A DNA stretch of 64,000 nt, taken from NCBI RefSeq assembly GCF_005155025.1, contig NZ_CP039731.1:1364001-1428000 (forward strand). Reading direction: 5' to 3'. Shown in pieces: positions 1 to 64,000 of this stretch; position 1 is the stretch's first letter; each line of letters begins with the position of its first letter. The translations under genes and the position numbers were made by a program. Under the pieces are notes generated by a model. The model saw only the letters and a list, made by a program, of their open reading frames with translations, did not search any database and was not told the origin of the DNA. The DNA comes from Aquitalea aquatilis (GTDB lineage Bacteria; Pseudomonadota; Gammaproteobacteria; Burkholderiales; Chromobacteriaceae).

Positions 1-43
1 CTCCAATACGCTCCCAACCCCGTTACTACTTATTCAATCCATC

Positions 44-934
44 ATGACACTCCTACGCCGCCTGGCCCCGGCCAGCCTGCTGCTCTTGCTGGCCGCCTGT
101 ACCCTGACCCAGCCCAAAACCGAAATCACTGCCCCGAAAGTCCCGGTCAAGCCACGTGTTGCGCTGGCGCTGGGTGGGGGGGCCGCCAAGGGCTTTGCCC
201 ATATTGGCGTGATCAAGATGCTGGAAGCCAACGGCATTGTGCCGGACATCATCACCGGCACCAGTGCCGGCAGTGTGGTGGGCAGCCTGTATGCATCAGG
301 CCTGAACGGTATCCAGTTGCAGGCCAAGGCCATGCAGCTGGATGAGTCGGAACTTACCGACTGGACCCTTTCCACCAAGGGCTTTCTCAAGGGTGAAAAG
401 CTGGAAGCCTATATCAACACTCAGCTGGGCAACCGTCCCATCGAGAAGCTGCCGCGCCGCTTGGGCATCGTGGCCACCGAGCTGGATTCTGGCCAGAAAG
501 TGGTGTTCCGCACCGGCAACACCGGCCAGGCCGTGCGCGCCTCCGCCAGCATTCCCAATGTCTTCCTGCCGGTGGTGATCGGCGGCAAGCGCTATGTCGA
601 TGGCGGCCTGGTCAGCCCGGTGCCGGTGTCGGCGGCGCGCGAAATGGGGGCGGATTTTGTCATCGCCGTGGATATTTCTGCCAAGCCCAAGGCCGGCAAG
701 GCCACCGGCCTGTTTTCCATGCTGGACCAGAGCTTCAATATCATGAGCGGCCCGACACTGGCGGCCGAATTGAAGCAGGCTGATTTGGTGATTCGCCCCA
801 ATGTGCTGAATATCGGCTCGGCCGACTTCGAGGCACGGCACCAGGCCATTCTGGAAGGCGAGAAGGCCACCCAGCAAGTGATGGCCGTTTTGCGCAGCCG
901 TCTGCAGCAGAAGTCACTGGCACTGGTACGCTAA
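44..934 (+). CDS. Patatin-like phospholipase family lipoprotein (RssA-like)
   Basis: Predicted outer-envelope lipoprotein of 296 residues with a patatin-type serine hydrolase fold. The N-terminus is a lipoprotein signal peptide ending in the lipobox LLAAC (Cys19). The patatin hallmarks follow: the oxyanion-hole motif GGGAAKGFAHIG near residue 45, the nucleophile elbow GTSAGS (Ser74) and the catalytic-dyad Asp in VDGG (Asp186). Family members hydrolyse phospholipid or other acyl esters; the substrate here is unknown. The ATG start gives a clean signal peptide. The gene stands alone and is followed by a hairpin at 991-1024. Confidence 0.9.
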   Translation: MTLLRRLAPASLLLLLAACTLTQPKTEITAPKVPVKPRVALALGGGAAKGFAHIGVIKMLEANGIVPDIITGTSAGSVVGSLYASGLNGIQLQAKAMQLDESELTDWTLSTKGFLKGEKLEAYINTQLGNRPIEKLPRRLGIVATELDSGQKVVFRTGNTGQAVRASASIPNVFLPVVIGGKRYVDGGLVSPVPVSAAREMGADFVIAVDISAKPKAGKATGLFSMLDQSFNIMSGPTLAAELKQADLVIRPNVLNIGSADFEARHQAILEGEKATQQVMAVLRSRLQQKSLALVR

Positions 935-990
935 AGCGCTGCCCGGCGGGCCTCGCTGTCTGGCTGTCGCCGGGAAAGATGGCATAATGC

Positions 991-1031
991 AGGCGTTGTC
1001 GGCCAAGCCGGGCTGACAACGCCTGTTTTGC
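991..1031 (+). terminator. Hairpin terminator downstream of the patatin gene
   Basis: A perfect 10-bp stem, AGGCGTTGTC (991-1000) with GACAACGCCT (1015-1024), is followed by GTTTTG. It lies between the patatin-like gene and the GST gene and probably separates their transcripts. The T tract is short, so termination may be partial. Confidence 0.6.
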
Positions 1032-1095
1032 GTGGTGCCATCTGCCCTGCAAAGTACCGTTTTTTACTCTGGGCGCAGCCCGCAAGGAGAACCGC

Positions 1096-1749
1096 ATGAT
1101 CAAGCTCTACGGCGTGCAGCTGTCCGCTTACTACAACAAGGTCAAGATTGCCCTGCTGGAAAAGGGCGTCAATTTCCAGGAAGTGCCCACCCGTCCTTCG
1201 CAGGAGCCGGCGCTGCTGGAACTGAGCCCGATGGGCAAGATCCCCTTTGTCGACATTAACGGCCATGCCCTGTCCGAATCCTCGGTGATTCTGGAATGGC
1301 TGGAAGATGCCTACCCCACCGCTGCCCTGCTGCCGCCTACCCCGAATGGCCGTGCCAGCGCGCGCGAACTGATGACCCTGCTGGATCTGTACCTGATGCC
1401 GGCAGCCGGCCCGCTGTATCGCCACCTGCAATTTGGCGCTGCACTGGATGAGGCGGGCAAGGTCGCTGCCAAGGCGGCGATTGAGCGCAGCCTGTTGGCC
1501 ATTTCGCGCTTGGTACAGTACGGCCCGTGGCTGGCTGGTGAGTATTTCAGTTTTGCCGATATTTCGGCTGCCTGTGTCTTGCCACTGGTGGCATCGTCCA
1601 CGCAGCAGATTTATGGCGAAGATCTGACCACCATCATTCCGGGTATCGAAGACTATCTGGCCTTGCTGGGCAAGCGTTCCAGCGTGGCCCGCACCTGGCA
1701 GGACAGCGCGGCTGCCCGGGCAGCCTTTCTGGAAGCCAGCAAGCAGTAA
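1096..1749 (+). CDS. Glutathione S-transferase family protein
   Basis: A 217-residue cytosolic GST-fold protein. The N-terminal thioredoxin-like domain (about residues 1-80) contains the cis-Pro segment GKIPFVD and the glutathione gamma-glutamyl-binding motif SESSVILEWLE. An all-helical C-terminal domain follows, with the conserved FSFADISAA stretch typical of GST_C. A good ribosome site (AAGGAG) precedes the ATG. It could be a stringent-starvation-protein-like (SspA) paralogue or a true GST; the substrate cannot be inferred. It ends 6 bases from the convergent dinB gene. Confidence 0.85.
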   Translation: MIKLYGVQLSAYYNKVKIALLEKGVNFQEVPTRPSQEPALLELSPMGKIPFVDINGHALSESSVILEWLEDAYPTAALLPPTPNGRASARELMTLLDLYLMPAAGPLYRHLQFGAALDEAGKVAAKAAIERSLLAISRLVQYGPWLAGEYFSFADISAACVLPLVASSTQQIYGEDLTTIIPGIEDYLALLGKRSSVARTWQDSAAARAAFLEASKQ

Positions 1750-1755
1750 GCACGG

Positions 1756-2820
1756 CTACAAGGCGTCGAACAGCGGCAGTTGCTGCGGCTGGTCGGCGTC
1801 ATCTGCCAGCCTCACCCCCACCCCCACCAGCCGCACCGGGCGCTGGCCGCGGGCATAGGCGATCTCCAGCAGATCGCGGTAGTCGGCGCTGCTCAGCTGC
1901 CGACCGGTATGTTCAGCGGTGGTCTGGCTGAAATCGGCAAACTTCAGCTTTACGCTCAGGCCCTTGAACGGCGGATTCTCCGCCCGGGCAATGCGCCTCT
2001 GCAGCTTGCTCATCAGCTCTGGCAGCTTGTCCAGACAGGCGGCCAGGTCGGGCAGATCCTGGGCATAGGTCTCTTCCACACTGATGGATTTGCGACTGCG
2101 GTCGGTGGAGACCGGCCGCTCGTCCTGTCCGCGCGCCAGCTGGTATAGGCGTTCGCCAAAACGGCCGAAGTGGCGCATCAGGTCTACCTTTTCCCATTGG
2201 CGCAAGTCGCTGCAGCGGTGTATGCCCAGCTGTTTCAGCTGGGTGGCGGTCACCTTGCCCACCCCATGAATCTTTTCCACCGGCAGGCCCAGCACAAAGC
2301 TGTCGACGTCCTGTGGCCGGATCACCAGCTGGCCGTCGGGCTTGTTCCAGTCACTGGCGATCTTGGCCAGGAATTTGTTGGGGGCGATGCCGGCGGAGGC
2401 GGTGATGCCGACTTCGGCACTGATCTGCCGGCGAATGGCTGCGGCCATGCGGGTGGCGCTGCCTTGCTCATGTGGCTGGCAGCTGACATCCAGGTAGGCC
2501 TCGTCCAGCGACAGCGGCTCGATCAGCGGGGTATAGCGCTCGTAGATGGCCATGATCTGCTGGCTGGCCTCGCGATAGCGGCGCATGTCGGGTGGCAGGA
2601 TGATGAGCTGCGGGCACAGCCGCAAGGCACGCGCCGAAGACATGGCGCTGTGTACGCCAAAGCGGCGGGCGATGTAGTTGCAGGTGGCGATGACGCCGCG
2701 GCTGTCAGGCTGGCCGCCCACCGCCAGCGGCACTTCGCGCAGGCTGGGGTCGTCACGCATTTCGATGGCGGCATAGAAACAGTCGCAATCGACATGGATG
2801 ATCTTGCGTTGCCCGGTCAT
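1756..2820 (-). CDS. dinB: DNA polymerase IV (Y-family translesion polymerase)
   Basis: Error-prone Y-family DNA polymerase of 354 residues that bypasses lesions without proofreading. The N-terminus carries HVDCDCFYAAIEMRDDP, with the catalytic Asp and the Tyr steric gate region, and the palm motif SLDEAYLDVS supplies the other catalytic acidic residues. A helix-hairpin-helix region (IHGVGKVTATQL) and the little-finger domain follow. The C-terminus QLPLFDAL matches the QL(S/D)LF beta-clamp-binding peptide, so it should dock on the sliding clamp. The downstream-oriented partner of the SelW-like gene, 12 bases away, is probably cotranscribed. I see no clear LexA box. Confidence 0.95.
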   Translation of the reverse strand: MTGQRKIIHVDCDCFYAAIEMRDDPSLREVPLAVGGQPDSRGVIATCNYIARRFGVHSAMSSARALRLCPQLIILPPDMRRYREASQQIMAIYERYTPLIEPLSLDEAYLDVSCQPHEQGSATRMAAAIRRQISAEVGITASAGIAPNKFLAKIASDWNKPDGQLVIRPQDVDSFVLGLPVEKIHGVGKVTATQLKQLGIHRCSDLRQWEKVDLMRHFGRFGERLYQLARGQDERPVSTDRSRKSISVEETYAQDLPDLAACLDKLPELMSKLQRRIARAENPPFKGLSVKLKFADFSQTTAEHTGRQLSSADYRDLLEIAYARGQRPVRLVGVGVRLADDADQPQQLPLFDAL

Positions 2821-2832
2821 GCAGCCTCGTGA

Positions 2833-3141
2833 TCAGTCGGCTGCGCGTTCGCTGTGGCCCAGCGTCTTGTCAGGTGCCACCCGGTCGCGCACCAGCTGCT
2901 TGAGTTGCTTGATGTCTGGGAAACCGCCATCGAGTTTGCGGTCCCACAGGGTCTGCTCATCGATGCTGATGCGGAACACACCGCCGCTGCCGGGGCGCAG
3001 CGCCACTTCGGCCACTTCCTTTTCAAAGGTGGTCAGCAGCTCTTGCGCCATCCAGGCAGCGCGCAGCAGCCAGCGGCAGCCAGTGCAATATTCAATGGCA
3101 ATGCGGGGGAGTGGGGCTTGGGGTGTGCTGGGGGTATTCAT
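2833..3141 (-). CDS. SelT/SelW/SelH (Rdx) family redox protein
   Basis: A small, 102-residue thioredoxin-like protein of the Rdx family. The N-terminus reads IAIEYCTGCRWLLRAAW, so the redox motif is CTGC (a Cys-only version of the CXXU motif of selenoprotein W). The remainder contains the family's GGVFRISIDE and KQLKQLVRD segments. I chose the ATG at 3141, which begins MNTPSTPQAP, rather than a longer frame running to 3243, because homology starts just after it. Function in this family is poorly defined and usually given as thiol redox. It lies directly upstream of dinB. Confidence 0.8.
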   Translation of the reverse strand: MNTPSTPQAPLPRIAIEYCTGCRWLLRAAWMAQELLTTFEKEVAEVALRPGSGGVFRISIDEQTLWDRKLDGGFPDIKQLKQLVRDRVAPDKTLGHSERAAD

Positions 3142-3535
3142 GAGAATCCGGCTTGAATGAGTGCCGGATAGCATAACGCAGAATGAGGAAAAATCCGCCG
3201 GTTCCCTGAGTCGATCTATTATTTGACGGGCCTTGTCTGGCAAGACCCGTTCTCCTCCATCGTGTTGACTCTTTTAGTGCAGACTTGGCGCTTACTACTA
3301 TTAGGGTAACCGGCGGACTGAGCAGTACAAACAGTTGTTCAACTCAATTCCCGGACGCCAGTGTGCCCAAGGATGGTGCGGTGGTAAAGCGATTACTCTA
3401 ACAAAGGTCGAATGCTGCATTGCACGATGTCACATTAGCGCCACATTGGGCAGAAAAATGCCCGCGAAAGCGGGCGGTGGCAATAATTGGCTAGAAAAAT
3501 CAGTAGATTGGCAGGATTTCTCTAGCCCAAAACCA
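3142..3535. other. Intergenic region between the SelW-like and PCuAC genes
   Basis: A 394-base stretch lying upstream of one minus-strand gene and downstream of another. It holds the PCuAC terminator at 3450-3475. I find no convincing open reading frame, RNA gene or promoter in the rest. Confidence 0.5.
3450..3475 (-). terminator. Rho-independent terminator of the PCuAC gene
   Basis: Read on the minus strand, the 6-bp stem GCCCGC / GCGGGC (3460-3465 with 3470-3475) encloses a TTTC loop and is followed by ATTTTTCTG. It lies about 60 bases past the stop codon of the copper chaperone gene. Confidence 0.75.
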
Positions 3536-4000
3536 TCAGTGTTCCAGCACCATCGGCGCGTCTTTTTCCACCAGCACTTCCACGGTCACCGTGCCGGCCT
3601 TGGCGAACTTCAGCGTCAGCGGGAAGCGTTCGCCCGCCTTCAGCGGCTGTTTCAGGCCCATCAGCATGATGTGGTAGCCACCTGGTGCAAATTTCACTTC
3701 GCTGCCGGCTGCCACGGCCACGCCACCGCTCACTTCGCGCATGCGCATCACGCCGTTGTCGTTGATATGCACATGCAGTTCGGCCTTGTCGGCGCGCGGT
3801 GTGCTGGCGGCCAGCAGGGTGTCGGCCTCCTTGCCGGTGTTCTTGATGCTCAGATAGGCCGCGCCGGTGGGGCTGGCTTCCGGCATGGCACGGCTCCAGG
3901 GGTGGCCCAGTTCCAGTGTGCCCAGCTTGAAGCTGTGGGCAGAAACAGTGGCGGCCAGCAGCAGGCCGGCAAGCAGGGTCAGCAGTCGGGACAGGGACAT
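3536..4000 (-). CDS. Periplasmic copper chaperone PCuAC family protein
   Basis: A 154-residue exported copper(I)-binding protein. The first 21 residues or so form a signal peptide (MSLSRLLTLLAGLLLAATVSA). Candidate metal ligands fit the family pattern H...M...H.M: HPWSRAM near the mature N-terminus, the AELHVHIN and GVMRMREV segments, and GGYHIMLMGL. PCuAC proteins deliver Cu(I) to the CuA centre of cytochrome c oxidase, usually with a Sco protein. No sco gene is adjacent here. The ATG at 4000 is preceded by GGAG; a longer frame to 4108 lacks this and would bury the signal peptide. Confidence 0.9.
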   Translation of the reverse strand: MSLSRLLTLLAGLLLAATVSAHSFKLGTLELGHPWSRAMPEASPTGAAYLSIKNTGKEADTLLAASTPRADKAELHVHINDNGVMRMREVSGGVAVAAGSEVKFAPGGYHIMLMGLKQPLKAGERFPLTLKFAKAGTVTVEVLVEKDAPMVLEH

Positions 4001-4179
4001 GGGGTTCTCCAGAAAATTTGCGCACAAATTAGCACAGTTCCACCCCTGTCGCCTGCGACAAAGTGTCGCAGCGATGGGTTTGTCGGGATGCGACACCGAC
4101 ATGGCCAACTACGACGATGCACTATCATTTCTGGCGCAGATATTTATAATCGGCAGCTTATATTCCATGTGTTTTCATC

Positions 4180-4824
4180 ATGCTTGAAACCTTGTCGTTG
4201 AAGTTCCTGTTTGGCGGTTTGCTCAGCTTGCTGACCATTACCAACCCGCTGTCCAAGATTCCGTTGTTCATTTCACTGACTCAGCAGATGAACGACGCGG
4301 GCCGTGCCAATCAGGCGCGCCGCGCCTGCCTGTTTGCCGCGGCCATCATGCTGGTCAGCCTGCTGGCCGGTAACCTGATCATGGCTGCTTTCGGCATTTC
4401 CTACGGCGCACTGCGTATCGCTGGCGGGCTGGTGGTGGCGGTGCTGGGTTATCGCATGCTGTTTCTGTCGCAGGACCCTGGCATGGCCCCCAAGACCAGT
4501 GAGCGTGAAGACTATGCCTTTTTCCCGCTGGCCATGCCCGGCATCAGCGGGCCGGGGACCATCGCGGTGGTGATCGGCATTTCCACCGAAATCGCCGAGC
4601 TATCCGGCTGGCCGGCCAAGGCGCTGGCTTTCGGCATGACTTTTGTGGCGATTGCCGGCACCAGTGTCGGCATGTGGCTGGTGCTGCGCTCTTCGGCCAT
4701 GATTTCGGCGCGGTTGGGGCGTGGCGGGCGCGAGGTGACTACCCGGCTGATGGGTTTCCTGCTGATCTGCGTCGGCGTGCAGTTTGTCGGCTCCGGCATC
4801 CGCACCTTCATGGCCGGTTCCTGA
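4180..4824 (+). CDS. MarC family integral membrane protein
   Basis: A 214-residue polytopic membrane protein of the MarC/UPF0056 family, made almost entirely of hydrophobic segments. The N-terminal signature LLTITNPLSKIPLFISLT and the central MPGISGPGTIAVVIG are characteristic. The name comes from the E. coli mar locus, but the family is not a proven drug exporter and its substrate is unknown. Single gene; the start ATG is at the expected position before the first membrane segment. Confidence 0.9.
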   Translation: MLETLSLKFLFGGLLSLLTITNPLSKIPLFISLTQQMNDAGRANQARRACLFAAAIMLVSLLAGNLIMAAFGISYGALRIAGGLVVAVLGYRMLFLSQDPGMAPKTSEREDYAFFPLAMPGISGPGTIAVVIGISTEIAELSGWPAKALAFGMTFVAIAGTSVGMWLVLRSSAMISARLGRGGREVTTRLMGFLLICVGVQFVGSGIRTFMAGS

Positions 4825-4902
4825 AGGGCGCAAGATCGTTCAAGTTTTCCGCTGATGGCTGTGCCAGAATGAGCCGGACCCTGTCTGTTGCGGTTTCATA
4901 CC

Positions 4903-5730
4903 ATGCCACTGCCTGAGCACGAATTTTCCCGTTTCTTTCGCGCCGACGATATCGCGCCGCTGGAATGCCTGGATGCCTTTTACCGGCAGCAGGTGTTTGC
5001 GCCGCATTTCCACGAAGAATATGTGGTGAATGCCTTGCTGGCCGGTGCGCAGGCCTACCGCCATCGTGGCGGCCATCATATTGCCGGGGTGGGGGCGCTG
5101 GTGCTGATGAATCCGGGCGAGGTGCATACCGGCGAGTGCGCGCACCAGCAAGGCTGGGCCTATCGCGGCTTTTATCCTGCGGCCTCGCTGATCAGCCAGC
5201 TGGCGGCGGAAATCAGTGGTCAACCGGGTGTATTGCCGTATTTTCGCCAGACCGTGGTGCTTGATCCACCGTTGGCGGCCCGCCTGAACCAGCTGCATCA
5301 GCTATTACGCGACAGCCGCGATGTATTGCAGCGTGAGTCTGCGCTGTATGCGGTGTTCGGACAGGTGGTGCAAAGACATATGCAGATTGCCGAAGCCCCT
5401 GTGCGGCCGTGGCCGCAGGCGGTGGAGCGGGCGCGGCAGCTGCTGGCCGACTGCGTGGCAGATAATCTGTCGCTGGCTACGCTGGCGCAGGAAGTGGGCT
5501 TGTCACCGTGGCAGCTGAACCGGCAGTTTTCCCGCCATCTGGGCTTGCCACCGGTTGCCTGGCGCAATCAGCTACGGGTGGTGCGTGCCAGACGCATGCT
5601 GGCCGGCGGCCACAGTCCGGCGGCCACTGCGCTGGAGCTGGGCTTTGCCGACCAGCCACACCTGACACGGGTGTTTCGGCATGCACTAGGGATTACCCCG
5701 GCAGCCTATCAGCGCAGTGTGCGTGGCTGA
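4903..5730 (+). CDS. AraC family transcriptional regulator
   Basis: A 275-residue regulator with an N-terminal cupin-like ligand-binding domain (HFHEEYVVNALLAG and NPGEVHTGE segments) and a C-terminal AraC-type double helix-turn-helix from about residue 175. The second HTH region, ALELGFADQPHLTRVFRH followed by GITPAAYQRSV, is the canonical AraC signature. The ATG at 4903 is used; a TTG 15 bases upstream is possible but unneeded. A nearby target could be the AzlCD-type permease downstream, since such regulators often sit beside exporter genes, but nothing in the sequence proves it. Confidence 0.9.
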   Translation: MPLPEHEFSRFFRADDIAPLECLDAFYRQQVFAPHFHEEYVVNALLAGAQAYRHRGGHHIAGVGALVLMNPGEVHTGECAHQQGWAYRGFYPAASLISQLAAEISGQPGVLPYFRQTVVLDPPLAARLNQLHQLLRDSRDVLQRESALYAVFGQVVQRHMQIAEAPVRPWPQAVERARQLLADCVADNLSLATLAQEVGLSPWQLNRQFSRHLGLPPVAWRNQLRVVRARRMLAGGHSPAATALELGFADQPHLTRVFRHALGITPAAYQRSVRG

Positions 5731-5815
5731 CAGCGGCCAAGAGCGCAAGATCGTTCAAGCCGCCGCGTAGATGGCATGGTAGGGTAATGTTGTTGCCATT
5801 TCTGATTCTGTGCTC

Positions 5816-6211
5816 ATGTCTTATACCGGCTCCTGTCATTGCGGTGCAGTGCGCTTTCGGCTGCACGCCGAACCCGAAGAACTCACCACCTGCGACTGTT
5901 CACTGTGCGTAAAGAAAAATGCACTGATGACGCGGGTGCATGAAAGCCAGCTGGAGATACTGTCTGGTGCCGAGGCGCTGAGCGAGTACCGCTGGAATAG
6001 CGGCATTGCCCGCCATTTCTTTTGCCAGCATTGCGGTATCTATACTTTTCACCGCAAGCGCGCCATGCCGGATCATTTCGGCGTCAACATTCATTGCCTG
6101 GATGATTACGACCACAGCACCTTGCCGGTGCGCGCCACCGAAGGGGCCAACATGAGCCTGCAGGGCGACAGCCTGCGCGCTGTTTGGCCCGGGCCACGGG
6201 AGGCATCATGA
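5816..6211 (+). CDS. GFA family zinc-binding protein
   Basis: A 131-residue protein of the GFA family (glutathione-dependent formaldehyde-activating enzyme, CENP-V fold). The zinc-ligand cysteine pairs are visible: CHCG near the start, CDCSLC in the middle and CQHCG further on. The reaction first assigned to the family (formaldehyde plus glutathione) is doubtful for most members, so the substrate is uncertain. The stop codon overlaps the azlC start (ATGA), showing translational coupling with the AzlCD genes. The ATG at 5816 is preferred over an in-frame GTG 6 bases earlier. Confidence 0.85.
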   Translation: MSYTGSCHCGAVRFRLHAEPEELTTCDCSLCVKKNALMTRVHESQLEILSGAEALSEYRWNSGIARHFFCQHCGIYTFHRKRAMPDHFGVNIHCLDDYDHSTLPVRATEGANMSLQGDSLRAVWPGPREAS

Positions 6212-6924
6212 CGCACACCGTCAACCGCCGCGCACTGCTGCTGGAAGGCACGCGTGATACCGTGCCCATGCTGGTGGGCGCAGCCCCATTCGGGGTGATC
6301 TTCGGCACGCTGGCCATCGCCGCCGGCCTGTCCAGCGCCACGGCCATCGGCATGTCGGTGCTGGTGTTTGCCGGTTCTTCACAGTTCATCGGTGTCAGCC
6401 TGATCGGGGCCGGCACTGCCTTGCCGGTGCTGTGGCTCACCACCTTTGTGGTGAATCTGCGCCATGCGCTATACAGCGCTACCTTGCTGCCCTTTGCCCG
6501 CGACTGGTCGCTGGCCTGGCGCTGGCCGCTGGCGTTCTGGCTGACCGATGAAACCTTTGCCGTAGTCGAACACCGCTTTCGTACCAAAGGTGCCGAGGGC
6601 GGCCAGTGGTACTGGCTGGGCTCGTCGCTGGCCATGTATGGCAACTGGCTGTTGTGGACGGTGGTGGGGGTAAGCCTGGGGCAGTCGCTACCGGGCCTGG
6701 CCAACCTGGGGCTGGATTTCGCCATGGGGGCCACTTTTGCTGCCATCGTGGCACCACAGCTCAAGCGCCGGCCGGCGCTGGGTGCCGCCGTGGCGGCTGG
6801 TGTGGTGGCCATGCTGGGGCGTGGCTTGCCCTACAAGCTGGACCTGATGCTGGCCGCGCTGGCAGGGGTACTGAGCGGCCTGCTGCTGGAACAGTGGGCC
6901 AAGCGCAAGGAGCCGAGCGCATGA
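6208..6924 (+). CDS. azlC: AzlC family branched-chain amino acid exporter, large subunit
   Basis: A 238-residue membrane protein of the AzlC (LIV-E/BrnF) family, the large subunit of a two-component exporter for branched-chain amino acids. Family features seen are the N-terminal AAPFGVIFGTLA, the VFAGSSQFIG motif and LRHALYSATLLP. The ATG at 6208 is preceded by GGAGG and overlaps the upstream stop as ATGA. The downstream azlD overlaps by the same ATGA device, as expected for a stoichiometric complex in the inner membrane. Confidence 0.9.
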   Translation: MTHTVNRRALLLEGTRDTVPMLVGAAPFGVIFGTLAIAAGLSSATAIGMSVLVFAGSSQFIGVSLIGAGTALPVLWLTTFVVNLRHALYSATLLPFARDWSLAWRWPLAFWLTDETFAVVEHRFRTKGAEGGQWYWLGSSLAMYGNWLLWTVVGVSLGQSLPGLANLGLDFAMGATFAAIVAPQLKRRPALGAAVAAGVVAMLGRGLPYKLDLMLAALAGVLSGLLLEQWAKRKEPSA

Positions 6925-7244
6925 ATCACTGGCTCGCCATTATTGGCATGATGTTGCTGACGGTGCTGATTCGCGCCAGCTTTCTGGTATTCGGCCAGCG
7001 GCTGGCTTTCCCCGACTGGCTGAACCGGGCCTTGCACTACGTACCGCCGGCCGTGTTGTCCGCACTGGTGGTGCCAATGGCGCTGGCCCCGTCCGGTACG
7101 GTGGATATCAGCCTGCATAATGCTTACCTGCCCGGCATCATCGTTGCTGCGCTGGTGGCGTGGAAAAGCGGCAAGACCTTGCTGGCCATCGTGATCAGTT
7201 TTGCGGTGTACGGCCTGTGGCGCTGGGGCCTGCTGCCCGGATGA
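6921..7244 (+). CDS. azlD: AzlD family branched-chain amino acid exporter, small subunit
   Basis: A 107-residue membrane protein with four hydrophobic segments, the AzlD (BrnE) partner of AzlC. The segment YVPPAVLSALVVPMAL is typical. It starts at the ATG of the ATGA overlap with azlC. Its last 50 coding bases (7195-7244) are also the 3' end of the convergent sterol-desaturase-like gene, so the two mRNAs are antisense to each other there. Confidence 0.88.
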   Translation: MNHWLAIIGMMLLTVLIRASFLVFGQRLAFPDWLNRALHYVPPAVLSALVVPMALAPSGTVDISLHNAYLPGIIVAALVAWKSGKTLLAIVISFAVYGLWRWGLLPG

Positions 7245-8082
7245 GGGCTTCGGCCTGTTCCGGCGCGCCCAGCAGCAAGACCAGCCTGGCGCGCCAGCCA
7301 TTGGCCTGCCAGGCTTCGCGCAGCATGTCGCGCCACTCGACCAGGCTGACCCACAGCGGGTTGAAGCTGTTCACCGGCTTGACCGTGCCATAGTCGCAGG
7401 GTTCATCGTCGCGCTCGGCCACGAAGCTGCCAAACAGCCGGTCCCAGATGCACAGCACCCCGGCATAGTTGCGGTCGATATAGCAGGGATTGCGCGCGTG
7501 GTGGCTGCGATGGATGGACGGTGTGTTGAACACGTATTCCAGCCAGCCCAGCTTGGGAATGGCCTGGGTGTGCACAAAAAACTGGAAGGCCAGATTCAGC
7601 AGCACCACGCCGACGACCTGTTGCGGCGGGAAGCCCAGCCAGGCTAGCGGCAGCCAGAAGGCCCACATGCCGGCCAGCGGATACATCAGGCTCTGGCGAA
7701 AGGCGGTGGAAAAATTCATCCGTGTCGAGCTGTGATGCACGCTATGCGCTGCCCACAGCCAGCGTATGCGGTGGCTGGCGCGGTGAAACCAGTAATAGAG
7801 AAAGTCCTGTGCCAGAAACAGGCCAAAAAAGCCAAGCCAGCTGGCTGAAAAATCGAACAGGCGGTGTTGCTGGTAGAGCCAGCCATAGAGCGGCAGCACC
7901 AGCAGCCAGGCCAGCTTGTCGGCAGCCTGATGCAGCAGGGCCAGGCAGGCATTGCACAGGCTGTCGCGCCAGTCATAGATATCACTGCGGCCCTGCCGCT
8001 GCCAGTAATACAGCTCCCAGCCTATGCAGCCCAGAAACAGCGGTGCCAGCGCCAATAGCAACAATTGCACGTCGAATTGCAT
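7195..8082 (-). CDS. Sterol desaturase / fatty acid hydroxylase family membrane protein
   Basis: A 295-residue integral membrane di-iron oxygenase family protein. The histidine clusters that bind iron are visible in order: HRASHR around residue 100, HSVHHS shortly after, and HRSHHARN about residue 190, between hydrophobic segments. Family members hydroxylate or desaturate lipids using oxygen; the bacterial substrate is not known. No partner gene is adjacent. The 3' end overlaps azlD by 50 bases in the opposite direction. Confidence 0.88.
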   Translation of the reverse strand: MQFDVQLLLLALAPLFLGCIGWELYYWQRQGRSDIYDWRDSLCNACLALLHQAADKLAWLLVLPLYGWLYQQHRLFDFSASWLGFFGLFLAQDFLYYWFHRASHRIRWLWAAHSVHHSSTRMNFSTAFRQSLMYPLAGMWAFWLPLAWLGFPPQQVVGVVLLNLAFQFFVHTQAIPKLGWLEYVFNTPSIHRSHHARNPCYIDRNYAGVLCIWDRLFGSFVAERDDEPCDYGTVKPVNSFNPLWVSLVEWRDMLREAWQANGWRARLVLLLGAPEQAEALIRAAGPSATGRTPQN

Positions 8083-8191
8083 GATGTCTTCCTCGTAGAT
8101 GGCCTTGCGTCATGGCGCAAACGCTCGATTGGAGTTGTGGCTCTATTTCTACAGGAAGAAGCAGTCTGCCGGCAACAGCTCTGCATGGGAG

Positions 8192-8211
8192 CGGGGGCAT
8201 GCCAGCCCCCG
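8192..8211 (-). terminator. GC-rich hairpin downstream of rodA
   Basis: A 7-bp GC stem, CGGGGGC (8192-8198) with GCCCCCG (8205-8211), lies 28 bases past the rodA stop. There is no T tract on the minus strand, so this may stabilise the mRNA end or act with Rho rather than being an intrinsic terminator. Confidence 0.4.
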
Positions 8212-8238
8212 GCTGTGGTAGGAATGGCTGGTGGGCGC

Positions 8239-9339
8239 TCAGCGCCGGGCGTTGCCTATGCTCATCAGCATGCCCATGCCGACAAACAGGGTGACGGTGG
8301 CGGTGCCGCCGTAGGAGACAAAGGGCAGCGGCACGCCCACCACCGGCAGAATGCCGGCCACCATGCCCATATTGACGAAGGCATAGACGAAGAAGGACAG
8401 GGTAATGGCACCGGCCATGGCGCGGCCGTACAGGGTTTGCGCGCCGGCGGTAATCAGCATGGCGCGGCTGAGTACCAGGGTGTAGAGGAAGACCAGAATG
8501 ATATTGCCGACCAGGCCGAATTCTTCCGAATACACGGCAAAAATGAAGTCGGTGGTGCGTTCCGGGATGTAGTCCAGATGGGTCTGGGTGCCATTCAGCC
8601 AACCCTTGCCCCAGGGGCCGCCCGAGCCGATGGCGATCATCGACTGGATGATGTGGTAGCCCGCGCCCAGCGGGTCTTCCATCGGGTCGATCATGGTCAT
8701 CACCCGGCGGCGTTGGTAATCATGCAACATATTCCACACCACCGGCATGCAGGCCCCCGCCGCTACCATGCCACCCAGAATCACCTTCCATGGCAGGCCG
8801 ACGAAGAACAGCACGAAAAAGCCCGAGGCGGCGATCAGCATGGTGGTGCCCAGATCGGGCTGTTTCAGTACCAGCGCACAGGGAATGGCAATCATCACCG
8901 CGGCTACCAGGTAGTGCCACCAGCGCATGGATAGCTCGTATTTCTGGAAGAACCAGGCCAGCATCATCGGCAGGGCGATCTTCATGATTTCCGAAGGCTG
9001 GATGCGGGTGATGCCCAGTTCCAGCCAGCGGGTGGAGCCGTTGACGGTGACACCCTTGAAATGCACCGCCAGCAGCAATACCACCCCGATGCCATAGATG
9101 GGCGGGGCAAAATTCATGATGCTTTGCGGCCGGCTGCGTGCCAGCAGCCACATGATGGTGAGCGACAGCAGGGTGTAGATCAGCTTGTTGTCGATCTTGT
9201 CCAGGCCCTGGTTATTGGCGGAGTACAGCACCACCAGGCTGAGGGCGAAGATCAGTCCCAGAAACAGCATCAGCGGGCCATCCAGCGGGGCCTTGATGGT
9301 GAGCCACAGGCGTTTAATCAGATGTGGCTGCAGCGTCAT
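8239..9339 (-). CDS. rodA: Peptidoglycan glycosyltransferase RodA (elongasome SEDS protein)
   Basis: A 366-residue SEDS-family membrane protein that polymerises lipid II into glycan strands during cell elongation, working with PBP2. Typical motifs are present: NGSTRWLELGITRIQPSEIMK, KQPDLGTTML, and the C-terminal GIPVV-type stretch GILPVVGVPLPFVSYGG. It is the last gene of the mreB-mreC-mreD-mrdA-rodA block, and its start lies 26 bases inside the end of mrdA, so translation is probably coupled. A paralogous SEDS gene, ftsW, is at 26589. Confidence 0.95.
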   Translation of the reverse strand: MTLQPHLIKRLWLTIKAPLDGPLMLFLGLIFALSLVVLYSANNQGLDKIDNKLIYTLLSLTIMWLLARSRPQSIMNFAPPIYGIGVVLLLAVHFKGVTVNGSTRWLELGITRIQPSEIMKIALPMMLAWFFQKYELSMRWWHYLVAAVMIAIPCALVLKQPDLGTTMLIAASGFFVLFFVGLPWKVILGGMVAAGACMPVVWNMLHDYQRRRVMTMIDPMEDPLGAGYHIIQSMIAIGSGGPWGKGWLNGTQTHLDYIPERTTDFIFAVYSEEFGLVGNIILVFLYTLVLSRAMLITAGAQTLYGRAMAGAITLSFFVYAFVNMGMVAGILPVVGVPLPFVSYGGTATVTLFVGMGMLMSIGNARR

Positions 9340-11254
9340 CGGCGGTATCCATTGGCATGGTCTTCATGTCTCCGCTGATGGAGCTGGGGACCTTGCCCGT
9401 CATGTAGTAATCGAACAGGCCGCGCGCGATAGGCGCTGCCGCTGCCGCGCCAAAGCCGGCGTTTTCCACGATGACCGCAACGGCAATCCTGGGCTTGTCC
9501 ACCGGGGCGAAGGCGACAAACCAGGAGTGGTCGCGGTATTGCTCGGCCAGGGCGGAGGCGTTGTATTTGGCCCCCTGCTTGATGGCCACCACCTGGGCGG
9601 TACCGGTTTTGCCGGCCATGGTATAGGGCAGGCCGATACCCAGCCGCCAGGCGGTGCCGCCCGGCTTCATCACCGATTGCATGGCGGTTTTGACGTATGC
9701 GAAGTTTTCCTGCTTGAAGGGCAGGGTGCGATCCGGCTTGGCTTCAACCAGCCGGCTCTTGCCGCTCTTGGCCTCCACCACTTCCTGGACCAGATGCGGT
9801 TTGTAGGCCACGCCTTCATTGGCGAGGATGGCCACCGCATTGGCCATTTGCAAGGGGGTGTAGGAGTTGAAGCCCTGGCCGATGCCGATGCTCACCACAT
9901 CGGCCGGATACCAGCGGCGGTATTCCTCCTTGTAACGGGCAAAGCGCTTGGCTTTCCATTCCTTGGTCGGCAGCACGCCGCTGGCCTCGCCGTCCAGGTC
10001 GATGCCGGTGGGGCGGCCCAGGCCAAACTGGCCGACGGTGGGGGCGATCTTGTCGATGCCCATATCCCAGGCCAGCTTGTAGAAGAAGGTATCACTGGAC
10101 ACCTGAATCGCCTTGGCCAGATTGGCCGAGCCGTTACCGTTCTTGTTGCTGTCGCGGAACTGGTGGCTGGAGCCGGGCAGGGTAAAGAAAGCCGGTGCCG
10201 GGCGTACATCGTGCATGCCGATGGAGTGGGTTTCCAGCGCGGCCATCGACATGAAGGGCTTGAAGGTGGAGCCAGGCGGATAAGTGCCGCGCAGGGCGCG
10301 GTTGATCATCGGCTTTTGCCAGTCGCTGTTGAGCGCGGCCCAGCTCTGGCTGTCGATGCCGTCGATGAACAGGTTGGGATCGAAACCCGGCTTGGACAGG
10401 AAGGCCAGCACGCCTCCGGTGGTGGGGTCGATGGCGACCAGTGCGCCACGACGGTTGCCGAACAGCTTGTCAGCCACTTCCTGCAGGCGGATATCCAGCG
10501 CCAGTTTCAGATTATTGCCATTCACCGGCGGGGTACGGCGCAGGCTGCGGATGGCGCGGCCGCCGGAGTCGGTTTCCACTTCCTCGAAGCCCACCTGGCC
10601 GTGCAGGTCATCCTCGTACACCGCTTCCAGACCGGTCTTGCCGATGTAGTTGCTGCCTTTGTAATTGGTGCTCTTGTCTTCGTCGTCCAGCCGCTCCTGG
10701 TCTTTCTGGTTGATGCGGCCGATATAACCCAGCACATGGCTGGTGAGTTCCTTGTAGGGGTAGTCGCGGAACAGGCGTGCCTTGACCTCTACACCAGGAT
10801 AGCGCCAGGCATTGGCCGCCACGCGCGCGGCTTCCTCTTCGGAGAGCTTGACCTTGAGCGGGATGGATTCGAAATCCTTGGATTCGCCCAGTAGCTTCTT
10901 GAACAGTTTTTCATCGCGCGGCGTGATGTTGACCAGCTTGGCCAGCTCGGCAATGGTGGCGTTCATGTCCGGCATCTTGCTGGGCACTAGCTCCAGCGTA
11001 TAGGCCGAGTAGTTTTGCGCCAGGATCACCCCGTTGCGGTCCATGATCAGGCCACGGTTGGGCAGGATGGGCAGCAGGGAGATGCGGTTGTTTTGTGCCA
11101 GCGTGGAAAAGTGTTCGTACTGGTAGACCTGCAGCCAGACAAAACGGGCAATCAGGATGCCGAACATCAGCAGCATGAAACAATAGGCCACGATCAGCCT
11201 GAGCTGGAACTGGCCGTCTTCAGCCTGCGGATTCTTGAAGCGGGTAGGGCGCAC
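9314..11254 (-). CDS. mrdA: Penicillin-binding protein 2 (elongation transpeptidase)
   Basis: A 646-residue class B PBP that cross-links peptidoglycan in the lateral wall with RodA. One N-terminal membrane anchor (residues about 20-45) precedes the dimerisation domain and the transpeptidase domain. Active-site motifs are PPGSTFKP (nucleophile Ser in STFK), the SSD triad in VSSDTFFYKLAWD, and AGKTGTAQV (KTGT). The C-terminal 26 bases overlap rodA, and the start is 3 bases from the end of mreD. A linker near residue 225 holds the PBP2-type LEAVYEDDLHG segment. Confidence 0.95.
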   Translation of the reverse strand: MRPTRFKNPQAEDGQFQLRLIVAYCFMLLMFGILIARFVWLQVYQYEHFSTLAQNNRISLLPILPNRGLIMDRNGVILAQNYSAYTLELVPSKMPDMNATIAELAKLVNITPRDEKLFKKLLGESKDFESIPLKVKLSEEEAARVAANAWRYPGVEVKARLFRDYPYKELTSHVLGYIGRINQKDQERLDDEDKSTNYKGSNYIGKTGLEAVYEDDLHGQVGFEEVETDSGGRAIRSLRRTPPVNGNNLKLALDIRLQEVADKLFGNRRGALVAIDPTTGGVLAFLSKPGFDPNLFIDGIDSQSWAALNSDWQKPMINRALRGTYPPGSTFKPFMSMAALETHSIGMHDVRPAPAFFTLPGSSHQFRDSNKNGNGSANLAKAIQVSSDTFFYKLAWDMGIDKIAPTVGQFGLGRPTGIDLDGEASGVLPTKEWKAKRFARYKEEYRRWYPADVVSIGIGQGFNSYTPLQMANAVAILANEGVAYKPHLVQEVVEAKSGKSRLVEAKPDRTLPFKQENFAYVKTAMQSVMKPGGTAWRLGIGLPYTMAGKTGTAQVVAIKQGAKYNASALAEQYRDHSWFVAFAPVDKPRIAVAVIVENAGFGAAAAAPIARGLFDYYMTGKVPSSISGDMKTMPMDTADDAAATSD

Positions 11255-11257
11255 GTC

Positions 11258-11761
11258 TTACACCGAATGATGACGGTAAGGCAGCAACAGCAGCTTGGTC
11301 AGCAGGGGCCACAACAGCGCGCCGATCAGTGGCGGCAGGAAATAGCTCCAGCCGACAAAGGCAGAGCCGCTGAGCATGCGTGCCACCACCATGATGCTCT
11401 GGTTGCACAGCATCAGCCCCAGCACGCTGAGGGCTTGCTGGCCCAGATTGAACATCACGAGCTGGCGCTGGCGGCTGAGCGCCAGATAAGCGGTGGCGGA
11501 ATAGGCCAGTGCATGTTGTCCCAGCATGCCGGCGGTGGCGATATCGGCTACCAGCCCCATCAGGAAGGCGACGCCCACATTGACCCGGCGCGGCTGGTTG
11601 ATCAGCCAGTACAGCAGCACCAGGCTGATGAAGTCAGGCAGCCAGCGGGTGGAGCCATGCGGCAGCGGAATCATTTCCACCAGCACCGCCAGCAGCAGGG
11701 TCATGAAAATGAAGCGGCGCTTGACCGGCTTGAGCAATTCCTTGGGGCGGTCGAACGACAT
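11258..11761 (-). CDS. mreD: Rod shape-determining protein MreD
   Basis: A 167-residue, highly hydrophobic inner-membrane protein with several transmembrane segments, of the size and position expected for MreD. The sequence opens with a short basic tail before LLLAVLVEMIPLP, and GLVADIATAGMLGQHALAY is the family-like central segment. It links MreC to the elongasome. It is separated by 2 bases from mreC and 3 from mrdA. Confidence 0.9.
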   Translation of the reverse strand: MSFDRPKELLKPVKRRFIFMTLLLAVLVEMIPLPHGSTRWLPDFISLVLLYWLINQPRRVNVGVAFLMGLVADIATAGMLGQHALAYSATAYLALSRQRQLVMFNLGQQALSVLGLMLCNQSIMVVARMLSGSAFVGWSYFLPPLIGALLWPLLTKLLLLPYRHHSV

Positions 11762-11763
11762 GC

Positions 11764-12669
11764 TTACTCCGAATCGGCGGGCTTTTTGCCCTTGGTCTTT
11801 TTCGCCGGAACAACCGGATCGGCCGGACGCGGCGGCGTCTGGCCCTTTTGCTGCAATACCAGCACGAAACGGGTTTGCTGCACGCCAGCCAGCGGCTCGG
11901 TGGTGATGCGGCTGAACGCTGCACCGGCGTTGCGTTCCACCTTGCTCACCCGTGCGACCGGCGTACCTTCCTGATACAGACCGTCGATGCCGGAGGTCAC
12001 CACCATATCGTTTTCGCGCACATCGGCATGCAGCGGCAGATAGCGGATTTCCACCCCGCCGCCATAGCCGTACAGAATGGCGCGCTCGCCGGTACGGGCG
12101 ATCATCACCGGCACCATCTGGTTCTTGTCGATGATGAGGGACACTTCGGCAGTCAGGGGCTGCACGCGGGTGATCTGCCCCAGCAGGCCACGGCCGTCCA
12201 CTACCGGTTGCCCCGGTTGCAGATGGGCATCAGCACCCTTGTCGATGATGATCTTGTAAGAGAAGGGATCGCGCCCGGTATACAGCGTCTCTGCCAGCTG
12301 GGCGGCATCATTGCGGCTGGCCTTGATGGTATTCAGGCTGCGCAGCTCGTTCAGCTCGCGCTCCAGCGTTTCCAGCCGTGCCAGACGGGCGGACATTTCC
12401 AGCTGGCGGGTGCGCAACTGGTCATTTTCGCTTTTGAGATCGGCCTGCACGGTGAAGTAGTCGCTGACATGGCGCACCATGCCCAGCGGCAGGTTGACGG
12501 CGCGCTGCAGCGGATACAGCACCAGCGACATGCCGTCGCGGGCCTGTTCCATCAGCCCATAGCGGCTGTCGCCCACCAAGAGTGCGATGGAGGCCAGGGC
12601 ACAGAGAAGCAGGCGCGTGCCAGGCTTGGGCCCGGAGCGGAAAAAGCTGGGGGTGTTGGCGAAGTCCAT
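11764..12669 (-). CDS. mreC: Rod shape-determining protein MreC
   Basis: A 301-residue bitopic protein. A cytoplasmic N-terminus starting MDFANTPSFFRSGP is followed by one membrane helix, a coiled coil (about residues 65-110, rich in Leu, Glu and Arg) and the periplasmic beta-domains. It forms filaments that switch PBP2-RodA on. I chose the ATG at 12669 because MDFANTPSFF is the conserved start; a GTG 15 bases upstream is an alternative. The C-terminal tail is Lys-rich. A hairpin at 12680-12700 overlaps the likely ribosome site. Confidence 0.93.
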   Translation of the reverse strand: MDFANTPSFFRSGPKPGTRLLLCALASIALLVGDSRYGLMEQARDGMSLVLYPLQRAVNLPLGMVRHVSDYFTVQADLKSENDQLRTRQLEMSARLARLETLERELNELRSLNTIKASRNDAAQLAETLYTGRDPFSYKIIIDKGADAHLQPGQPVVDGRGLLGQITRVQPLTAEVSLIIDKNQMVPVMIARTGERAILYGYGGGVEIRYLPLHADVRENDMVVTSGIDGLYQEGTPVARVSKVERNAGAAFSRITTEPLAGVQQTRFVLVLQQKGQTPPRPADPVVPAKKTKGKKPADSE

Positions 12670-12679
12670 CAGGCGGTAT

Positions 12680-12700
12680 GCCACCCCTTGACGGGGTGGC
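12680..12700 (-). promoter_or_regulatory. Hairpin over the mreC ribosome-binding region
   Basis: In the mRNA, an 8-bp perfect stem GCCACCCC / GGGGTGGC with a 5-base loop (plus-strand arms 12680-12687 and 12693-12700) lies between mreB and mreC. The only purine-rich Shine-Dalgarno-like run ahead of mreC, AAGGGGTGG, forms part of the loop and the 3' arm, so folding would hide it. No T tract follows, so it is not an intrinsic terminator. Confidence 0.45.
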
Positions 12701-12722
12701 CGCAGGTCCGTTTAGGAAAGAA

Positions 12723-14073
<1,351 letters not shown>

Positions 14074-14361
14074 ATGTCTCTGACGCACCAGGATGTCGCG
14101 CGGATTGCCAAGCTTGCCCGCATCAACGTAAGCGATGAAGAAATCGCCGCGGTTGGCAACCAGCTTAACAATATTTTTGGCCTGATCGAGAAGATGCAGG
14201 CCGTCAACACCGATGGCATCGAACCGATGGCCCATCCGCAGGATGTAAGCCTGCGTCTGCGTGAAGACATCGTGACCCAAACCAACCAGCGCGAGGCGTT
14301 TCAAGCGGTCGCTCCGCAGGTGGAAAAGGGCCTGTTCCTCGTTCCCAAGGTGATCGAGTGA
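14074..14361 (+). CDS. gatC: Asp-tRNA(Asn)/Glu-tRNA(Gln) amidotransferase subunit C
   Basis: A 95-residue small subunit of the GatCAB amidotransferase, which converts misacylated Glu-tRNA(Gln) or Asp-tRNA(Asn) to the correct aminoacyl-tRNA. GatC wraps around GatA and GatB. Typical features are the N-terminal [15 protein letters not shown] and the central GIEPMAHPQ, followed by LREDIV. ATG start preceded by a purine-rich AACGAGGA. First gene of gatCAB. Confidence 0.95.
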
Positions 14362-14488
14362 GTTTCAGAGCAGCACGGTTTGGGATGGTTCCCGCTTGGG
14401 AATGGCTTTTTTCCTACCCCGTTCTGCCGTCCTGCCATGGCAGGCACACCCGCTCACTGATCCCAGCTTAACCGGATATCAAGACAAA

Positions 14489-15940
14489 ATGACGAACGCC
14501 ACCCTCAAGCAACTGTCGCAACAACTGGCGGCGGGCGAGGTGTCGAGCGTGGAATTGGCCACGCACTACCTCGACCGCATCGAGGCGCTGAACCCGCAGC
14601 TGAATGCCTTCATTACCGTGGACCGTGCCCGCACCCTGGCCGATGCCGCTGCTGCCGATGCCGCCCGCGCCGCTGGCCAGGCCGGCCTGCTCACCGGCGT
14701 GCCGATGGTGCACAAGGACATCTTCTGTCAGCAGGGCTGGAAAACCAGCTGCGGCTCGAAGATGCTGGACAACTTCATCTCGCCCTACAGCGCGCATGTG
14801 GTGGAGCAGTGCAATGCCGCCGGCCTGGTGACGCTGGGCCGCGCCAATATGGACGAATTCGCCATGGGCTCGTCCAATGAAAACAGCTACTACGGCGCAG
14901 TGAAAAACCCGTGGGATCTGAACGCCATTCCGGGCGGCTCGTCCGGTGGCTCGGCCGCTGCGGTCGCCGCCCGCCTGACGCCGGTGGCCACCGCCACCGA
15001 TACCGGCGGCTCCATCCGCCAGCCAGCCAGCCACTGCGGCGTGACCGGCATCAAGCCGACTTATGGCGTGGTCTCGCGTTATGGCATGGTGGCTTATGCC
15101 TCTTCGCTGGATCAGGGCGGCCCGATTGCCCAGACCGCCGAAGACTGCGCGCTGATGCTGAACGTGATGGCCGGCTTTGACGAGCGCGATTCCACCAGCC
15201 TGGAACGTGCCCGCGAAGACTACACCCGCGATCTGAACCAGCCGCTGGCCGGCCTGCGCGTCGGTCTGCCGCGCGAGTATTTTGCCGATGGCCTGGATGC
15301 CGATGTGGCCAAGGTCATCGCCGATGCGGTAGCCGAGCTGAAAAAGCAGGGCGCACAGGTGGTGGACATCAGCCTGCCCAATACCGAGCTGTCGATTCCG
15401 GCTTACTACGTGATCGCCCCGGCCGAAGCCTCCACCAACCTGTCGCGCTTTGACGGCGTGCGTTATGGCCATCGGGCTGCCGAGTACAAGGACCTGGTGG
15501 ACATGTACGAGAAAACCCGCGCGGAAGGCTTTGGCGCGGAGGTGAAGCGCCGCATCTTGGTGGGCAGCTATGTGCTGTCGCACGGCTATTACGACGCCTA
15601 CTATCTGAAGGCGCAAAAGATCCGCCGTCTGATCGCCAACGACTTCAAGGCTGCATTCGAGCAGTGCGACGTGATTCTGGGGCCGGTGGCACCGACTGCC
15701 GCTTTCAATATCGGCGAGAAGTCTGGCGATCCGGTACAGATGTACCTGTCTGACATCTACACCTTGTCGGTCAACCTCGCCGGCCTGCCCGGCATGAGCG
15801 TGCCGGCCGGTTTCGACCGCCGTGGCCGTCCGGTAGGTTTGCAGATCATCGGCAATTATTTTGGCGAAGCAAAAATGCTGAATGTGGCGCACCAGTTCCA
15901 GTTGGCTACCGACTGGCACACCCGCGCTCCCGCCCTGTAA
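14489..15940 (+). CDS. gatA: Asp-tRNA(Asn)/Glu-tRNA(Gln) amidotransferase subunit A
   Basis: A 483-residue amidase-signature enzyme that releases ammonia from glutamine for GatB. The Ser-cisSer-Lys triad region is visible: VHKDIF (Lys near residue 77) and [20 protein letters not shown], with [11 protein letters not shown]. Start chosen at ATG 14489 ([13 protein letters not shown]), which matches the normal family N-terminus; the upstream in-frame extension has no homology-like features. It lies 127 bases after gatC. Confidence 0.96.
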
Positions 15941-15950
15941 TCAAGACCGC

Positions 15951-15978
15951 ACAGGGGCGGCACCGCGCCGGCCCCTGT
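15951..15978 (+). other. Intergenic hairpin between gatA and gatB
   Basis: ACAGGGGC (15951-15958) pairs with GCCCCTGT (15971-15978), with a 12-base GC-rich interior. No T run follows, and a gene of the same complex lies just downstream, so an mRNA-processing or stability role is more likely than termination. Confidence 0.4.
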
Positions 15979-16004
15979 CGGCATAGCAAAAGGATTTCTC
16001 CGCG

Positions 16005-17432
16005 ATGAAATGGGAAGTCGTCATCGGTCTTGAGGTGCATGTGCAGCTCAACACCGCTACCAAGATTTTTTCCGGTACCAGCACCGCCTTCGGTGCCGAA
16101 CCGAACACCCAGGCCTCGGCCGTGGAACTGGCCTTCCCCGGCGTACTGCCGGTGCTGAACAAGGCCGTGGTGGAAAAAGCCATCCGCCTGGGTTTGGCCT
16201 TGGGCTCCAAGATCAACCAGAAGAACGTGTTTGCGCGGAAAAACTACTTCTACCCCGATCTGCCCAAGGGCTACCAGATCAGCCAGATGGAGCTGCCGAT
16301 TGTCGAAGGCGGCGTGCTGCCGATTCTGGTGGGCGAGGAAGAGAAGCTGGTCAAGCTGACCCGCGCCCACATGGAAGAAGATGCCGGCAAATCGCTGCAT
16401 GAAGATTTCAGTGGCATGACCGGCATCGACCTCAACCGCGCAGGCACTCCCTTGCTGGAAGTGGTGTCCGAGCCGGACATGCGCTCGCCGGAAGAAGCCG
16501 TAGCCTATGCCCGCGCCCTGCACGGCCTGGTGATGTGGCTGGGCATTTGCGACGGCAATATGCAGGAAGGCAGCTTCCGCGTGGATGCCAACGTCTCGGT
16601 GCGCCCGTTTGGTCAGCAAGAGTACGGTACCCGCCGCGAGATCAAGAACCTGAACTCCTTCCGCTTTCTGGAGCAGGCCATCAAGTACGAAATCCAGTGG
16701 CAGATCGACACCCTGGAAGATGGCGGCCGCGTGGAGCAGGCGACCGTGCTGTTCGACCCGGATAGCGGCGAAACCCGCATGATGCGTAGCAAGGAAGACG
16801 CGCACGATTACCGCTACTTCCCCGATCCAGACCTGCTGCCGGTTCGCATTGCCGACGAGCAGATCGAACGCATCCGCAGCGAAATGCCGGAGCTGCCGGC
16901 TGCGATGAAGGCCCGCTTTGTCGAAGCCTTCGGCGTGTCGTCCTACGATGCCGCACTCTTGACCGGCAGCCGCGCCACGGCGGAATACTTCGAAGCCGTG
17001 GCCCAGGCCTCCGGTCAGGGCAAGCTGGCGGCCAACTGGGTGAATGGCGAAATCGCCGCCCGTCTGAACCGCGATGGCAAGGACATTGGCGCTTGTCCGA
17101 TTGCTGCCGAGCGTCTGACCGGCCTGATCCAGCGTATTGCTGACAACACCTTGTCCAGCAAACTGGCCAAGCAGGTGTTCGATGCACTGTGGGACAGCGA
17201 GCTGACTGCCGATGCCATCATCGAGCGCGATGGCTTGAAGCAGGTGTCCGACGTAGGTGCCATCGAAAAAATGGTGGAAGAAGCCATCGCCGCCAACCCT
17301 AAGGCGGTAGAGGAATTCCGTGCCGGCAAGGAAAAGGCGCTCAACGCGCTGGCCGGCCAGGTGATGAAGGCTTCCAAGGGCAAGGCCAATCCGGCTCAGG
17401 TGCAGGACATCCTGAAACAGAAACTGGCCTGA
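16005..17432 (+). CDS. gatB: Asp-tRNA(Asn)/Glu-tRNA(Gln) amidotransferase subunit B
   Basis: A 475-residue kinase/transamidase subunit that binds the misacylated tRNA, phosphorylates its side chain and receives ammonia from GatA. The N-terminus [15 protein letters not shown] and the signature FPDPDLLPV and [16 protein letters not shown] are diagnostic. The helical and YqeY-like tail (about residues 330-475) is complete, ending in DILKQKLA. A strong terminator follows, closing the operon before the dcw cluster. Confidence 0.97.
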
Positions 17433-17468
17433 TTCACCCGCCGCTATTCCCTGTCGGCGGTGTTCAGC

Positions 17469-17502
17469 GAACGGCATGCTGCGGCATGCCGTTCTGTTTT
17501 TG
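17469..17502 (+). terminator. Rho-independent terminator of gatCAB
   Basis: An 11-bp perfect stem (GAACGGCATGC at 17469-17479 with GCATGCCGTTC at 17484-17494), a TGCG tetraloop and a following TGTTTTTG tract, 36 bases past the gatB stop. Confidence 0.9.
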
Positions 17503-17724
17503 CAGTTTAAATGGACAATTTTAACTGCCCCCTGCTGTTTTTCCGGACTGGCCACCGCCTGGCATTTGATTGTCATGGAAAAATCATTGTGTTGTCTTCC
17601 CGCACCATTTCAGCTCATAGCTCACTTTGACTGCCGGTATTAACCCACTGATTTGACACGGAAAGCGCTTTTTGAGGCTGTCGCTAAGTCATTGTCGCAA
17701 AAGGTGAATTAGCGCCGAGTGATG

Positions 17725-17753
17725 TTGACCGTAATGAAGTTCTTTCTTATAGT
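17725..17753 (+). promoter_or_regulatory. Sigma70-type promoter of the dcw cluster (PmraZ)
   Basis: TTGACC (17725-17730), a 17-base spacer and TATAGT (17748-17753) give an almost consensus promoter. Transcription would begin near 17760, about 65 bases ahead of mraZ, and immediately within the repeated MraZ sites. Confidence 0.8.
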
Positions 17754-17788
17754 GGCGAAATGTGGGGTGAAGTGGGTAAAAGTGGGGC
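17752..17788 (+). promoter_or_regulatory. MraZ operator: GTGGG repeats at 10-bp period
   Basis: Three GTGGG pentamers begin at 17762, 17772 and 17782, and a fourth near-match, GTGGC, begins at 17752, all exactly 10 bp apart. E. coli MraZ binds three TGGGN repeats with 5-base spacers in the same location. The first box overlaps the -10 element, so binding here should repress mraZ and the genes behind it. Confidence 0.8.
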
Positions 17789-17824
17789 GACGGCTCCTCA
17801 ACTTTCAGCGGTGGTGTCCAGCTC

Positions 17825-18271
17825 ATGATCGGCGGCGTCAGTATTGTCTCTCTTGATAGCAAGGGTCGTTTGGCCATTCCGGCCAGACACCGTGAGACAC
17901 TGCTGTCCGCGTTCGGGCACAAGCTGGTTGTCACCCTCGAATCCCCCGACCATCTGCTGATTTACCCAGAACCTAACTGGCGTCCGGTTGAAGCCCGTCT
18001 GCTCGCACTTCCCACCGGCAATCCCACGCTGAAACGCTACCAGCGCCTCGTGCTTGGCCACGCAGAAACGCTGGACATGGACAGCGCCGGACGCATCTTG
18101 CTGCCTTCCCGCCTGCGCGAACTGGTCGGTCTGGACAAGGATGTGGCGCTGGTGGGCATGGGCAACCGCTTCGAGCTGTGGAATGCCGAGGAGTGGGACA
18201 GCCAGACCACGGAAGCACTGGCCATCGACCAAGCCGATCTGGCACAACATCTTGGAGACTTTACCCTGTGA
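17825..18271 (+). CDS. mraZ: Transcriptional regulator MraZ
   Basis: A 148-residue DNA-binding protein with two tandem AbrB-like (SpoVT/AbrB) beta folds. The repeats are visible as [15 protein letters not shown] near residue 10 and [16 protein letters not shown] near residue 84. MraZ forms a ring-shaped oligomer and represses the dcw promoter; its binding sites lie just upstream. The stop overlaps the GTG start of rsmH as GTGA. Confidence 0.96.
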
Positions 18272-19230
18272 GTTCCACCCCGTACGTGCACCGCACGGTG
18301 CTGCTAGCCGAAGCTGTAGCCGCGCTCGCCATCAAGCCTGATGGCGTGTATGTGGACTGCACCTTCGGTCGCGGTGGCCACAGCCGGCTCATCCTGTCGC
18401 AGCTGGGGCCGCAAGGCCGCCTGATTGCCTTCGACAAGGATCTGGAAGCCATTGCCGAAGCTGACAAGCTGGCGGCAGAAGACAGTCGTTTTACCATTGT
18501 TCACAACGGTTTCGAGACCCTGGGGCAGGAGCTGGCCCGCTTGGGTGTGGCCGTGGTGGACGGTGTATTGATGGATCTGGGCGTGTCCTCGCCACAGATC
18601 GACGACGGGCGTCGCGGCTTCAGTTTCCGCTTCGATGCACCGCTGGACATGCGCATGGACACCACCCGCGGCATCACTGCCGCCCAGTGGCTGGCTACTG
18701 CGGAAGAAGACGAAATCAAAGAGGTCATCAAGACTTATGGTGAAGAGCGGTTTGCTCGCAAGATCGCAGCAGCCATTGTTGCGCAACGGGAGCTCGCTCC
18801 CCTCCAGACCACGCGTGAGCTCGCCCTGCTCGTTGGGCAAAACGTCCGTACTCGGGAACCGGGTCAGGACCCAGCCACGCGGACCTTCCAGGCGATCCGG
18901 ATCTTTGTGAACCGCGAGCTGGACGAGCTGAAAGCGGTGTTGCCGCAAGCGGCCCGTCATCTGGCTGAGGGCGGCCGGCTGGCCATCATCAGCTTTCACT
19001 CGCTGGAAGACCGTATCGTCAAACAATACCTGCGCGATGCCAGCAGCGTGGAAAAGCTGCCCACCTGGGTGATGGTGCGTGCCGACGAAATGGCCCGCCC
19101 GCCGCTGGAAACCGTGGGCAAGCCGGTGCGTGCCAGCGCGGAAGAGGTGCGTGAAAACGCCCGTTCGCGCAGCGCCATCATGCGTATCGCCGAACGTACC
19201 GCCGCGCCGTGGCGGGAGGGGGATGCATGA
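18268..19230 (+). CDS. rsmH: 16S rRNA (cytosine-1402-N4) methyltransferase RsmH
   Basis: A 320-residue SAM-dependent methyltransferase (MraW) acting on C1402 of 16S rRNA in the decoding centre. The SAM-binding motif is [14 protein letters not shown] (residues about 33-46); other family segments are [19 protein letters not shown] and [14 protein letters not shown] use the GTG at 18268, within a GTGA overlap and preceded by GGAG, because the conserved [14 protein letters not shown] begins right after it. It starts the chain of overlapping genes rsmH-ftsL-ftsI. Confidence 0.95.
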
Positions 19231-19499
19231 ACCGCCTGTGCGCGATCCTTCTGGTGCTGGTCGTGGTGTCCGCCTGGTCGGTGGTCACCTCGCAGCACGT
19301 ATCGCGCAGGCTGTACAGCGACCTGCAGAAAGAGCAGAAGTCCGCCCAGCAGCTGGAGGTGGAATTTGGCCAGCTGCAACTGGAGCAAAGTACCTGGGGT
19401 GCACACGCGGTGATTGAAAAGGCCGCCAGTACGCGGCTGGGCATGCACACACCGGATCCACGCCAGATCCAGGTGATCTCTGCCCGGGGAGGTGCCTGA
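19227..19499 (+). CDS. ftsL: Cell division protein FtsL
   Basis: A 90-residue bitopic membrane protein. A short cytoplasmic start MNRL, one membrane helix (about residues 4-22) and a periplasmic leucine-zipper-like coiled coil (about residues 28-60) fit FtsL, which joins FtsB and FtsQ in the divisome and activates FtsWI. It is recognised mainly by position and architecture, since FtsL sequences are poorly conserved. ATGA overlap with rsmH and TGATG overlap with ftsI. Confidence 0.9.
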
Positions 19500-21250
19500 T
19501 GCGCACCAGCTACTCCGCCCATCAGCGTGAACGCCTTGCCGATGCCAGCCCTGCCCTGAAAATGACGGCAGGGCGTGTGCGTTTTGTGCTGGTGATGCTG
19601 GGTCTGCTGTTTCTGGCGCTGATTGGCCGTGCCATTTACCTGCAAGTGGTGCAGCAGGACTTCCTGCAAGGCCAGGGTGAGGCGCGTTTCCGTCGTGCCA
19701 TGACGCTGGAAGCCAACCGCGGGGTGATTACCGACCGCAATGGCGAACCACTGGCCATCAGCTCGCCGGTGCAAACCATCTGGGCCAGCCCGGCCGACAT
19801 GGAGCCGGTGCCGCCGGCCAAGCTGCGTGATCTGGGCAAGCTGCTGGACATGGCGCCGGAAGAACTGGCCACCAAGCTGTCCGACCGCAAGAAAGAATTC
19901 GTCTACATCAAGCGTCAGATCAATCCGGAAGTGGCAGACAAGGTGATTGCCCTGGGCATTCCCGGCATCGCCAAGCAGCAGGAATACCGCCGCTTCTATC
20001 CGGCCGGGGAAATCATTTCCCACATCATCGGTTTTACCGGGGTGGACGGCAAAGGCCAGGAAGGCGTAGAGCTGGCGCGCGAAAAAATGCTGTCCGGCAA
20101 GGATGGTCGCCGTGTGGTGATCAAGGATCGCCGTGGCCACATCATCGAGGATGTGGCCGCCATCGAACCGCCCCGAGATGGCCAAACCCTGGCACTGGCG
20201 GTGGATCATCGCATCCAGTACCTGGCTTATCGTGAAATCAAGGCTGCGGTAGAAGAGAACAAGGCCAAGGCCGGCAGTGTAGTCGTGCTGGATGCCAAGA
20301 CCGGAGAACTGCTGGCGCTGGCCAACTACCCCTCCTTCAATCCGAACAACCGGGTCGGTACCACGCCGGAAATGCTGCGTAACCGCGCAGTGATCGACCT
20401 GTTCGAGCCTGGCTCCACCATGAAGCCGCTGTCGATCTCGCTGGCGCTGGAACACGGCAAGGCCAACGTCAATACCGTGCTGGACACCCACAGCTACATG
20501 ATCGGTCCGGCCACCATCCGCGACGTATCGGCCCAGCCCAGCCTGAATATTCTGGGCATCATCCAGAAGTCGTCCAATGTGGGTACCAGCAAGCTGGCGC
20601 TGCTCAATTCGCCGCAGGATTTCTGGACTTATTACGATTCCTTGGGCTTTGGCCGCCCGCCCAATACCGGTTTTCCCGGCGAGGCGGCAGGCCGTCTGCG
20701 CGACTGGAAAAGCTGGCGGCCCATCGAACAGGCCACCATGTCCTTCGGCTACGGCGTATCGGTCAGCCTGCTCCAGATGGCGCGGGCTTACACCATTTTT
20801 ACCAATGATGGCGTGATGCTGCCCATCTCGCTGTACAAGACCAGCACCCCCATGCCGGGCAAGCGTGTGCTGAGCGAGAAAACCTCGCACGAAATGCATG
20901 ACCTGCTGGTGGCCAATAGCGAGCCGGGTGGCGGTGCTGTCGGTGGCCGCATCATCGGTTACAGCATCGGCGGCAAGAGCGGTACCGCACGTAAGCTGGA
21001 AGGGCGCACCTATGTGGCCAACAAGCACCGCGCCCTGTTCATGGGCTTTGCCCCGGGCAAGAACCCCAAACTCATCGTGGCCGTGATGATCGACGAACCC
21101 ACGGCCGGCAAATACTACGGCGGCGCCATTTCCGCGCCGGTGTTTTCCCAGGTGGCTGGCGGCGCGCTGCGCGTGCTGAATGTGCAGCCGGACGAGCCGT
21201 CCAACAACAGCTTGCTGCCGGACTCGACCCCGGTCCCTGCGGATTTTTGA
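19499..21250 (+). CDS. ftsI: Penicillin-binding protein 3 / FtsI (septal transpeptidase)
   Basis: A 583-residue class B PBP that cross-links septal peptidoglycan together with FtsW. One membrane anchor (about residues 25-45) precedes a pedestal domain and a transpeptidase domain with EPGSTMKPL (nucleophile Ser), the KSSNVGTSK motif (SxN) and GGKSGTARKL (KSGT). It starts at the ATG of a TGATG overlap with ftsL. This is one of two class B PBPs in the window; mrdA is the elongation counterpart. Confidence 0.96.
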   Translation: MRTSYSAHQRERLADASPALKMTAGRVRFVLVMLGLLFLALIGRAIYLQVVQQDFLQGQGEARFRRAMTLEANRGVITDRNGEPLAISSPVQTIWASPADMEPVPPAKLRDLGKLLDMAPEELATKLSDRKKEFVYIKRQINPEVADKVIALGIPGIAKQQEYRRFYPAGEIISHIIGFTGVDGKGQEGVELAREKMLSGKDGRRVVIKDRRGHIIEDVAAIEPPRDGQTLALAVDHRIQYLAYREIKAAVEENKAKAGSVVVLDAKTGELLALANYPSFNPNNRVGTTPEMLRNRAVIDLFEPGSTMKPLSISLALEHGKANVNTVLDTHSYMIGPATIRDVSAQPSLNILGIIQKSSNVGTSKLALLNSPQDFWTYYDSLGFGRPPNTGFPGEAAGRLRDWKSWRPIEQATMSFGYGVSVSLLQMARAYTIFTNDGVMLPISLYKTSTPMPGKRVLSEKTSHEMHDLLVANSEPGGGAVGGRIIGYSIGGKSGTARKLEGRTYVANKHRALFMGFAPGKNPKLIVAVMIDEPTAGKYYGGAISAPVFSQVAGGALRVLNVQPDEPSNNSLLPDSTPVPADF

Positions 21251-21261
21251 AGAAACAGAAC

Positions 21262-22740
21262 ATGAAAAGTCGCCTGACAAGCTTGCCGGACTGGGATCCG
21301 GCACAACTGAACCAGCTGGGCCTCCCCCTCAAACGGGTCGAGGCTGACAGCCGCCGTGTGCTGCCCGGAGATATCTTCCTGGCCTGTCACGGCGAGTACG
21401 CTGATGGCCGCGATTTCATTCCTGCTGCACTGGAAAAAGGTGCCGCAGCCGTGCTGTGGGATAGCGCTGACGGGTTTGCCTGGCAGCCGGAATGGGATCT
21501 GCCCAATCTGCCGGTACCGGCCCTGCGCGAGCGCGCCGGCATGGTGGCCGCCCATGTCTATGGTCAGCCCAGCCTGGCGATGACGGTGATCGGCATTACC
21601 GGCACCAACGGCAAGACTTCGATTTCCCACTGGCTGGCGCAGGCATTTTCCCTGCTGGGGCAGAAAGCCGCGCTGATCGGTACTGTGGGTAATGGTTTTT
21701 ATGGCGAACTGACCGAAACCACCCACACTACGCCGGACCCGGTCACCGTGCAGCAGAAACTGGCTGAATACCGTCGCCAGGGTGCACACGTGGTGACCAT
21801 GGAAGTGTCCAGCCACGGGCTGGACCAGTCGCGTGTCAATGGTGTCAGCTTCGCCACGGCGGTGTTTACCAATCTGACCCGCGACCATCTGGACTACCAC
21901 GGCAGCATGGAAGCCTACGGTGCGGCCAAGGCCAAGCTGTTCCACTGGGAAGGCCTCAAGCATGCGGTCATCAATGTCGATGACCCGTTTGGCCGCCAGC
22001 TGGTGCAGGACATTGATGCCAGCCAGACCAAGGTAGTGAGCTACGGCCTGACGCAGGGTGATGTGCGCCCGCTCAGCCTCACTGCCAATCTGGACGGCCT
22101 GCACTTGCAGGTGACCACGCCGTGGGGCGAGGTGGACGTGCGAACCGGCCTGGTGGGCCGTTTCAATGCCAGTAATCTGTTGGCCTGTCTGGCCACCTTG
22201 TGCGTCAACGGTGTCAGCCTGGCCGATGCGGCTGCAGTCATGGCGCGCATCCAGCCGGCACGTGGCCGCATGCAAAGCATAGGCGGCAGCCACGAGCCGC
22301 TGGTGGTAATCGACTACGCCCACACCCCGGACGCGCTGGAAAAGGCGCTGGCTACCTTGGCGGATATCCGCCCGGCCGGCAGCAAGCTGTATTGCGTATT
22401 CGGCTGCGGTGGTGACCGCGATCCGGGCAAGCGCCCGATGATGGGCGAAATCGCCGAACGCATTGCCGATGTGGCCGTGGTGACCAGCGACAATCCGCGC
22501 ACCGAAACCCCGCAAACCATCATCGAACACATTCTGGCTGGCATGAGCCACCCGGGCCATGTCGAGGCAGACCGTGCCGCCGCCATTCACTGGGCAGTCG
22601 CCCAGGCGCAGGCTGGCGATATCGTGCTCGTCGCTGGCAAAGGCCACGAGGAATACCAGGACATCGCCGGGGTCAAGCACCCGTTCTCCGACTTCCGCAT
22701 TGCCGAAGAAGCACTGACGGCCTGGGGAGACCGGGCATGA
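21262..22740 (+). CDS. murE: UDP-MurNAc-tripeptide synthetase MurE
   Basis: A 492-residue Mur ligase that adds the third stem-peptide residue to UDP-MurNAc-L-Ala-D-Glu. The ATP loop ITGTNGKTSISHW (near residue 110) and the DNPRTE motif (near residue 410) are clear; DNPR is the mark of meso-diaminopimelate specificity. The ATG at 21262 is chosen; an in-frame TTG at 21247 overlapping the ftsI end is less likely. The stop overlaps murF as ATGA. Confidence 0.95.
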   Translation: MKSRLTSLPDWDPAQLNQLGLPLKRVEADSRRVLPGDIFLACHGEYADGRDFIPAALEKGAAAVLWDSADGFAWQPEWDLPNLPVPALRERAGMVAAHVYGQPSLAMTVIGITGTNGKTSISHWLAQAFSLLGQKAALIGTVGNGFYGELTETTHTTPDPVTVQQKLAEYRRQGAHVVTMEVSSHGLDQSRVNGVSFATAVFTNLTRDHLDYHGSMEAYGAAKAKLFHWEGLKHAVINVDDPFGRQLVQDIDASQTKVVSYGLTQGDVRPLSLTANLDGLHLQVTTPWGEVDVRTGLVGRFNASNLLACLATLCVNGVSLADAAAVMARIQPARGRMQSIGGSHEPLVVIDYAHTPDALEKALATLADIRPAGSKLYCVFGCGGDRDPGKRPMMGEIAERIADVAVVTSDNPRTETPQTIIEHILAGMSHPGHVEADRAAAIHWAVAQAQAGDIVLVAGKGHEEYQDIAGVKHPFSDFRIAEEALTAWGDRA

Positions 22741-24113
22741 TGACCCTGCAACAGGCGGCACAATTGGCTGGCGGCATCCTGACGGGTGGCGACGGACAGG
22801 CGCGTCTGGCCCGCGTGGTTACCGATAGCCGTGCCGTGCAGCCGGGCGACCTGTTTGTCGCGCTCAAGGGCGAGCGTTTTGATGCCCATGATTTCGTGGC
22901 CGATGTGCTGGCCCGCGGTGCTGCTGCCGCACTGGTGGACAACAGTTTTGTACTGGAAGGTGCCTGCCTGGTCCGGGCGGACGACACCCGTTTGGCACTG
23001 GGCCGGCTGGCGGCCGGCTGGGCTGCGCTGCAGCCGGCATTGCGCATCGGCATTACCGGCTCCAATGGCAAGACCACGGTCAAGGAAATGGTTGCCGCCA
23101 TTCTCAAGACCCATGCCGGAGCCGACGCCGTGCATGCCACCGCCGGCAATTTCAACAACGACATCGGCCTGCCGCTGACCCTGCTGGGGCTGACTGCCGC
23201 CCATCGCTATGCGGTGCTGGAAATGGGCATGAACCATCACGGTGAGCTGACTTACCTGACTGGCCTGGCCCGGCCGCAAGTGGCACTGGTCAACAATGCC
23301 ATGCGCGCGCACTTCGGTTATTTCGCCGACACCACCGATGTGGCGCGGGCCAAGGCCGAAATTTTCCTCGGTCTGCCGGAAGATGGCGTGGCCATCGTCA
23401 ATGCCGACGACGCCAATGTCGCGCTGTTCCGTACGGCTGCCGGCAAGCACCGCGTGTGCAGCTTCGGCCTGCAACAGCCTGCCGACATCAGCGCCACGGA
23501 CATCAGCCTGCAGGCGCTGGACAGCAGTTTCACCCTGTGCAGCCCGCAGGGCGAGCAGGCCATCAGCCTGCCGGCACCGGGCGAGCACAATGTGCGCAAT
23601 GCGCTGGCTGCGGCTGCCATTGCGCTGGCGCTGGAGGTGCCGCTGGCCACCATCGCCGCCGGTCTGGCCGCTTTTGGCAATGCCAAGGGCCGTCTGCAGC
23701 AGAAGGCCGGCCTGCATGGCGGTGTGGTGATTGACGACAGCTACAACGCCAATCCGGATTCGATGAAAGCCGGTATCGATGTATTGGCCCGTCTGCCGGC
23801 CCCGCACTGCTTCGTGATGGGTGATATCGGCGAGCTGGGCGAGTCGGCCGCGCAACTGCATCGCGAAGTGGGCGAACACGCCCGCCAGCGCGGCATTGCC
23901 CAACTGGTGACGCTGGGCGAACTCAGCCGTCACGCCGCCGCGGCCTATGGCGACGGCGCACAGAGTTTTGATGATTTCGCGGCGCTGGCCAGCTGGCTGG
24001 GCGCCAATTTGCAAGCGGGAGCCTCGGTGCTGGTGAAGGGTTCACGCTTCATGCGTATGGAACGGGTGGTGGAACACCTGACGACCGCAAAACAACAAGA
24101 AGAGGGAGTGTAA
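22737..24113 (+). CDS. murF: UDP-MurNAc-tripeptide:D-Ala-D-Ala ligase MurF
   Basis: A 458-residue cytoplasmic Mur ligase that completes the UDP-MurNAc-pentapeptide. It has the ATP loop [14 protein letters not shown] (near residue 104), [10 protein letters not shown] and the C-terminal ligase domain segment [16 protein letters not shown]. It starts in an ATGA overlap with murE; a second ATG follows directly. Together with MurC, D and E all four amino-acid ligases lie in this cluster. Confidence 0.96.
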
Positions 24114-24114
24114 G

Positions 24115-25200
24115 GTGCTGCTCTGGCTAGCTGAATTGCTGGGTTCTCATATCCGGACCTTTAACGTTGTGTTCTACGTCACCCTGCGGGCGGTGATGGC
24201 GGCGCTGACTTCGCTGACCATCTCGCTGCTGATGGGGCCGTGGGTGATCCGCAAACTGACCGAACTGAAAGTCGGCCAGGCGGTCCGCAACGATGGTCCG
24301 CAGACCCATCTGGTCAAGGCCGGTACGCCGACCATGGGCGGTTCGCTGATCCTGCTGTCCATCACCATCACCACCCTGCTGTGGGCCGACCTGTCCAACA
24401 AATACGTCTGGCTATTGCTGGCGGTGATGCTGGGTACCGGTGCGCTGGGCTTTTACGACGACTGGCGCAAGGTGGTGTACAAGGACCCGAAAGGGGTGTC
24501 GGCCAAGTTCAAGATGGCCTGGCAATCCACCATTGCCATTGCCGCCGGTGTGTTTCTGATTGCCACCGCCAAGCTGCCGGCTTCCACCGAATTCATCGTG
24601 CCCTTCTTCAAGACCGTGGCCTACCCGCTGGGCGTGGTGGGCTTCTGCGTACTGACCTATCTGGTGATCGTCGGTACCTCGAATGCCGTCAACCTGACAG
24701 ATGGTCTGGATGGTCTGGCCGCCTTGCCGGTGGTGATGGTGGCCTCCGGCCTGTCCATCTTTGCCTACGTGGCTGGCCACGTGGTGTTTTCCCGTTATCT
24801 GGGCCTGCCCTTCATCCCAGGCGCGCATGAGGTCGTGGTGTTCTGCGCCGCCATCTGCGGGGCCTGTCTGGGCTTTCTGTGGTTCAACGCCTATCCGGCC
24901 CAGGTATTCATGGGTGACGTGGGCGCGCTGGCACTGGGCGCAGCGCTGGGCACCGTAGCGGTGATCGTACGGCAGGAAATCGTGCTGTTCATCATGGGCG
25001 GCCTGTTCGTGATGGAAGCGCTGTCGGTGATGATTCAGGTGACCTCGTTCAAGCTCACCGGCAAGCGGGTGTTCCGCATGGCTCCGCTGCATCACCACTA
25101 CGAATTGAAGGGCTGGAAAGAAACCCAGGTTGTCGTGCGTTTCTGGATCATCACCATGATGCTGGTGCTGGCCGGCCTCGCTTCGTTGAAATTGCGTTAA
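24115..25200 (+). CDS. mraY: Phospho-MurNAc-pentapeptide transferase MraY
   Basis: A 361-residue polytopic enzyme that moves phospho-MurNAc-pentapeptide to undecaprenyl phosphate, giving lipid I. Family motifs are [38 protein letters not shown] and the C-terminal [12 protein letters not shown]. It uses a GTG start at 24115, one base after the murF stop and preceded by GGAG. This is the first membrane-bound step of lipid II synthesis. Confidence 0.97.
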
Positions 25201-25212
25201 GGATAAGGGCTC

Positions 25213-26592
25213 ATGGACTTTGCTGATCGTCACATCGCGGTAGTGGGGCTGGGAGGCTCGGGGCTGGCTGCCGCGCGCTATCTGGCTGCCCACGGCGCAC
25301 GCGTGGTGGTGGCCGATAGCAAGCCCGCGCCGGAGCGCGTGGCCCAGCTGCTGCAAGATGTGCCGACGGCGGAATTGCGTAGCGGCGCGTTTGATGCCAG
25401 CACCTTTGCCGGCGTCGACATGCTGGTGCTCAGCCCCGGCGTACCGCTGAAAGCCCCTGCCATTGATGCTTTCCGCCGTGCCGGTGGCGAAGTGGTGGGT
25501 GATGTGGAGCTGCTGGCCCGCGCCATCAAGGGTCATGGCAGCAAGGTCATCGCCATCACCGGCTCCAATGGCAAGACCACCGTCACCAGTCTGGTTGGCC
25601 ATCTATGCCAGCAGGCTGGGCTGGATACCATCGTGGCCGGCAATATCGGCTTGGCGGTACTGGAAGCCCTGCTGGAGCGCGAACAGTCCGGCAAGCAGCC
25701 GGACGTGTGGGTGCTGGAGCTGTCCAGCTTCCAGCTGGAAACCACTTACAGCCTCGCGGCGGATGCTGCCACGGTGCTGAATATTTCCGAAGACCATCTG
25801 GATCGCTACCACGACCTGCTGGATTACGCCCACGCCAAGACCGCCGTGTTCAATGGTCTGGGGGTGCAGGTGCTCAACCGCGACGACATCCTGGCCCCGG
25901 CCATGGTGCGCCCCGGTCATGTGGTGAAGTGGTTCTCGCTCAAGCAGCCGGTGGAATACAGCCTGCTGCAGCAACAGGGCGAATACTGGCTGAGCGCGCA
26001 GGGCGAGGCCGTGCTGCCGCAAGCCAGTCTGCAACTGCAAGGCCTGCACAATGCCGCCAATGCACTGGCCTCGCTGGCCTTGTGCGACAGCATCGGGCTG
26101 GACCGTACCGCCCTGCTGCAAGGCCTGCAAAGCTTCCAGGGCCTGGCACATCGCGTGGAACTGGTAGATGAATTTGACGGCATCGCCTGGATTGATGATT
26201 CCAAAGGCACCAATGTCGGTGCTACCGAAGCCGCCCTCAATGGCATGACGCGCCGTGTGGTGCTGATTGCCGGTGGTGACGGCAAGGGCCAGGATTTCAG
26301 CCCGCTGTTGCCGGCCTGCCAGCGCATTGCCCGCGCCGTGCTGCTGATCGGCCGCGACGCCGCTCGTATCCGCGCCGCACTGGCGGATAGCGGTGTGCCG
26401 CTGCAGGATTGCGCCACGCTGGAAGACGCCACCCGCGCTGCGGCCGCACTGGCTCAGCCGGGTGATGTGGTGTTGCTGTCGCCGGCCTGTGCCAGCCTGG
26501 ATATGTTCCGCAACTATGCCCATCGCGCTCAGGTATTCATCGATACCGTGGCGGAAATCAAGGCCGCTGCGGTCGGAAAGGGGCAGCCATGA
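25213..26592 (+). CDS. murD: UDP-MurNAc-L-Ala:D-Glu ligase MurD
   Basis: A 459-residue Mur ligase that adds D-glutamate. It has an N-terminal nucleotide-binding start ([15 protein letters not shown]), the ATP loop [24 protein letters not shown] and [15 protein letters not shown], all typical of MurD. It follows mraY by 12 bases and overlaps ftsW by ATGA. Confidence 0.96.
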
Positions 26593-27746
26593 TCGTGCAC
26601 TCGGCGCGCCGCTATACCGCCATCAAACCTTTTGACGAGGCACTGGCCTGGGCCCTGGCCCTGCTGTTGTCCATCAGCCTGGTGATGGTGTACTCCGCGT
26701 CGATTGCCTATGCCGAAGCCGATGCCGCCACGCAGAACCGCTACTTCTACCTGATCCGCCACGTCATCTTCATGGTGATTGGTCTCAGCGCTTCTTACAT
26801 CCTGTTTCAGGTACCCACCCGTATCTGGCAGAAATACGCCGGCAAGCTGTTCCTGCTGGGCATCGTGCTGCTGGTATTGGTGCTGGTCCCCGGCATCGGC
26901 CGGGTGGTGAATGGTTCGCGCCGCTGGATCAACCTGTTCGTGCTCAATCTGCAGCCGTCGGAAATCATGAAGTTTGCCACGGTGATCTATGCCGCCGATT
27001 ACACCGTGCGCAAGACCCACAAGCTGCACAGCCTGAAAGAAGGCTTTGCGCCGATGTTCGCCGCCATGGTGGCGGTGGCCTTCCTGTTGCTGCGCGAGCC
27101 GGACTTCGGCGCGCTGATGGTGGTGATGTCCATCGCCATGGGCGTGCTGTTCCTGGGCGGCATCAATATGCGCATCTTCTCCGGGCTGGCGGTGATGGCG
27201 GCAGTGGCCATCGTGCTGCTGATCATTTCCTCGCCGTATCGCCTGAAGCGGGTGCTGGGTTTCATGGACCCGTGGGACGACCCCTATGGCAAGGGCTACC
27301 AGCTGTCGCATTCGCTGATCGCCATTGGCCGGGGCGAGTGGTATGGCGTGGGGCTGGGTTCCAGCATTGAAAAGCTGTTCTACCTGCCCGAGGCCCATAC
27401 CGACTTCATCATGGCGGTGATTTCGGAAGAATTCGGCTTTGCCGGCATCTGCGTGGTGATCGGCCTGTATGCCTGGATCGTGCGCCGTGCGTTTCACATC
27501 GGCGTGGAATCGAAAAAGCTGGAGCGCTTCTTCCAGGCGCTGGTGGCGCAGGGGCTGGGCATCTGGCTGGGCATTCAGGTGTTTTTCAACATCGGCGTGA
27601 ACATGGGTCTGCTGCCCACCAAGGGCCTGACCCTGCCGCTGATGTCGTTTGGTGGTTCGGCCATGTTGATGAATCTGGTGGCGATGGCCGTGCTGCTGCG
27701 GGTTGACTATGAAAACCGCCGCATCATGCGCGGCTACAAAGTGTAG
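26589..27746 (+). CDS. ftsW: Septal peptidoglycan glycosyltransferase FtsW
   Basis: A 385-residue SEDS membrane protein that polymerises lipid II at the septum with FtsI. Motifs include [30 protein letters not shown] and the C-terminal [15 protein letters not shown]. The chain ends RRIMRGYKV with TAG. The codons for IMRGYKV are repeated 227 bases further on immediately before murG, with a tandem hairpin repeat in between (see repeat entries). Confidence 0.95.
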
Positions 27747-27944
27747 CCGCGCAGGACCAGCGCCGACAGGCGCGTAAGGGCGCAAGCCCGGTTGTGGCGG
27801 TTTCTGCGAGGCCGCAGGACGAAGCTAAAACCGGAGCGAAGGGCGGCTACAAAGTGTAGGCGCGCAGGACAAGCGCCGACAGGCGCGTGAGGGCGCAAGC
27901 CCGGTGGCGGCGGTTTCTGCGAGGCCGCAGGACGAAGCTAAAAC
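27731..27944. repeat. Tandem 113-bp hairpin-rich repeat between ftsW and murG
   Basis: Two units start at 27731 and 27844 (period 113). They are nearly identical through the first 101 bases. Each begins with the last codons of ftsW (GYKV and a stop) and then has three small stem-loops in a row: GCGCC-GACA-GGCGC (27760-27773; 27873-27886), GGGC-GCAA-GCCC (27778-27789; 27891-27902) and CTGCG-AGGC-CGCAG (27804-27817; 27917-27930). Each closes with GACGAAGCTAAAAC. Differences include GTTGTGG against GTGGCGG ahead of the third hairpin. It looks like a REP/BIME-type or other structured element and carries no open reading frame of note. Confidence 0.85.
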
Positions 27945-27946
27945 AG

Positions 27947-27973
27947 CGCATCATGCGCGGTTACAAGGTTTGA
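27947..27973 (+). repeat. Second copy of the ftsW 3' end, abutting murG
   Basis: These 27 bases encode RIMRGYKV and a TGA stop, the same ending as the real ftsW tail at 27720-27746, with only wobble-type differences (GGT/GGC, AAG/AAA, GTT/GTG). It is not in frame with ftsW now. Its TGA overlaps the murG ATG as TGATG, the arrangement expected of an ancestral ftsW-murG junction. Confidence 0.8.
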
Positions 27974-29067
27974 TGAAGATGACGAACAGAACGGTCATGG
28001 TAATGGCAGCCGGTACGGGTGGACACATTGTCCCCGGCCTTGCCGTGGCCAAAGAGCTGCAACAGCGCGGCTGGAAAGTGGTGTGGCTGGGTACCGAGCG
28101 TGGCATGGAAAACAAGCTGGTGCCGCCCACCGGTATTCCGTTGGAGCGGCTGGCTTTTCATGGTGTGCGCGGCAAGGGTCTGCTGGGTTCGCTTAAGGGC
28201 GTGTTGCAGCTGTGCGCGGCTTTTGTGCGTGCGGCGCAGCTGTTGTTCCGCCATCGTCCGGATGTGGTGCTGGGCATGGGCGGCTATGTCTGCCTGCCGG
28301 GTGGGGTGATGAGCGGCCTGCTGTGGAAGCCGCTGGTACTGGTGAATGCCGATGCCAGCCTGTTGCTGAGCAACAAGGCCTTGCTGCCGTTTGCCCGCAA
28401 GCTGGTGTGCGGCTTTGACGGCAGTGCCGCCAGAAGCGTGGCCAAGTCGCTGGTCACCGGCAATCCGGTACGGCGTGAAATCGAAGCCCTGCCGGCACCG
28501 GCACAACGCTATGCCGGCCGTAGCGGTCCGCTGCGGGTACTGGTGGTGGGTGGCAGCCTGGGCGCGCGGGTACTGAACCAGACCCTGCCGCAAGCACTGG
28601 CGCTGCTGCCGCAAGCACAGCGCCCACAGCTGACCCACCAGACGGGTGAGGCCAATTTTGCCGAGGTACAGGCGGCGTATCAGGCTGCCGGCCTGGGCAA
28701 GGATGTGACGCTGCTGCCGTTTATCGATGACATGCCCAGCCGGCTGGCCGAGTGCGACCTGATCATCTGCCGCGCCGGTGCCATCACGGTGAGCGAGCTG
28801 TGTGCCGCTGGTGTCGCCAGCATTCTGGTGCCGCTGGTGGTGTCCACCACCGCGCATCAGCGCGACAACGCCAGCTGGATGGCGACGGAAGGCGCGGCGA
28901 TTCATCTGCCGCAAAGCGAATTGACAGCACAAAAGCTGGCAGACGTTCTGGCTGGTCTTGACCGGCCCCGTCTGCTGGAACTTGCCAGCCATGCCCATGC
29001 CTTGGCCAGACCGGGCGCAGCCGCCCGGGTGGCCGATCTGTGTGTGGCACTGGCAGACGAACAGTAA
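27973..29067 (+). CDS. murG: UDP-GlcNAc:lipid I N-acetylglucosamine transferase MurG
   Basis: A 364-residue GT-B fold glycosyltransferase that converts lipid I to lipid II on the inner face of the membrane. It shows the N-terminal glycine-rich loop MAAGTGGHIVPGLAVA, GMGGYVCLPG, a second G loop VVGGSLGARVLN and the donor-site ICRAGAITVSELCAAG. I chose the ATG at 27973 (MKMTNRTVMV) because it sits in a TGATG with the duplicated ftsW tail and has AAGG just upstream; ATG 27979 is also possible. An in-frame extension back into the repeat is not credible. Confidence 0.95.
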   Translation: MKMTNRTVMVMAAGTGGHIVPGLAVAKELQQRGWKVVWLGTERGMENKLVPPTGIPLERLAFHGVRGKGLLGSLKGVLQLCAAFVRAAQLLFRHRPDVVLGMGGYVCLPGGVMSGLLWKPLVLVNADASLLLSNKALLPFARKLVCGFDGSAARSVAKSLVTGNPVRREIEALPAPAQRYAGRSGPLRVLVVGGSLGARVLNQTLPQALALLPQAQRPQLTHQTGEANFAEVQAAYQAAGLGKDVTLLPFIDDMPSRLAECDLIICRAGAITVSELCAAGVASILVPLVVSTTAHQRDNASWMATEGAAIHLPQSELTAQKLADVLAGLDRPRLLELASHAHALARPGAAARVADLCVALADEQ

Positions 29068-29106
29068 TACGGCAGCCACAAGCGGCCGGAAGCAACGAGA
29101 AAGAAC

Positions 29107-30501
29107 ATGAAACACAGGGTCAAACACATTCACTTCGTCGGCATCGGTGGTGTCGGCATGTGCGGCATCGCCGAGGTTCTACTGAACCTGGGTTACAGCG
29201 TGTCCGGTTCGGACATGGCTGATGGTGCCGCCACCCAGCGCCTGGCCGCGCAGGGCGCACGCGTGTTCTTTGGCCATGACGCCACCTATATGGAAGGTGC
29301 CGATGTGGTGGTGACCTCCACCGCGGTGAAGGCTGACAACCCGGAAGTGCTGTGCGCCCGCGAGCGCCGCATTCCGGTGATTCCGCGCGCCATGATGCTG
29401 GCCGAGCTGATGCGCTTCAAGCAGGGTATTGCCATTGCCGGTACCCACGGCAAAACCACTACCACCAGCCTGACGGCCTCGGTGCTGGCGGCAGCTGGGC
29501 TGGACCCCACTTTTGTGATTGGCGGCAAGCTGACCGCAGCGGGCACCAATGCCAAGCTGGGTTCGGGCGAGTTTCTGGTGGCCGAGGCCGACGAGTCTGA
29601 CGCGTCCTTCCTGCACCTGACGCCGGTGATGGCGGTGATCACCAATATCGACGCCGACCACATGGACACCTACGACCACAGCTTCGACAAGCTCAAGCAG
29701 GCGTTTGTCGATTTCCTGCACCGCCTGCCTTTCTATGGCCGTGCCGTGCTGTGTGTGGACGACCCGAATGTGCGCGAAATCCGCAGCCGCATCACCAAGC
29801 CGGTGACCACCTATGGCCTGGACGATTCGGCTGACATCTATGCCGAAAACGTGGTGGCCGCCAGCGGCCAGATGCATTTCGACGTGGTGGTCAATAACGG
29901 CCAACGCCATTCCTTCCCGGTGGTGCTGAACCTGCCGGGCCGTCACAACGTGCTCAATGCGCTGTCGGCCATCGCTATTGGCCTGGAGTGTGGCGCGGAC
30001 ATCCCGTCCATCCAGCGTGGTCTGGCCGAGTTTGCCGGCGTGGGCCGTCGCTTCCAGCGTTACGGTGAAGTGGCCTTGCCGGCAGGTGGCAGCTTCACCC
30101 TGGTGGACGACTACGGTCACCACCCGGTGGAAATGGCCGCCACCCTGTCCGCCGTGCGCGGTGCCTTCCCGGACAAGCGACTGGTACTGGCCTTCCAGCC
30201 GCACCGTTACAGCCGCACCCGTGATTTGTTTGAAGATTTCGTCAAGGTATTGAACGGCGTGGATGCGCTGTTGCTGTCGGAAGTGTATGCCGCCGGCGAA
30301 GCGCCCATCGTGGCGGCCGATGGTCGTGCGCTGGCCCGCGCCGTGCGCGTGTCCGGCAAGGTGGAGCCGCTGTTTGTCGAGCAGATTGCCGACATGCCGC
30401 AAACCATCATGGACATCGCCCGTGATGGCGATGTGGTCATCACCATGGGGGCAGGCTCCATCGGTGCCGTGCCGGGCAAGCTGGTGGCGGGCAAGCTGTA
30501 A
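29107..30501 (+). CDS. murC: UDP-MurNAc:L-Ala ligase MurC
   Basis: A 464-residue Mur ligase that attaches the first stem-peptide residue. Motifs are [17 protein letters not shown] at the N-terminus, the ATP loop [24 protein letters not shown] and [14 protein letters not shown]. It follows murG by 39 bases with its own ribosome site and precedes ddl. Confidence 0.97.
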
Positions 30502-30554
30502 GTAGCAGGCGAATTTTGGCGGGAGCGCCCCGAGCCTCCCAGTAAGGAAGAGCA

Positions 30555-31466
30555 ATGAAGCAGTACGGCAAAGTGGCAGTGATGATGGGCGGCAGCTCCG
30601 CCGAACGCGAAATCTCGCTGATGAGCGGCAATGGTGTGCTCAGCGCCTTGCGCTCGCGCGGGGTGGACGCCCACGCCTTCGACCCGGCAGACAAACCGCT
30701 GTCGGCGCTGAAGGACGAAGGCTTCGAACGCGTATTCATCATCCTGCACGGCCCATTTGGTGAAGACGGCACTTTGCAAGGTGCGCTGGAAACGCTGGGT
30801 ATTCCGTATACCGGCTGTGGGGTGATGGCTTCGGCCATCTGCATGGACAAATGGCGCACCAAGCTGTTGTGGCGCGGGGCCGGTTTGCCGATTCCGGAAT
30901 TCGAACTGCTGGACGAAGACAGTGACTTCGCTGCCGTGGAAGCCCGGCTGGGCCTGCCGCTGTTCGTGAAACCGGCGACCGAAGGCTCCAGCATCGGTGT
31001 GACCAAGGTAAAACAGGTCGGCGAGCTGAAAGCAGCCTTCGACGAGGCACGCAAGTACGACCCGCTGGTATTGGCCGAGCGCTTTGTCGGCGGTGGCGAA
31101 TACACCTGTGCCGTGATTGATGGCCAGGCTTATCCCACCATCAAGATCGAGCCGGCCACCGAGTATTACGATTACCAGGCCAAGTATTTCCGCGACGACA
31201 CGGTATACCGCTGCCCGTCCGGCCTGAGTGAAGAAGTGGAACAGCGCGCGCGCGCACTGTGCCTGCAGGCTTTCCGGGTATTGGGTGGCCAGGGCTGGGG
31301 CCGCGTGGACTTCCTGATGGATGAGGAGGGTGGCATCTATCTGCTGGAAGTGAATACCAACCCGGGCATGACCAGCCACAGCCTGGTGCCGATGGCCGCA
31401 CGCGCCCAGGGCATCAGCTACGAGGACCTCTGCCTGAACGTGCTGGATATGGTGCATGTGGGATAA
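30555..31466 (+). CDS. ddl: D-alanine--D-alanine ligase
   Basis: A 303-residue ATP-grasp enzyme making the D-Ala-D-Ala used by MurF. Conserved segments include [16 protein letters not shown], the omega-loop region [13 protein letters not shown] and the metal-binding [15 protein letters not shown]. The preceding AAGGAAGAGC is a good ribosome site. Its last 11 bases overlap ftsQ. It is of the DdlB type usual in dcw clusters. Confidence 0.96.
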
Positions 31467-32181
31467 CCATCAGCTGCTGAAAGGCCTGGCCAATTTCCTG
31501 CTGGGTGCCTCGCTGCTGATGCTGATGTATGCAGGTGGATTCTGGGTGACGCATGCGCCGGTGTTTCCGGTGAAGAAGATCCAGATCCAGGGACAGATGA
31601 AAAGGGTGACGCCGGAACAGCTGCGCTTCATTGCCGAGCATGAGCTGACCGGGACTTTCTTCACGCTGGACATCGACAAGACGCGGGCAGCATTCGGCAA
31701 GCTGCCCTGGGTGCGGGATGCCCAGGTGCGCCGGCGCTGGCCGGATGCGCTGGAAATTGCAGTGGAAGAACATGTGGCGCTGGCGCGCTGGGGCGAAAAC
31801 GGGCTGGTAGACAGCCACGGCGACCGCTTCGACGCAGCCAGTGATCAGCAACTGCCGGTATTTTACGGGCCGGCAGGGGCCGAAAAGGACATGACAGCCA
31901 TGCTGGCGCGTTTGCGTCAGGGATTGAAGCCGACGGGGCTGGCCCCCAAGGACATCTGGCTGTCACCGCGCCGCGCCTGGCAGGTTGGGCTGGATAACGA
32001 CATCAAGCTGGATCTGGGTCGTGGCGACGTGGATTTGCGGGTGGAGCGATTCGCCCAGTACTGGAAAGACAAGCTGGCAGCGCTGCCTTACCACATCGAT
32101 TACGTGGATATGCGCTACCCCAATGGATTTGCCGTGCGGATGCCTGATTACAAGGCCCCGCCGGCTCAAGTGAAAAAGTAA
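31456..32181 (+). CDS. ftsQ: Cell division protein FtsQ
   Basis: A 241-residue bitopic divisome protein. A short cytoplasmic tail and one membrane helix (about residues 11-30) are followed by a POTRA domain ([20 protein letters not shown]) and the beta domain ([21 protein letters not shown]). FtsQ recruits FtsL and FtsB. The start ATG lies inside the end of ddl. The length is normal for the family. Confidence 0.93.
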
Positions 32182-32200
32182 TACCAAGCTGGAGCGACAG

Positions 32201-33439
32201 GTGAGCAAACCTAAGGAAAGCAAGAACATGCTGGTCGGCCTGGACATCGGCACATCCAAGATCGTGGCGATTGTCGCGGAAGTTCTGGATGACGGCCAGC
32301 TCAACATCATCGGCATGGGCCAGACCCCGTCACGCGGCCTGAAGCGCGGCATGGTGGTGAATATCGAGTCCACGGTGCAGGCCATCCAGCGTGCGCTGGA
32401 GGAGGCCGAGCTGATGGCCGACTGCAAGATTCACGAGGTGTTTGCCGGCATTGCCGGTAGCCACATCAAGAGCATCAACTCGCACGGCATGGTGGCCATC
32501 AAGGACCGCGAAGTCATGCAGATGGACATCGAGCGCGTGATTGAAACCGCACGCGCCGTCACCATCCCGCCGGATCACCAGGTGCTGCACATCCTGACCC
32601 AGGAATACAGCATCGACGGCCAGGAAGGTGTGCGCGAGCCGCTGGGCATGAGCGGTGTGCGGCTGGAAGCCAAGGTGCATATCGTCAGCGGTGCCGTGTC
32701 TGCTGCGCAGAACGTCACCAAGTGCGTGCGCCGTTGCGGTCTGGAAGTGTCCGACCTGGTGCTGCAGCCGATGGCCTCGGCCATTGCCGTGCTGTCGGAA
32801 GACGAAAAGGAACTGGGCGTCTGCCTGATCGATATCGGTGGCGGTACTACTGATATCGCGGTGTATGCCAACGGTGCCATCCGCCATACCGCGGTGATTC
32901 CGATTGCTGGCGATCAGATCACCAACGATATCGCCATGGCACTGCGCACCCCCACCAAGGAAGCGGAAGACATCAAGATCCAGCACGCCGTGGCGCTGGT
33001 GACCATGGCCGATCCGGGCCAGATGATCGAAGTGCCGGGCGTGGGCGAACGCGGTCCGCGCCAGATGTCGCGTGCCACCCTGGCCGAAGTGGTGGAACCA
33101 CGGGTGGAAGAACTCTTCCAGCTGGTACAGCAGGAGCTGCGCCGCAGCGGTTTCGAAGACCTGCTGTCCTCCGGCATCGTGCTGACTGGTGGTGCCAGCC
33201 TGATGCCGGGCATGGTGGAACTGGCAGAAGAGGTATTCCACATGCCGGTGCGCGTGGGCGTGCCCAAGTATGTTGGCGGCCTGGCCGAAGTGGTGAAGAC
33301 CCCGCGCTTCTCCACCGGTGTCGGTCTGTTGTTGTACGGCAAGGACCAGATCCAGACCCACAGCGGTCCCAAAGTGGAAAGCGCTGGTGTCGGCCATCTG
33401 TTCGGCCGCATGAAGGCCTGGTTCGCCGGGAATTTTTAA
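32201..33439 (+). CDS. ftsA: Cell division protein FtsA
   Basis: A 412-residue actin-like protein that tethers FtsZ to the membrane. Motifs are GLDIGTSKIVAIV, the 1C domain, LIDIGGGTTDIAVY and LTGGASLMPGM. The C-terminal FGRMKAWFAGNF forms the amphipathic membrane-targeting helix. A GTG start at 32201 follows GGAG; an ATG at 32228 is also in frame. Confidence 0.96.
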   Translation: MSKPKESKNMLVGLDIGTSKIVAIVAEVLDDGQLNIIGMGQTPSRGLKRGMVVNIESTVQAIQRALEEAELMADCKIHEVFAGIAGSHIKSINSHGMVAIKDREVMQMDIERVIETARAVTIPPDHQVLHILTQEYSIDGQEGVREPLGMSGVRLEAKVHIVSGAVSAAQNVTKCVRRCGLEVSDLVLQPMASAIAVLSEDEKELGVCLIDIGGGTTDIAVYANGAIRHTAVIPIAGDQITNDIAMALRTPTKEAEDIKIQHAVALVTMADPGQMIEVPGVGERGPRQMSRATLAEVVEPRVEELFQLVQQELRRSGFEDLLSSGIVLTGGASLMPGMVELAEEVFHMPVRVGVPKYVGGLAEVVKTPRFSTGVGLLLYGKDQIQTHSGPKVESAGVGHLFGRMKAWFAGNF

Positions 33440-33534
33440 GCCTGGGCGGCCGGGTGGCCGCTGGGGTGATGTGTTTTATCGGGCAGCAGTAAATATCGGA
33501 AATGTAAGCTCATCTTAAACTTGAGGAGAGGCAA

Positions 33535-34719
33535 ATGAGCGGAATGGTTTTTGAAGTAATGCAAGAGACCGCCAACGCGGCCGTGATCAAAGTGATCGGC
33601 GTGGGCGGTGGTGGTTGCAATGCCATCGATAACATGATCAGCAGTCATGTACATGGCGTGGAATTCATCTGCGCCAATACCGATGCGCAATCCCTGCAGC
33701 GCAACAAGTCGCCGCAGAAACTGCAACTGGGCAACAACCTGACCCGTGGTCTGGGTGCCGGTGCCAACCCCGAAGTGGGTCGTAGCGCCGCACTGGAAGA
33801 CCGCGAACGCATCGCCGATGCCCTGCGCGGCGCCAATATGGTCTTCGTGACTGCCGGCATGGGTGGTGGTACCGGTACGGGCGCAGCGCCGGTGGTGGCC
33901 GAAGTGGCCAAGGAGCTGGGCATCCTCACCGTGGGCGTGGTCACCCGTCCGTTCGACCACGAAGGCAAGCGTCTGAAAGTGGCACAGAGCGGCATCGAAG
34001 ACCTGAAAAAGCATGTCGATTCGCTGATCGTCATCCCCAACGAAAAGCTGATGGAAGTGCTGGGCGACGATGTCACCATGCGCGAAGCCTTCCGTGCTGC
34101 CGATGACGTGCTTAAGGGCGCGGTAGCCGGTATTGCCGAAGTGATTACCTGCCCTGGCCTGATCAACGTCGACTTTGCCGACGTGCGCACCGTGATGTGC
34201 GAAATGGGCCTGGCCATGATGGGTTCCGCCTACGCTTCCGGTATCGACCGTGCCCGCGTGGCTGCCGAGCAGGCCGTGGCCAGCCCGCTGCTGGACAACA
34301 TCACCCTGGAAGGTGCCCGTGGCGTGCTGGTGAACATCTCCACCGCACCGGGTTGCCTGAAGATGAGCGAATACCGCGAAATCATGGGCATCATCCGTCA
34401 ATACGCCGACGAAGATGCACAGATCAAGTTCGGTACCGCCGAAGTGGAAGACATGCCGGAAGACACCATCCGTGTCACCCTGATTGCCACTGGCCTGGGT
34501 CAGCAAAAGCCGGTACGCGAAGAGCGTCCGGAATACATCAAGATCGTCAAGACCGGCACCGACGACCGTGCGGTAGAGGTCATCAACTACGACGATTTCG
34601 ATACCCCGGCTATCATGCGTCAGGGCCGTCGCCGCGCTGCGCCGTCCACCGACTTCTCCAACCCGGAAGTCAGCGACAGCTATGACATTCCGGCCTTCCT
34701 GCGCAAGCAGGCCGATTGA
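33535..34719 (+). CDS. ftsZ: Cell division protein FtsZ (bacterial tubulin)
   Basis: A 394-residue GTPase that polymerises into the Z ring. The tubulin signature GGGTGTG lies in AGMGGGTGTGAAPVVA, with NTDAQSL and the T7-loop segment INVDFADVRTVM. The C-terminal peptide DIPAFLRKQ is the conserved binding site for FtsA and ZipA. The strong ribosome site GAGGAG precedes the ATG. The 95 bases upstream could carry an extra promoter. Confidence 0.98.
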   Translation: MSGMVFEVMQETANAAVIKVIGVGGGGCNAIDNMISSHVHGVEFICANTDAQSLQRNKSPQKLQLGNNLTRGLGAGANPEVGRSAALEDRERIADALRGANMVFVTAGMGGGTGTGAAPVVAEVAKELGILTVGVVTRPFDHEGKRLKVAQSGIEDLKKHVDSLIVIPNEKLMEVLGDDVTMREAFRAADDVLKGAVAGIAEVITCPGLINVDFADVRTVMCEMGLAMMGSAYASGIDRARVAAEQAVASPLLDNITLEGARGVLVNISTAPGCLKMSEYREIMGIIRQYADEDAQIKFGTAEVEDMPEDTIRVTLIATGLGQQKPVREERPEYIKIVKTGTDDRAVEVINYDDFDTPAIMRQGRRRAAPSTDFSNPEVSDSYDIPAFLRKQAD

Positions 34720-34736
34720 GAAAGGCCTATCTGGTA

Positions 34737-34755
34737 AAATAGTTAAAAACTATTT
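34737..34755. promoter_or_regulatory. AT-rich palindrome upstream of lpxC
   Basis: AAATAGTT (34737-34744) and AACTATTT (34748-34755) form an 8-bp perfect inverted repeat with a 3-base centre, 17 bases after the ftsZ stop. It could be a weak terminator of the ftsZ transcript or an operator for lpxC. A possible -10, TAAAAT, lies at 34797-34802, with no good -35. Confidence 0.4.
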
Positions 34756-34833
34756 ATCTGTGACAAGCAATCAATAAAGCATGGCGCAAGCCTGTGCTAA
34801 AATCGGGTTTTCCCGATTGCCTGAAAGCTTCAC

Positions 34834-35748
34834 ATGATATTCCAGCGCACGCTGAAACAAGCGATCAGCGCCACAGGTGTCGGCTTGCATTCTGGCGAGC
34901 GGGTGAAACTCACCCTGCTGCCGGCAGCGCCCGACACCGGCATCGTCTTTCGCCGCACCGACTTGCCCGAGTCGGAGGATGTGAAAGCCGAGCCCGCGCT
35001 CGTCAACGACACGCGCCTCTCCTCCACGCTGGTGACCGCCACCGGCGTGCGTGTCGGCACGATCGAGCATTTGATGTCGGCCTTTGCCGGCTTTGGCATC
35101 GACAACCTCATTGTCGAGGTGACGGCGGCGGAAATGCCCATCATGGATGGCTCCGCCGCCCCTTTCATTTATCTGCTGCAAAGTGCTGGCGTGGTCGAGC
35201 AGACTGCGCCCAAGCGCTTCATCCGCGTCAAACAGGCAGTGGAAATTGTCGAAGGTGACAAATGGGTCAAGCTGGAGCCGATGGATGGCTTCAAGATCAC
35301 CCTGTCCATCGAATTCAACCATCCTGCTTTCAATCTGGCCCCGCAAAAGGTCACCATCGATTTCGCCAGCAGCTCTTATCTGGACGAAATCAGCCGTGCC
35401 CGTACTTTCGGCTTCATGCACGAAGTGGAATACATGCGCCAGCACGGACTGGGACTGGGCGGCAGCCTGGACAACGCCATCGTCATCGACGACGAATACG
35501 TGCTCAATCCGGAAGGCCTGCGTTTCCCCGACGAATTCGTGCGCCACAAGATCCTGGATGCCATTGGCGACCTCTACATCATCGGCCACCCGCTGATTGC
35601 TGCTTTCTCTGGCCATAAATCCGGCCATGCGCTCAACAACAAATTGCTGCGCAAGCTGCTGGACACGCCGGACGCCTGGGAATACGTCAGCTTTACCGAC
35701 CCGCTGGATGCCCCGTCCAGCTTCCACCGCCTGCCCGAGGTGGTGTAG
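34834..35748 (+). CDS. lpxC: UDP-3-O-acyl-GlcNAc deacetylase LpxC
   Basis: A 304-residue zinc deacetylase that commits the pathway to lipid A. Visible features are the N-terminal [10 protein letters not shown], the [14 protein letters not shown] segment with a zinc His, and [17 protein letters not shown] with two further zinc or catalytic residues. It confirms a lipid-A-bearing Gram-negative. It closes the envelope-synthesis block in the position usual for proteobacteria. Confidence 0.97.
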
Positions 35749-35750
35749 CC

Positions 35751-35933
35751 ATGTTGGCGCTGTGGCGGCTGTGGGCCATTGTCATCATTCTGGCTTTTGG
35801 CTGGTCCGCCATCAGCTACGCCCTCACGCGCAACCCGCGCTATCTCAAGCTGAGCCAGCGTCTGTGCAAGTGGACTGGCGGCCTGGGGTTGCTGCTCACC
35901 CTCTTCTGGCTAATTGGCAAACTGATCCGCTAG
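35751..35933 (+). CDS. Small two-helix inner-membrane protein, unknown function
   Basis: A 60-residue protein starting 2 bases after the lpxC stop. Two hydrophobic segments (about residues 4-24 and 41-57) flank a basic middle (RNPRYLKLSQRLCKW). The tight spacing and lack of a separate promoter suggest cotranscription with lpxC. I do not recognise a named family. The predicted fold is a simple helical hairpin. Confidence 0.7.
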   Translation: MLALWRLWAIVIILAFGWSAISYALTRNPRYLKLSQRLCKWTGGLGLLLTLFWLIGKLIR

Positions 35934-35993
35934 CGGCACACTGCCAGCCTCTTTCCCTTAGCCGCTTGAGGCTACATCTTGCTGGAGGTTTTC

Positions 35994-36473
35994 ATGTCCG
36001 GATTGACCCATTTCGATGCCAGCGGCCAGGCCCATATGGTGGATGTCGGTGACAAGCAAAGCACGCGCCGCCGTGCGGTGGCGCAGGGCAGCATACAGAT
36101 GCAGCCCGCCACCCTGGCGCTGATCCGCGATGGCAACCACAAAAAAGGCGACGTACTGGGCATTGCCCGCATCGCCGCCATCATGGCGTCCAAGCGTACC
36201 GCCGACCTCATCCCGCTATGCCACCCAATCGCCCTGACCCGCGTTGCCGTTGAATTCTCCCTGAACGAAGCCAGCAGCAGCATCAGCATTGCCGTTACCG
36301 CCGAGTGCAGCGGCCAGACCGGCGTGGAGATGGAAGCGCTCACCGCCGCCAGCGTTGGCCTGCTGACTATTTATGATATGTGCAAGGCCGTGGACCGTGG
36401 CATGGTGATTTCTGCCGTGCAATTGCAGGAAAAAGAGGGTGGCAAGAGTGGCCACTGGCAGCGGCAGGACTGA
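35994..36473 (+). CDS. moaC: Cyclic pyranopterin monophosphate synthase MoaC
   Basis: A 159-residue enzyme of molybdenum cofactor synthesis that makes cyclic pyranopterin monophosphate after MoaA. Conserved segments are [29 protein letters not shown], and [23 protein letters not shown], which holds catalytic and substrate-binding residues. Good ribosome site GGAGG before ATG 35994. No other moa genes are in the window. Confidence 0.96.
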
Positions 36474-36487
36474 GCCAGCGTCTTGCT

Positions 36488-37402
36488 CTAATCATGCAGC
36501 TCGGTCAGTTGCACCTGCTCCGGCCGCGCCTCACGGCTGATCAGGATGACCGCCGCCAGGATCAGCCCGCCGCCCAGCGCCTGGCTCCATCCCAGCTGCT
36601 CACCCAGCAGCAGCCAGGCCAGCAGGATGGTGACCACCGGTTCGGCAGTGGAAATCAGCGAGGCCTGGGTGGCTCCGGTATCGGCCAGCCCGGACAGGAA
36701 CAGTGCCAGCGCGGCTACCGTGCCGAAGCAGGCAATGCCCAATACCGCCAGCCAGCCATGCAGGCTGGCCGGACCGTGAAATCCTGAGCTGCCCAGATAG
36801 ATGCCATAGCAAGTGGCGGCGGAAAACACCACCACGCAGGCTGAAGTCAAAGGATGGCAGCCCTGGGTATAGCGGCTGCCCGCCAGGATATACAGCGAAT
36901 AGATCACGGCAGATGCCAGCCCCAGTAGCAGGCCCAGCGGCTGGGCTGACAATTCCAGGCCGATGGTGATGGCCAGGCCGGCCAGTGCCAGCAGCAGGGC
37001 GAGTAGGCGGCGTGCGCTGAATCGTTCGCCCAGCAGCAGCGTGGACAAGACCAGCACGATGGCGGGGAACAGGTAGAGCAACAGGGCGATGGTGCCGGCA
37101 CTGGCATAGTGCAGGCCGGAAAAATAGCAGGCAGCCATGCCGGCATAACCCAGGCTGCCCATGGCCATCAGCACCAGCAGGGCACGTCCGCGTGGCCACG
37201 GCAGCTTTTTCCAGACGACCCATGGCAATAGCAACATCCCGGCAAGGAAAAAGCGCAGGAACAGCAGGCTGGCGGTGGACACGCCGTCGGCATAGGCAAA
37301 GCGGGCCAGGATGGCCATGCTGCCAAAACCGATGGCGGAGAGAAGAATCTTGAACTGAGCCAGCGTCAGGGCGCGGGGCAGGGCGGAAGGGCTGGAGGAC
37401 AC
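36488..37402 (-). CDS. EamA family (DMT superfamily) transporter
   Basis: A 304-residue membrane protein with about ten hydrophobic segments and the internal duplication of EamA transporters. Typical pieces are FGSMAILARFAYADG near the start and LISTAEPVVTILLAWLLLGE near residue 265. Substrate unknown; relatives export amino acids or metabolites. The first codon here is GTG with a weak ribosome site, so the start is uncertain. It converges with moaC, 14 bases apart. Confidence 0.85.
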   Translation of the reverse strand: MSSSPSALPRALTLAQFKILLSAIGFGSMAILARFAYADGVSTASLLFLRFFLAGMLLLPWVVWKKLPWPRGRALLVLMAMGSLGYAGMAACYFSGLHYASAGTIALLLYLFPAIVLVLSTLLLGERFSARRLLALLLALAGLAITIGLELSAQPLGLLLGLASAVIYSLYILAGSRYTQGCHPLTSACVVVFSAATCYGIYLGSSGFHGPASLHGWLAVLGIACFGTVAALALFLSGLADTGATQASLISTAEPVVTILLAWLLLGEQLGWSQALGGGLILAAVILISREARPEQVQLTELHD

Positions 37403-37540
37403 AGGACGGCCAAATGCGGATTAAACAGCTATTGATACCGCAATTTCACCTGCTTGTCATGGCGCTTGCACCTGACTGGTGCAAAACAGCGTGCACAGCG
37501 GGCGGATGATCTGGCCCTTGCTGTCCACGCTGGGCCTTAT

Positions 37541-38062
37541 TTAGCGCCAGGGGGCGGCGCGCAACAGCTTGATGGCCTGTTCGACGGATTTCGGGGCCGT
37601 CTTCTCCACGCACAGGTCTTCACGCAGCGCGCGGCGGGCCTTGTCGTCGTAGGCAATCTTGCGCCAGTCGGCGCGCAGCGACTCTATCCAGCGCTTGTTG
37701 ATGCTGTCGCCAAAGGCATAGCTGCGATAGCTCCCCTCGGCGCACTGTATGCCTTCCACGCTGAGGTTTTCCGCACCGGATGGGCTTTGCACGCGCAGAA
37801 TCAGCCGCACCACGCCATCTTCACCCACGCTCAGGCTCTTGCTGTCGGCAAAGTATTTGTTGGCGACTTCCGGGCCGACATAAAAGCCGATCCAGTCTGG
37901 TGCGGTCGGGTAGGTTGGAATGCTGAACTGGCCTTCACTCCACGGCTGCACTTCGTCCATCGCGTAATTGGTATTGTTGAAGCCTTTGTTGTATTCGCTG
38001 GCCTGGGCGCTCAGCGCCAGCAGCAGTCCGGCCAGGGCCAGACCATATCGGGACAATTTCAA
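37541..38062 (-). CDS. CNP1-like family exported protein
   Basis: A 173-residue protein with a signal peptide (KLSRYGLALAGLLLALSAQA) and a mature domain matching the CNP1-like family of Neisseriales and related betaproteobacteria (segments GFYVGPEVANKYFAD, VRLILRVQSPSGAENLS, CAEGSYRSYAFG). Function unknown. I place the start at the TTG at 38062, six bases after GGAG, rather than at another TTG 18 bases earlier. The gene begins 15 bases after the NRDE gene and is probably cotranscribed with it. Confidence 0.8.
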   Translation of the reverse strand: MKLSRYGLALAGLLLALSAQASEYNKGFNNTNYAMDEVQPWSEGQFSIPTYPTAPDWIGFYVGPEVANKYFADSKSLSVGEDGVVRLILRVQSPSGAENLSVEGIQCAEGSYRSYAFGDSINKRWIESLRADWRKIAYDDKARRALREDLCVEKTAPKSVEQAIKLLRAAPWR

Positions 38063-38076
38063 GCACGTCTCCTGCT

Positions 38077-38856
38077 TCAAAGCTTGGCCGGGTGTTGTAC
38101 CTGCCCCGGCCGGATGGTGTAACGGCGGCGGCCGGCTTCGCGGCCGGCCAGCCCCCAGGAAAGTTCGGACAAGCTTACATCACCCCGTGCCGATACGTTG
38201 AGCAGCATGGAAGAACGGGTGCCGTAGTCGCGTCCCTGAATGAACACGGGCGACAGGGTTTTTTCCAGCGCCAAGCCAACCCCGGTATTGGGCAACTGTC
38301 CCGGGCCGGCCTGGGTGGCATCGGCCAGCCAGGCAAAGGCTTCCGCCTCACTGGGTGGACGGCGCAGGCCGCGCAGCTGTTCGGCCAGCCGTTCGCTCTT
38401 GAACCAGGGGGTATCCAGCGTGGCATTGGACAGGGTGTGTACCCCGGGCGTGACACGGGCGATGCGTGCGCCACGGCTGTGGAAGTGGAACAGGTCATCC
38501 ACCTTGCCATACAGCAGATTGAACGGTGCGTAGTGCTGATGGTTGTCGCGCAGCCAGTCGGCAAAGCTGAAGGGGTCGTCCTCGCCGGTGACGAAACGCT
38601 GCACCAGCTCGCCACGCGAACGCGCGCCGCTTTTGCCGTAGCCTTCGCGGAAATTGGTCAGCGCGGCAAAGCGGCCCCGGCCATCCACCATCAGCCAGCT
38701 GCCGCCCGCCTGCAGGTCGCGGCCGCCCAGGGTGTCGGCATGGCCTTCCCACCAGTCCAGCGTCGCACTGGGGCGGGCGTAGTATTCGTCGCGGTTGGCC
38801 AGCAAAACCAGCTGGCCCAGGCCGGGCATCTTGTAGGCAAAGGCAATCACGCACAT
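38077..38856 (-). CDS. NRDE/TANGO2-family protein
   Basis: A 259-residue protein opening with MCVIAFAYK and carrying the family-naming LLANRDEYY motif near residue 19. GGRDLQAGGSWLMVDGRGRFAALTN is also diagnostic of this superfamily. The Cys2 and fold resemble Ntn-hydrolases; the human relative TANGO2 is linked to heme or lipid handling, but the bacterial role is not established. It is followed by the CNP1-like gene. Confidence 0.88.
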   Translation of the reverse strand: MCVIAFAYKMPGLGQLVLLANRDEYYARPSATLDWWEGHADTLGGRDLQAGGSWLMVDGRGRFAALTNFREGYGKSGARSRGELVQRFVTGEDDPFSFADWLRDNHQHYAPFNLLYGKVDDLFHFHSRGARIARVTPGVHTLSNATLDTPWFKSERLAEQLRGLRRPPSEAEAFAWLADATQAGPGQLPNTGVGLALEKTLSPVFIQGRDYGTRSSMLLNVSARGDVSLSELSWGLAGREAGRRRYTIRPGQVQHPAKL

Positions 38857-38969
38857 GGCGGGTGTCCCGATTTTGGGGGGCTTGACGAGTGGCGTACACT
38901 AAGCGGATACAGAGCCGGTAGAATACCGCCTCCAATTGGCATTGTAACGTAAGACTGAGCGAAACCCCC

Positions 38970-39200
38970 ATGACTCCCGACCGCCTGATTGACCTGTCCG
39001 GCCTGAACTGCCCCTTGCCCATCCTGCGTGCCAAGAAGGCACTGGCGGAAATGGACAGCGGCAAGGTGCTGGAAGTGATCGCCACCGACCCCGGCGCGCC
39101 CAAGGATTTCGAGGCCTTCTGCCGCCAGACCGGCAATGCCCTGCTCGAATCCGCCACCACCGCGGAAGGCAAGTTCCGCATGGTGTTGCGCCGCAAATGA
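38970..39200 (+). CDS. TusA-family sulfur carrier protein
   Basis: A 76-residue protein of the TusA/SirA fold. The active Cys lies in the signature [14 protein letters not shown] (Cys14). Such proteins pass sulfane sulfur to tRNA thiolation, molybdenum cofactor or other acceptors; the presence of moaC nearby makes a cofactor link possible, but that is only suggestive. The leader shares the bases GAGCGAAACC with the pyrC leader 307 bases further on. Confidence 0.88.
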
Positions 39201-39276
39201 TGTGGGCGGCGGCACACCTGGCCGGTGGCCGCCTGCCTGTCCTGATACCGATAGTCCAGAGATAGAGCGAAACCGC

Positions 39277-40311
39277 ATGCAGACCCTTACCCTCATCCGT
39301 CCCGACGACTGGCACCTGCACCTGCGCGACGGCGCAGCCCTGGCGGCCGTGCTGCCCGATACCGCGCGCCAGATGGGCCGCGCCATCATCATGCCCAATC
39401 TGAAGCCGCCGGTGACTACGGTGGAAGCTGCTGCGGCCTACCGTGAACGCATTCTGGCAGCCTTGCCGGCTGGCAGCCGTTTCCAGCCGCTGATGACGCT
39501 CTACCTCACCGACAACACCAGTGCCGAGGAAGTGTACAAGGCGCGTGCCAGTGGTTTCGTGCACGGCATCAAGCTGTATCCGGCGGGTGCCACCACCAAT
39601 TCCGACTTTGGCGTGAGCAGCATCGACAAGGCTATGCCGGCACTGGAAGCCATGGCCGAGTGCGGCATGCCGCTGCTGGTGCATGGTGAAGTGACCGATC
39701 CGGCCATCGACATTTTCGACCGCGAAGCGGTGTTCATCGAGCAGGTATTCCAGCCGCTATTAAGCCGCCTGCCGTCGCTGCGCGTGGTGTTCGAACACAT
39801 CACCACCAAGGATGCGGCCGAGTATGTCGCCAGTGCGCCGGCCAATATCGCGGCCACCATCACCGCCCATCACCTGCTGATGAACCGCAATGCCATCTTC
39901 GTTGGCGGCATCCGTCCTCACCATTACTGCCTGCCGGTACTCAAGCGCGAACTGCATCGCCAGGCGCTGATGGCGGCGGCCACTTCCGGCTCGGCCAAGT
40001 TCTTCCTCGGCACCGACAGCGCCCCGCATGCACGCCATGCCAAGGAAGCGGCCTGTGGCTGTGCCGGCATGTATACCGCCCATGCCGCCATCGAGCTGTA
40101 TGCTGAAGCCTTCGAGGCCGCCGGTGCGCTGGACCAGCTGCAAGCCTTTGCCAGCCTGAACGGCCCGGCCTTCTATGGCCTGGCTCCCAATGCCGACACC
40201 GTCACTTTGGTGAAGGAAAGCTGGCAGGTGCCGGCAGCGCTGGAGTATGACGGCGACAGCCTGGTGCCGCTGCGTGCTGGCGAAACCATCCACTGGCGTC
40301 TGCAAGACTGA
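39277..40311 (+). CDS. pyrC: Dihydroorotase (class II)
   Basis: A 344-residue zinc amidohydrolase that closes carbamoyl-aspartate to dihydroorotate in pyrimidine synthesis. The metal motif HLHLRDG is at residues 12-18, with [13 protein letters not shown] (carbamylated Lys), MPLLVHGE, the EHITTKDA His, and [14 protein letters not shown] with the catalytic Asp. I chose ATG 39277 because the conserved [16 protein letters not shown] begins there. A strong terminator follows. Confidence 0.96.
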
Positions 40312-40347
40312 AGCCGCTGCTGCCGGCCATAGCCGGCTGTGTTGATG

Positions 40348-40373
40348 AAAGCTCCCGGGTGGGAGCTTTTTTT
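40348..40373 (+). terminator. Rho-independent terminator of pyrC
   Basis: AAAGCTCCC (40348-40356) pairs with GGGAGCTTT (40361-40369) around a GGGT loop, followed by an unbroken T run to 40373. Confidence 0.92.
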
Positions 40374-40625
40374 ATGGTTTTACCGCCAGGTATTGTCTGG
40401 CAATCCAACGCCATGGTGGCGGCTGGCTGAGGTTGGCCATGTCATGCAGCTTGGGTGGAGCGCCTTGATTGACGGGCGATACGGCTGGATTCAGGTTTTT
40501 ATCGTACTGATATTCGTTACTGTAATCTGCTGATTAATATGCTGCCGGCCTGAATAGGCAAATGGCAGTGTGCCCTGGCAGCAAATGTGCCGGCTAAATC
40601 AGTCGACGCATGCAAGATAATAATG

Positions 40626-40652
40626 CCTGCCAATATAATTACTCATGGCAGG
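40626..40652. promoter_or_regulatory. Inverted repeat enclosing a perfect -10 hexamer
   Basis: CCTGCCA (40626-40632) and TGGCAGG (40646-40652) flank a 13-base centre that contains TATAAT (40634-40639). A -35 match at the right spacing is poor. The arrangement resembles an operator over a promoter, but could be chance in AT-rich DNA. Confidence 0.35.
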
Positions 40653-40769
40653 GGCGGTAAATTTTGTGGTTTGGCTGAAAATACTGTGAAAAATTGCTGG
40701 CAAAAGCGCTAACGTCGTTGAAATGACACGGGTTTGGCAAAACGCTTGTCATATTGTTCTGAATCATAC

Positions 40770-40799
40770 TTGAAGAATTTAAAAACGCTGGCGCATAAT
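40770..40799 (+). promoter_or_regulatory. Candidate sigma70 promoter of oppA
   Basis: TTGAAG (40770-40775), an 18-base spacer and CATAAT (40794-40799). Transcription would start near 40806, leaving a leader of about 100 bases that includes the TTCGGA/TCCGAA boxes. Confidence 0.55.
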
Positions 40800-40811
40800 G
40801 GCCCGGCCCGT

Positions 40812-40851
40812 TTCGGACAGTTAATCGGGAAAGTTCCGAACATAATTCGGA
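40812..40851 (+). promoter_or_regulatory. TTCGGA/TCCGAA boxes in the oppA leader
   Basis: TTCGGA (40812-40817), TCCGAA (40835-40840) and TTCGGA (40846-40851) occur within 40 bases. The middle box can pair with either neighbour, so the mRNA has two exclusive stems; at DNA level the last two form an inverted repeat with a 5-base spacer. Function not known. Confidence 0.4.
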
Positions 40852-40908
40852 TAAAAGAATTTGCGCACCCGCAATAAGCGGGGCTCTACAGAACAGGAGA
40901 ATAGGCGA

Positions 40909-42528
40909 ATGTCACACAATAAATCGCTGCGCGTGGCCGCGGCCGCAGTTGCCCTGGCACTGGCCGGTACGACCGGTTTTGCCATGGCCGCCCAGGTACC
41001 GGCAGGCGTCAAGCTGGCTGCCAAGCAGGAGCTGATCCGCAACACCGGTTCCGAGCCGGAATCGCTCGATCCGGTGCTGGCCGAATCGGTACCGGCCAAT
41101 ACCATCACCATGGATCTGTTCGAAGGCCTCACCGCCACCGACAGCTTTGGCAAGGTGATGCCGGGCGTGGCCGAGTCGTGGAAGCAGACCAGCCCCACCA
41201 CCTGGGTATTCAAGCTGCGCAAGAATGCCAAGTGGTCGGATGGCTCCGCCGTGACCGCAAGCGATTTCGTGTATGGCTGGCAGCGTTTTGTCGATCCCAA
41301 GACCGCCTCTCCCTATGCCTCCACCTATGGCATCTTCATCCAGAACGGCAAGGAAATCACCGAAGGCAAGAAGCCGGCTTCCTCGCTGGGCGTGAAGGCT
41401 GTGGACAAATACACCCTGGAAGTACAAACCCCCTACCCGGTGCCGTTCATGCCGTCGCTGGTAGCCAATACCCAGCTGGCACCGCTGCCCAAGGCCACCA
41501 TCGACAAGTTTGGCAAGGACTGGACCAAGCCGGGCAAGATGGTGTCCAACGGCGCTTTCGCGCTGAAGGACTGGCAGGTCAACAGCAAGATCGTGGTGGA
41601 AAAGAATGCCCAGTACTGGGATGTGAAGAACGTGCAGCTGGGCAAGATCACCTATCTGCCGATCGAAGACCACAATGCCGACGTGAAGCTGTATGAGTCC
41701 GGCGAAAACGACTGGGTGCTGGAACTGCCGTCCGGCACCTACGACAAGTACAAGACCCAGTACCCGAAGGAAATCCGCAATGCGCCTTTCCTGGGCCTGC
41801 GCTACTACTCGCTGAACAACAAGGACCCGCTGCTGAAGGACGTGCGCGTGCGCAAGGCGCTGTCCATGGTGCTGGACCGTGACATCCTGGCCAAGAAAGT
41901 AACCGCCGACGGCCAGTCCCCGGCTTACAGCGCCATCGTCACCGGCACTGCCGGCGCCGATGTCACCAGCTATGACTGGGTGAAATGGCCGATGGCCAAG
42001 CGGGTGGAAGAGGCCAAGAAGCTGCTGGCCGAAGCTGGCGTGAAGCCCGGCACCAAACTGAAATTTGCCTACAACACCAGTGACTACCACAAGAAGATGG
42101 CCATCTTTGCCGCTTCCGAATGGAAATCCAAGCTGGGCCTGAATACCGAGCTGGAAAGCCTGGAATTCAAGGTGCTGCTGAAGAAGCGCCATGACGCCGA
42201 CTTCCAGATCGCCCGCAATGGCTGGAATGCCGACTACAACGACGCCACCACCTTCCTGGCGCTGGTACAGTGCGACAACGACCAGAACGACAACAAGAAC
42301 TGCAATGCCAAGGCCGAAGCGCTGATCAAGCAGGGTAGCGATACCACCGATCAGGCCAAGCGCAAGCAGCTGTTCACCCAGGCCGTGAAGATGATCATGG
42401 ATGACTATCCGATGATTCCGCTGCTGCAATACACCGCACCGCGTCTGGTGAAGTCCTATGTGGGTGGCTACGGCAAGAACCCGATGGACCGCTACCGCGG
42501 CAAGGACCTCTACATCATTCAGCATTAA
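40909..42528 (+). CDS. oppA: Periplasmic oligopeptide-binding protein OppA
   Basis: A 539-residue family 5 solute-binding protein of the Opp ABC importer. The signal peptide spans about residues 1-28 (SLRVAAAAVALALAGTTGFAMA). The family motif runs TGSEPESLDPVLAESVPAN, then LFEGLT and WVFKLRKNAKWSDGSAVTASDF. Start at ATG 40909 with AGGAGA upstream. It heads the opp operon; the hairpins behind it probably favour its mRNA over the membrane components. Confidence 0.95.
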   Translation: MSHNKSLRVAAAAVALALAGTTGFAMAAQVPAGVKLAAKQELIRNTGSEPESLDPVLAESVPANTITMDLFEGLTATDSFGKVMPGVAESWKQTSPTTWVFKLRKNAKWSDGSAVTASDFVYGWQRFVDPKTASPYASTYGIFIQNGKEITEGKKPASSLGVKAVDKYTLEVQTPYPVPFMPSLVANTQLAPLPKATIDKFGKDWTKPGKMVSNGAFALKDWQVNSKIVVEKNAQYWDVKNVQLGKITYLPIEDHNADVKLYESGENDWVLELPSGTYDKYKTQYPKEIRNAPFLGLRYYSLNNKDPLLKDVRVRKALSMVLDRDILAKKVTADGQSPAYSAIVTGTAGADVTSYDWVKWPMAKRVEEAKKLLAEAGVKPGTKLKFAYNTSDYHKKMAIFAASEWKSKLGLNTELESLEFKVLLKKRHDADFQIARNGWNADYNDATTFLALVQCDNDQNDNKNCNAKAEALIKQGSDTTDQAKRKQLFTQAVKMIMDDYPMIPLLQYTAPRLVKSYVGGYGKNPMDRYRGKDLYIIQH

Positions 42529-42558
42529 GCATGGCGCTTGATTGAATGATGCAAGAGG

Positions 42559-42576
42559 CGGGGGCGCTTGCCCCCG
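42559..42576 (+). other. First hairpin after oppA
   Basis: CGGGGGC (42559-42565) pairs with GCCCCCG (42570-42576) around a GCTT loop, 30 bases past the oppA stop. No T tract follows, which favours an mRNA-stabilising end rather than strict termination. Confidence 0.6.
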
Positions 42577-42587
42577 GTTGAACAGAG

Positions 42588-42616
42588 GCCGGATGTCCGC
42601 CAGACGGACATCCGGC
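42588..42616 (+). other. Second, very strong hairpin between oppA and oppB
   Basis: A perfect 12-bp stem: GCCGGATGTCCG (42588-42599) with CGGACATCCGGC (42605-42616), loop CCAGA. The following TTGTGATG is not a clear T run, so it would be a leaky terminator or 3' stabiliser setting the ratio of OppA to OppBCDF. Confidence 0.7.
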
Positions 42617-42713
42617 TTGTGATGTAGAGCATCATGCCGGAGCGGTTCGCCCTGCAGGCGCGTTCACAAGACGCGTGCTGTGCTGGCGGACGACAACCGG
42701 CTGGAGTATCCCC

Positions 42714-43634
42714 ATGTGGTCCTATACTTTCCGACGCGTGCTGGCCACCATTCCCACGCTGCTGGCCGTCATTACCGTTTGCTATCTGTTGCTGCACCTG
42801 ACGCCGGGCGGCCCCTTTGACGGGGAGCGCAAGGTATCGGCAGCGGTGCTGGCCAATTTGCAGGCCAAGTACCATCTCGATCTGCCCTTGTGGCAGCAAT
42901 ATCTGTATTACATCAAGAGCCTGCTGCAGGGTGATCTGGGCGCGTCCTTCCGCTATGCCGACTGGAGCGTGAACGATCTGGTGGGCAAGGCCTTGCCGGT
43001 ATCCGCTGCCATCGGTGGCGGTGCCATCGTTATCTCCTTGTTCATCGGTGTGGCGCTGGGCATTGTGGCCGCACTGCGCCAGAACAGCCTGATCGACTAC
43101 TTTGTCATGCTGCTGGGCAATATCGGCGGCGCTTTTCCGTCCTTCGTGCTGGGCCCGGTGCTGGTGATGGTGTTTGCCATCGGCCTGGAATGGTTGCCGG
43201 CCGGCGGCTGGGATGATTTCTCGCTGCGTTACATGGTGCTGCCGATTGCCCTGCTGGTGTTCATCAACATCTCCACCATCGGTCGCGTGATGCGCGGCAG
43301 CATGATTGAGGTGCTGGGCAGCAACTTCATCCGTACCGCCCGTGCCAAGGGTTTGCCGATGCGTACCATCGTGCTGCGCCATGCGCTCAAGCCGGCGCTG
43401 ATGCCGGTGGTGTCGGTGATTGGCCCGCTGGCCATTTCCTCGATTACCGCGGCCGTGGTGACCGAAACCGTGTTCGGCCTGCCGGGCCTGGGCAAGCTCA
43501 TCGTCAATGGTGCCGCCAACCGCGACTACACCCTGGTACTGGGGCTGGTGGTGCTGGTGACGGTGATTACCGTTGTTCTCAACCTGCTCGTGGATCTGGC
43601 CTATGCGCTGCTGGACCCGAAGATTCGCTACTGA
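42714..43634 (+). CDS. oppB: Oligopeptide ABC transporter permease OppB
   Basis: A 306-residue inner-membrane permease. It begins MWSYTFRRVLATIPTLL, has the RLTPGGPF-like HLTPGGPFDGERKV and the EAA loop region TARAKGLPMRTIVLRHALKPAL that contacts an ATPase subunit. The C-terminus ends with LVDLAYALLDPKIRY, characteristic of Dpp/OppB. Start at ATG 42714 after CTGGAG. Pairs with OppC to form the channel. Confidence 0.95.
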   Translation: MWSYTFRRVLATIPTLLAVITVCYLLLHLTPGGPFDGERKVSAAVLANLQAKYHLDLPLWQQYLYYIKSLLQGDLGASFRYADWSVNDLVGKALPVSAAIGGGAIVISLFIGVALGIVAALRQNSLIDYFVMLLGNIGGAFPSFVLGPVLVMVFAIGLEWLPAGGWDDFSLRYMVLPIALLVFINISTIGRVMRGSMIEVLGSNFIRTARAKGLPMRTIVLRHALKPALMPVVSVIGPLAISSITAAVVTETVFGLPGLGKLIVNGAANRDYTLVLGLVVLVTVITVVLNLLVDLAYALLDPKIRY

Positions 43635-43649
43635 GCGGGAGCAAAAATC

Positions 43650-44564
43650 ATGATGCAAAGCAAACAGAAAGCCATGACGGCGGCGCTGGACAATGGTCTG
43701 GTCGATGCCGCCGTGGAAGGCCGCAGCCTGTGGCGTGACGCGCGCGTACGTTTTTTCCGCAACAAGGCCGCCGTACTCAGCCTGATCATGCTGGTGTTGA
43801 TCACCCTGGCCTGTATTTTCGGGCCAATGGTGCTGCCGCACACCTATGAAGACACCGACTGGGACGCCATGGGCATTGCTCCGACGCTGGCCAATACCCA
43901 CTGGTTCGGTACCGATGCGCTGGGGCGTGACCTGCTGGTGCGCTGCCTGATCGGCGGCCGCATTTCGCTGATGGTGGGTGCGCTGGCCACCATCGCCTCG
44001 GTGGCACTGGGCATTGTCTGGGGGGCAACCGCCGGCTTCATGGGCGGCAAGGTCGATTCGCTGATGATGCGCATCGTCGACATGATGTACGCCGTGCCCT
44101 ATCTGCTGATCGCCATCCTGATGGTGACCCTGCTGGGCCGCGACTTCTACCTGGTGGTGCTGACCATTACCGTGTTCTCGTGGATGGACATGGCACGGGT
44201 GGTGCGCGGCCAGACGCTGGCGATCAAGTCCAAGGAATATGTCGAGGCGGCGCACGCCATTGGCGTGTCCACCCCCAAGATCATCTTCCGCCACATCGTG
44301 CCCAATCTGTTGGGCATCGTGGTGATCTACACCACGGTTACCGTGCCGGGCGTGATCCTGACCGAATCCGTGTTGTCCTTCCTGGGCCTCGGGGTGCAGG
44401 AACCGATGACCAGCTGGGGTGTGCTGATTCAGGATGGTGCCGGCGTGATGGATGCCAGCCCGTGGATTCTGCTGTTCCCGGCCGGCCTGCTGTCGGTCAC
44501 CTTGTACTGCGCCAACTATATCGGCGACGGCCTGCGCGATGCGCTCGATCCGAAAGATCGTTGA
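43650..44564 (+). CDS. oppC: Oligopeptide ABC transporter permease OppC
   Basis: A 304-residue permease partner of OppB. It has the N-terminal cytoplasmic stretch with WRDARVRFFRNKAAVLSL, the family segment HWFGTDALGRDLLVR and the EAA loop EYVEAAHAIGVSTPKIIFRHI, then VLSFLGLGVQEP. Two adjacent ATGs (43650, 43653) are possible starts. Spacing to oppB is 15 bases and to oppD 11 bases. Confidence 0.95.
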   Translation: MMQSKQKAMTAALDNGLVDAAVEGRSLWRDARVRFFRNKAAVLSLIMLVLITLACIFGPMVLPHTYEDTDWDAMGIAPTLANTHWFGTDALGRDLLVRCLIGGRISLMVGALATIASVALGIVWGATAGFMGGKVDSLMMRIVDMMYAVPYLLIAILMVTLLGRDFYLVVLTITVFSWMDMARVVRGQTLAIKSKEYVEAAHAIGVSTPKIIFRHIVPNLLGIVVIYTTVTVPGVILTESVLSFLGLGVQEPMTSWGVLIQDGAGVMDASPWILLFPAGLLSVTLYCANYIGDGLRDALDPKDR

Positions 44565-44575
44565 GGTAGCAACAG

Positions 44576-45577
44576 ATGAGTCTATTGAAAGTAAGTAATC
44601 TGGGCGTGCAGTTCCAGACCAACGACGGTGTGGTCAGCGCAGTCAACGGCGTCAGCTTCGAGCTGGAAAAGGGGCAGACCCTGGGCATCGTTGGCGAATC
44701 CGGCTCGGGCAAGAGCCAGACGGTGCTGGCCATGATGGGCCTCTTGGCCAAGAACGGCAAAACCACCGGTGAAGCGCTGTACCAGGGCAAGAACCTGCTG
44801 GCCATGAGCCCGGCCGAGCTGAACCGCATTCGTGGCGACCGGCTGGCGATGATTTTCCAGGACCCGATGACCTCGCTCAATCCCTATCTGACGGTAGAGC
44901 GCCAGATGACCGAGGTGCTGGAGCTGCACAAGGGCATCAGCCGTCGTGACGCGAAAAAGCGCGCCATCGAGCTGCTGGACGCGGTGCGCATTCCCGAAGC
45001 CGCCCGCCGCATCAATATGTATCCGCACGAGTTTTCCGGCGGCATGCGCCAGCGGGTGATGATTGCCATGGCCTTGTTGTGCGAGCCGGAAGTGCTGATT
45101 GCCGACGAACCCACCACCGCGCTGGACGTGACGGTGCAGGCACAGATCCTCACTCTGCTCAAAGAGCTGCAGCGTGATTTCGGTACCTCCATCGTGATGA
45201 TTACCCACGATCTGGGCGTAGTGGCCGGCCTCTGCGAAAAAGTGATGGTGATGTATGGCGGCCGCGCCATGGAGTACGGCAGCGCTGACAATATCTTCTA
45301 TCAGCCCAGCCACCCCTACACCATCGGTCTGCTCGGCGCACTGCCACGGCTGGATCACGATGGCAGCGAGCTGGTAAGCATTCCGGGCAATCCGCCCAAT
45401 ATGGCCAGAATGCCCAAGGGTTGCCCGTTCTCCGAGCGTTGCACCCACGCCAGCAGCCGCTGCGCGGACGAACTGCCGGCACTGGCCGCCAGCAACGTGA
45501 ACCCGCAGGTGCTGCGCGCCTGTCACAAACCGGCCGACGAATTGCAGCAGGCAGCACAGGAGGTGGCCCATGTCTGA
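44576..45577 (+). CDS. oppD: Oligopeptide ABC transporter ATPase OppD
   Basis: A 333-residue ABC ATPase. Walker A is [10 protein letters not shown], the signature FSGGMRQR, Walker [13 protein letters not shown], and the switch His follows in MITHDLGVV. The C-terminal extension contains [14 protein letters not shown], the cysteine-rich oligopeptide/dipeptide transporter domain, which in relatives can bind an iron-sulfur cluster. Its 3' end overlaps oppF by 8 bases. Confidence 0.95.
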
Positions 45578-46562
45578 ACAAGCCAAGCAGCCGATTCTGT
45601 CGGTACGTGATGTCAAAGTGCATTTTCAGGTCAAGGGCGACGGTGCCTGGCCGTGGAGTGCCAAGCGCACGCTGAAGGCGGTGGACGGGGTCAGCTTCGA
45701 TCTGTACGCCGGTGAAACCCTGGGTGTGGTGGGCGAGTCCGGCTGTGGCAAGTCCACCCTGTCGCGCGCCATCCTCAACCTGATTCCGGCCACCAGCGGC
45801 GAAATCGTGTGGATGGGCAAGGACCTGACTCGCGGCACGGACAAGGACTGGCATGCGGTGCGCAAGGACATCCAGATGATCTTCCAGGATCCTCTGGCCT
45901 CGCTGAACCCGCGCATGACGGTGGCGCACATCATCGGCGAGCCGCTGCGGGTGCACAAACCGGAGCTGTCGGAAGCCGAAGTGATGAAGCGGGTGCGCGC
46001 CATGATGGCGCGGGTGGGGCTGCGTGAGCAGATGATCAACCGCTATCCGCACGAATTTTCTGGTGGCCAGTGCCAGCGTATCGGCATTGCCCGGGCGCTG
46101 ATTCTGGAACCCAAGCTGATCATCTGCGACGAGCCGGTGTCGGCACTGGACGTGTCGATTCAGGCGCAGATCATCAATCTGCTGAAAGAGCTGCAGCGCG
46201 AGATGGGGCTGGCGCTGATCTTCATCGCCCACGATCTGGCGGTGGTCAAGCATATCTCCGACCGCATCCTGGTGATGTATCTGGGCCGCGAGATGGAGCT
46301 GGCACAAAAGCATGCCTTATACGATGCGCCTGCGCACCCGTATACCCGCGCGCTGCTGTCGGCCATTCCCATTCCCGATCCGAAGCTGGAGAAAAACAAG
46401 GTCATCCAGATCCTGCAGGGTGATCTGCCCAGCCCGATCAACCCGCCTTCGGGCTGCGTGTTCCGCACCCGCTGCCCACAGGCCGAGGCGCGTTGCGGCA
46501 CGGAGAAAATCCAGCTGCGCCAGATCAGCGAGCAAAGCCAGAGCTCCTGCCTGCTGGCCTGA
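45570..46562 (+). CDS. oppF: Oligopeptide ABC transporter ATPase OppF
   Basis: A 330-residue ABC ATPase, partner of OppD. Walker [12 protein letters not shown], signature FSGGQCQR, Walker [13 protein letters not shown] and FIAHDLAVV are all present. The C-terminal cluster [15 protein letters not shown] holds conserved cysteines. It starts inside oppD (8-base overlap) and is followed by a strong terminator that ends the operon. Confidence 0.95.
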
Positions 46563-46581
46563 TTACGCGCTGGTGCCAAGC

Positions 46582-46613
46582 AAAAGCCCTGCATTTTCAT
46601 GCAGGGCTTTTTA
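46582..46613 (+). terminator. Rho-independent terminator of the opp operon
   Basis: A 13-bp stem (AAAAGCCCTGCAT, 46582-46594, with ATGCAGGGCTTTT, 46599-46611) around TTTC, with T's continuing. It lies 20 bases after the oppF stop. Confidence 0.95.
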
Positions 46614-46705
46614 TTGATTGTTATCCCAGTGTTAACAGAGTGGGCTGTTGCTTAACGAAAAATTACGCTAGCATGTTAGCGCTTTCTAAAAAACAGGATT
46701 TCGTG

Positions 46706-47446
46706 ATGAAAAAATTGCACCTTGCTCTGGTATTGGCATTGTCCCTGTCTGGCGCAGCCCAGGCTTTCGATCTGAACGGCATGCTCAGCTCCGGCAGCGA
46801 CCTGCTCAAGGCGGCGACCCTGAGCGATGCCGACGTGAAGAGCCTGGCCGCTGAATCCAGCGTGGCCATGGACAAGAAAAACAAGGTAGCCGCCCCCTCC
46901 AGCGCCTATGGCAAGCGTCTGGCCAAGATCGTCAAGGGTCTGGACAGCGAAGACGGCACCAAGCTGAACTTCAAGGTCTATCAGACCAAGGAAGTGAACG
47001 CCTTTGCCATGGCAGATGGCACCGTGCGTGTGTACAGCGGCCTGCTGGACAAGATGGATGACGACCAGGTGCGTTTCGTGATCGGCCATGAAATCGGCCA
47101 CGTGAAGTTGGGCCACACCAAGAAAGCCATGCAGCTGGCTTACTCCGCTTCCGCTGCGCGCAAGGCCGCCGGTAGCAGCGGCAACAGCACTGCCGCAGCC
47201 CTGAGCGAGTCCGACCTGGGCAACTTTGCCGAAGCCATCGTCAATGCACAGTTCTCGCAATCGCAGGAAAGCGATGCCGATGCCTATGGCGTGGGCTTCC
47301 TCAAGCGCCACAACTACAATGTGCAAGGCGCACCGTCCGCCCTGCGCAAACTGGCCGAGCTGTACGGCAACGACAGCAGCATGCTGGCCAGCCACCCGGC
47401 TCCGGGCGAGCGCGCCACCAAGGTGGAAAAGCTGATCGCCAACTGA
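46706..47446 (+). CDS. M48 family zinc metalloprotease, exported
   Basis: A 246-residue protein with a signal peptide (KKLHLALVLALSLSGAAQA) and the peptidase motif VIGHEIGHVKLGH, whose HEIGH supplies two zinc ligands and the catalytic Glu; the third ligand is likely the Glu in SQESDADAYG. This resembles the periplasmic LoiP/YcaL-type M48 proteases of the outer-membrane quality-control group. There is no lipobox, so it is probably soluble in the periplasm. The weak ribosome site AGGA precedes ATG 46706. Confidence 0.88.
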   Translation: MKKLHLALVLALSLSGAAQAFDLNGMLSSGSDLLKAATLSDADVKSLAAESSVAMDKKNKVAAPSSAYGKRLAKIVKGLDSEDGTKLNFKVYQTKEVNAFAMADGTVRVYSGLLDKMDDDQVRFVIGHEIGHVKLGHTKKAMQLAYSASAARKAAGSSGNSTAAALSESDLGNFAEAIVNAQFSQSQESDADAYGVGFLKRHNYNVQGAPSALRKLAELYGNDSSMLASHPAPGERATKVEKLIAN

Positions 47447-47462
47447 TCAGTCTTCCTGCTGA

Positions 47463-47490
47463 AAAAAGGCCTCCGCATGGAGGCCTTTTT
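47463..47490. terminator. Bidirectional terminator between the M48 protease and tcdA
   Basis: AAAAAGGCCTCC (47463-47474), loop GCAT, GGAGGCCTTTTT (47479-47490). Both strands end in a T tract, so it can stop the M48 gene (plus) and tcdA (minus). Confidence 0.92.
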
Positions 47491-47520
47491 GCTTGTCCTG
47501 CCAGTGCAGTGCAGGGCGAC

Positions 47521-48306
47521 TCAGCGCTTTTTCGCCGGCTTGGCCAGTTGCTTCAGCGCATGTGACACCGCTACCAGCCCAAAGCTGGCGGTGACAACCA
47601 TGCCGGCACCGAAGCCGGCGCAGGACAGACCCTGCGGACCACGGCTGCTGTCGGCCTCACAACTTTGTGTGTCGGGATAAACCAGCTGTTCGGTAGAGAA
47701 CACGCAGGGAACCTGCAGCTTCTTGCCGGCATCGCGCGGGAAGCCGTGATAACGGCGCAGGTTATAACGCAGCTTGGACAACAGCGGGTCGTAAGTGACC
47801 TCGCCCAGATCCGCCAGCTTGATCTTGGTCGGGTCCATCTGGCCGCCGGCACCACCGGACACGATGAAGGGCTGGCGTTGGCGTACACACCAGGCTGCCA
47901 TGGCGGTTTTGACCCGCAGATTGTCGATGCAGTCGATGATGAAGTCGAAGCCCTGGCCCAGCATGGCATCCAGATTGTCTTCAGTGACGAAATCCTCGAT
48001 TTCCTGCACCACGCAGGCCGGATTGATGGCGCGCACCCGTTCGGCCAGTGCCGTCACCTTGGCCATGCCGTAATGCGGGTCCAGTGCCGGCAGCTGGCGG
48101 TTGGTATTGGATTCGGCAATATTGTCCAGATCAATCAGCGTCAGGTGGCCGATGGCGCTGCGCGCCAGTGCTTCCACCGCCCAGGAACCCACCCCGCCCA
48201 CGCCCACCACACAGACATGAGCCTGCTGGAAACGGCTCAGCGCCTCTGCGCCATACAGGCGGGCAATACCGCCAAAGCGGCGTTCAAGATCAGCATCGTG
48301 CGACAT
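47521..48306 (-). CDS. tcdA: tRNA cyclic N6-threonylcarbamoyladenosine synthase TcdA
   Basis: A 261-residue E1-like ATP-dependent dehydratase that cyclises t6A37 of tRNA. The nucleotide loop is VVGVGGVGSWAVEALARS, with DIDC-type IIDCIDNLRVKTAM and GGAGGQMDPTKIK; the C-terminal FGAGMVVTASFGLVAVSH is usual. I place the start at ATG 48306 (MSHDADLERRFGGIARLYG); ATG 48339 would add 11 residues. The ThiF-fold annotation (formerly YgdL/CsdL) is secure. Confidence 0.93.
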   Translation of the reverse strand: MSHDADLERRFGGIARLYGAEALSRFQQAHVCVVGVGGVGSWAVEALARSAIGHLTLIDLDNIAESNTNRQLPALDPHYGMAKVTALAERVRAINPACVVQEIEDFVTEDNLDAMLGQGFDFIIDCIDNLRVKTAMAAWCVRQRQPFIVSGGAGGQMDPTKIKLADLGEVTYDPLLSKLRYNLRRYHGFPRDAGKKLQVPCVFSTEQLVYPDTQSCEADSSRGPQGLSCAGFGAGMVVTASFGLVAVSHALKQLAKPAKKR

Positions 48307-48545
48307 CGGGGCATCCGGTACGGAAAAACGGCCAAGCATAACCAAGCCGGGGCTGGCTGACCAGTGGTGTGGCAGAAAGCGGCTGCGTCCTGCCTGCAAC
48401 AGCCGGCTGCGGCGGACTAAGAACAAGCAGCTGATTTATTGGAACTTTCCTTACCCTTGCCTATCCTTGTCTGTGGGTCCGTCAAGAATGCACACCGGCA
48501 TTCCTCTGAACCGGGCCTGCCTCCGTGATCTCAAGGGAGTCTCCC

Positions 48546-48770
48546 ATGAAGCTACCGAGTTTCGATATCGACCTGGACAAGCATTACAACGCCACCGTCG
48601 TCATCGCCTGCGTGCAGTGCGGCCATGAAAACCGCCATCATCTGAAAGCCCTGTCCCCCGACCATACCCTGCGCTGCCAGTGCGGCAGCGACATCTCGAT
48701 GAACAGCACGGCCATGCTGGCCGCCCAGCGCCGCGTCAGCGAACTGAAGCAGGCATATCGAATACCTTGA
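48546..48770 (+). CDS. Small zinc-ribbon-like protein, unknown function
   Basis: A 74-residue acidic-to-neutral protein with two cysteine pairs, CVQCGHENRHH near residue 22 and CQCG near residue 44, spaced like a zinc ribbon. The C-terminal half is helical and ends SELKQAYRIP. AAGGGAG precedes the ATG at 48546, which supports real translation. I do not recognise a named family. Confidence 0.65.
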   Translation: MKLPSFDIDLDKHYNATVVIACVQCGHENRHHLKALSPDHTLRCQCGSDISMNSTAMLAAQRRVSELKQAYRIP

Positions 48771-48901
48771 TGGAGTGATTCCCACAATCTGCGTACTGCC
48801 CCCGGCAACCCGTTTGCTGGCACAATCAGGCAGGGCCTGATTCAGAAATTTCCTCGTACGGCGGCCTTTATGGCCGCCGCTTTCATTTGCAGGAGCACAG
48901 C

Positions 48902-49930
48902 ATGCAGTGGATTGATATGCGCAGTGACACCGTTACCCAACCCACCCAGGCCATGCGTCACGCCATGGCTCATGCCGTGGTGGGCGACGATGTCTATGGT
49001 GACGACCCGACTGTGGTCGAACTGGAAACCCTGGCCGCCCGGCTGCTGGGCAAAGAGGCCGCGCTGTTTGTGCCCACCGGCAATTTCGGCAATCAGCTGG
49101 CCATTTTCACCCACTGCCAGCGTGGCAACGAGGTGATTCTGGGCGACGACTGCCATATCGTCTGGCACGAAACCGGCGGTGCGGCGGTGATCGGTGGCGT
49201 GCAGTTGCGCACCATTGCCAGCGACAAGGGGGTGATGGATCCGCAGGAAATCGAAGCGCGCATCCGGGTGGGCCAGGATGTGCATTGGCCCAAGACCGGG
49301 CTGATCTGCCTGGAAAACGCTCACAGCAATGGCCGGGTGATTCCGCTGGACATCATGCAGCGCACCGCCGACATCGCCCGTTGCCACGGCGTGCCGGTGC
49401 ATCTGGATGGGGCGCGGGTATTCAATGCCGCCACGTATCTGGGCTGTGATGTGCAGGAGATCACCCGTCATGCCGATACGGTGATGTGCTGTCTGTCCAA
49501 GGGGCTGGCCGCACCGGTCGGTTCCATCCTGGCCGGCTCGGCCGATTTCATTGCCCTCGCCCGCTACAATCGCAAGCTGCTGGGTGGCGGCTGGCGTCAG
49601 GCCGGGGTGCTGGCGGCACCGGGCCTGCTCGCGCTGACCGAGATGACCCAGCGTCTGGCCGAAGACCACGCCAATGCCCGCTATCTGGCCGAGCAACTGG
49701 CCGGCATGCCCTGCATCGAGGTGGACATCGACGACGTGCACATCAATATGGTGTGGTTCCGCTTGCTGGCCGACATCGATATCAGCGAACTGATGGCCGC
49801 CCTGACGGCTGACGGCATCAAGGCCAATCCGCCCGAGGGTGGGCGCATGCGCTTGGTGACGCACTGGCAGGTCAGCCGGGAAGCCATCGACCGGGTACTG
49901 GAGGTGTTTCAGCGGGTATTAAGTGACTGA
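48902..49930 (+). CDS. ltaE: Low-specificity L-threonine aldolase
   Basis: A 342-residue PLP enzyme that splits L-threonine or L-allo-threonine to glycine and acetaldehyde. It opens IDMRSDTVTQPT, with GDDVYGDDPTV and the PLP lysine in CLSKGLAAPVGS. Other conserved segments are CLENAHSNGRV and HLDGARVFNAA. The ATG at 48902 follows AGGAGCACAGC. Confidence 0.95.
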   Translation: MQWIDMRSDTVTQPTQAMRHAMAHAVVGDDVYGDDPTVVELETLAARLLGKEAALFVPTGNFGNQLAIFTHCQRGNEVILGDDCHIVWHETGGAAVIGGVQLRTIASDKGVMDPQEIEARIRVGQDVHWPKTGLICLENAHSNGRVIPLDIMQRTADIARCHGVPVHLDGARVFNAATYLGCDVQEITRHADTVMCCLSKGLAAPVGSILAGSADFIALARYNRKLLGGGWRQAGVLAAPGLLALTEMTQRLAEDHANARYLAEQLAGMPCIEVDIDDVHINMVWFRLLADIDISELMAALTADGIKANPPEGGRMRLVTHWQVSREAIDRVLEVFQRVLSD

Positions 49931-50001
49931 CAGTCCGGCCCGCAGCGTGCCATGCGCTGTCAGGACGCCCCCGATTGAATCTGCAAGTGCGGAGAGACAG
50001 C

Positions 50002-50772
50002 ATGAAAAGCGTATGGATCTTGTTGTTGGCATTGTGTTGCGGCAGGGTGCTGGCCGATGAGCAGCTGCTTACGCTCAGCACCCGTCCCGGCGTGAGCCAG
50101 CGTCTGTTGTTGCTGGAACCCGCCGGCAAGCCGCTGGCCAGCCTGATCCTGTTTACCGGTGGCGAGGGCACGCTGAAACTGGGCGATAGCGGCCAGTTGG
50201 GTGCCGGTGCCGGCAACTTTCTGGTCAGGACCCGCCAGCGCTGGGCAGAGCAGGGCTTTCAGGTGGCGGTGGTGGATGCGCCGTCCGACCATCCGGACAA
50301 TATCAGCCGTAACGATTTTCGCAGCAGCGCCGAGCATGCCGCAGATATTGCCGTGGTGATGGATGAGTTGCGCCGTCGGGCCGCGGTTCCGGTATGGCTG
50401 GTGGGCACCAGCCGAGGCACGACCTCGGCGGCGGCTATCGGCATCCGCCTGCAACCGCGCGTGGCCGGGCTGGTGTTGACCTCCACCATCAATCACGATC
50501 GTGGCAATGTTGCGGCCATGGATTTGCCACAGCTCAGCCTGCCGGTCTTGCTGGTACAGCACCGGCATGACCAGTGCAAGGAAAGCCTGCCGGCCAATGT
50601 GCAGCCGATACTGGACGGGCTGCTCAAGGCACAGCCGCGCGCCCTGCTGGAGTTTGATGGCGGACAGAACCGGGGTGACCCCTGCCAGCCTTGGGCCGCA
50701 CATGGGTATAACGGTATCGAGGATGAAGTCATCAGCCAGATCGCGGCCTGGATAAAACAGCATCAGCGCTGA
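50002..50772 (+). CDS. Exported alpha/beta-hydrolase-like protein
   Basis: A 256-residue protein with a signal peptide (KSVWILLLALCCGRVLA). The mature part has alpha/beta-hydrolase features: LILFTGGEG near the start, the nucleophile elbow GTSRG (Ser near residue 136) and VLLVQHRHDQCKES, where the acid residue is expected. A His near the C-terminus (AAHGYNGIEDEV) could complete the triad. Substrate unknown. An in-frame start 27 bases earlier is possible, but the signal peptide starts at 50002. Confidence 0.75.
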   Translation: MKSVWILLLALCCGRVLADEQLLTLSTRPGVSQRLLLLEPAGKPLASLILFTGGEGTLKLGDSGQLGAGAGNFLVRTRQRWAEQGFQVAVVDAPSDHPDNISRNDFRSSAEHAADIAVVMDELRRRAAVPVWLVGTSRGTTSAAAIGIRLQPRVAGLVLTSTINHDRGNVAAMDLPQLSLPVLLVQHRHDQCKESLPANVQPILDGLLKAQPRALLEFDGGQNRGDPCQPWAAHGYNGIEDEVISQIAAWIKQHQR

Positions 50773-50849
50773 GCTGCGGTTTGCTGCAATGGGTGGGGCT
50801 CACTGCCCGGCACCGCAGGCGGCAGCGGTGGTCTGCGGCATGAGTGCTA

Positions 50850-51164
50850 TCAGTCATAGACCACGGTAACGATGGCCTTGGCGGGCTTGTCCATCGTGTA
50901 GACACTGGCCAGGGGTGGTGCGATGTAGCGGGAAACCCCTACCGACTGGGTCGCCGCCGGGCCGGCGCAGCTGGGGTTGGCAGCCGCCTCGCGCGCCATT
51001 TTGTAGGCAGCGGGATGTTGGGCATAGTTCATCCAGGTTTCGGCCGGGAGGGTGCAGGGTGTATTGACGATGGCACCATGAAAACTGATGGTGCCAGTGC
51101 TGGCGGCGACGCCGTTGCTGCTAAGCAGAAGCAGGACGCTGAGTGTGGCGAGCAGGTTTTTCAT
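50850..51164 (-). CDS. Small exported fimbrial-subunit-like protein
   Basis: A 104-residue protein with a signal peptide (KNLLATLSVLLLLSSNGVAA). The mature N-terminus STGTISFHGAIVNTPCTLP resembles the start of type 1 fimbrial subunits, where a Cys in the first strand pairs with a later one; here Cys and a second Cys (PSCAGP) are present. It is shorter than a normal pilin, about 150 residues, and no usher or chaperone is nearby. It may be a pilin remnant or a periplasmic protein of similar fold. Confidence 0.6.
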   Translation of the reverse strand: MKNLLATLSVLLLLSSNGVAASTGTISFHGAIVNTPCTLPAETWMNYAQHPAAYKMAREAAANPSCAGPAATQSVGVSRYIAPPLASVYTMDKPAKAIVTVVYD

Positions 51165-51532
51165 GATTATTTCCAAGATTAATAAGTAAACAGATGCAGT
51201 AAATAAGAAATTTCTACACAGGTTATAGGAAATTGACCAGAAAACCGCTAGTTATCGATTGCTGAAGTATTGCTGAAACTTTGTGAAGATTGACTTATAA
51301 AAACAGCCATTCTGGTGTTTTTATTGATAAAAACACATATTTTTGGCATTTTTTGTTAAAAATCCAGGCTTGATTGTGAGGATTTTTTGGGCTCTTGCAA
51401 AAGTGCCGAGCATTTGCACGGCTGGCCCAGTACTAAAGAACGGGTCGAGCGTATTTTCCCGTCGCGTGTTTGATTCATGGTCGCCGGGTGTCGGTGCTAA
51501 GCTGTGCGCCTGTCTGAATTTCTGGTTCTGTC
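51165..51532. other. AT-rich intergenic region with a palindrome
   Basis: A 368-base divergent region between the fimbrial-like gene and the prolyl oligopeptidase gene. It is clearly AT-richer than its surroundings between about 51170 and 51370. A perfect palindrome is at 51315-51336. No clear promoter pair or gene could be assigned. Confidence 0.5.
51315..51336. promoter_or_regulatory. 22-bp perfect palindrome
   Basis: GTGTTTTTAT (51315-51324) and ATAAAAACAC (51327-51336) are exact inverted repeats around TG. It sits in a region that should control two divergent genes, so an operator is likely; a terminator is less so as it is far from either gene end. Confidence 0.5.
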
Positions 51533-53566
51533 ATGTCCCACCTTCCCGATTCCCAGCTGTGGCTGGAAAGCCTCGACGACCCTGCAGTCCAGCAATGGGT
51601 TGCTGCGCAGAACAGCCACACCCAGGCGCTGCTGGATGCCGATGCGCGCTATGCGCCCTTGCAGCGCGACATCCTGGCGCACCTGCGCGATACGCGGCAG
51701 ATTCCCTTCTTTTCCGAGCACGCCGGCTGGCTGTACAACTTCCATCAGGATGAAACCCATCCGCGCGGCATTTACCGCCGCAGCACACTGGCGGCTTACC
51801 GGGCTGGTGCACAGGAATGGCAGACGGTGCTGGATGTGGATGCGCTGGCGGCCGAAGCTGGCAAGGATTGGTATCTGGATGGCGTGGCGCATTGCACGGT
51901 TGCGCCCACACGGGTGCTGGTGCATCTGAGCGAGGGTGGTGGCGATGCCAGCCTGGCCTGGGAATACGATCTGGATGCCGCCGCCTGGGTGGAGCAGGGT
52001 TTGCGTTTTCCCAAGGGCAAGAATCATATCGCCTGGCGTGACCCGGACAGCGTGTTTGTCTGCCCCGGCTGGAAGGGCGCGCCGCTGACCCGCTCCGGCT
52101 ATCCCAGCGAAGTATGGCTGGTGGAACGTGCGGCCGATGGCCAGCATCAATGGCAGCAGCTGTTTGTCGCACCCGCCGGTGCGATGATGGTGGCGGCCTG
52201 GCGTTATCTGGATGGCGTGGATGGCGTGCTGGACCTGATCGAGGCCGCTGATGGCTTTTACAGCAAGACCTATCATCTGATTGATGCCGAGCTGCAAACC
52301 CGGCCGCTGCCACTGCCGGCCAAGGCGGATATCGAGGGCTATCTGCATGGCCAGTTCATCGTCAAGCTGGCCGAAGACTGGCCGTGGCAGGGCGCAACCT
52401 ATCTGGCGGGCAGCCTGCTGGCCGTGCCGCTGCGCCACTTGCTGGGTGGTGAGGGGGCGGTGCAGTGCCTGGTGGAGCCCGCGCCGCGGCTGGCCATCGA
52501 GTCGGTGGAAACCACCCGCAGCAGCGTGGTGGTGAACCTGATCGACAATGTCCGCAGCCGTCTGCAGGCGTTTGAGCTGCATGGCGAGCAGTGGCAGCCG
52601 CGCAGTCTGCCGGTGCCGGATTCCGGCGTGATCGAGTTTGCCGACCAGCCTTGGGACAGCGAAGTGCTGTGCTATAGCTTCAGCGATTTCCTTAATCCCA
52701 CCGGTCTGTACCGGTTGGATGTGGCCAGTGGCCAGCAGGAATGCCTGCGCCAGCAGCCCGCGGCTTTCGATGCCAGCCGTTTTGTCGCCGAGCAATGCTG
52801 GGCCACTGCGCCGGACGGGGTGGCGATTCCCTATTTCGTGGTGCGCGCCCGCGATGTGGTGCTGGATGGCAGCACGCCCACCCTGTTGTATGGCTATGGC
52901 GGTTTCGAAGTGCCGATGATGCCGTATTACGTGGAAAACTTCGGCGCGCACTGGCTGGAAAAGGGCGGTGCCTTCGTGCTGGCCTGCATCCGTGGTGGTG
53001 GGGAGTTTGGCCCTGGCTGGCATCAGGCCGCACAAGGGGTGAAGCGCCCGGTTTCCTTTGACGACTTTTGCGCCGTGGCCGAAGCCCTGATTGCCAGCGG
53101 GCTGACCTCTCCGGGCAAGCTGGGCATCGAAGGCGGCAGCAATGGTGGCTTGCTGGTGGCGGCCTGCATGGTGCGCCGGCCGGAACTGTTCAAGGCCGTG
53201 GTGTGCGAAGTGCCACTGCTGGACATGCTGCGCTACACCGAACTGCTGGCCGGTGCCAGCTGGATAGACGAATACGGCGATCCGGCCAATCCGGACGAGG
53301 CGGCGGCGCTGGCTGCCTATTCGCCTTATCACCAGATCAAGCCGGAGGCGGTTTACCCGCTGGCGCTGTTTACCACCAGTGCGCGCGACGACCGGGTCCA
53401 CCCCGGCCATGCCCGCAAGATGGTGGCGCGCCTGCAAGAGCTGGGCCACGGTGCGCTGCTGATCGAAACCGATGCCGGCGGCCATACTGGCAATGCCGGC
53501 CAGCAGCAGACTGCCGATGAGCTGGCGCGGGTGCTGGTGTATCTGTATCAGCGGCTGATGGACTAA
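51533..53566 (+). CDS. Prolyl oligopeptidase family serine peptidase (S9A)
   Basis: A 677-residue cytosolic-type peptidase with an N-terminal seven-bladed propeller and a C-terminal alpha/beta-hydrolase domain. The catalytic residues are visible: Ser in GIEGGSNGGLLVAACM, Asp in TSARDDRVHPGHARK and His in DAGGHTGN. The GYGGFEVPMMP segment starts the catalytic domain. S9A enzymes cleave short peptides after Pro or basic residues; no signal peptide is seen. The stop codon overlaps the start of the repeat at 53566. Confidence 0.92.
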   Translation: MSHLPDSQLWLESLDDPAVQQWVAAQNSHTQALLDADARYAPLQRDILAHLRDTRQIPFFSEHAGWLYNFHQDETHPRGIYRRSTLAAYRAGAQEWQTVLDVDALAAEAGKDWYLDGVAHCTVAPTRVLVHLSEGGGDASLAWEYDLDAAAWVEQGLRFPKGKNHIAWRDPDSVFVCPGWKGAPLTRSGYPSEVWLVERAADGQHQWQQLFVAPAGAMMVAAWRYLDGVDGVLDLIEAADGFYSKTYHLIDAELQTRPLPLPAKADIEGYLHGQFIVKLAEDWPWQGATYLAGSLLAVPLRHLLGGEGAVQCLVEPAPRLAIESVETTRSSVVVNLIDNVRSRLQAFELHGEQWQPRSLPVPDSGVIEFADQPWDSEVLCYSFSDFLNPTGLYRLDVASGQQECLRQQPAAFDASRFVAEQCWATAPDGVAIPYFVVRARDVVLDGSTPTLLYGYGGFEVPMMPYYVENFGAHWLEKGGAFVLACIRGGGEFGPGWHQAAQGVKRPVSFDDFCAVAEALIASGLTSPGKLGIEGGSNGGLLVAACMVRRPELFKAVVCEVPLLDMLRYTELLAGASWIDEYGDPANPDEAAALAAYSPYHQIKPEAVYPLALFTTSARDDRVHPGHARKMVARLQELGHGALLIETDAGGHTGNAGQQQTADELARVLVYLYQRLMD

Positions 53567-53717
53567 GAACCTGTTCATAGTCTGCTGGATTTAGTCGAAA
53601 TGGGGTGATACCGCGTTAAAAACGTCTGCGGAATGCTCATTTACTTTATGTAAACTCCGCTTCCTTAGCCGTTTTCGCCTTGTCTCACTCTAGCTCGCGA
53701 GACTTTGAACAGGCTCT
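53566..53717. repeat. 152-bp MITE-like element with terminal inverted repeats
   Basis: The ends are AGAACCTGTTCATAGTCT (53566-53583) and AGACTTTGAACAGGCTCT (53700-53717), which match as inverted repeats at 16 of 18 positions. The interior has a further inverted segment (GCGGA near 53630 and TCCGC near 53656). It carries no open reading frame, begins on the last base of the peptidase stop codon and ends 61 bases ahead of the next gene. I see only one copy in the window. Confidence 0.75.
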
Positions 53718-53778
53718 AGGCCATCGTCATCAGCAGGCGACAATGTTAGTCTGGGCGTTTCCTGCCGAGGAGACGCCA

Positions 53779-54495
53779 GTGATCACCCTGTACGTGTTTG
53801 GCCCGGCCTTCGGCCTGCCCGATGCCAGCCCCTTTGTGCTGAAGGCCGAGATGCTGCTCAAGCTGTCCGGCCTGCCTTATCGCAAGCTGCGTGGCAGCAT
53901 GCGCCGTGCGCCCAAGGGCAAGCTGCCTTATATCGACGACGCCGGCACGCGGGTGCCGGATTCCACGCTGATCCGCCTGCATCTGGCCGAGCAGCATGGC
54001 ATCACCCTGGATGCTGGGCTGTCGGAGGCCGACAAGGCGCTGGCCTGGAGCGTGGAGTGCCTGTGCAGCGACCATCTGTACTGGTGTGTGGTGCATGAAC
54101 GCTGGATGGATGATGCGGTTTTTGCCCGTGGCCCGGGGGTGTTTTTCCAGCGCGTGCCATTCCTGCTGCGCGGCATGGTCATTCGCATGATCCGGCGCAA
54201 GGTGCGCGCCAATCTGCATGGTCAGGGCCTGGGACGCTTCAGTCCGGCCGAACGCCAGCGTCTGTTGCAACTGGATGTGGCCAGCCTGGCCGCCCTGCTG
54301 GGTGATAAGCCCTATATGCTGGGCGAGTCCCCGAGCTGGCTGGACGCCACGGTATTTGCCTTTGTCGCCTCGGCCTGGCTGGCCACACTGGGCGACACCC
54401 CCAGCCAGCAGGCGGTGCGGCAGCATGCCAATCTGCAGGCTTATGTCGAGCGGCTGCGCCGGCAATACTTTCCCGACTGGACGACCGAGGCATGA
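53779..54495 (+). CDS. GST-like protein of the metaxin/FAXC type
   Basis: A 238-residue protein with a GST-like thioredoxin fold (TLYVFGPAFGLPDASPFVLK; KGKLPYIDDAGTRVPDS) and an all-helical C-terminal half with LGDKPYMLGESPSWLDATVFAF. This arrangement fits the FAXC/metaxin-like GST group, found in bacteria without a known substrate. I choose the GTG at 53779, preceded by GAGGAG, since the conserved VITLYVFGP starts there; the longer frame includes the upstream repeat. The next gene overlaps if its upstream ATG is used. Confidence 0.82.
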   Translation: MITLYVFGPAFGLPDASPFVLKAEMLLKLSGLPYRKLRGSMRRAPKGKLPYIDDAGTRVPDSTLIRLHLAEQHGITLDAGLSEADKALAWSVECLCSDHLYWCVVHERWMDDAVFARGPGVFFQRVPFLLRGMVIRMIRRKVRANLHGQGLGRFSPAERQRLLQLDVASLAALLGDKPYMLGESPSWLDATVFAFVASAWLATLGDTPSQQAVRQHANLQAYVERLRRQYFPDWTTEA

Positions 54496-54548
54496 CTGGC
54501 GCGTTTCTTGCACAGCAGAACGGCATCATCCCGCCCCAGACCCTGAGC

Positions 54549-55079
54549 ATGAGCCAAGATATCCACATCCGCCCGGCCACGGCGGCCGACGCCGCCAGCA
54601 TTGTGGCGATTTACAACCCCTACGTGCTTGATACCACCATCAGTTTTGAAGAACAGCCGGTGACCGAGCAGGAAATGGTCGAGCGCATGCGCAAGGTGGA
54701 CGAGCAAGGCCTGCCCTGGCTGGTGGTGGAGCTACATGGCGAGCTGCTGGGCTATGCCTATGCCACGCGCTGGCGGGTGCGGCATGCCTACCGCTTTGCG
54801 GTGGAAACATCGGTGTACTTTGCCGCAGAGGCCCGTGGCCAGGGCCTGGGCAGCCGGCTGTACCGCGTCTTGCTGCAGCAATTGCGCGCGCTGGGCGTGC
54901 ACATGGCCATTGGTGGCATTGCCCTGCCCAATCCGGCCAGTGCCGCTCTGCACGAGGGCTTGGGTTTCCGTCAGGTAGCCACTTTTCACGAGGTGGGCTG
55001 GAAGGCTGGCCGCTGGCTGGACGTGGGCTATTGGGAGCTGAAACTCAATGATGGCCCACCACTGCCGGATGCGGGCTGA
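54549..55079 (+). CDS. GNAT family N-acetyltransferase (phosphinothricin/PAT-like)
   Basis: A 176-residue GNAT acetyltransferase. The start IRPATAADAASIVAIYNPYV and middle YATRWRVRHAYRFAVETSVY are the family's PAT/MddA pattern, and the acetyl-CoA loop is EARGQGLGSRLY. Such enzymes acetylate methionine sulfone or sulfoximine and phosphinothricin-like compounds. An ATG at 54492 overlaps the upstream stop (ATGA) and would add 19 residues without homology, so the shorter start is used with moderate certainty. Confidence 0.88.
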   Translation: MSQDIHIRPATAADAASIVAIYNPYVLDTTISFEEQPVTEQEMVERMRKVDEQGLPWLVVELHGELLGYAYATRWRVRHAYRFAVETSVYFAAEARGQGLGSRLYRVLLQQLRALGVHMAIGGIALPNPASAALHEGLGFRQVATFHEVGWKAGRWLDVGYWELKLNDGPPLPDAG

Positions 55080-55195
55080 CCGCGCGATCTGCGCCGTTGT
55101 GGAGCCGTCCTCTCCCCAGAGTGGTGCGTGCAAAACCTTGGACAGCTGCTCCGCTTTGTGACATTTTTGATCAAATACTCACAGGAGGAGCAGAC

Positions 55196-55558
55196 ATGGC
55201 ACAAGCCAGCGACATCATCGTGTTTCAACGCAACCCGGTACGGGTCGAGCAATTCAATGCACCGGCCGACCGCCGCATCGAAGGCGAGTGCGCCCAGACA
55301 GTAGAAAACCATTACTCCGACCCTAGCGGCCAGTTTCACGCCGGTATCTGGAGTGGTGGCCGTGGCAGCTGGAAGGTGAAATACAGCGAGCACGAATTCT
55401 GCACCCTGCTGGAAGGCTATGTGCGGCTGACCGATCTCCACGGCGACAGCGTGGAGCTGTATGCCGGCGACCATTTCGTCATTCCTGCAGGTTTCGAAGG
55501 GGTATGGGAGGTGCTGGAACCGGCGCGCAAGACCTACGCCATCTTCGAGGCCAAGTAG
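55196..55558 (+). CDS. DUF861-type cupin domain protein
   Basis: A 120-residue single-domain cupin. Characteristic segments are AGIWSGGRGSWKVKYSEHEFCTLLEG, which places His and Glu metal-ligand candidates, and AGDHFVIPAGFEGVWEV. The family includes ureidoglycine-related enzymes, but a stand-alone cupin has no assigned reaction. AGGAGGAG precedes the ATG. Its own terminator follows. Confidence 0.85.
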   Translation: MAQASDIIVFQRNPVRVEQFNAPADRRIEGECAQTVENHYSDPSGQFHAGIWSGGRGSWKVKYSEHEFCTLLEGYVRLTDLHGDSVELYAGDHFVIPAGFEGVWEVLEPARKTYAIFEAK

Positions 55559-55578
55559 CCCCGCCTGACAGGACAAAA

Positions 55579-55606
55579 CAAAGCCCCGCACTGGCGGGGC
55601 TTTGCT
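55579..55606 (+). terminator. Rho-independent terminator of the cupin gene
   Basis: CAAAGCCCCGC (55579-55589), loop ACTG, GCGGGGCTTTG (55594-55604), an 11-bp perfect stem 20 bases after the stop. The T tract is short (TTTG). Confidence 0.75.
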
Positions 55607-55629
55607 ATTGGCGATCAACGGCAAGACTT

Positions 55630-55682
55630 GATGCGGCTAACAGGATAGCGCAGCGCCGCATCAGGCTTTTGTTCGCGGCTCT
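55630..55682 (-). repeat. Short stem-loop element at the yceH 3' end
   Basis: GATGCGGC (55630-55637) pairs with GCCGCATC (55655-55662), enclosing TAACAGGATAGCG. After it, TTTTGTTCGCGGCTCT leads directly into the yceH stop codon. The flanks resemble those of the 56390-56503 element (TTTTGTTAGCCGCTCT), so it may be a shortened relative; it can also serve as the yceH terminator on the minus strand. Confidence 0.55.
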
Positions 55683-56311
55683 TATTCGCCCAGGCTGTGT
55701 TCCAGCTGTTGCAATCTGGCCTTGAGAGCGGCCACTTCGGCTTCCAGTGCCGCTACCCGCCCGGCGACACCGACATCGATGATGGCTGCTGCGCTGATTT
55801 CATTCGGGCTGGGTTCGCCACTGAGCAGATGGCACCAGCGCGCCTCACGCTCACCCGGCTGGCGCGGCAGTTTCATGACCAGCGGCGGGTATTTGTCGGC
55901 CAGCGCTTCCAGTGCGCCTTCTACTTCTTCCACGCCGCCAAAGCTGTAGATGCGGCCGGAACGGGTGCGGATCTCCGCGCTGGTCTGCGGGCCGCGCAGC
56001 ATCAACAGCGCCAGTGCGGCCTGACGTGCGCCGTCGATATTCCATTCATAGTTCAGACGATGCTCATACTTGGCGACCCGGCTGCCGGCCGGCAGCCGCT
56101 CGGTGACCAGTTTTTTCGCCATCAGTCCGGCCAGGGCGGCACTGAGCTCGGCATCGGGCAGCTGCATCACCGGCTCGCGGCTGGTGAGCTGATTGCAGGC
56201 GGAAGACAGGCTGTTCAGTGTCAGCGGGTAGGCATCGGGTGTCAGCGCCTGTTTTTCGACCAGTGCGCCCAGTACCCGCACTTCCGCGGCATCCAGTTGG
56301 TGTGTATCCAT
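55682..56311 (-). CDS. yceH: YceH family (DUF480/UPF0502) protein
   Basis: A 209-residue protein with two winged-helix domains (LDAAEVRVLGALVEKQALTPDAYPLTLNSL and the LMLRGPQTSAEIRTRSGRIYSF second half) and a short C-terminal coiled coil (VAALEAEVAALKARLQQLEHSL). Function unknown, possibly a DNA-binding regulator. The ATG at 56311 is preceded by GGGAG; the extra residues of a longer frame have no support. Confidence 0.9.
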   Translation of the reverse strand: MDTHQLDAAEVRVLGALVEKQALTPDAYPLTLNSLSSACNQLTSREPVMQLPDAELSAALAGLMAKKLVTERLPAGSRVAKYEHRLNYEWNIDGARQAALALLMLRGPQTSAEIRTRSGRIYSFGGVEEVEGALEALADKYPPLVMKLPRQPGEREARWCHLLSGEPSPNEISAAAIIDVGVAGRVAALEAEVAALKARLQQLEHSLGE

Positions 56312-56389
56312 CTTGTGCTCCCTTGTTGCAATGCGCACATCATCGCATCAAGCACACTAGGCAACCAAGCTTTGTCGCCGTCCGGCCTT

Positions 56390-56503
56390 AGAGCCGCTAA
56401 CAAAAAACCTGCTGCTGCGTTGCGCCTCCTTGCCGTACTCTTTGTACTGTCTGCGTCGGCGCGCCTTGCCCCAGGGACGCTACGCTATTTTGTTAGCCGC
56501 TCT
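56390..56503. repeat. 114-bp MITE/REP-like element at the BCCT gene 3' end
   Basis: The ends AGAGCCGCTAACAAAA (56390-56405) and TTTTGTTAGCCGCTCT (56488-56503) are inverted repeats with one mismatch in 16. The interior (CTGCTGCGTTGCGCCTCCTT...GTACTCTTTGTAC...TGCGTCGGCGCGCCTTGC) is typical of dispersed palindromic repeats in betaproteobacteria. It reaches into the first base of the BCCT gene stop codon and holds no open reading frame. Confidence 0.75.
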
Positions 56504-58041
56504 TATTGTGGTGGCTGTTGTTTCGCCAGCAGGGCATCCAGCTGGTGCAGGCGCTGAATCTCGCGCTGGCGCGCGGCATCTTCATCTTGGGACAGTGCCT
56601 TGTACAGCGAAACCGCCATGCCGATCATGATCAGCATGAAGGGCAGGGCCGCCACGATGGACATGGTCTGCAAACCCTTCAGCCCGCCGCTGGACAACAG
56701 CACCAGGGCAATGGCCGACAGCAGTACGCCCCAGATCAGCTTGACGCGGTGCCCCGGGTTGAGCGAACCGCCGGAGGACAGCATGCCCAGCACAAAGGTG
56801 GCGGAGTCGGCCGAGGTGACGAAGAAGCTGACCACCAGCAGCATGGCCAGTATGGACAGGGCCCGCCCGCCCGGCAGGTAGTCGAACATCACATACAGCG
56901 CGGTGGACACATCCTGTTTCACCGCGCTGACCAGGTCGGCGCCGGCAAACAGTTGCAGCTCGAGTGCCGTACCGCCGAACACGGCAAACCAGACAAAGCT
57001 GGCCAGGGCCGGCACCAGCATCACCCCCACCACGAATTCGCGAATGGTGCGCCCGCGCGAGACACGGGCGATGAACATGCCGACAAACGGTGCCCAGGTC
57101 ACCCACCAGGCCCAGTAAAACAGCGTCCAGCTGGCAATCCAGCTGCTCTGGTTGAAGGGCGACATGCGCAGGCTCATGCTGGTGAGATTGCCCAGATAAT
57201 CGCCGAAGGTGGTGGTGAAGGTATCAAAGATGAAACCGCTGGGGCCCAGTACCACCAGTAGCAGCATCAGGCCGCAGGCCAGCAGGATGTTGAGATTGGA
57301 CAACCACTTGATGCCGCGTGACAGGCCGGTGAGCGAGGACAGCAGAAACAGCACGGTGGCGATGGCGACGATGGCAAAGGTCAGCCAGGGCGAAGCCTGC
57401 AGGCCGAACAGTTTTTGCAGTCCGCTTTCGATCTGCAAAGTGCCAAAGCCCAGCGAAGTGGCCACGCCGAATACCGTGGCCAGCACGGCCAGGATATCAA
57501 TCGCCTTGCCAATGGGGCCATCGACCCGCGCACCCAGCAGAGGCCGGAAGGCCGCGCTGATCAGGCCCGGGGTACCACGGTTGAATTTGAAATAGGCCAG
57601 AATCAGCCCCATCAGGCTGTAGATGGCCCACGGGTGCAGGCCCCAGTGGAAAAAGGCATAGCGCATGGCGGCGCGCGCCGCGTCGGCCGACTGGGGCGTG
57701 ATGGCGGCGCTGGCCGGGGTAGCGAAGTGGGACAGCGGCTCGGCCACGCCCCAGAACACCAGGCCTATGCCCATGCCGGCAGAAAACAGCATGGCAAACC
57801 AGCTGCCACGGGAAAACTCCGGCTCCTCATCTTCTTTTCCCAGCCGGATATGGCCGAAACGGCCAAAGGCCAGATACAGCGCAAACACCAGAAAGCCGAA
57901 GACGCTGAGCAGGTAAAACCAGCCGAAGCGGGAAATGGTATAGGCCAGCAAGGCGGCGGTGGAGTCGGCCAGCTGTTGTGGGGCGAGTGCGCCGAACAGC
58001 ACAAACAGGGCAGTCAGTAACAGGGATAGGCGCAAGACCAA
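56503..58041 (-). CDS. BCCT family betaine/choline/carnitine transporter
   Basis: A 512-residue membrane protein with 12 predicted segments. The family motif MGIGLVFWGVAEPLSH and the tryptophan-rich TLFYWAWWVTWAPFVGMFIARVSRGRTIREF are clear. BCCT carriers import betaine, choline or carnitine with Na+ or H+, often for osmoprotection. The tails are short, so a regulated osmosensing C-terminus is not present. Start is TTG at 58041, six bases after AGGAGA. The stop codon lies on the edge of a repeat. Confidence 0.9.
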   Translation of the reverse strand: MVLRLSLLLTALFVLFGALAPQQLADSTAALLAYTISRFGWFYLLSVFGFLVFALYLAFGRFGHIRLGKEDEEPEFSRGSWFAMLFSAGMGIGLVFWGVAEPLSHFATPASAAITPQSADAARAAMRYAFFHWGLHPWAIYSLMGLILAYFKFNRGTPGLISAAFRPLLGARVDGPIGKAIDILAVLATVFGVATSLGFGTLQIESGLQKLFGLQASPWLTFAIVAIATVLFLLSSLTGLSRGIKWLSNLNILLACGLMLLLVVLGPSGFIFDTFTTTFGDYLGNLTSMSLRMSPFNQSSWIASWTLFYWAWWVTWAPFVGMFIARVSRGRTIREFVVGVMLVPALASFVWFAVFGGTALELQLFAGADLVSAVKQDVSTALYVMFDYLPGGRALSILAMLLVVSFFVTSADSATFVLGMLSSGGSLNPGHRVKLIWGVLLSAIALVLLSSGGLKGLQTMSIVAALPFMLIMIGMAVSLYKALSQDEDAARQREIQRLHQLDALLAKQQPPQ

Positions 58042-58465
58042 GCTTGTCTCCTTTCATCGGGCAGCCAGCAGAAAACCGGGCAGGGCGGCATTCACTGGCA
58101 GGGTGTGGGCATGGCTGTCACCCGGGCAGGCGCAGGGGCGCTGCGGGTGGCAGGCGGATGGTGTGGCTGCTGTGGCATGGCAAGTGGCGATGCAACACGG
58201 CGAGGCAGCCTGAAATGAGCGGCAATCTGTGCTGTGCCGTTATGGATAATTGAATGAATTCAAGATATTGCCTTTTTACCATATCATTATTAGTAAATTG
58301 TTGTAAACAAATATACTGAATCGGCGAGGGGCGGCACGATCCTGCGCGGGCGACTTGCGGGCGTTTTGCCCTAGGGGCCCGCTGCCGCTAAATGGATGGA
58401 TGCTTGACAGCATGCGGCGGACTGGCCAACCTGTCGCCTTTCGAAAAGCATGCAAGGAAACGGTG
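58042..58465. other. Divergent region between the BCCT gene and tlyA
   Basis: A 424-base region with an AT-rich patch at about 58245-58320. TATACT (58312-58317) is a possible -10 for the methyltransferase gene, with a weak -35 only. I find no operator or RNA gene. Confidence 0.45.
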
Positions 58466-59218
58466 ATGAAGCGGGTGGATCTTCTGTTGGTGGAACAAGG
58501 ACTTGCCACTTCACGTACGGTGGCACAAAGCCTGCTGGAAAGCGGCCGGGTCAGCCTGAATGGCCAGGTCATCAGCAAGGCCAGTTCAAAGTTTCCCGCC
58601 GGCACGCCCTTGCAGGTCAGGCCTGATCCGGCCGACCGCTTTGTCTCCCGTGGCGGGCAGAAGCTGGATGGGGCCTTGCAGCAGGCCGGGCTGGATATCA
58701 CTGGCTGGCGGGTGCTGGATGTGGGGCAGTCTACCGGCGGCTTTACCGATTGCGCCTTGCAGGCTGGTGCCGAGTATGTGGTGGGCGTGGATGTTGGCCA
58801 TGATCAGCTGCACCCCAAACTATGGGATGATCCGCGCGTCCGCTGTTTTGAAGGGGTGAACGCCCGTGCGCTGGATGGCCGGACCTTGTTGCAGGCCAAT
58901 GCTGGCCAGCCATTCGACCTGATGGTGTGCGATGTGTCGTTTATCTCGCTGACGCTGATCCTGCCATCAGCCCTGCCTTTGCTGGGGGAGAGCGGCCGTT
59001 TGCTGGGGCTGGTCAAACCGCAGTTCGAGGTGGGGCGCGGCGCGCTGGGGCATGGTGGCATCGTGCGCGATGAAAGCCTGTTTGCCGGCGTGCAGGACAA
59101 GATCAGCAGTTGCCTGGACGAGCTGGACTGGGAAGTGGAGCAGTGGTTTGACAGCCCGCTGACCGGTGCCGATGGCAACCGCGAGTTCTTCGTGCTGGCA
59201 CGCCGGGCTGTCTATTGA
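58466..59218 (+). CDS. TlyA family rRNA methyltransferase
   Basis: A 250-residue protein with an N-terminal S4 RNA-binding domain (KRVDLLLVEQGLATSRTVAQSL) and a FtsJ-like SAM-dependent methyltransferase domain (WRVLDVGQSTGGFTDCAL; DLMVCDVSFISLTLILP). TlyA-type enzymes 2'-O-methylate 16S and 23S rRNA and are often miscalled hemolysins. I start at ATG 58466, since MKRVDLLLV is the conserved beginning and AAGGAAA lies upstream. Single gene. Confidence 0.9.
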   Translation: MKRVDLLLVEQGLATSRTVAQSLLESGRVSLNGQVISKASSKFPAGTPLQVRPDPADRFVSRGGQKLDGALQQAGLDITGWRVLDVGQSTGGFTDCALQAGAEYVVGVDVGHDQLHPKLWDDPRVRCFEGVNARALDGRTLLQANAGQPFDLMVCDVSFISLTLILPSALPLLGESGRLLGLVKPQFEVGRGALGHGGIVRDESLFAGVQDKISSCLDELDWEVEQWFDSPLTGADGNREFFVLARRAVY

Positions 59219-59231
59219 GCGGACAAAGAAA

Positions 59232-59261
59232 ATCCGCAGAGGCATCGCACACTCTGCGGAT
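59232..59261 (-). terminator. Terminator of the universal stress protein gene
   Basis: A 10-bp stem ATCCGCAGAG / CTCTGCGGAT (59232-59241 with 59252-59261) is followed on the minus strand by TTTTCTTTG. Confidence 0.7.
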
Positions 59262-59319
59262 GGCACCGGCCACCTTGCCTGTGGCCTGACGGTGCGGTGG
59301 GATATCGGCTGGGGGCGCT

Positions 59320-59778
59320 TCAGTCTTCCTCGCCGCGCACCACCAGCAGTGGGCAGTGGGTCTTGCGCATGACGTTCTCGGCAAAGCTGCCCAGCATCAG
59401 GTGAGCCAGTCCGCTGCGGCCATGGGTGCCGATGACGATCAGCTCGGCCTGGTGGCTGTCGGCAAAACGGATCAGCGCATCGGCCATGTCCTTGCCGCCC
59501 TCCCAGCTTTCTGCGATATGGCAGTCCACCCGGCTGACGCCTTCGTTGATGGCCTGTTTTTGTGCCTTGTCCAGTAATTCCCGCGCCTGACGGAAAGCCA
59601 GATCATGCAGCTGATGGGTATCCAGCGCACCCACGCCTTCGATGGCCATGTCGCGCAAACTGGCCACATGCACCAGCGACAAGCTGGATTGCGCCATTTT
59701 GGCAATACGTAGTGCCTCGGCTAGAGCCTTTGCAGAAGTTCGGCTACCATCTACTGCAATAACAATGTGTTGATACAT
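59320..59778 (-). CDS. Universal stress protein (UspA family)
   Basis: A 152-residue cytosolic protein with the UspA fold. The ATP-binding motif GTHGRSGLAHLMLGSFAENV fits the pattern G-2x-G-9x-G(S/T). The N-terminus HIVIAVDGSRTSAKAL is standard. These proteins bind ATP and are induced by growth arrest or stress; the exact role is not known. ATG start preceded by AGGAG. Confidence 0.92.
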   Translation of the reverse strand: MYQHIVIAVDGSRTSAKALAEALRIAKMAQSSLSLVHVASLRDMAIEGVGALDTHQLHDLAFRQARELLDKAQKQAINEGVSRVDCHIAESWEGGKDMADALIRFADSHQAELIVIGTHGRSGLAHLMLGSFAENVMRKTHCPLLVVRGEED

Positions 59779-60047
59779 GGAGTGCTCCTCATAAAACCGT
59801 CGCTCGCGCCTGGTCAGATGGCGGTACTATCGGCCGGCATGACGCCTTGCCCGGCGGACAGAAGCGGCTGAATACCCTGTTTGATTTCAGGATACTCGCG
59901 GCAGATGAAAGACTCTCCGAACTAATTGTTATGCACTTGATCTATAACAAATTCGAACAGACCATGCGCCGCGTTTAATGCGTGAACCCATGGTCTGCCG
60001 CTATTCTGTCGACCACTTTGCACACTTGAGGGGGATGGTTTTACATC

Positions 60048-60362
60048 ATGTTGATCTTTGCCTTGCTGTCCTTGCTTGTCATTGCCGCCATCGTTGCCTG
60101 GAGTCTGAAATCGGGCAAGCGCAAAAACAAGAAGACGGTGGACGATAGCCGTATTTACGCAGCGCATACCCAGTCCCGGCCACTGGAGCCACTGGAACAC
60201 AGCACCGGCCATGCCTTCGGCCTGCTGCTCAAGGCCGCCCGTGGCGACCGTTCGGTGGTGGAGAAGTGGATCATGGCCGAACAGCATCAGAATATGCCGC
60301 CGATCAGCCGTGATGGTGCGATCGAGCAACTGGCCCAGCGTCTGCAGGCCAGCCGCCGCTAG
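60048..60362 (+). CDS. Membrane-anchored small protein, unknown function
   Basis: A 104-residue protein with one N-terminal membrane helix (about residues 2-20, IFALLSLLVIAAIVAWSL), a strongly basic patch (KSGKRKNKK) and a cytosolic tail with GHAFGLLLKAARGDRSVVEKW and QLAQRL. I do not recognise a family. It lies convergent with ggt, 2 bases apart. A promoter for it should be in 59779-60047, where I see none with confidence. Confidence 0.65.
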   Translation: MLIFALLSLLVIAAIVAWSLKSGKRKNKKTVDDSRIYAAHTQSRPLEPLEHSTGHAFGLLLKAARGDRSVVEKWIMAEQHQNMPPISRDGAIEQLAQRLQASRR

Positions 60363-60364
60363 CC

Positions 60365-62083
60365 CTAGCGGCCGAGCACCAGCCCTTCGCGGCGTGGATC
60401 CGCTCCGCCGATATAGCCATTACCCGTTCTGACCAGCGCCGACAGGCCACTGGTCATTTCCACCGTCTTCACCTGATGGCCCAGCGCGGTCAGCGTGCTG
60501 CCCTGCACTTCCAGCCCCTGCCCGGCTTCCAGCTCGGTGGTGCCATTGCGGTTGCCGTAGTGCGGCAGGCTGACCGCTTGTTGCGGATCGAGTTTCCAGT
60601 CCAGCAGGGCGATCAGTGTCTGGGCAACATAGCCGATGATCTGGCTGCCACCGGGCGAGCCAGTGGCCAGCAGGAACTGTCCCTTGCTGTCGAACACCAT
60701 GGTGGGCGACATGCTGCTGCGCGGCCGTTTGCGTGCTTCCACCCGGTTGGCCACCGGCTGTCCCTTGTCTTCCGGTGCGAAGGAAAAATCCGTCAGCTGG
60801 TTATTCAGCAAAAAGCCCTTGACCAGCATGCGGCTGCCAAACTGGTCTTCAATCGAGCTGGTCATGCTGACCACCCGCCCTTGCCGGTCCACTACATTGA
60901 GGTGCGAGGTGCTGGGCAGCTCAGGTGCGCTATCCCTGCCATACGCCGACAGTTTGACACCGGATGGCTCGCCCGCGCTGACCGCACCCATGCTGCGCTC
61001 TGGCTGGATCAAGCGGCTGCGCTGCTGTAGATAATCGGTGGCAACCAGGGCCGCGCTGGGCACGTTGGCAAAAGCCGGGTCAGCCAGATAGCGGTTGCGG
61101 TCGGCAAAGGCCAGCTTGCCCGCTTCCGCGAACAGGTGAATGGTGGAGCCGGCGGTGGGCGACATGTCTGCCAGCGGGAAGCGCTGTAGCATGCCCAGCA
61201 TTTGCAGGACGGCGACGCCGCCTGAACTGGGGGCATCCATGCCGCAAACCTGCCAGCTGTGATAGGGACCGCACAGCGGTTTGCGTTCGATGGCCTGGTA
61301 GGCGGCCAGATCCGCTGGCAGCATGCGGCCTGGGTTACGCGGATGCTGATTCACCTTGGCGATGATGGCCGTGGCGATGTCACCCTCGTAAAAGGCACGC
61401 GGGCCACGGCGGGCAATCTGCTCCAGCGTCGCGGCATAGTCGGGGTTTTTCAGCAGGCTGCCCATGGCTTTGGGCTGGCCATCGGGCTGATAGAAATAGC
61501 GGCGGGCCGCCTCGTCCTGCTGCAGAAACCGGTCGGAGGCGAGCAGGCTGTACAGCCGTGGCGAAATGGCAAAGCCCTGCTGCGCCAGCTGGATGGCGGG
61601 CTGGAACAGGCTGGCCCACGGCAGATGGCCACCATGCTGGTGTGCCAGCTTCAGCATGGCCAGTACGCCGGGAACACCAACCGAGCGCCCACCCACGACA
61701 GCCTGATAGAAGTCCATCGGCTGGCCTTGTGCTTGCAGGAAAAGCTTGCCATCTGCCGTGGCCGGGGCGGTTTCCCGGCCGTCAAAGCTGGTGAGCTGGT
61801 GGCCATCGTAATACAGCATGAATGCCCCACCGCCGATGCCGGACGATTGCGGCTCGGTCAGGCCCAGCACCAGCTGGGCGGCGATGGCGGCATCGATGGC
61901 GCTGCCACCACGCTGCAGGATGTCCAGTGCAGCCTTGCTGGCATACGGGTTGGCGGTCGATACCATGCTGTTGCGCGCACTGACTGCGGGGCGGGGGCTA
62001 AAGCCGCTGGCAGCCTCCGGCGCAGCGGTTTCCGCCAGAGCGGGCAGGGCGCACAGCAAGAGCAGCAGACTGCGTAACAGCAT
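60365..62083 (-). CDS. ggt: Gamma-glutamyltransferase
   Basis: A 572-residue periplasmic Ntn-hydrolase that cleaves and transfers gamma-glutamyl groups, for example from glutathione. A signal peptide covers residues 1-17. The proenzyme is cut before the Thr in PSTSHLNVVD (about residue 390), giving large and small subunits. Other motifs are GLTEPQSSGIGGGAFML, CGMDAPSSGGVAVLQML and SSIEDQFGSRM. It can release glutamate and support glutathione turnover. Confidence 0.95.
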   Translation of the reverse strand: MLLRSLLLLLCALPALAETAAPEAASGFSPRPAVSARNSMVSTANPYASKAALDILQRGGSAIDAAIAAQLVLGLTEPQSSGIGGGAFMLYYDGHQLTSFDGRETAPATADGKLFLQAQGQPMDFYQAVVGGRSVGVPGVLAMLKLAHQHGGHLPWASLFQPAIQLAQQGFAISPRLYSLLASDRFLQQDEAARRYFYQPDGQPKAMGSLLKNPDYAATLEQIARRGPRAFYEGDIATAIIAKVNQHPRNPGRMLPADLAAYQAIERKPLCGPYHSWQVCGMDAPSSGGVAVLQMLGMLQRFPLADMSPTAGSTIHLFAEAGKLAFADRNRYLADPAFANVPSAALVATDYLQQRSRLIQPERSMGAVSAGEPSGVKLSAYGRDSAPELPSTSHLNVVDRQGRVVSMTSSIEDQFGSRMLVKGFLLNNQLTDFSFAPEDKGQPVANRVEARKRPRSSMSPTMVFDSKGQFLLATGSPGGSQIIGYVAQTLIALLDWKLDPQQAVSLPHYGNRNGTTELEAGQGLEVQGSTLTALGHQVKTVEMTSGLSALVRTGNGYIGGADPRREGLVLGR

Positions 62084-62215
62084 GAAGATAAACCTCGGTT
62101 GCGATGGGATGGGTGAGCCGTGGCTGCCGCCGAAGGGGGCGGGCAGTGTGCAAGCATATGGGCAATGTTGCGGCAGGGCTGGGTGAGGGTCAATTCAGCG
62201 CGGTCAGCCATGAAA

Positions 62216-62247
62216 AACGGCCTGGCACGTTAATGTGCCAGGCCGTT
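62216..62247 (-). terminator. Terminator of the glutamine-synthetase-family gene
   Basis: A 13-bp stem AACGGCCTGGCAC / GTGCCAGGCCGTT (62216-62228 with 62235-62247) with a 6-base loop, followed on the minus strand by TTTTTCATGG-type T's. It lies 22 bases beyond the stop. Confidence 0.88.
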
Positions 62248-62268
62248 GTCATTGCCGGGTTGGCAAAT

Positions 62269-63621
62269 TCAGGACAGGGTGGCCAGGTACTGGCGCTCCC
62301 ATGGCGTGATCTGGTTGTGGAAATGGCTGAGTTCCACGTCCTTTACCGCCAGATAGGCTGCACTGAATTCGCTGCCGAACAGGCGTTCTGCCGTGTCATG
62401 GGCGGCCATCAGGGCGCAGGCGGCATCCAGGGTATTGGGCAGGGTGGCGGCATCGGCATTGTTGAAGACATTGCCAACAGCCGGCTCGCTCGGGCTGAGC
62501 TTTTCTTCCACGCCGAGCAGGCCTGCGCCCAGGCTGGCGGCCAGCGACAGGTAGGCATTGGCATCGCAGCCGGGCAGGCGGTTTTCCACGCGACGGGCTT
62601 CCGGGCCGGATACCGGCACGCGGATGCCGACCGAGCGGTTGTCCACTCCCCAGCTCACATTCACCGGTGCAGCCAGACCCTTGACGAAGCGGCGGAAGGA
62701 GTTGGGGCTGGGGCAGAACAGCGGCATCAGGTGTGGCAGATACTGTTGCAGGCCGCCGATGTAATGGAAGAATTCGGCGCTGGCTTCACCATTGGCCTGG
62801 CTGAACACATTATTGCCCTGGCCATCCACCACGCTCTGGTGCAAGTGCATCGAACTACCCGGCTGACCGGGCAGCGGCTTGGCCATGCACACCACGGTCA
62901 GGCCGTGCTGGTAGCCGATTTCCTTCAGCGCGTACTTGAACAGGAAGGTCTGGTCGGCCAGCTCCAGCGCATTGCCATGCTTGAGGTTGATCTCGAACTG
63001 GCTGGGGCCCATTTCGTGCACATAGGTATCGGTCTGGATGCCCAGTTGCTCGCAGGCGCGGTACAGGTCGTCGAAGAAGCCTTCCAGATCGTTCAGCGTG
63101 GAAAAGCTGAAGGCATCGAAGCCGGTTTCGCGGCGGCCGGTACGCAGGGCCGGTGCCTGGAAGGCTTGGTCCGGATTGGCGTGGGCATCGAAGATGTAGA
63201 ACTCCAGCTCCGGTGCCACCACCGGGGTCCAGCCCCGTGCCTGATAGCGCGCCAGAATGTTCTTCAGCGCCGAGCGCGGTGCCAGCGGCGACAGGCTGCC
63301 ATCGTGGTCGATGTTGTCACACACCACCATGGCGCGCGGGGTCTTGGCCCACGGCACCGGGCGCAGCGTGGCGAAGTCCGGGCGCAGCACGACATCGGGG
63401 TCGTTTTCGCCATAAAAGCGGTAGTCGGGAAATTCGCCCACGCAGGTCTGGATGGCGACGGCACGGGCAATACGTAATTCCTGGCCTTTGATCAAAGCCT
63501 TGGCAGGCAGGGTTTTGCCACGGGCAAAGCCGCTGACATCAGCAAAGGCCAGCTCAACGTCGCGGACGTTTTGCTGAATCAACCATTCGGCTTGAGCAGC
63601 CGCGATGGAGTGTTGGGACAT
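62269..63621 (-). CDS. Glutamine synthetase family protein (PuuA-like)
   Basis: A 450-residue glutamine-synthetase-family ligase. ATP- and metal-site segments are VVAPELEFYIFD, MGPSQFEINLKHG, GSSMHLHQSV and the RVPVSGPEARRVENRLPG region. The adenylylated NLYDLPPEE loop of true GlnA is missing, and length and motifs fit gamma-glutamylpolyamine synthetase or a related PuuA enzyme. Start at ATG 63621 after GGGGAGA; the longer frame is not supported. No puu genes are adjacent, so the substrate is open. Confidence 0.88.
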   Translation of the reverse strand: MSQHSIAAAQAEWLIQQNVRDVELAFADVSGFARGKTLPAKALIKGQELRIARAVAIQTCVGEFPDYRFYGENDPDVVLRPDFATLRPVPWAKTPRAMVVCDNIDHDGSLSPLAPRSALKNILARYQARGWTPVVAPELEFYIFDAHANPDQAFQAPALRTGRRETGFDAFSFSTLNDLEGFFDDLYRACEQLGIQTDTYVHEMGPSQFEINLKHGNALELADQTFLFKYALKEIGYQHGLTVVCMAKPLPGQPGSSMHLHQSVVDGQGNNVFSQANGEASAEFFHYIGGLQQYLPHLMPLFCPSPNSFRRFVKGLAAPVNVSWGVDNRSVGIRVPVSGPEARRVENRLPGCDANAYLSLAASLGAGLLGVEEKLSPSEPAVGNVFNNADAATLPNTLDAACALMAAHDTAERLFGSEFSAAYLAVKDVELSHFHNQITPWERQYLATLS

Positions 63622-63774
63622 GCAGGTCTCCCCTGGAGTGTTCTCGATTGTTTCATCTATCTGCCTGTCTGTCGGTACTGCATTTTTTTGATTTTGCGGG
63701 CTGTGCCCTGAGGGCATTATGCCACCGGCAGGGGGGAGGGCAAGCGTGATGTCGCTTCGGCTAGTCATGGCACA

Positions 63775-63810
63775 TGAAAAAACCGGCCCTGTTGCAGCCA
63801 GGGCCGGTTT
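63775..63810 (-). terminator. Terminator of the partial chemotaxis receptor gene
   Basis: A 12-bp stem AAACCGGCCCTG / CAGGGCCGGTTT (63780-63791 with 63799-63810) and, on the minus strand, a following TTTTTC run, just past the stop. Confidence 0.88.
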
Positions 63811-63833
63811 GATCACAAGTGAGAAAAGCGCGC

Positions 63834-64000
63834 TTACAGCCGGAAGCGTGATACCGACTGGTGCAGCTGGCGGGCGTGCTGGTCGATATTCTGCATGGCA
63901 TCGACTGCCTGCTTGACCGAACTCTGGGTTTCTTCCACCACGCCAGCCACCTGCTCCACGCTGACCGCGATATTGGCACCGGCCTGGCTTTGCTCGGTCA
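63834..64000 (-). CDS. Methyl-accepting chemotaxis protein, C-terminal fragment
   Basis: Only the last 55 residues before the stop are in the window. They read TEQSQAGANIAVSVEQVAGV, then VEETQSSVKQAVDAM with helical coiled-coil character, matching the end of an MCP signalling domain. The rest lies beyond 64000. Whether it has a membrane ligand domain cannot be told. Confidence 0.75.
   Translation of the reverse strand, partial: TEQSQAGANIAVSVEQVAGVVEETQSSVKQAVDAMQNIDQHARQLHQSVSRFRL

Follow-up and report, generated by a model that had tools for sequence, protein, structure and literature searches.

A folded tandem cassette with a duplicated gene end at the ftsW/murG junction of Aquitalea and related Chromobacteriaceae, a probable small insertion element

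Small palindromic repeats and the ftsW cassette

Elements derived from IS200/IS605 have hairpin ends, make no target duplication and use a Y1 enzyme. When tRNA-targeting islands and phages integrate, they restore the 3′ end of the gene that they enter, and the original end is displaced. According to PMC3733652, REP/REPIN sequences, which go with RAYT (TnpA-REP), are short non-coding hairpins, tandem or clustered and often beside genes, NEMIS and dRS3 are repeats of Neisseria, and Rickettsia palindromic elements (RPE) are palindromic inserts lying in frame inside open reading frames. Correia elements, which like NEMIS and dRS3 are small repeats adjoining genes in Neisseriales, are treated in PMC2649163.

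The cassette described here, from the ftsW/murG junction of Aquitalea aquatilis and its relatives, is likewise made of short non-coding hairpins beside genes. By inspection, neither REP/REPIN tag, GTAG or CGTC, stands at the foot of its recurring end hairpin (P4), GTAG being found at the ftsW stop of some cassettes (GTGTAG) and GTTTAG in others, and the cassette differs from REP/REPIN in its duplicated gene end and in the absence of a Y1 transposase from the A. aquatilis genome. Such a transposase (PF01797, E 1e-4) was absent in 13 of the 17 genomes tested, A. aquatilis included (G000, G006, G002, G007, G031, G032, G044, G040, G010, G061, G011, G224 and G344) and present in G060, G063, G053 and G398, so that mobilisation by Y1/RAYT finds no support in A. 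aquatilis. Unlike NEMIS/Correia repeats, the ftsW cassette has, by inspection, no terminal inverted repeats of that kind. MITE terminal inverted repeats are also missing, the inverted repeats at ftsW being hairpins that include the target rather than element ends (MITE-like inverted ends occur at another locus, L301 in G011). A target-site duplication is present, as in MITEs, and its 31 aligned columns at ftsW and 33 and 39 at the phage gene gp36 exceed the usually short duplications of those elements. Some P4 arrays lie in long open frames, as RPE do in their published description; at ftsW, by contrast, the gene end is re-supplied and the insert stays outside the protein. A working gene end next to a displaced original one recalls integrative elements, but a unit of ~113 nt has no space for an integrase, and the duplication, like the lack of Y1 in A. 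aquatilis, departs from IS200/IS605. Because it fails to show at least one tested feature of each of the REP, MITE and IS200 types, we place the cassette among small non-autonomous palindromic repeats, apart from the known types; it resembles a member of a mobile hairpin repeat family about which little is known. In the searchable part of the open-access literature we found no paper on the ftsW cassette or the P4 word, and of four sequence words searched as text there, a single one turned up, in a paper about a shrimp virus vector.

The repeat and its fold

The window analysed is the 64,000-nt stretch at 1,364,001-1,428,000 of a single-contig 4.36-Mb genome. An earlier note on this DNA had described a tandem repeat between ftsW and murG with three hairpins in each unit, and both the placement and the repeat are borne out: two 113-nt units, 95% identical, lie at 27730-27944 (copies 27730-27831 and 27843-27944, period 113), and all three hairpins are found in both. 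The units are strongly folded, a 261-nt region reaching -132 kcal/mol as compared with -109.1 ± 4.3 in 200 dinucleotide shuffles, none of which came as low (z -5.4). The third hairpin, CTGCG-AGGC-CGCAG, is present in each unit, but only as a local variant, many relatives folding TGC-GAG-stem-GAA-GC. Nor is the repeat a free-standing spacer: the start of the folded unit falls within ftsW, at 27711-27713, and the fold takes in the last 12 ftsW codons, with the stop codon TAG (27744-27746) inside the first hairpin. Beyond the array lies a second, displaced ftsW end, which by inspection contains AAGG, a Shine-Dalgarno-like site for murG (Table 1). Judging from the sequence, murG would start at the ATG at 27973 or at 27979, more likely the latter.

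Table 1. Positions of the cassette and its neighbouring genes in the window
Feature	Coordinates	Strand	Remarks
ftsW	26589..27746	+	ends in TAG; FtsW ends read in 58 family genomes
Left (working, recoded) copy of duplicated ftsW end	27712..27746	+	starts AAAAC; forms 5′ arms of P0 and P1
P0 5′ arm, unit 1	27713..27723	+	ftsW codons
P1 hairpin, unit 1	27724..27756	+	last ftsW codons pair with downstream arm; stop codon in 3′ arm
P2 hairpin GCGCC-GACA-GGCGC, unit 1	27760..27773	+	
P3 hairpin GGGC-GCAA-GCCC, unit 1	27778..27789	+	
P0 3′ arm, unit 1	27793..27803	+	pairs with ftsW codons
P4 end module, unit 1	27800..27831	+	GTTTCTGC...GAAGCTAAAAC
Unit 2	27826..27945	+	model R1 match, E 3.7e-14; begins with decayed ftsW-end copy, 27827-27859
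P4 end module, unit 2	27913..27944	+	
Displaced copy of original ftsW end	27940..27973	+	starts AAAAC; its TGA overlaps an ATG (TGATG)
murG	27973..29067	+	listed open frame runs from upstream GTG at 27904

The word GACGAAGCTAAAAC has exactly two perfect occurrences in the window and one more with 2 mismatches (chance mean 0.18). Among the 28 matches to the repeat listed for the whole genome, the two units scored E 1e-40 or better and all others 0.39 or worse; dispersed copies of the cassette or of P4, sought across the A. aquatilis genome, were found at ftsW only, and a match at 4236918 was set aside as chance-like. Rfam returned no match in the whole window at gathering thresholds. A 22-nt tandem repeat of 2.3 copies is found elsewhere in the window, at 38086-38135.

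When 35 units were folded singly, most ftsW-linked ones yielded a common plan of P0, P1, P2, P3 and then P4, in which P0 pairs the codons GAAAACCGNNG with an arm ~80 nt downstream, P1 is a hairpin across the ftsW stop, and P4 is the end hairpin GTTTCTGC-...-GCTAAA. Exceptions with other folds are several of the inner or decayed units, the unit of G012, which is short, and some from Vogesella (G062 and G065, for example); G002 and G004 have a shortened P0. Where units are linked to ftsW, the register of P1 against the stop codon is the same across five genera and is displaced by two in Vogesella. A census of 64 distinct loops counted 14 GNA, 10 GNRA and 6 GNYA.

A conserved structure is upheld by covariation of the paired arms between ftsW codons and the insert. 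Over P0 and P1 in 21 aligned units, 93.7% of 536 cells are paired, as opposed to 83.4% after shuffling and 37-46% in slid registers, and double-change cells number 49 vs 16.9 in shuffles, all of these being counts of sequences and not of events. Pair 9-92, for example, is CG in 11 units, AU in 7, GC in 2 and UA in 1. The changing codons are synonymous (NRR is spelled, among others, AACCGCCGC, AACCGAAGG, AACCGTCGC or AACAGGCGA), and the downstream arms track these changes. The seven Vogesella units, scored apart, are 90.9% paired. A cruder and weaker test of own versus foreign arms gave at least 7 of 8 pairs with the own arm in 25 of 27 units, the exceptions being G065, which scored 6, and G012, which has no arm and scored 0; foreign arms did so in 25% of 588 combinations. 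Alignment A2 was made without the short G012 unit, G066, unit 3 of G060, the Vogesella units (placed in A3) and inner Aquitalea units, and alignment A4 without both G053 units and two inner Aquitalea units.

A cis-acting mRNA element would account for the strong covariation with wobble positions of ftsW and for the single plan of most ftsW-linked units. In such an element a four-way junction (P0-P3) together with P4 in the ftsW-murG transcript would govern its decay, its processing or the translation of murG, and selection would preserve the fold and recode ftsW synonymously. RNA folding is also far from random in five chosen units (z -5.2 to -8.1); DNA folding of the same five, however, is equally marked (z -5.8 to -8.7), so that structure alone does not tell the level of action, and covariation does not separate RNA from folded DNA.

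Filled and empty junctions

We searched 61 genomes of the Chromobacteriaceae, of which 59 had an FtsW match, and read the junction in 58, plus G069. With model R1 the cassette was found at ftsW in 28 of the 61 (E 3e-7 or better). Rows of the model came from 25 of these, whose matches are therefore built in; the remaining three, G066, G069 and G012, contributed none. Across 399 genomes of the order, strong R1 matches were confined to six family members, all of them model rows, and four further genomes matched at E 0.006-0.08 (G020, G224, G380 and G430); the weak match in G020 sits at its ftsW end, and that in G224 led to the P4 arrays described below. Two other weak matches, G067:C19 and G007:C4, are probably due to chance, their frames resembling by eye an ABC transporter and an integrase.

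The earlier note had allowed for a repeat unique to this genome and absent elsewhere in the genus; instead, seven of the nine Aquitalea genomes with a readable junction carry the cassette, A. aquatilis included (a tenth, incomplete genome yielded no junction). Copy number among the nine is 0, 1, 1 plus a truncated one, 2, or 3, in agreement with the tandem duplication suggested earlier; the cassette is missing from A. aquatica and from G009, which has a different short spacer. In P. subflava, 3-4 units form a mixed array. Filled species alternate with non-filled ones, with at least 14 state changes on an ftsW tree of 55 rows, which was built quickly after removal of the last 21 codons and with partial and REP-bearing cases scored as not filled.

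The empty A. aquatica junction shows the ftsW TGA overlapping the murG ATG. In this species and in seven Chromobacterium genomes a constant 53 nt separates the ftsW stop from the MurG glycine motif, which leaves 0-8 nt between the genes; because of the cassette the separation is 391 nt in A. palustris, a close relative of A. aquatica. Other non-filled genera vary from 52 to 187 nt. These empty junctions and the frequent changes of state speak against a cis-acting mRNA element.

Other repeats are also met at this position. After the ftsW end or its copy in C. sinusclupearum (L071/L147), Xenophilus sp. AP218F (L078/L155) and G044 (L077) there is a repeat like GGCGGAAGCCC...GGGCTTCCGCC, indicating that in Chromobacterium-group genomes the same spot accepts another repeat family. 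In cassette-free Craterilacuibacter (L102/L169) the ftsW-murG gap is filled by a 7-nt tandem repeat, (GGGAGTA)n.

The target duplication at ftsW comprises 31 aligned columns from AAA(A/T/G)C, a score that 0 of 500 shuffles reached, and the AAAAC word of ftsW falls in the codons TATGAAAAC. Its right-hand remnant equals the A. aquatica tail at 26/26 in six of the seven filled Aquitalea and at 25/26 in the seventh, as opposed to 20-23/26 for their working tails. Chromobacterium remnants (seven of nine filled genomes, G042 and G044 being omitted from the comparison) are more decayed, at best 19-22/26, and in these seven rows the remnant is nearer to empty tails three times and the working tail three times, with one tie. 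A fresh duplication should give two equal copies, and thus the more changed working copy in Aquitalea counts against one; the gene end could be one that the element itself supplies, or the codons could be selected by pairing.

In nine hand-picked filled-empty pairs, some with a common partner, 3-7 of the last 10 ftsW codons differ, vs means of 1.0-2.0 per 10 elsewhere in the gene; four empty-empty control pairs show 0-2 differences and three filled-filled pairs none, the latter being in line with selection on an mRNA fold. Ranked against the other windows, tail divergence stands out in six Chromobacterium pairs, where 0-5 of 361 windows reach the same level, and less so in G031 (52) and Aquitalea (16 and 27), and the excess is limited to about the last 10-15 codons. 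A Glu codon in this region is GAA in 27/27 filled genomes and GAG in 10/25 empty ones (Fisher p 2e-4 with relatedness ignored and six partial or REP-bearing junctions excluded).

The end hairpin elsewhere and the nature of the element

P4 is present at a second locus in A. aquatica, which is empty at ftsW, and in A. pelogenes, in both cases in a Mu-like prophage at the junction of a FluMu-type gene with gp36 (PF07030). The gp36 start is split there by a P4-bearing module flanked by copies of the gene start, reading on the P4 strand AAAAC-(gene start)-module-GTTTCTGCGAG-CCGC-CC(A/T)-GCGG-CGAAGC-TAAA-(second gene-start copy). The copies begin together at AAA(A/T/G)C and extend over 33 and 39 aligned columns, with 0/500 shuffles reaching the score, the A. 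aquatica duplication beating its shuffles narrowly (38 vs 36). The prophage copies have only a slight folding advantage over simple letter shuffles, of which 3-4 in 200 did as well, and R1 scored the A. aquatica one at E 0.63. We found 449 gp36 loci, kept 80 and inspected 40, among which a single one, L365, is filled; it lies on the same IMG/VR contig as L355, which is perhaps identical with the A. pelogenes prophage (L347). The filled prophages may go back to one insertion event. The close phage loci L361, L363 and L364 are empty, with the overlap CTGATGTACGCC (TGATG), and hence at both gp36 and ftsW/murG the nearest empty relative has a stop-start overlap. Among the P4 matches of this set, L350, L351, L353, L354, L356, L357, L359 and L360, which have one common flanking sequence and no duplication, and likewise L352 and L358, were set aside, leaving only L355 as an element. 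In L362 (~955-1001) the gp36 start of a Mu-like prophage is duplicated in frame without a P4 module, perhaps as a remnant of a lost insertion.

A P4 core pattern, TTTCTGCN{1,24}AAGCNAAAA, was searched in 39 genomes. It matched 59 times in G224, 18 in G398 and 7, 5 and 4 times in another three members of family f44, vs 0-1 in controls and 0 or 1 in the six other f44 genomes (of 11); within Chromobacteriaceae, G053 and G011 have 3 each. Some of the listed matches look chance-like. In f44 the matches stand in tandem arrays with units of ~22, 30, 43 and 102 nt that have AAAAC at their boundaries; several follow a word such as GCCGTCTGAAAAC, which we take to be the neisserial DNA-uptake word and from which f44 would be the Neisseriaceae. 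R2, a model of the part after P1, gave only weak matches in G224 (E 0.011-0.9) and none in G398 and G344. The putative link from the ftsW cassette to the f44 arrays rests on a core of ~17 nt. Some 30-nt P4 arrays (L296 and L297 in G398, L305 in G315) apparently lie within long open frames, as if they were tolerated in-frame repeats. In G011 (L301) the P4 word stands at both inverted ends of a repeat of ~120-150 bp that holds a GCAGACAGTACAAGTAGTACGGCAAGG-like sequence, and in G053 (L299, L300) beside a ~120-150-bp repeat with such a sequence.

We consider that the cassette is probably a small non-autonomous hairpin-forming element inserted at the ftsW/murG junction with duplication of the gene end. 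Such an element would terminate in the P4 hairpin, with the target (31-39 aligned nt from AAA(A/T/G)C) repeated on either side of the module, so that both neighbouring genes would stay whole: ftsW would use the left copy of its own 3′ end, and the murG start context would be kept in the right copy. It may move as folded single-stranded DNA by means of an enzyme supplied in trans, its units may multiply through unequal recombination, and the insert may loosen the original stop-start coupling of ftsW and murG. More tentatively, it could represent a new class of transposable hairpin module in Neisseriales, in which a GTTT arm would pair with the AAAAC word, insertion as folded ssDNA would duplicate ~35 nt of target and allow harmless entry into overlapping junctions of essential genes, and the ftsW target copy would now belong to the fold of the element and be carried as a synonymously recoded gene end.

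The cis-acting mRNA element is in our opinion unlikely, as P4 is also found at gp36, a phage gene with no relation to ftsW, and in dispersed arrays, of which some fall within long open frames. Least probable is plain local tandem duplication with quasi-palindrome template switching at ftsW, neutral and spread by transformation and homologous recombination, which would fit the 0-3 tandem units in Aquitalea, the direct and inverted occurrences of the ftsW end, the decay of inner copies and the mixed array of P. subflava, but leaves unexplained P4 at gp36 with the same start of the duplication and the dispersed core arrays, and does not agree with an excess of divergence confined to the last ~10-15 ftsW codons, unlike that of a long conversion tract. 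Overall, the position and the tandem units reported earlier stand, a conserved structure is supported, and the evidence favours an insertion element over the regulator of the dcw genes then envisaged, since P4 is met again at further loci and in further genomes.

The genes of the dcw operon abut or overlap, and insertions there should usually harm. An insertion element of this kind would have an entry route that spares both genes, used at a single essential chromosomal junction across many species and at a single phage junction. The cassette would also allow a link between synonymous codons and a non-coding partner to be put to the test, and could be where a search for an enzyme moving hairpin DNA begins.
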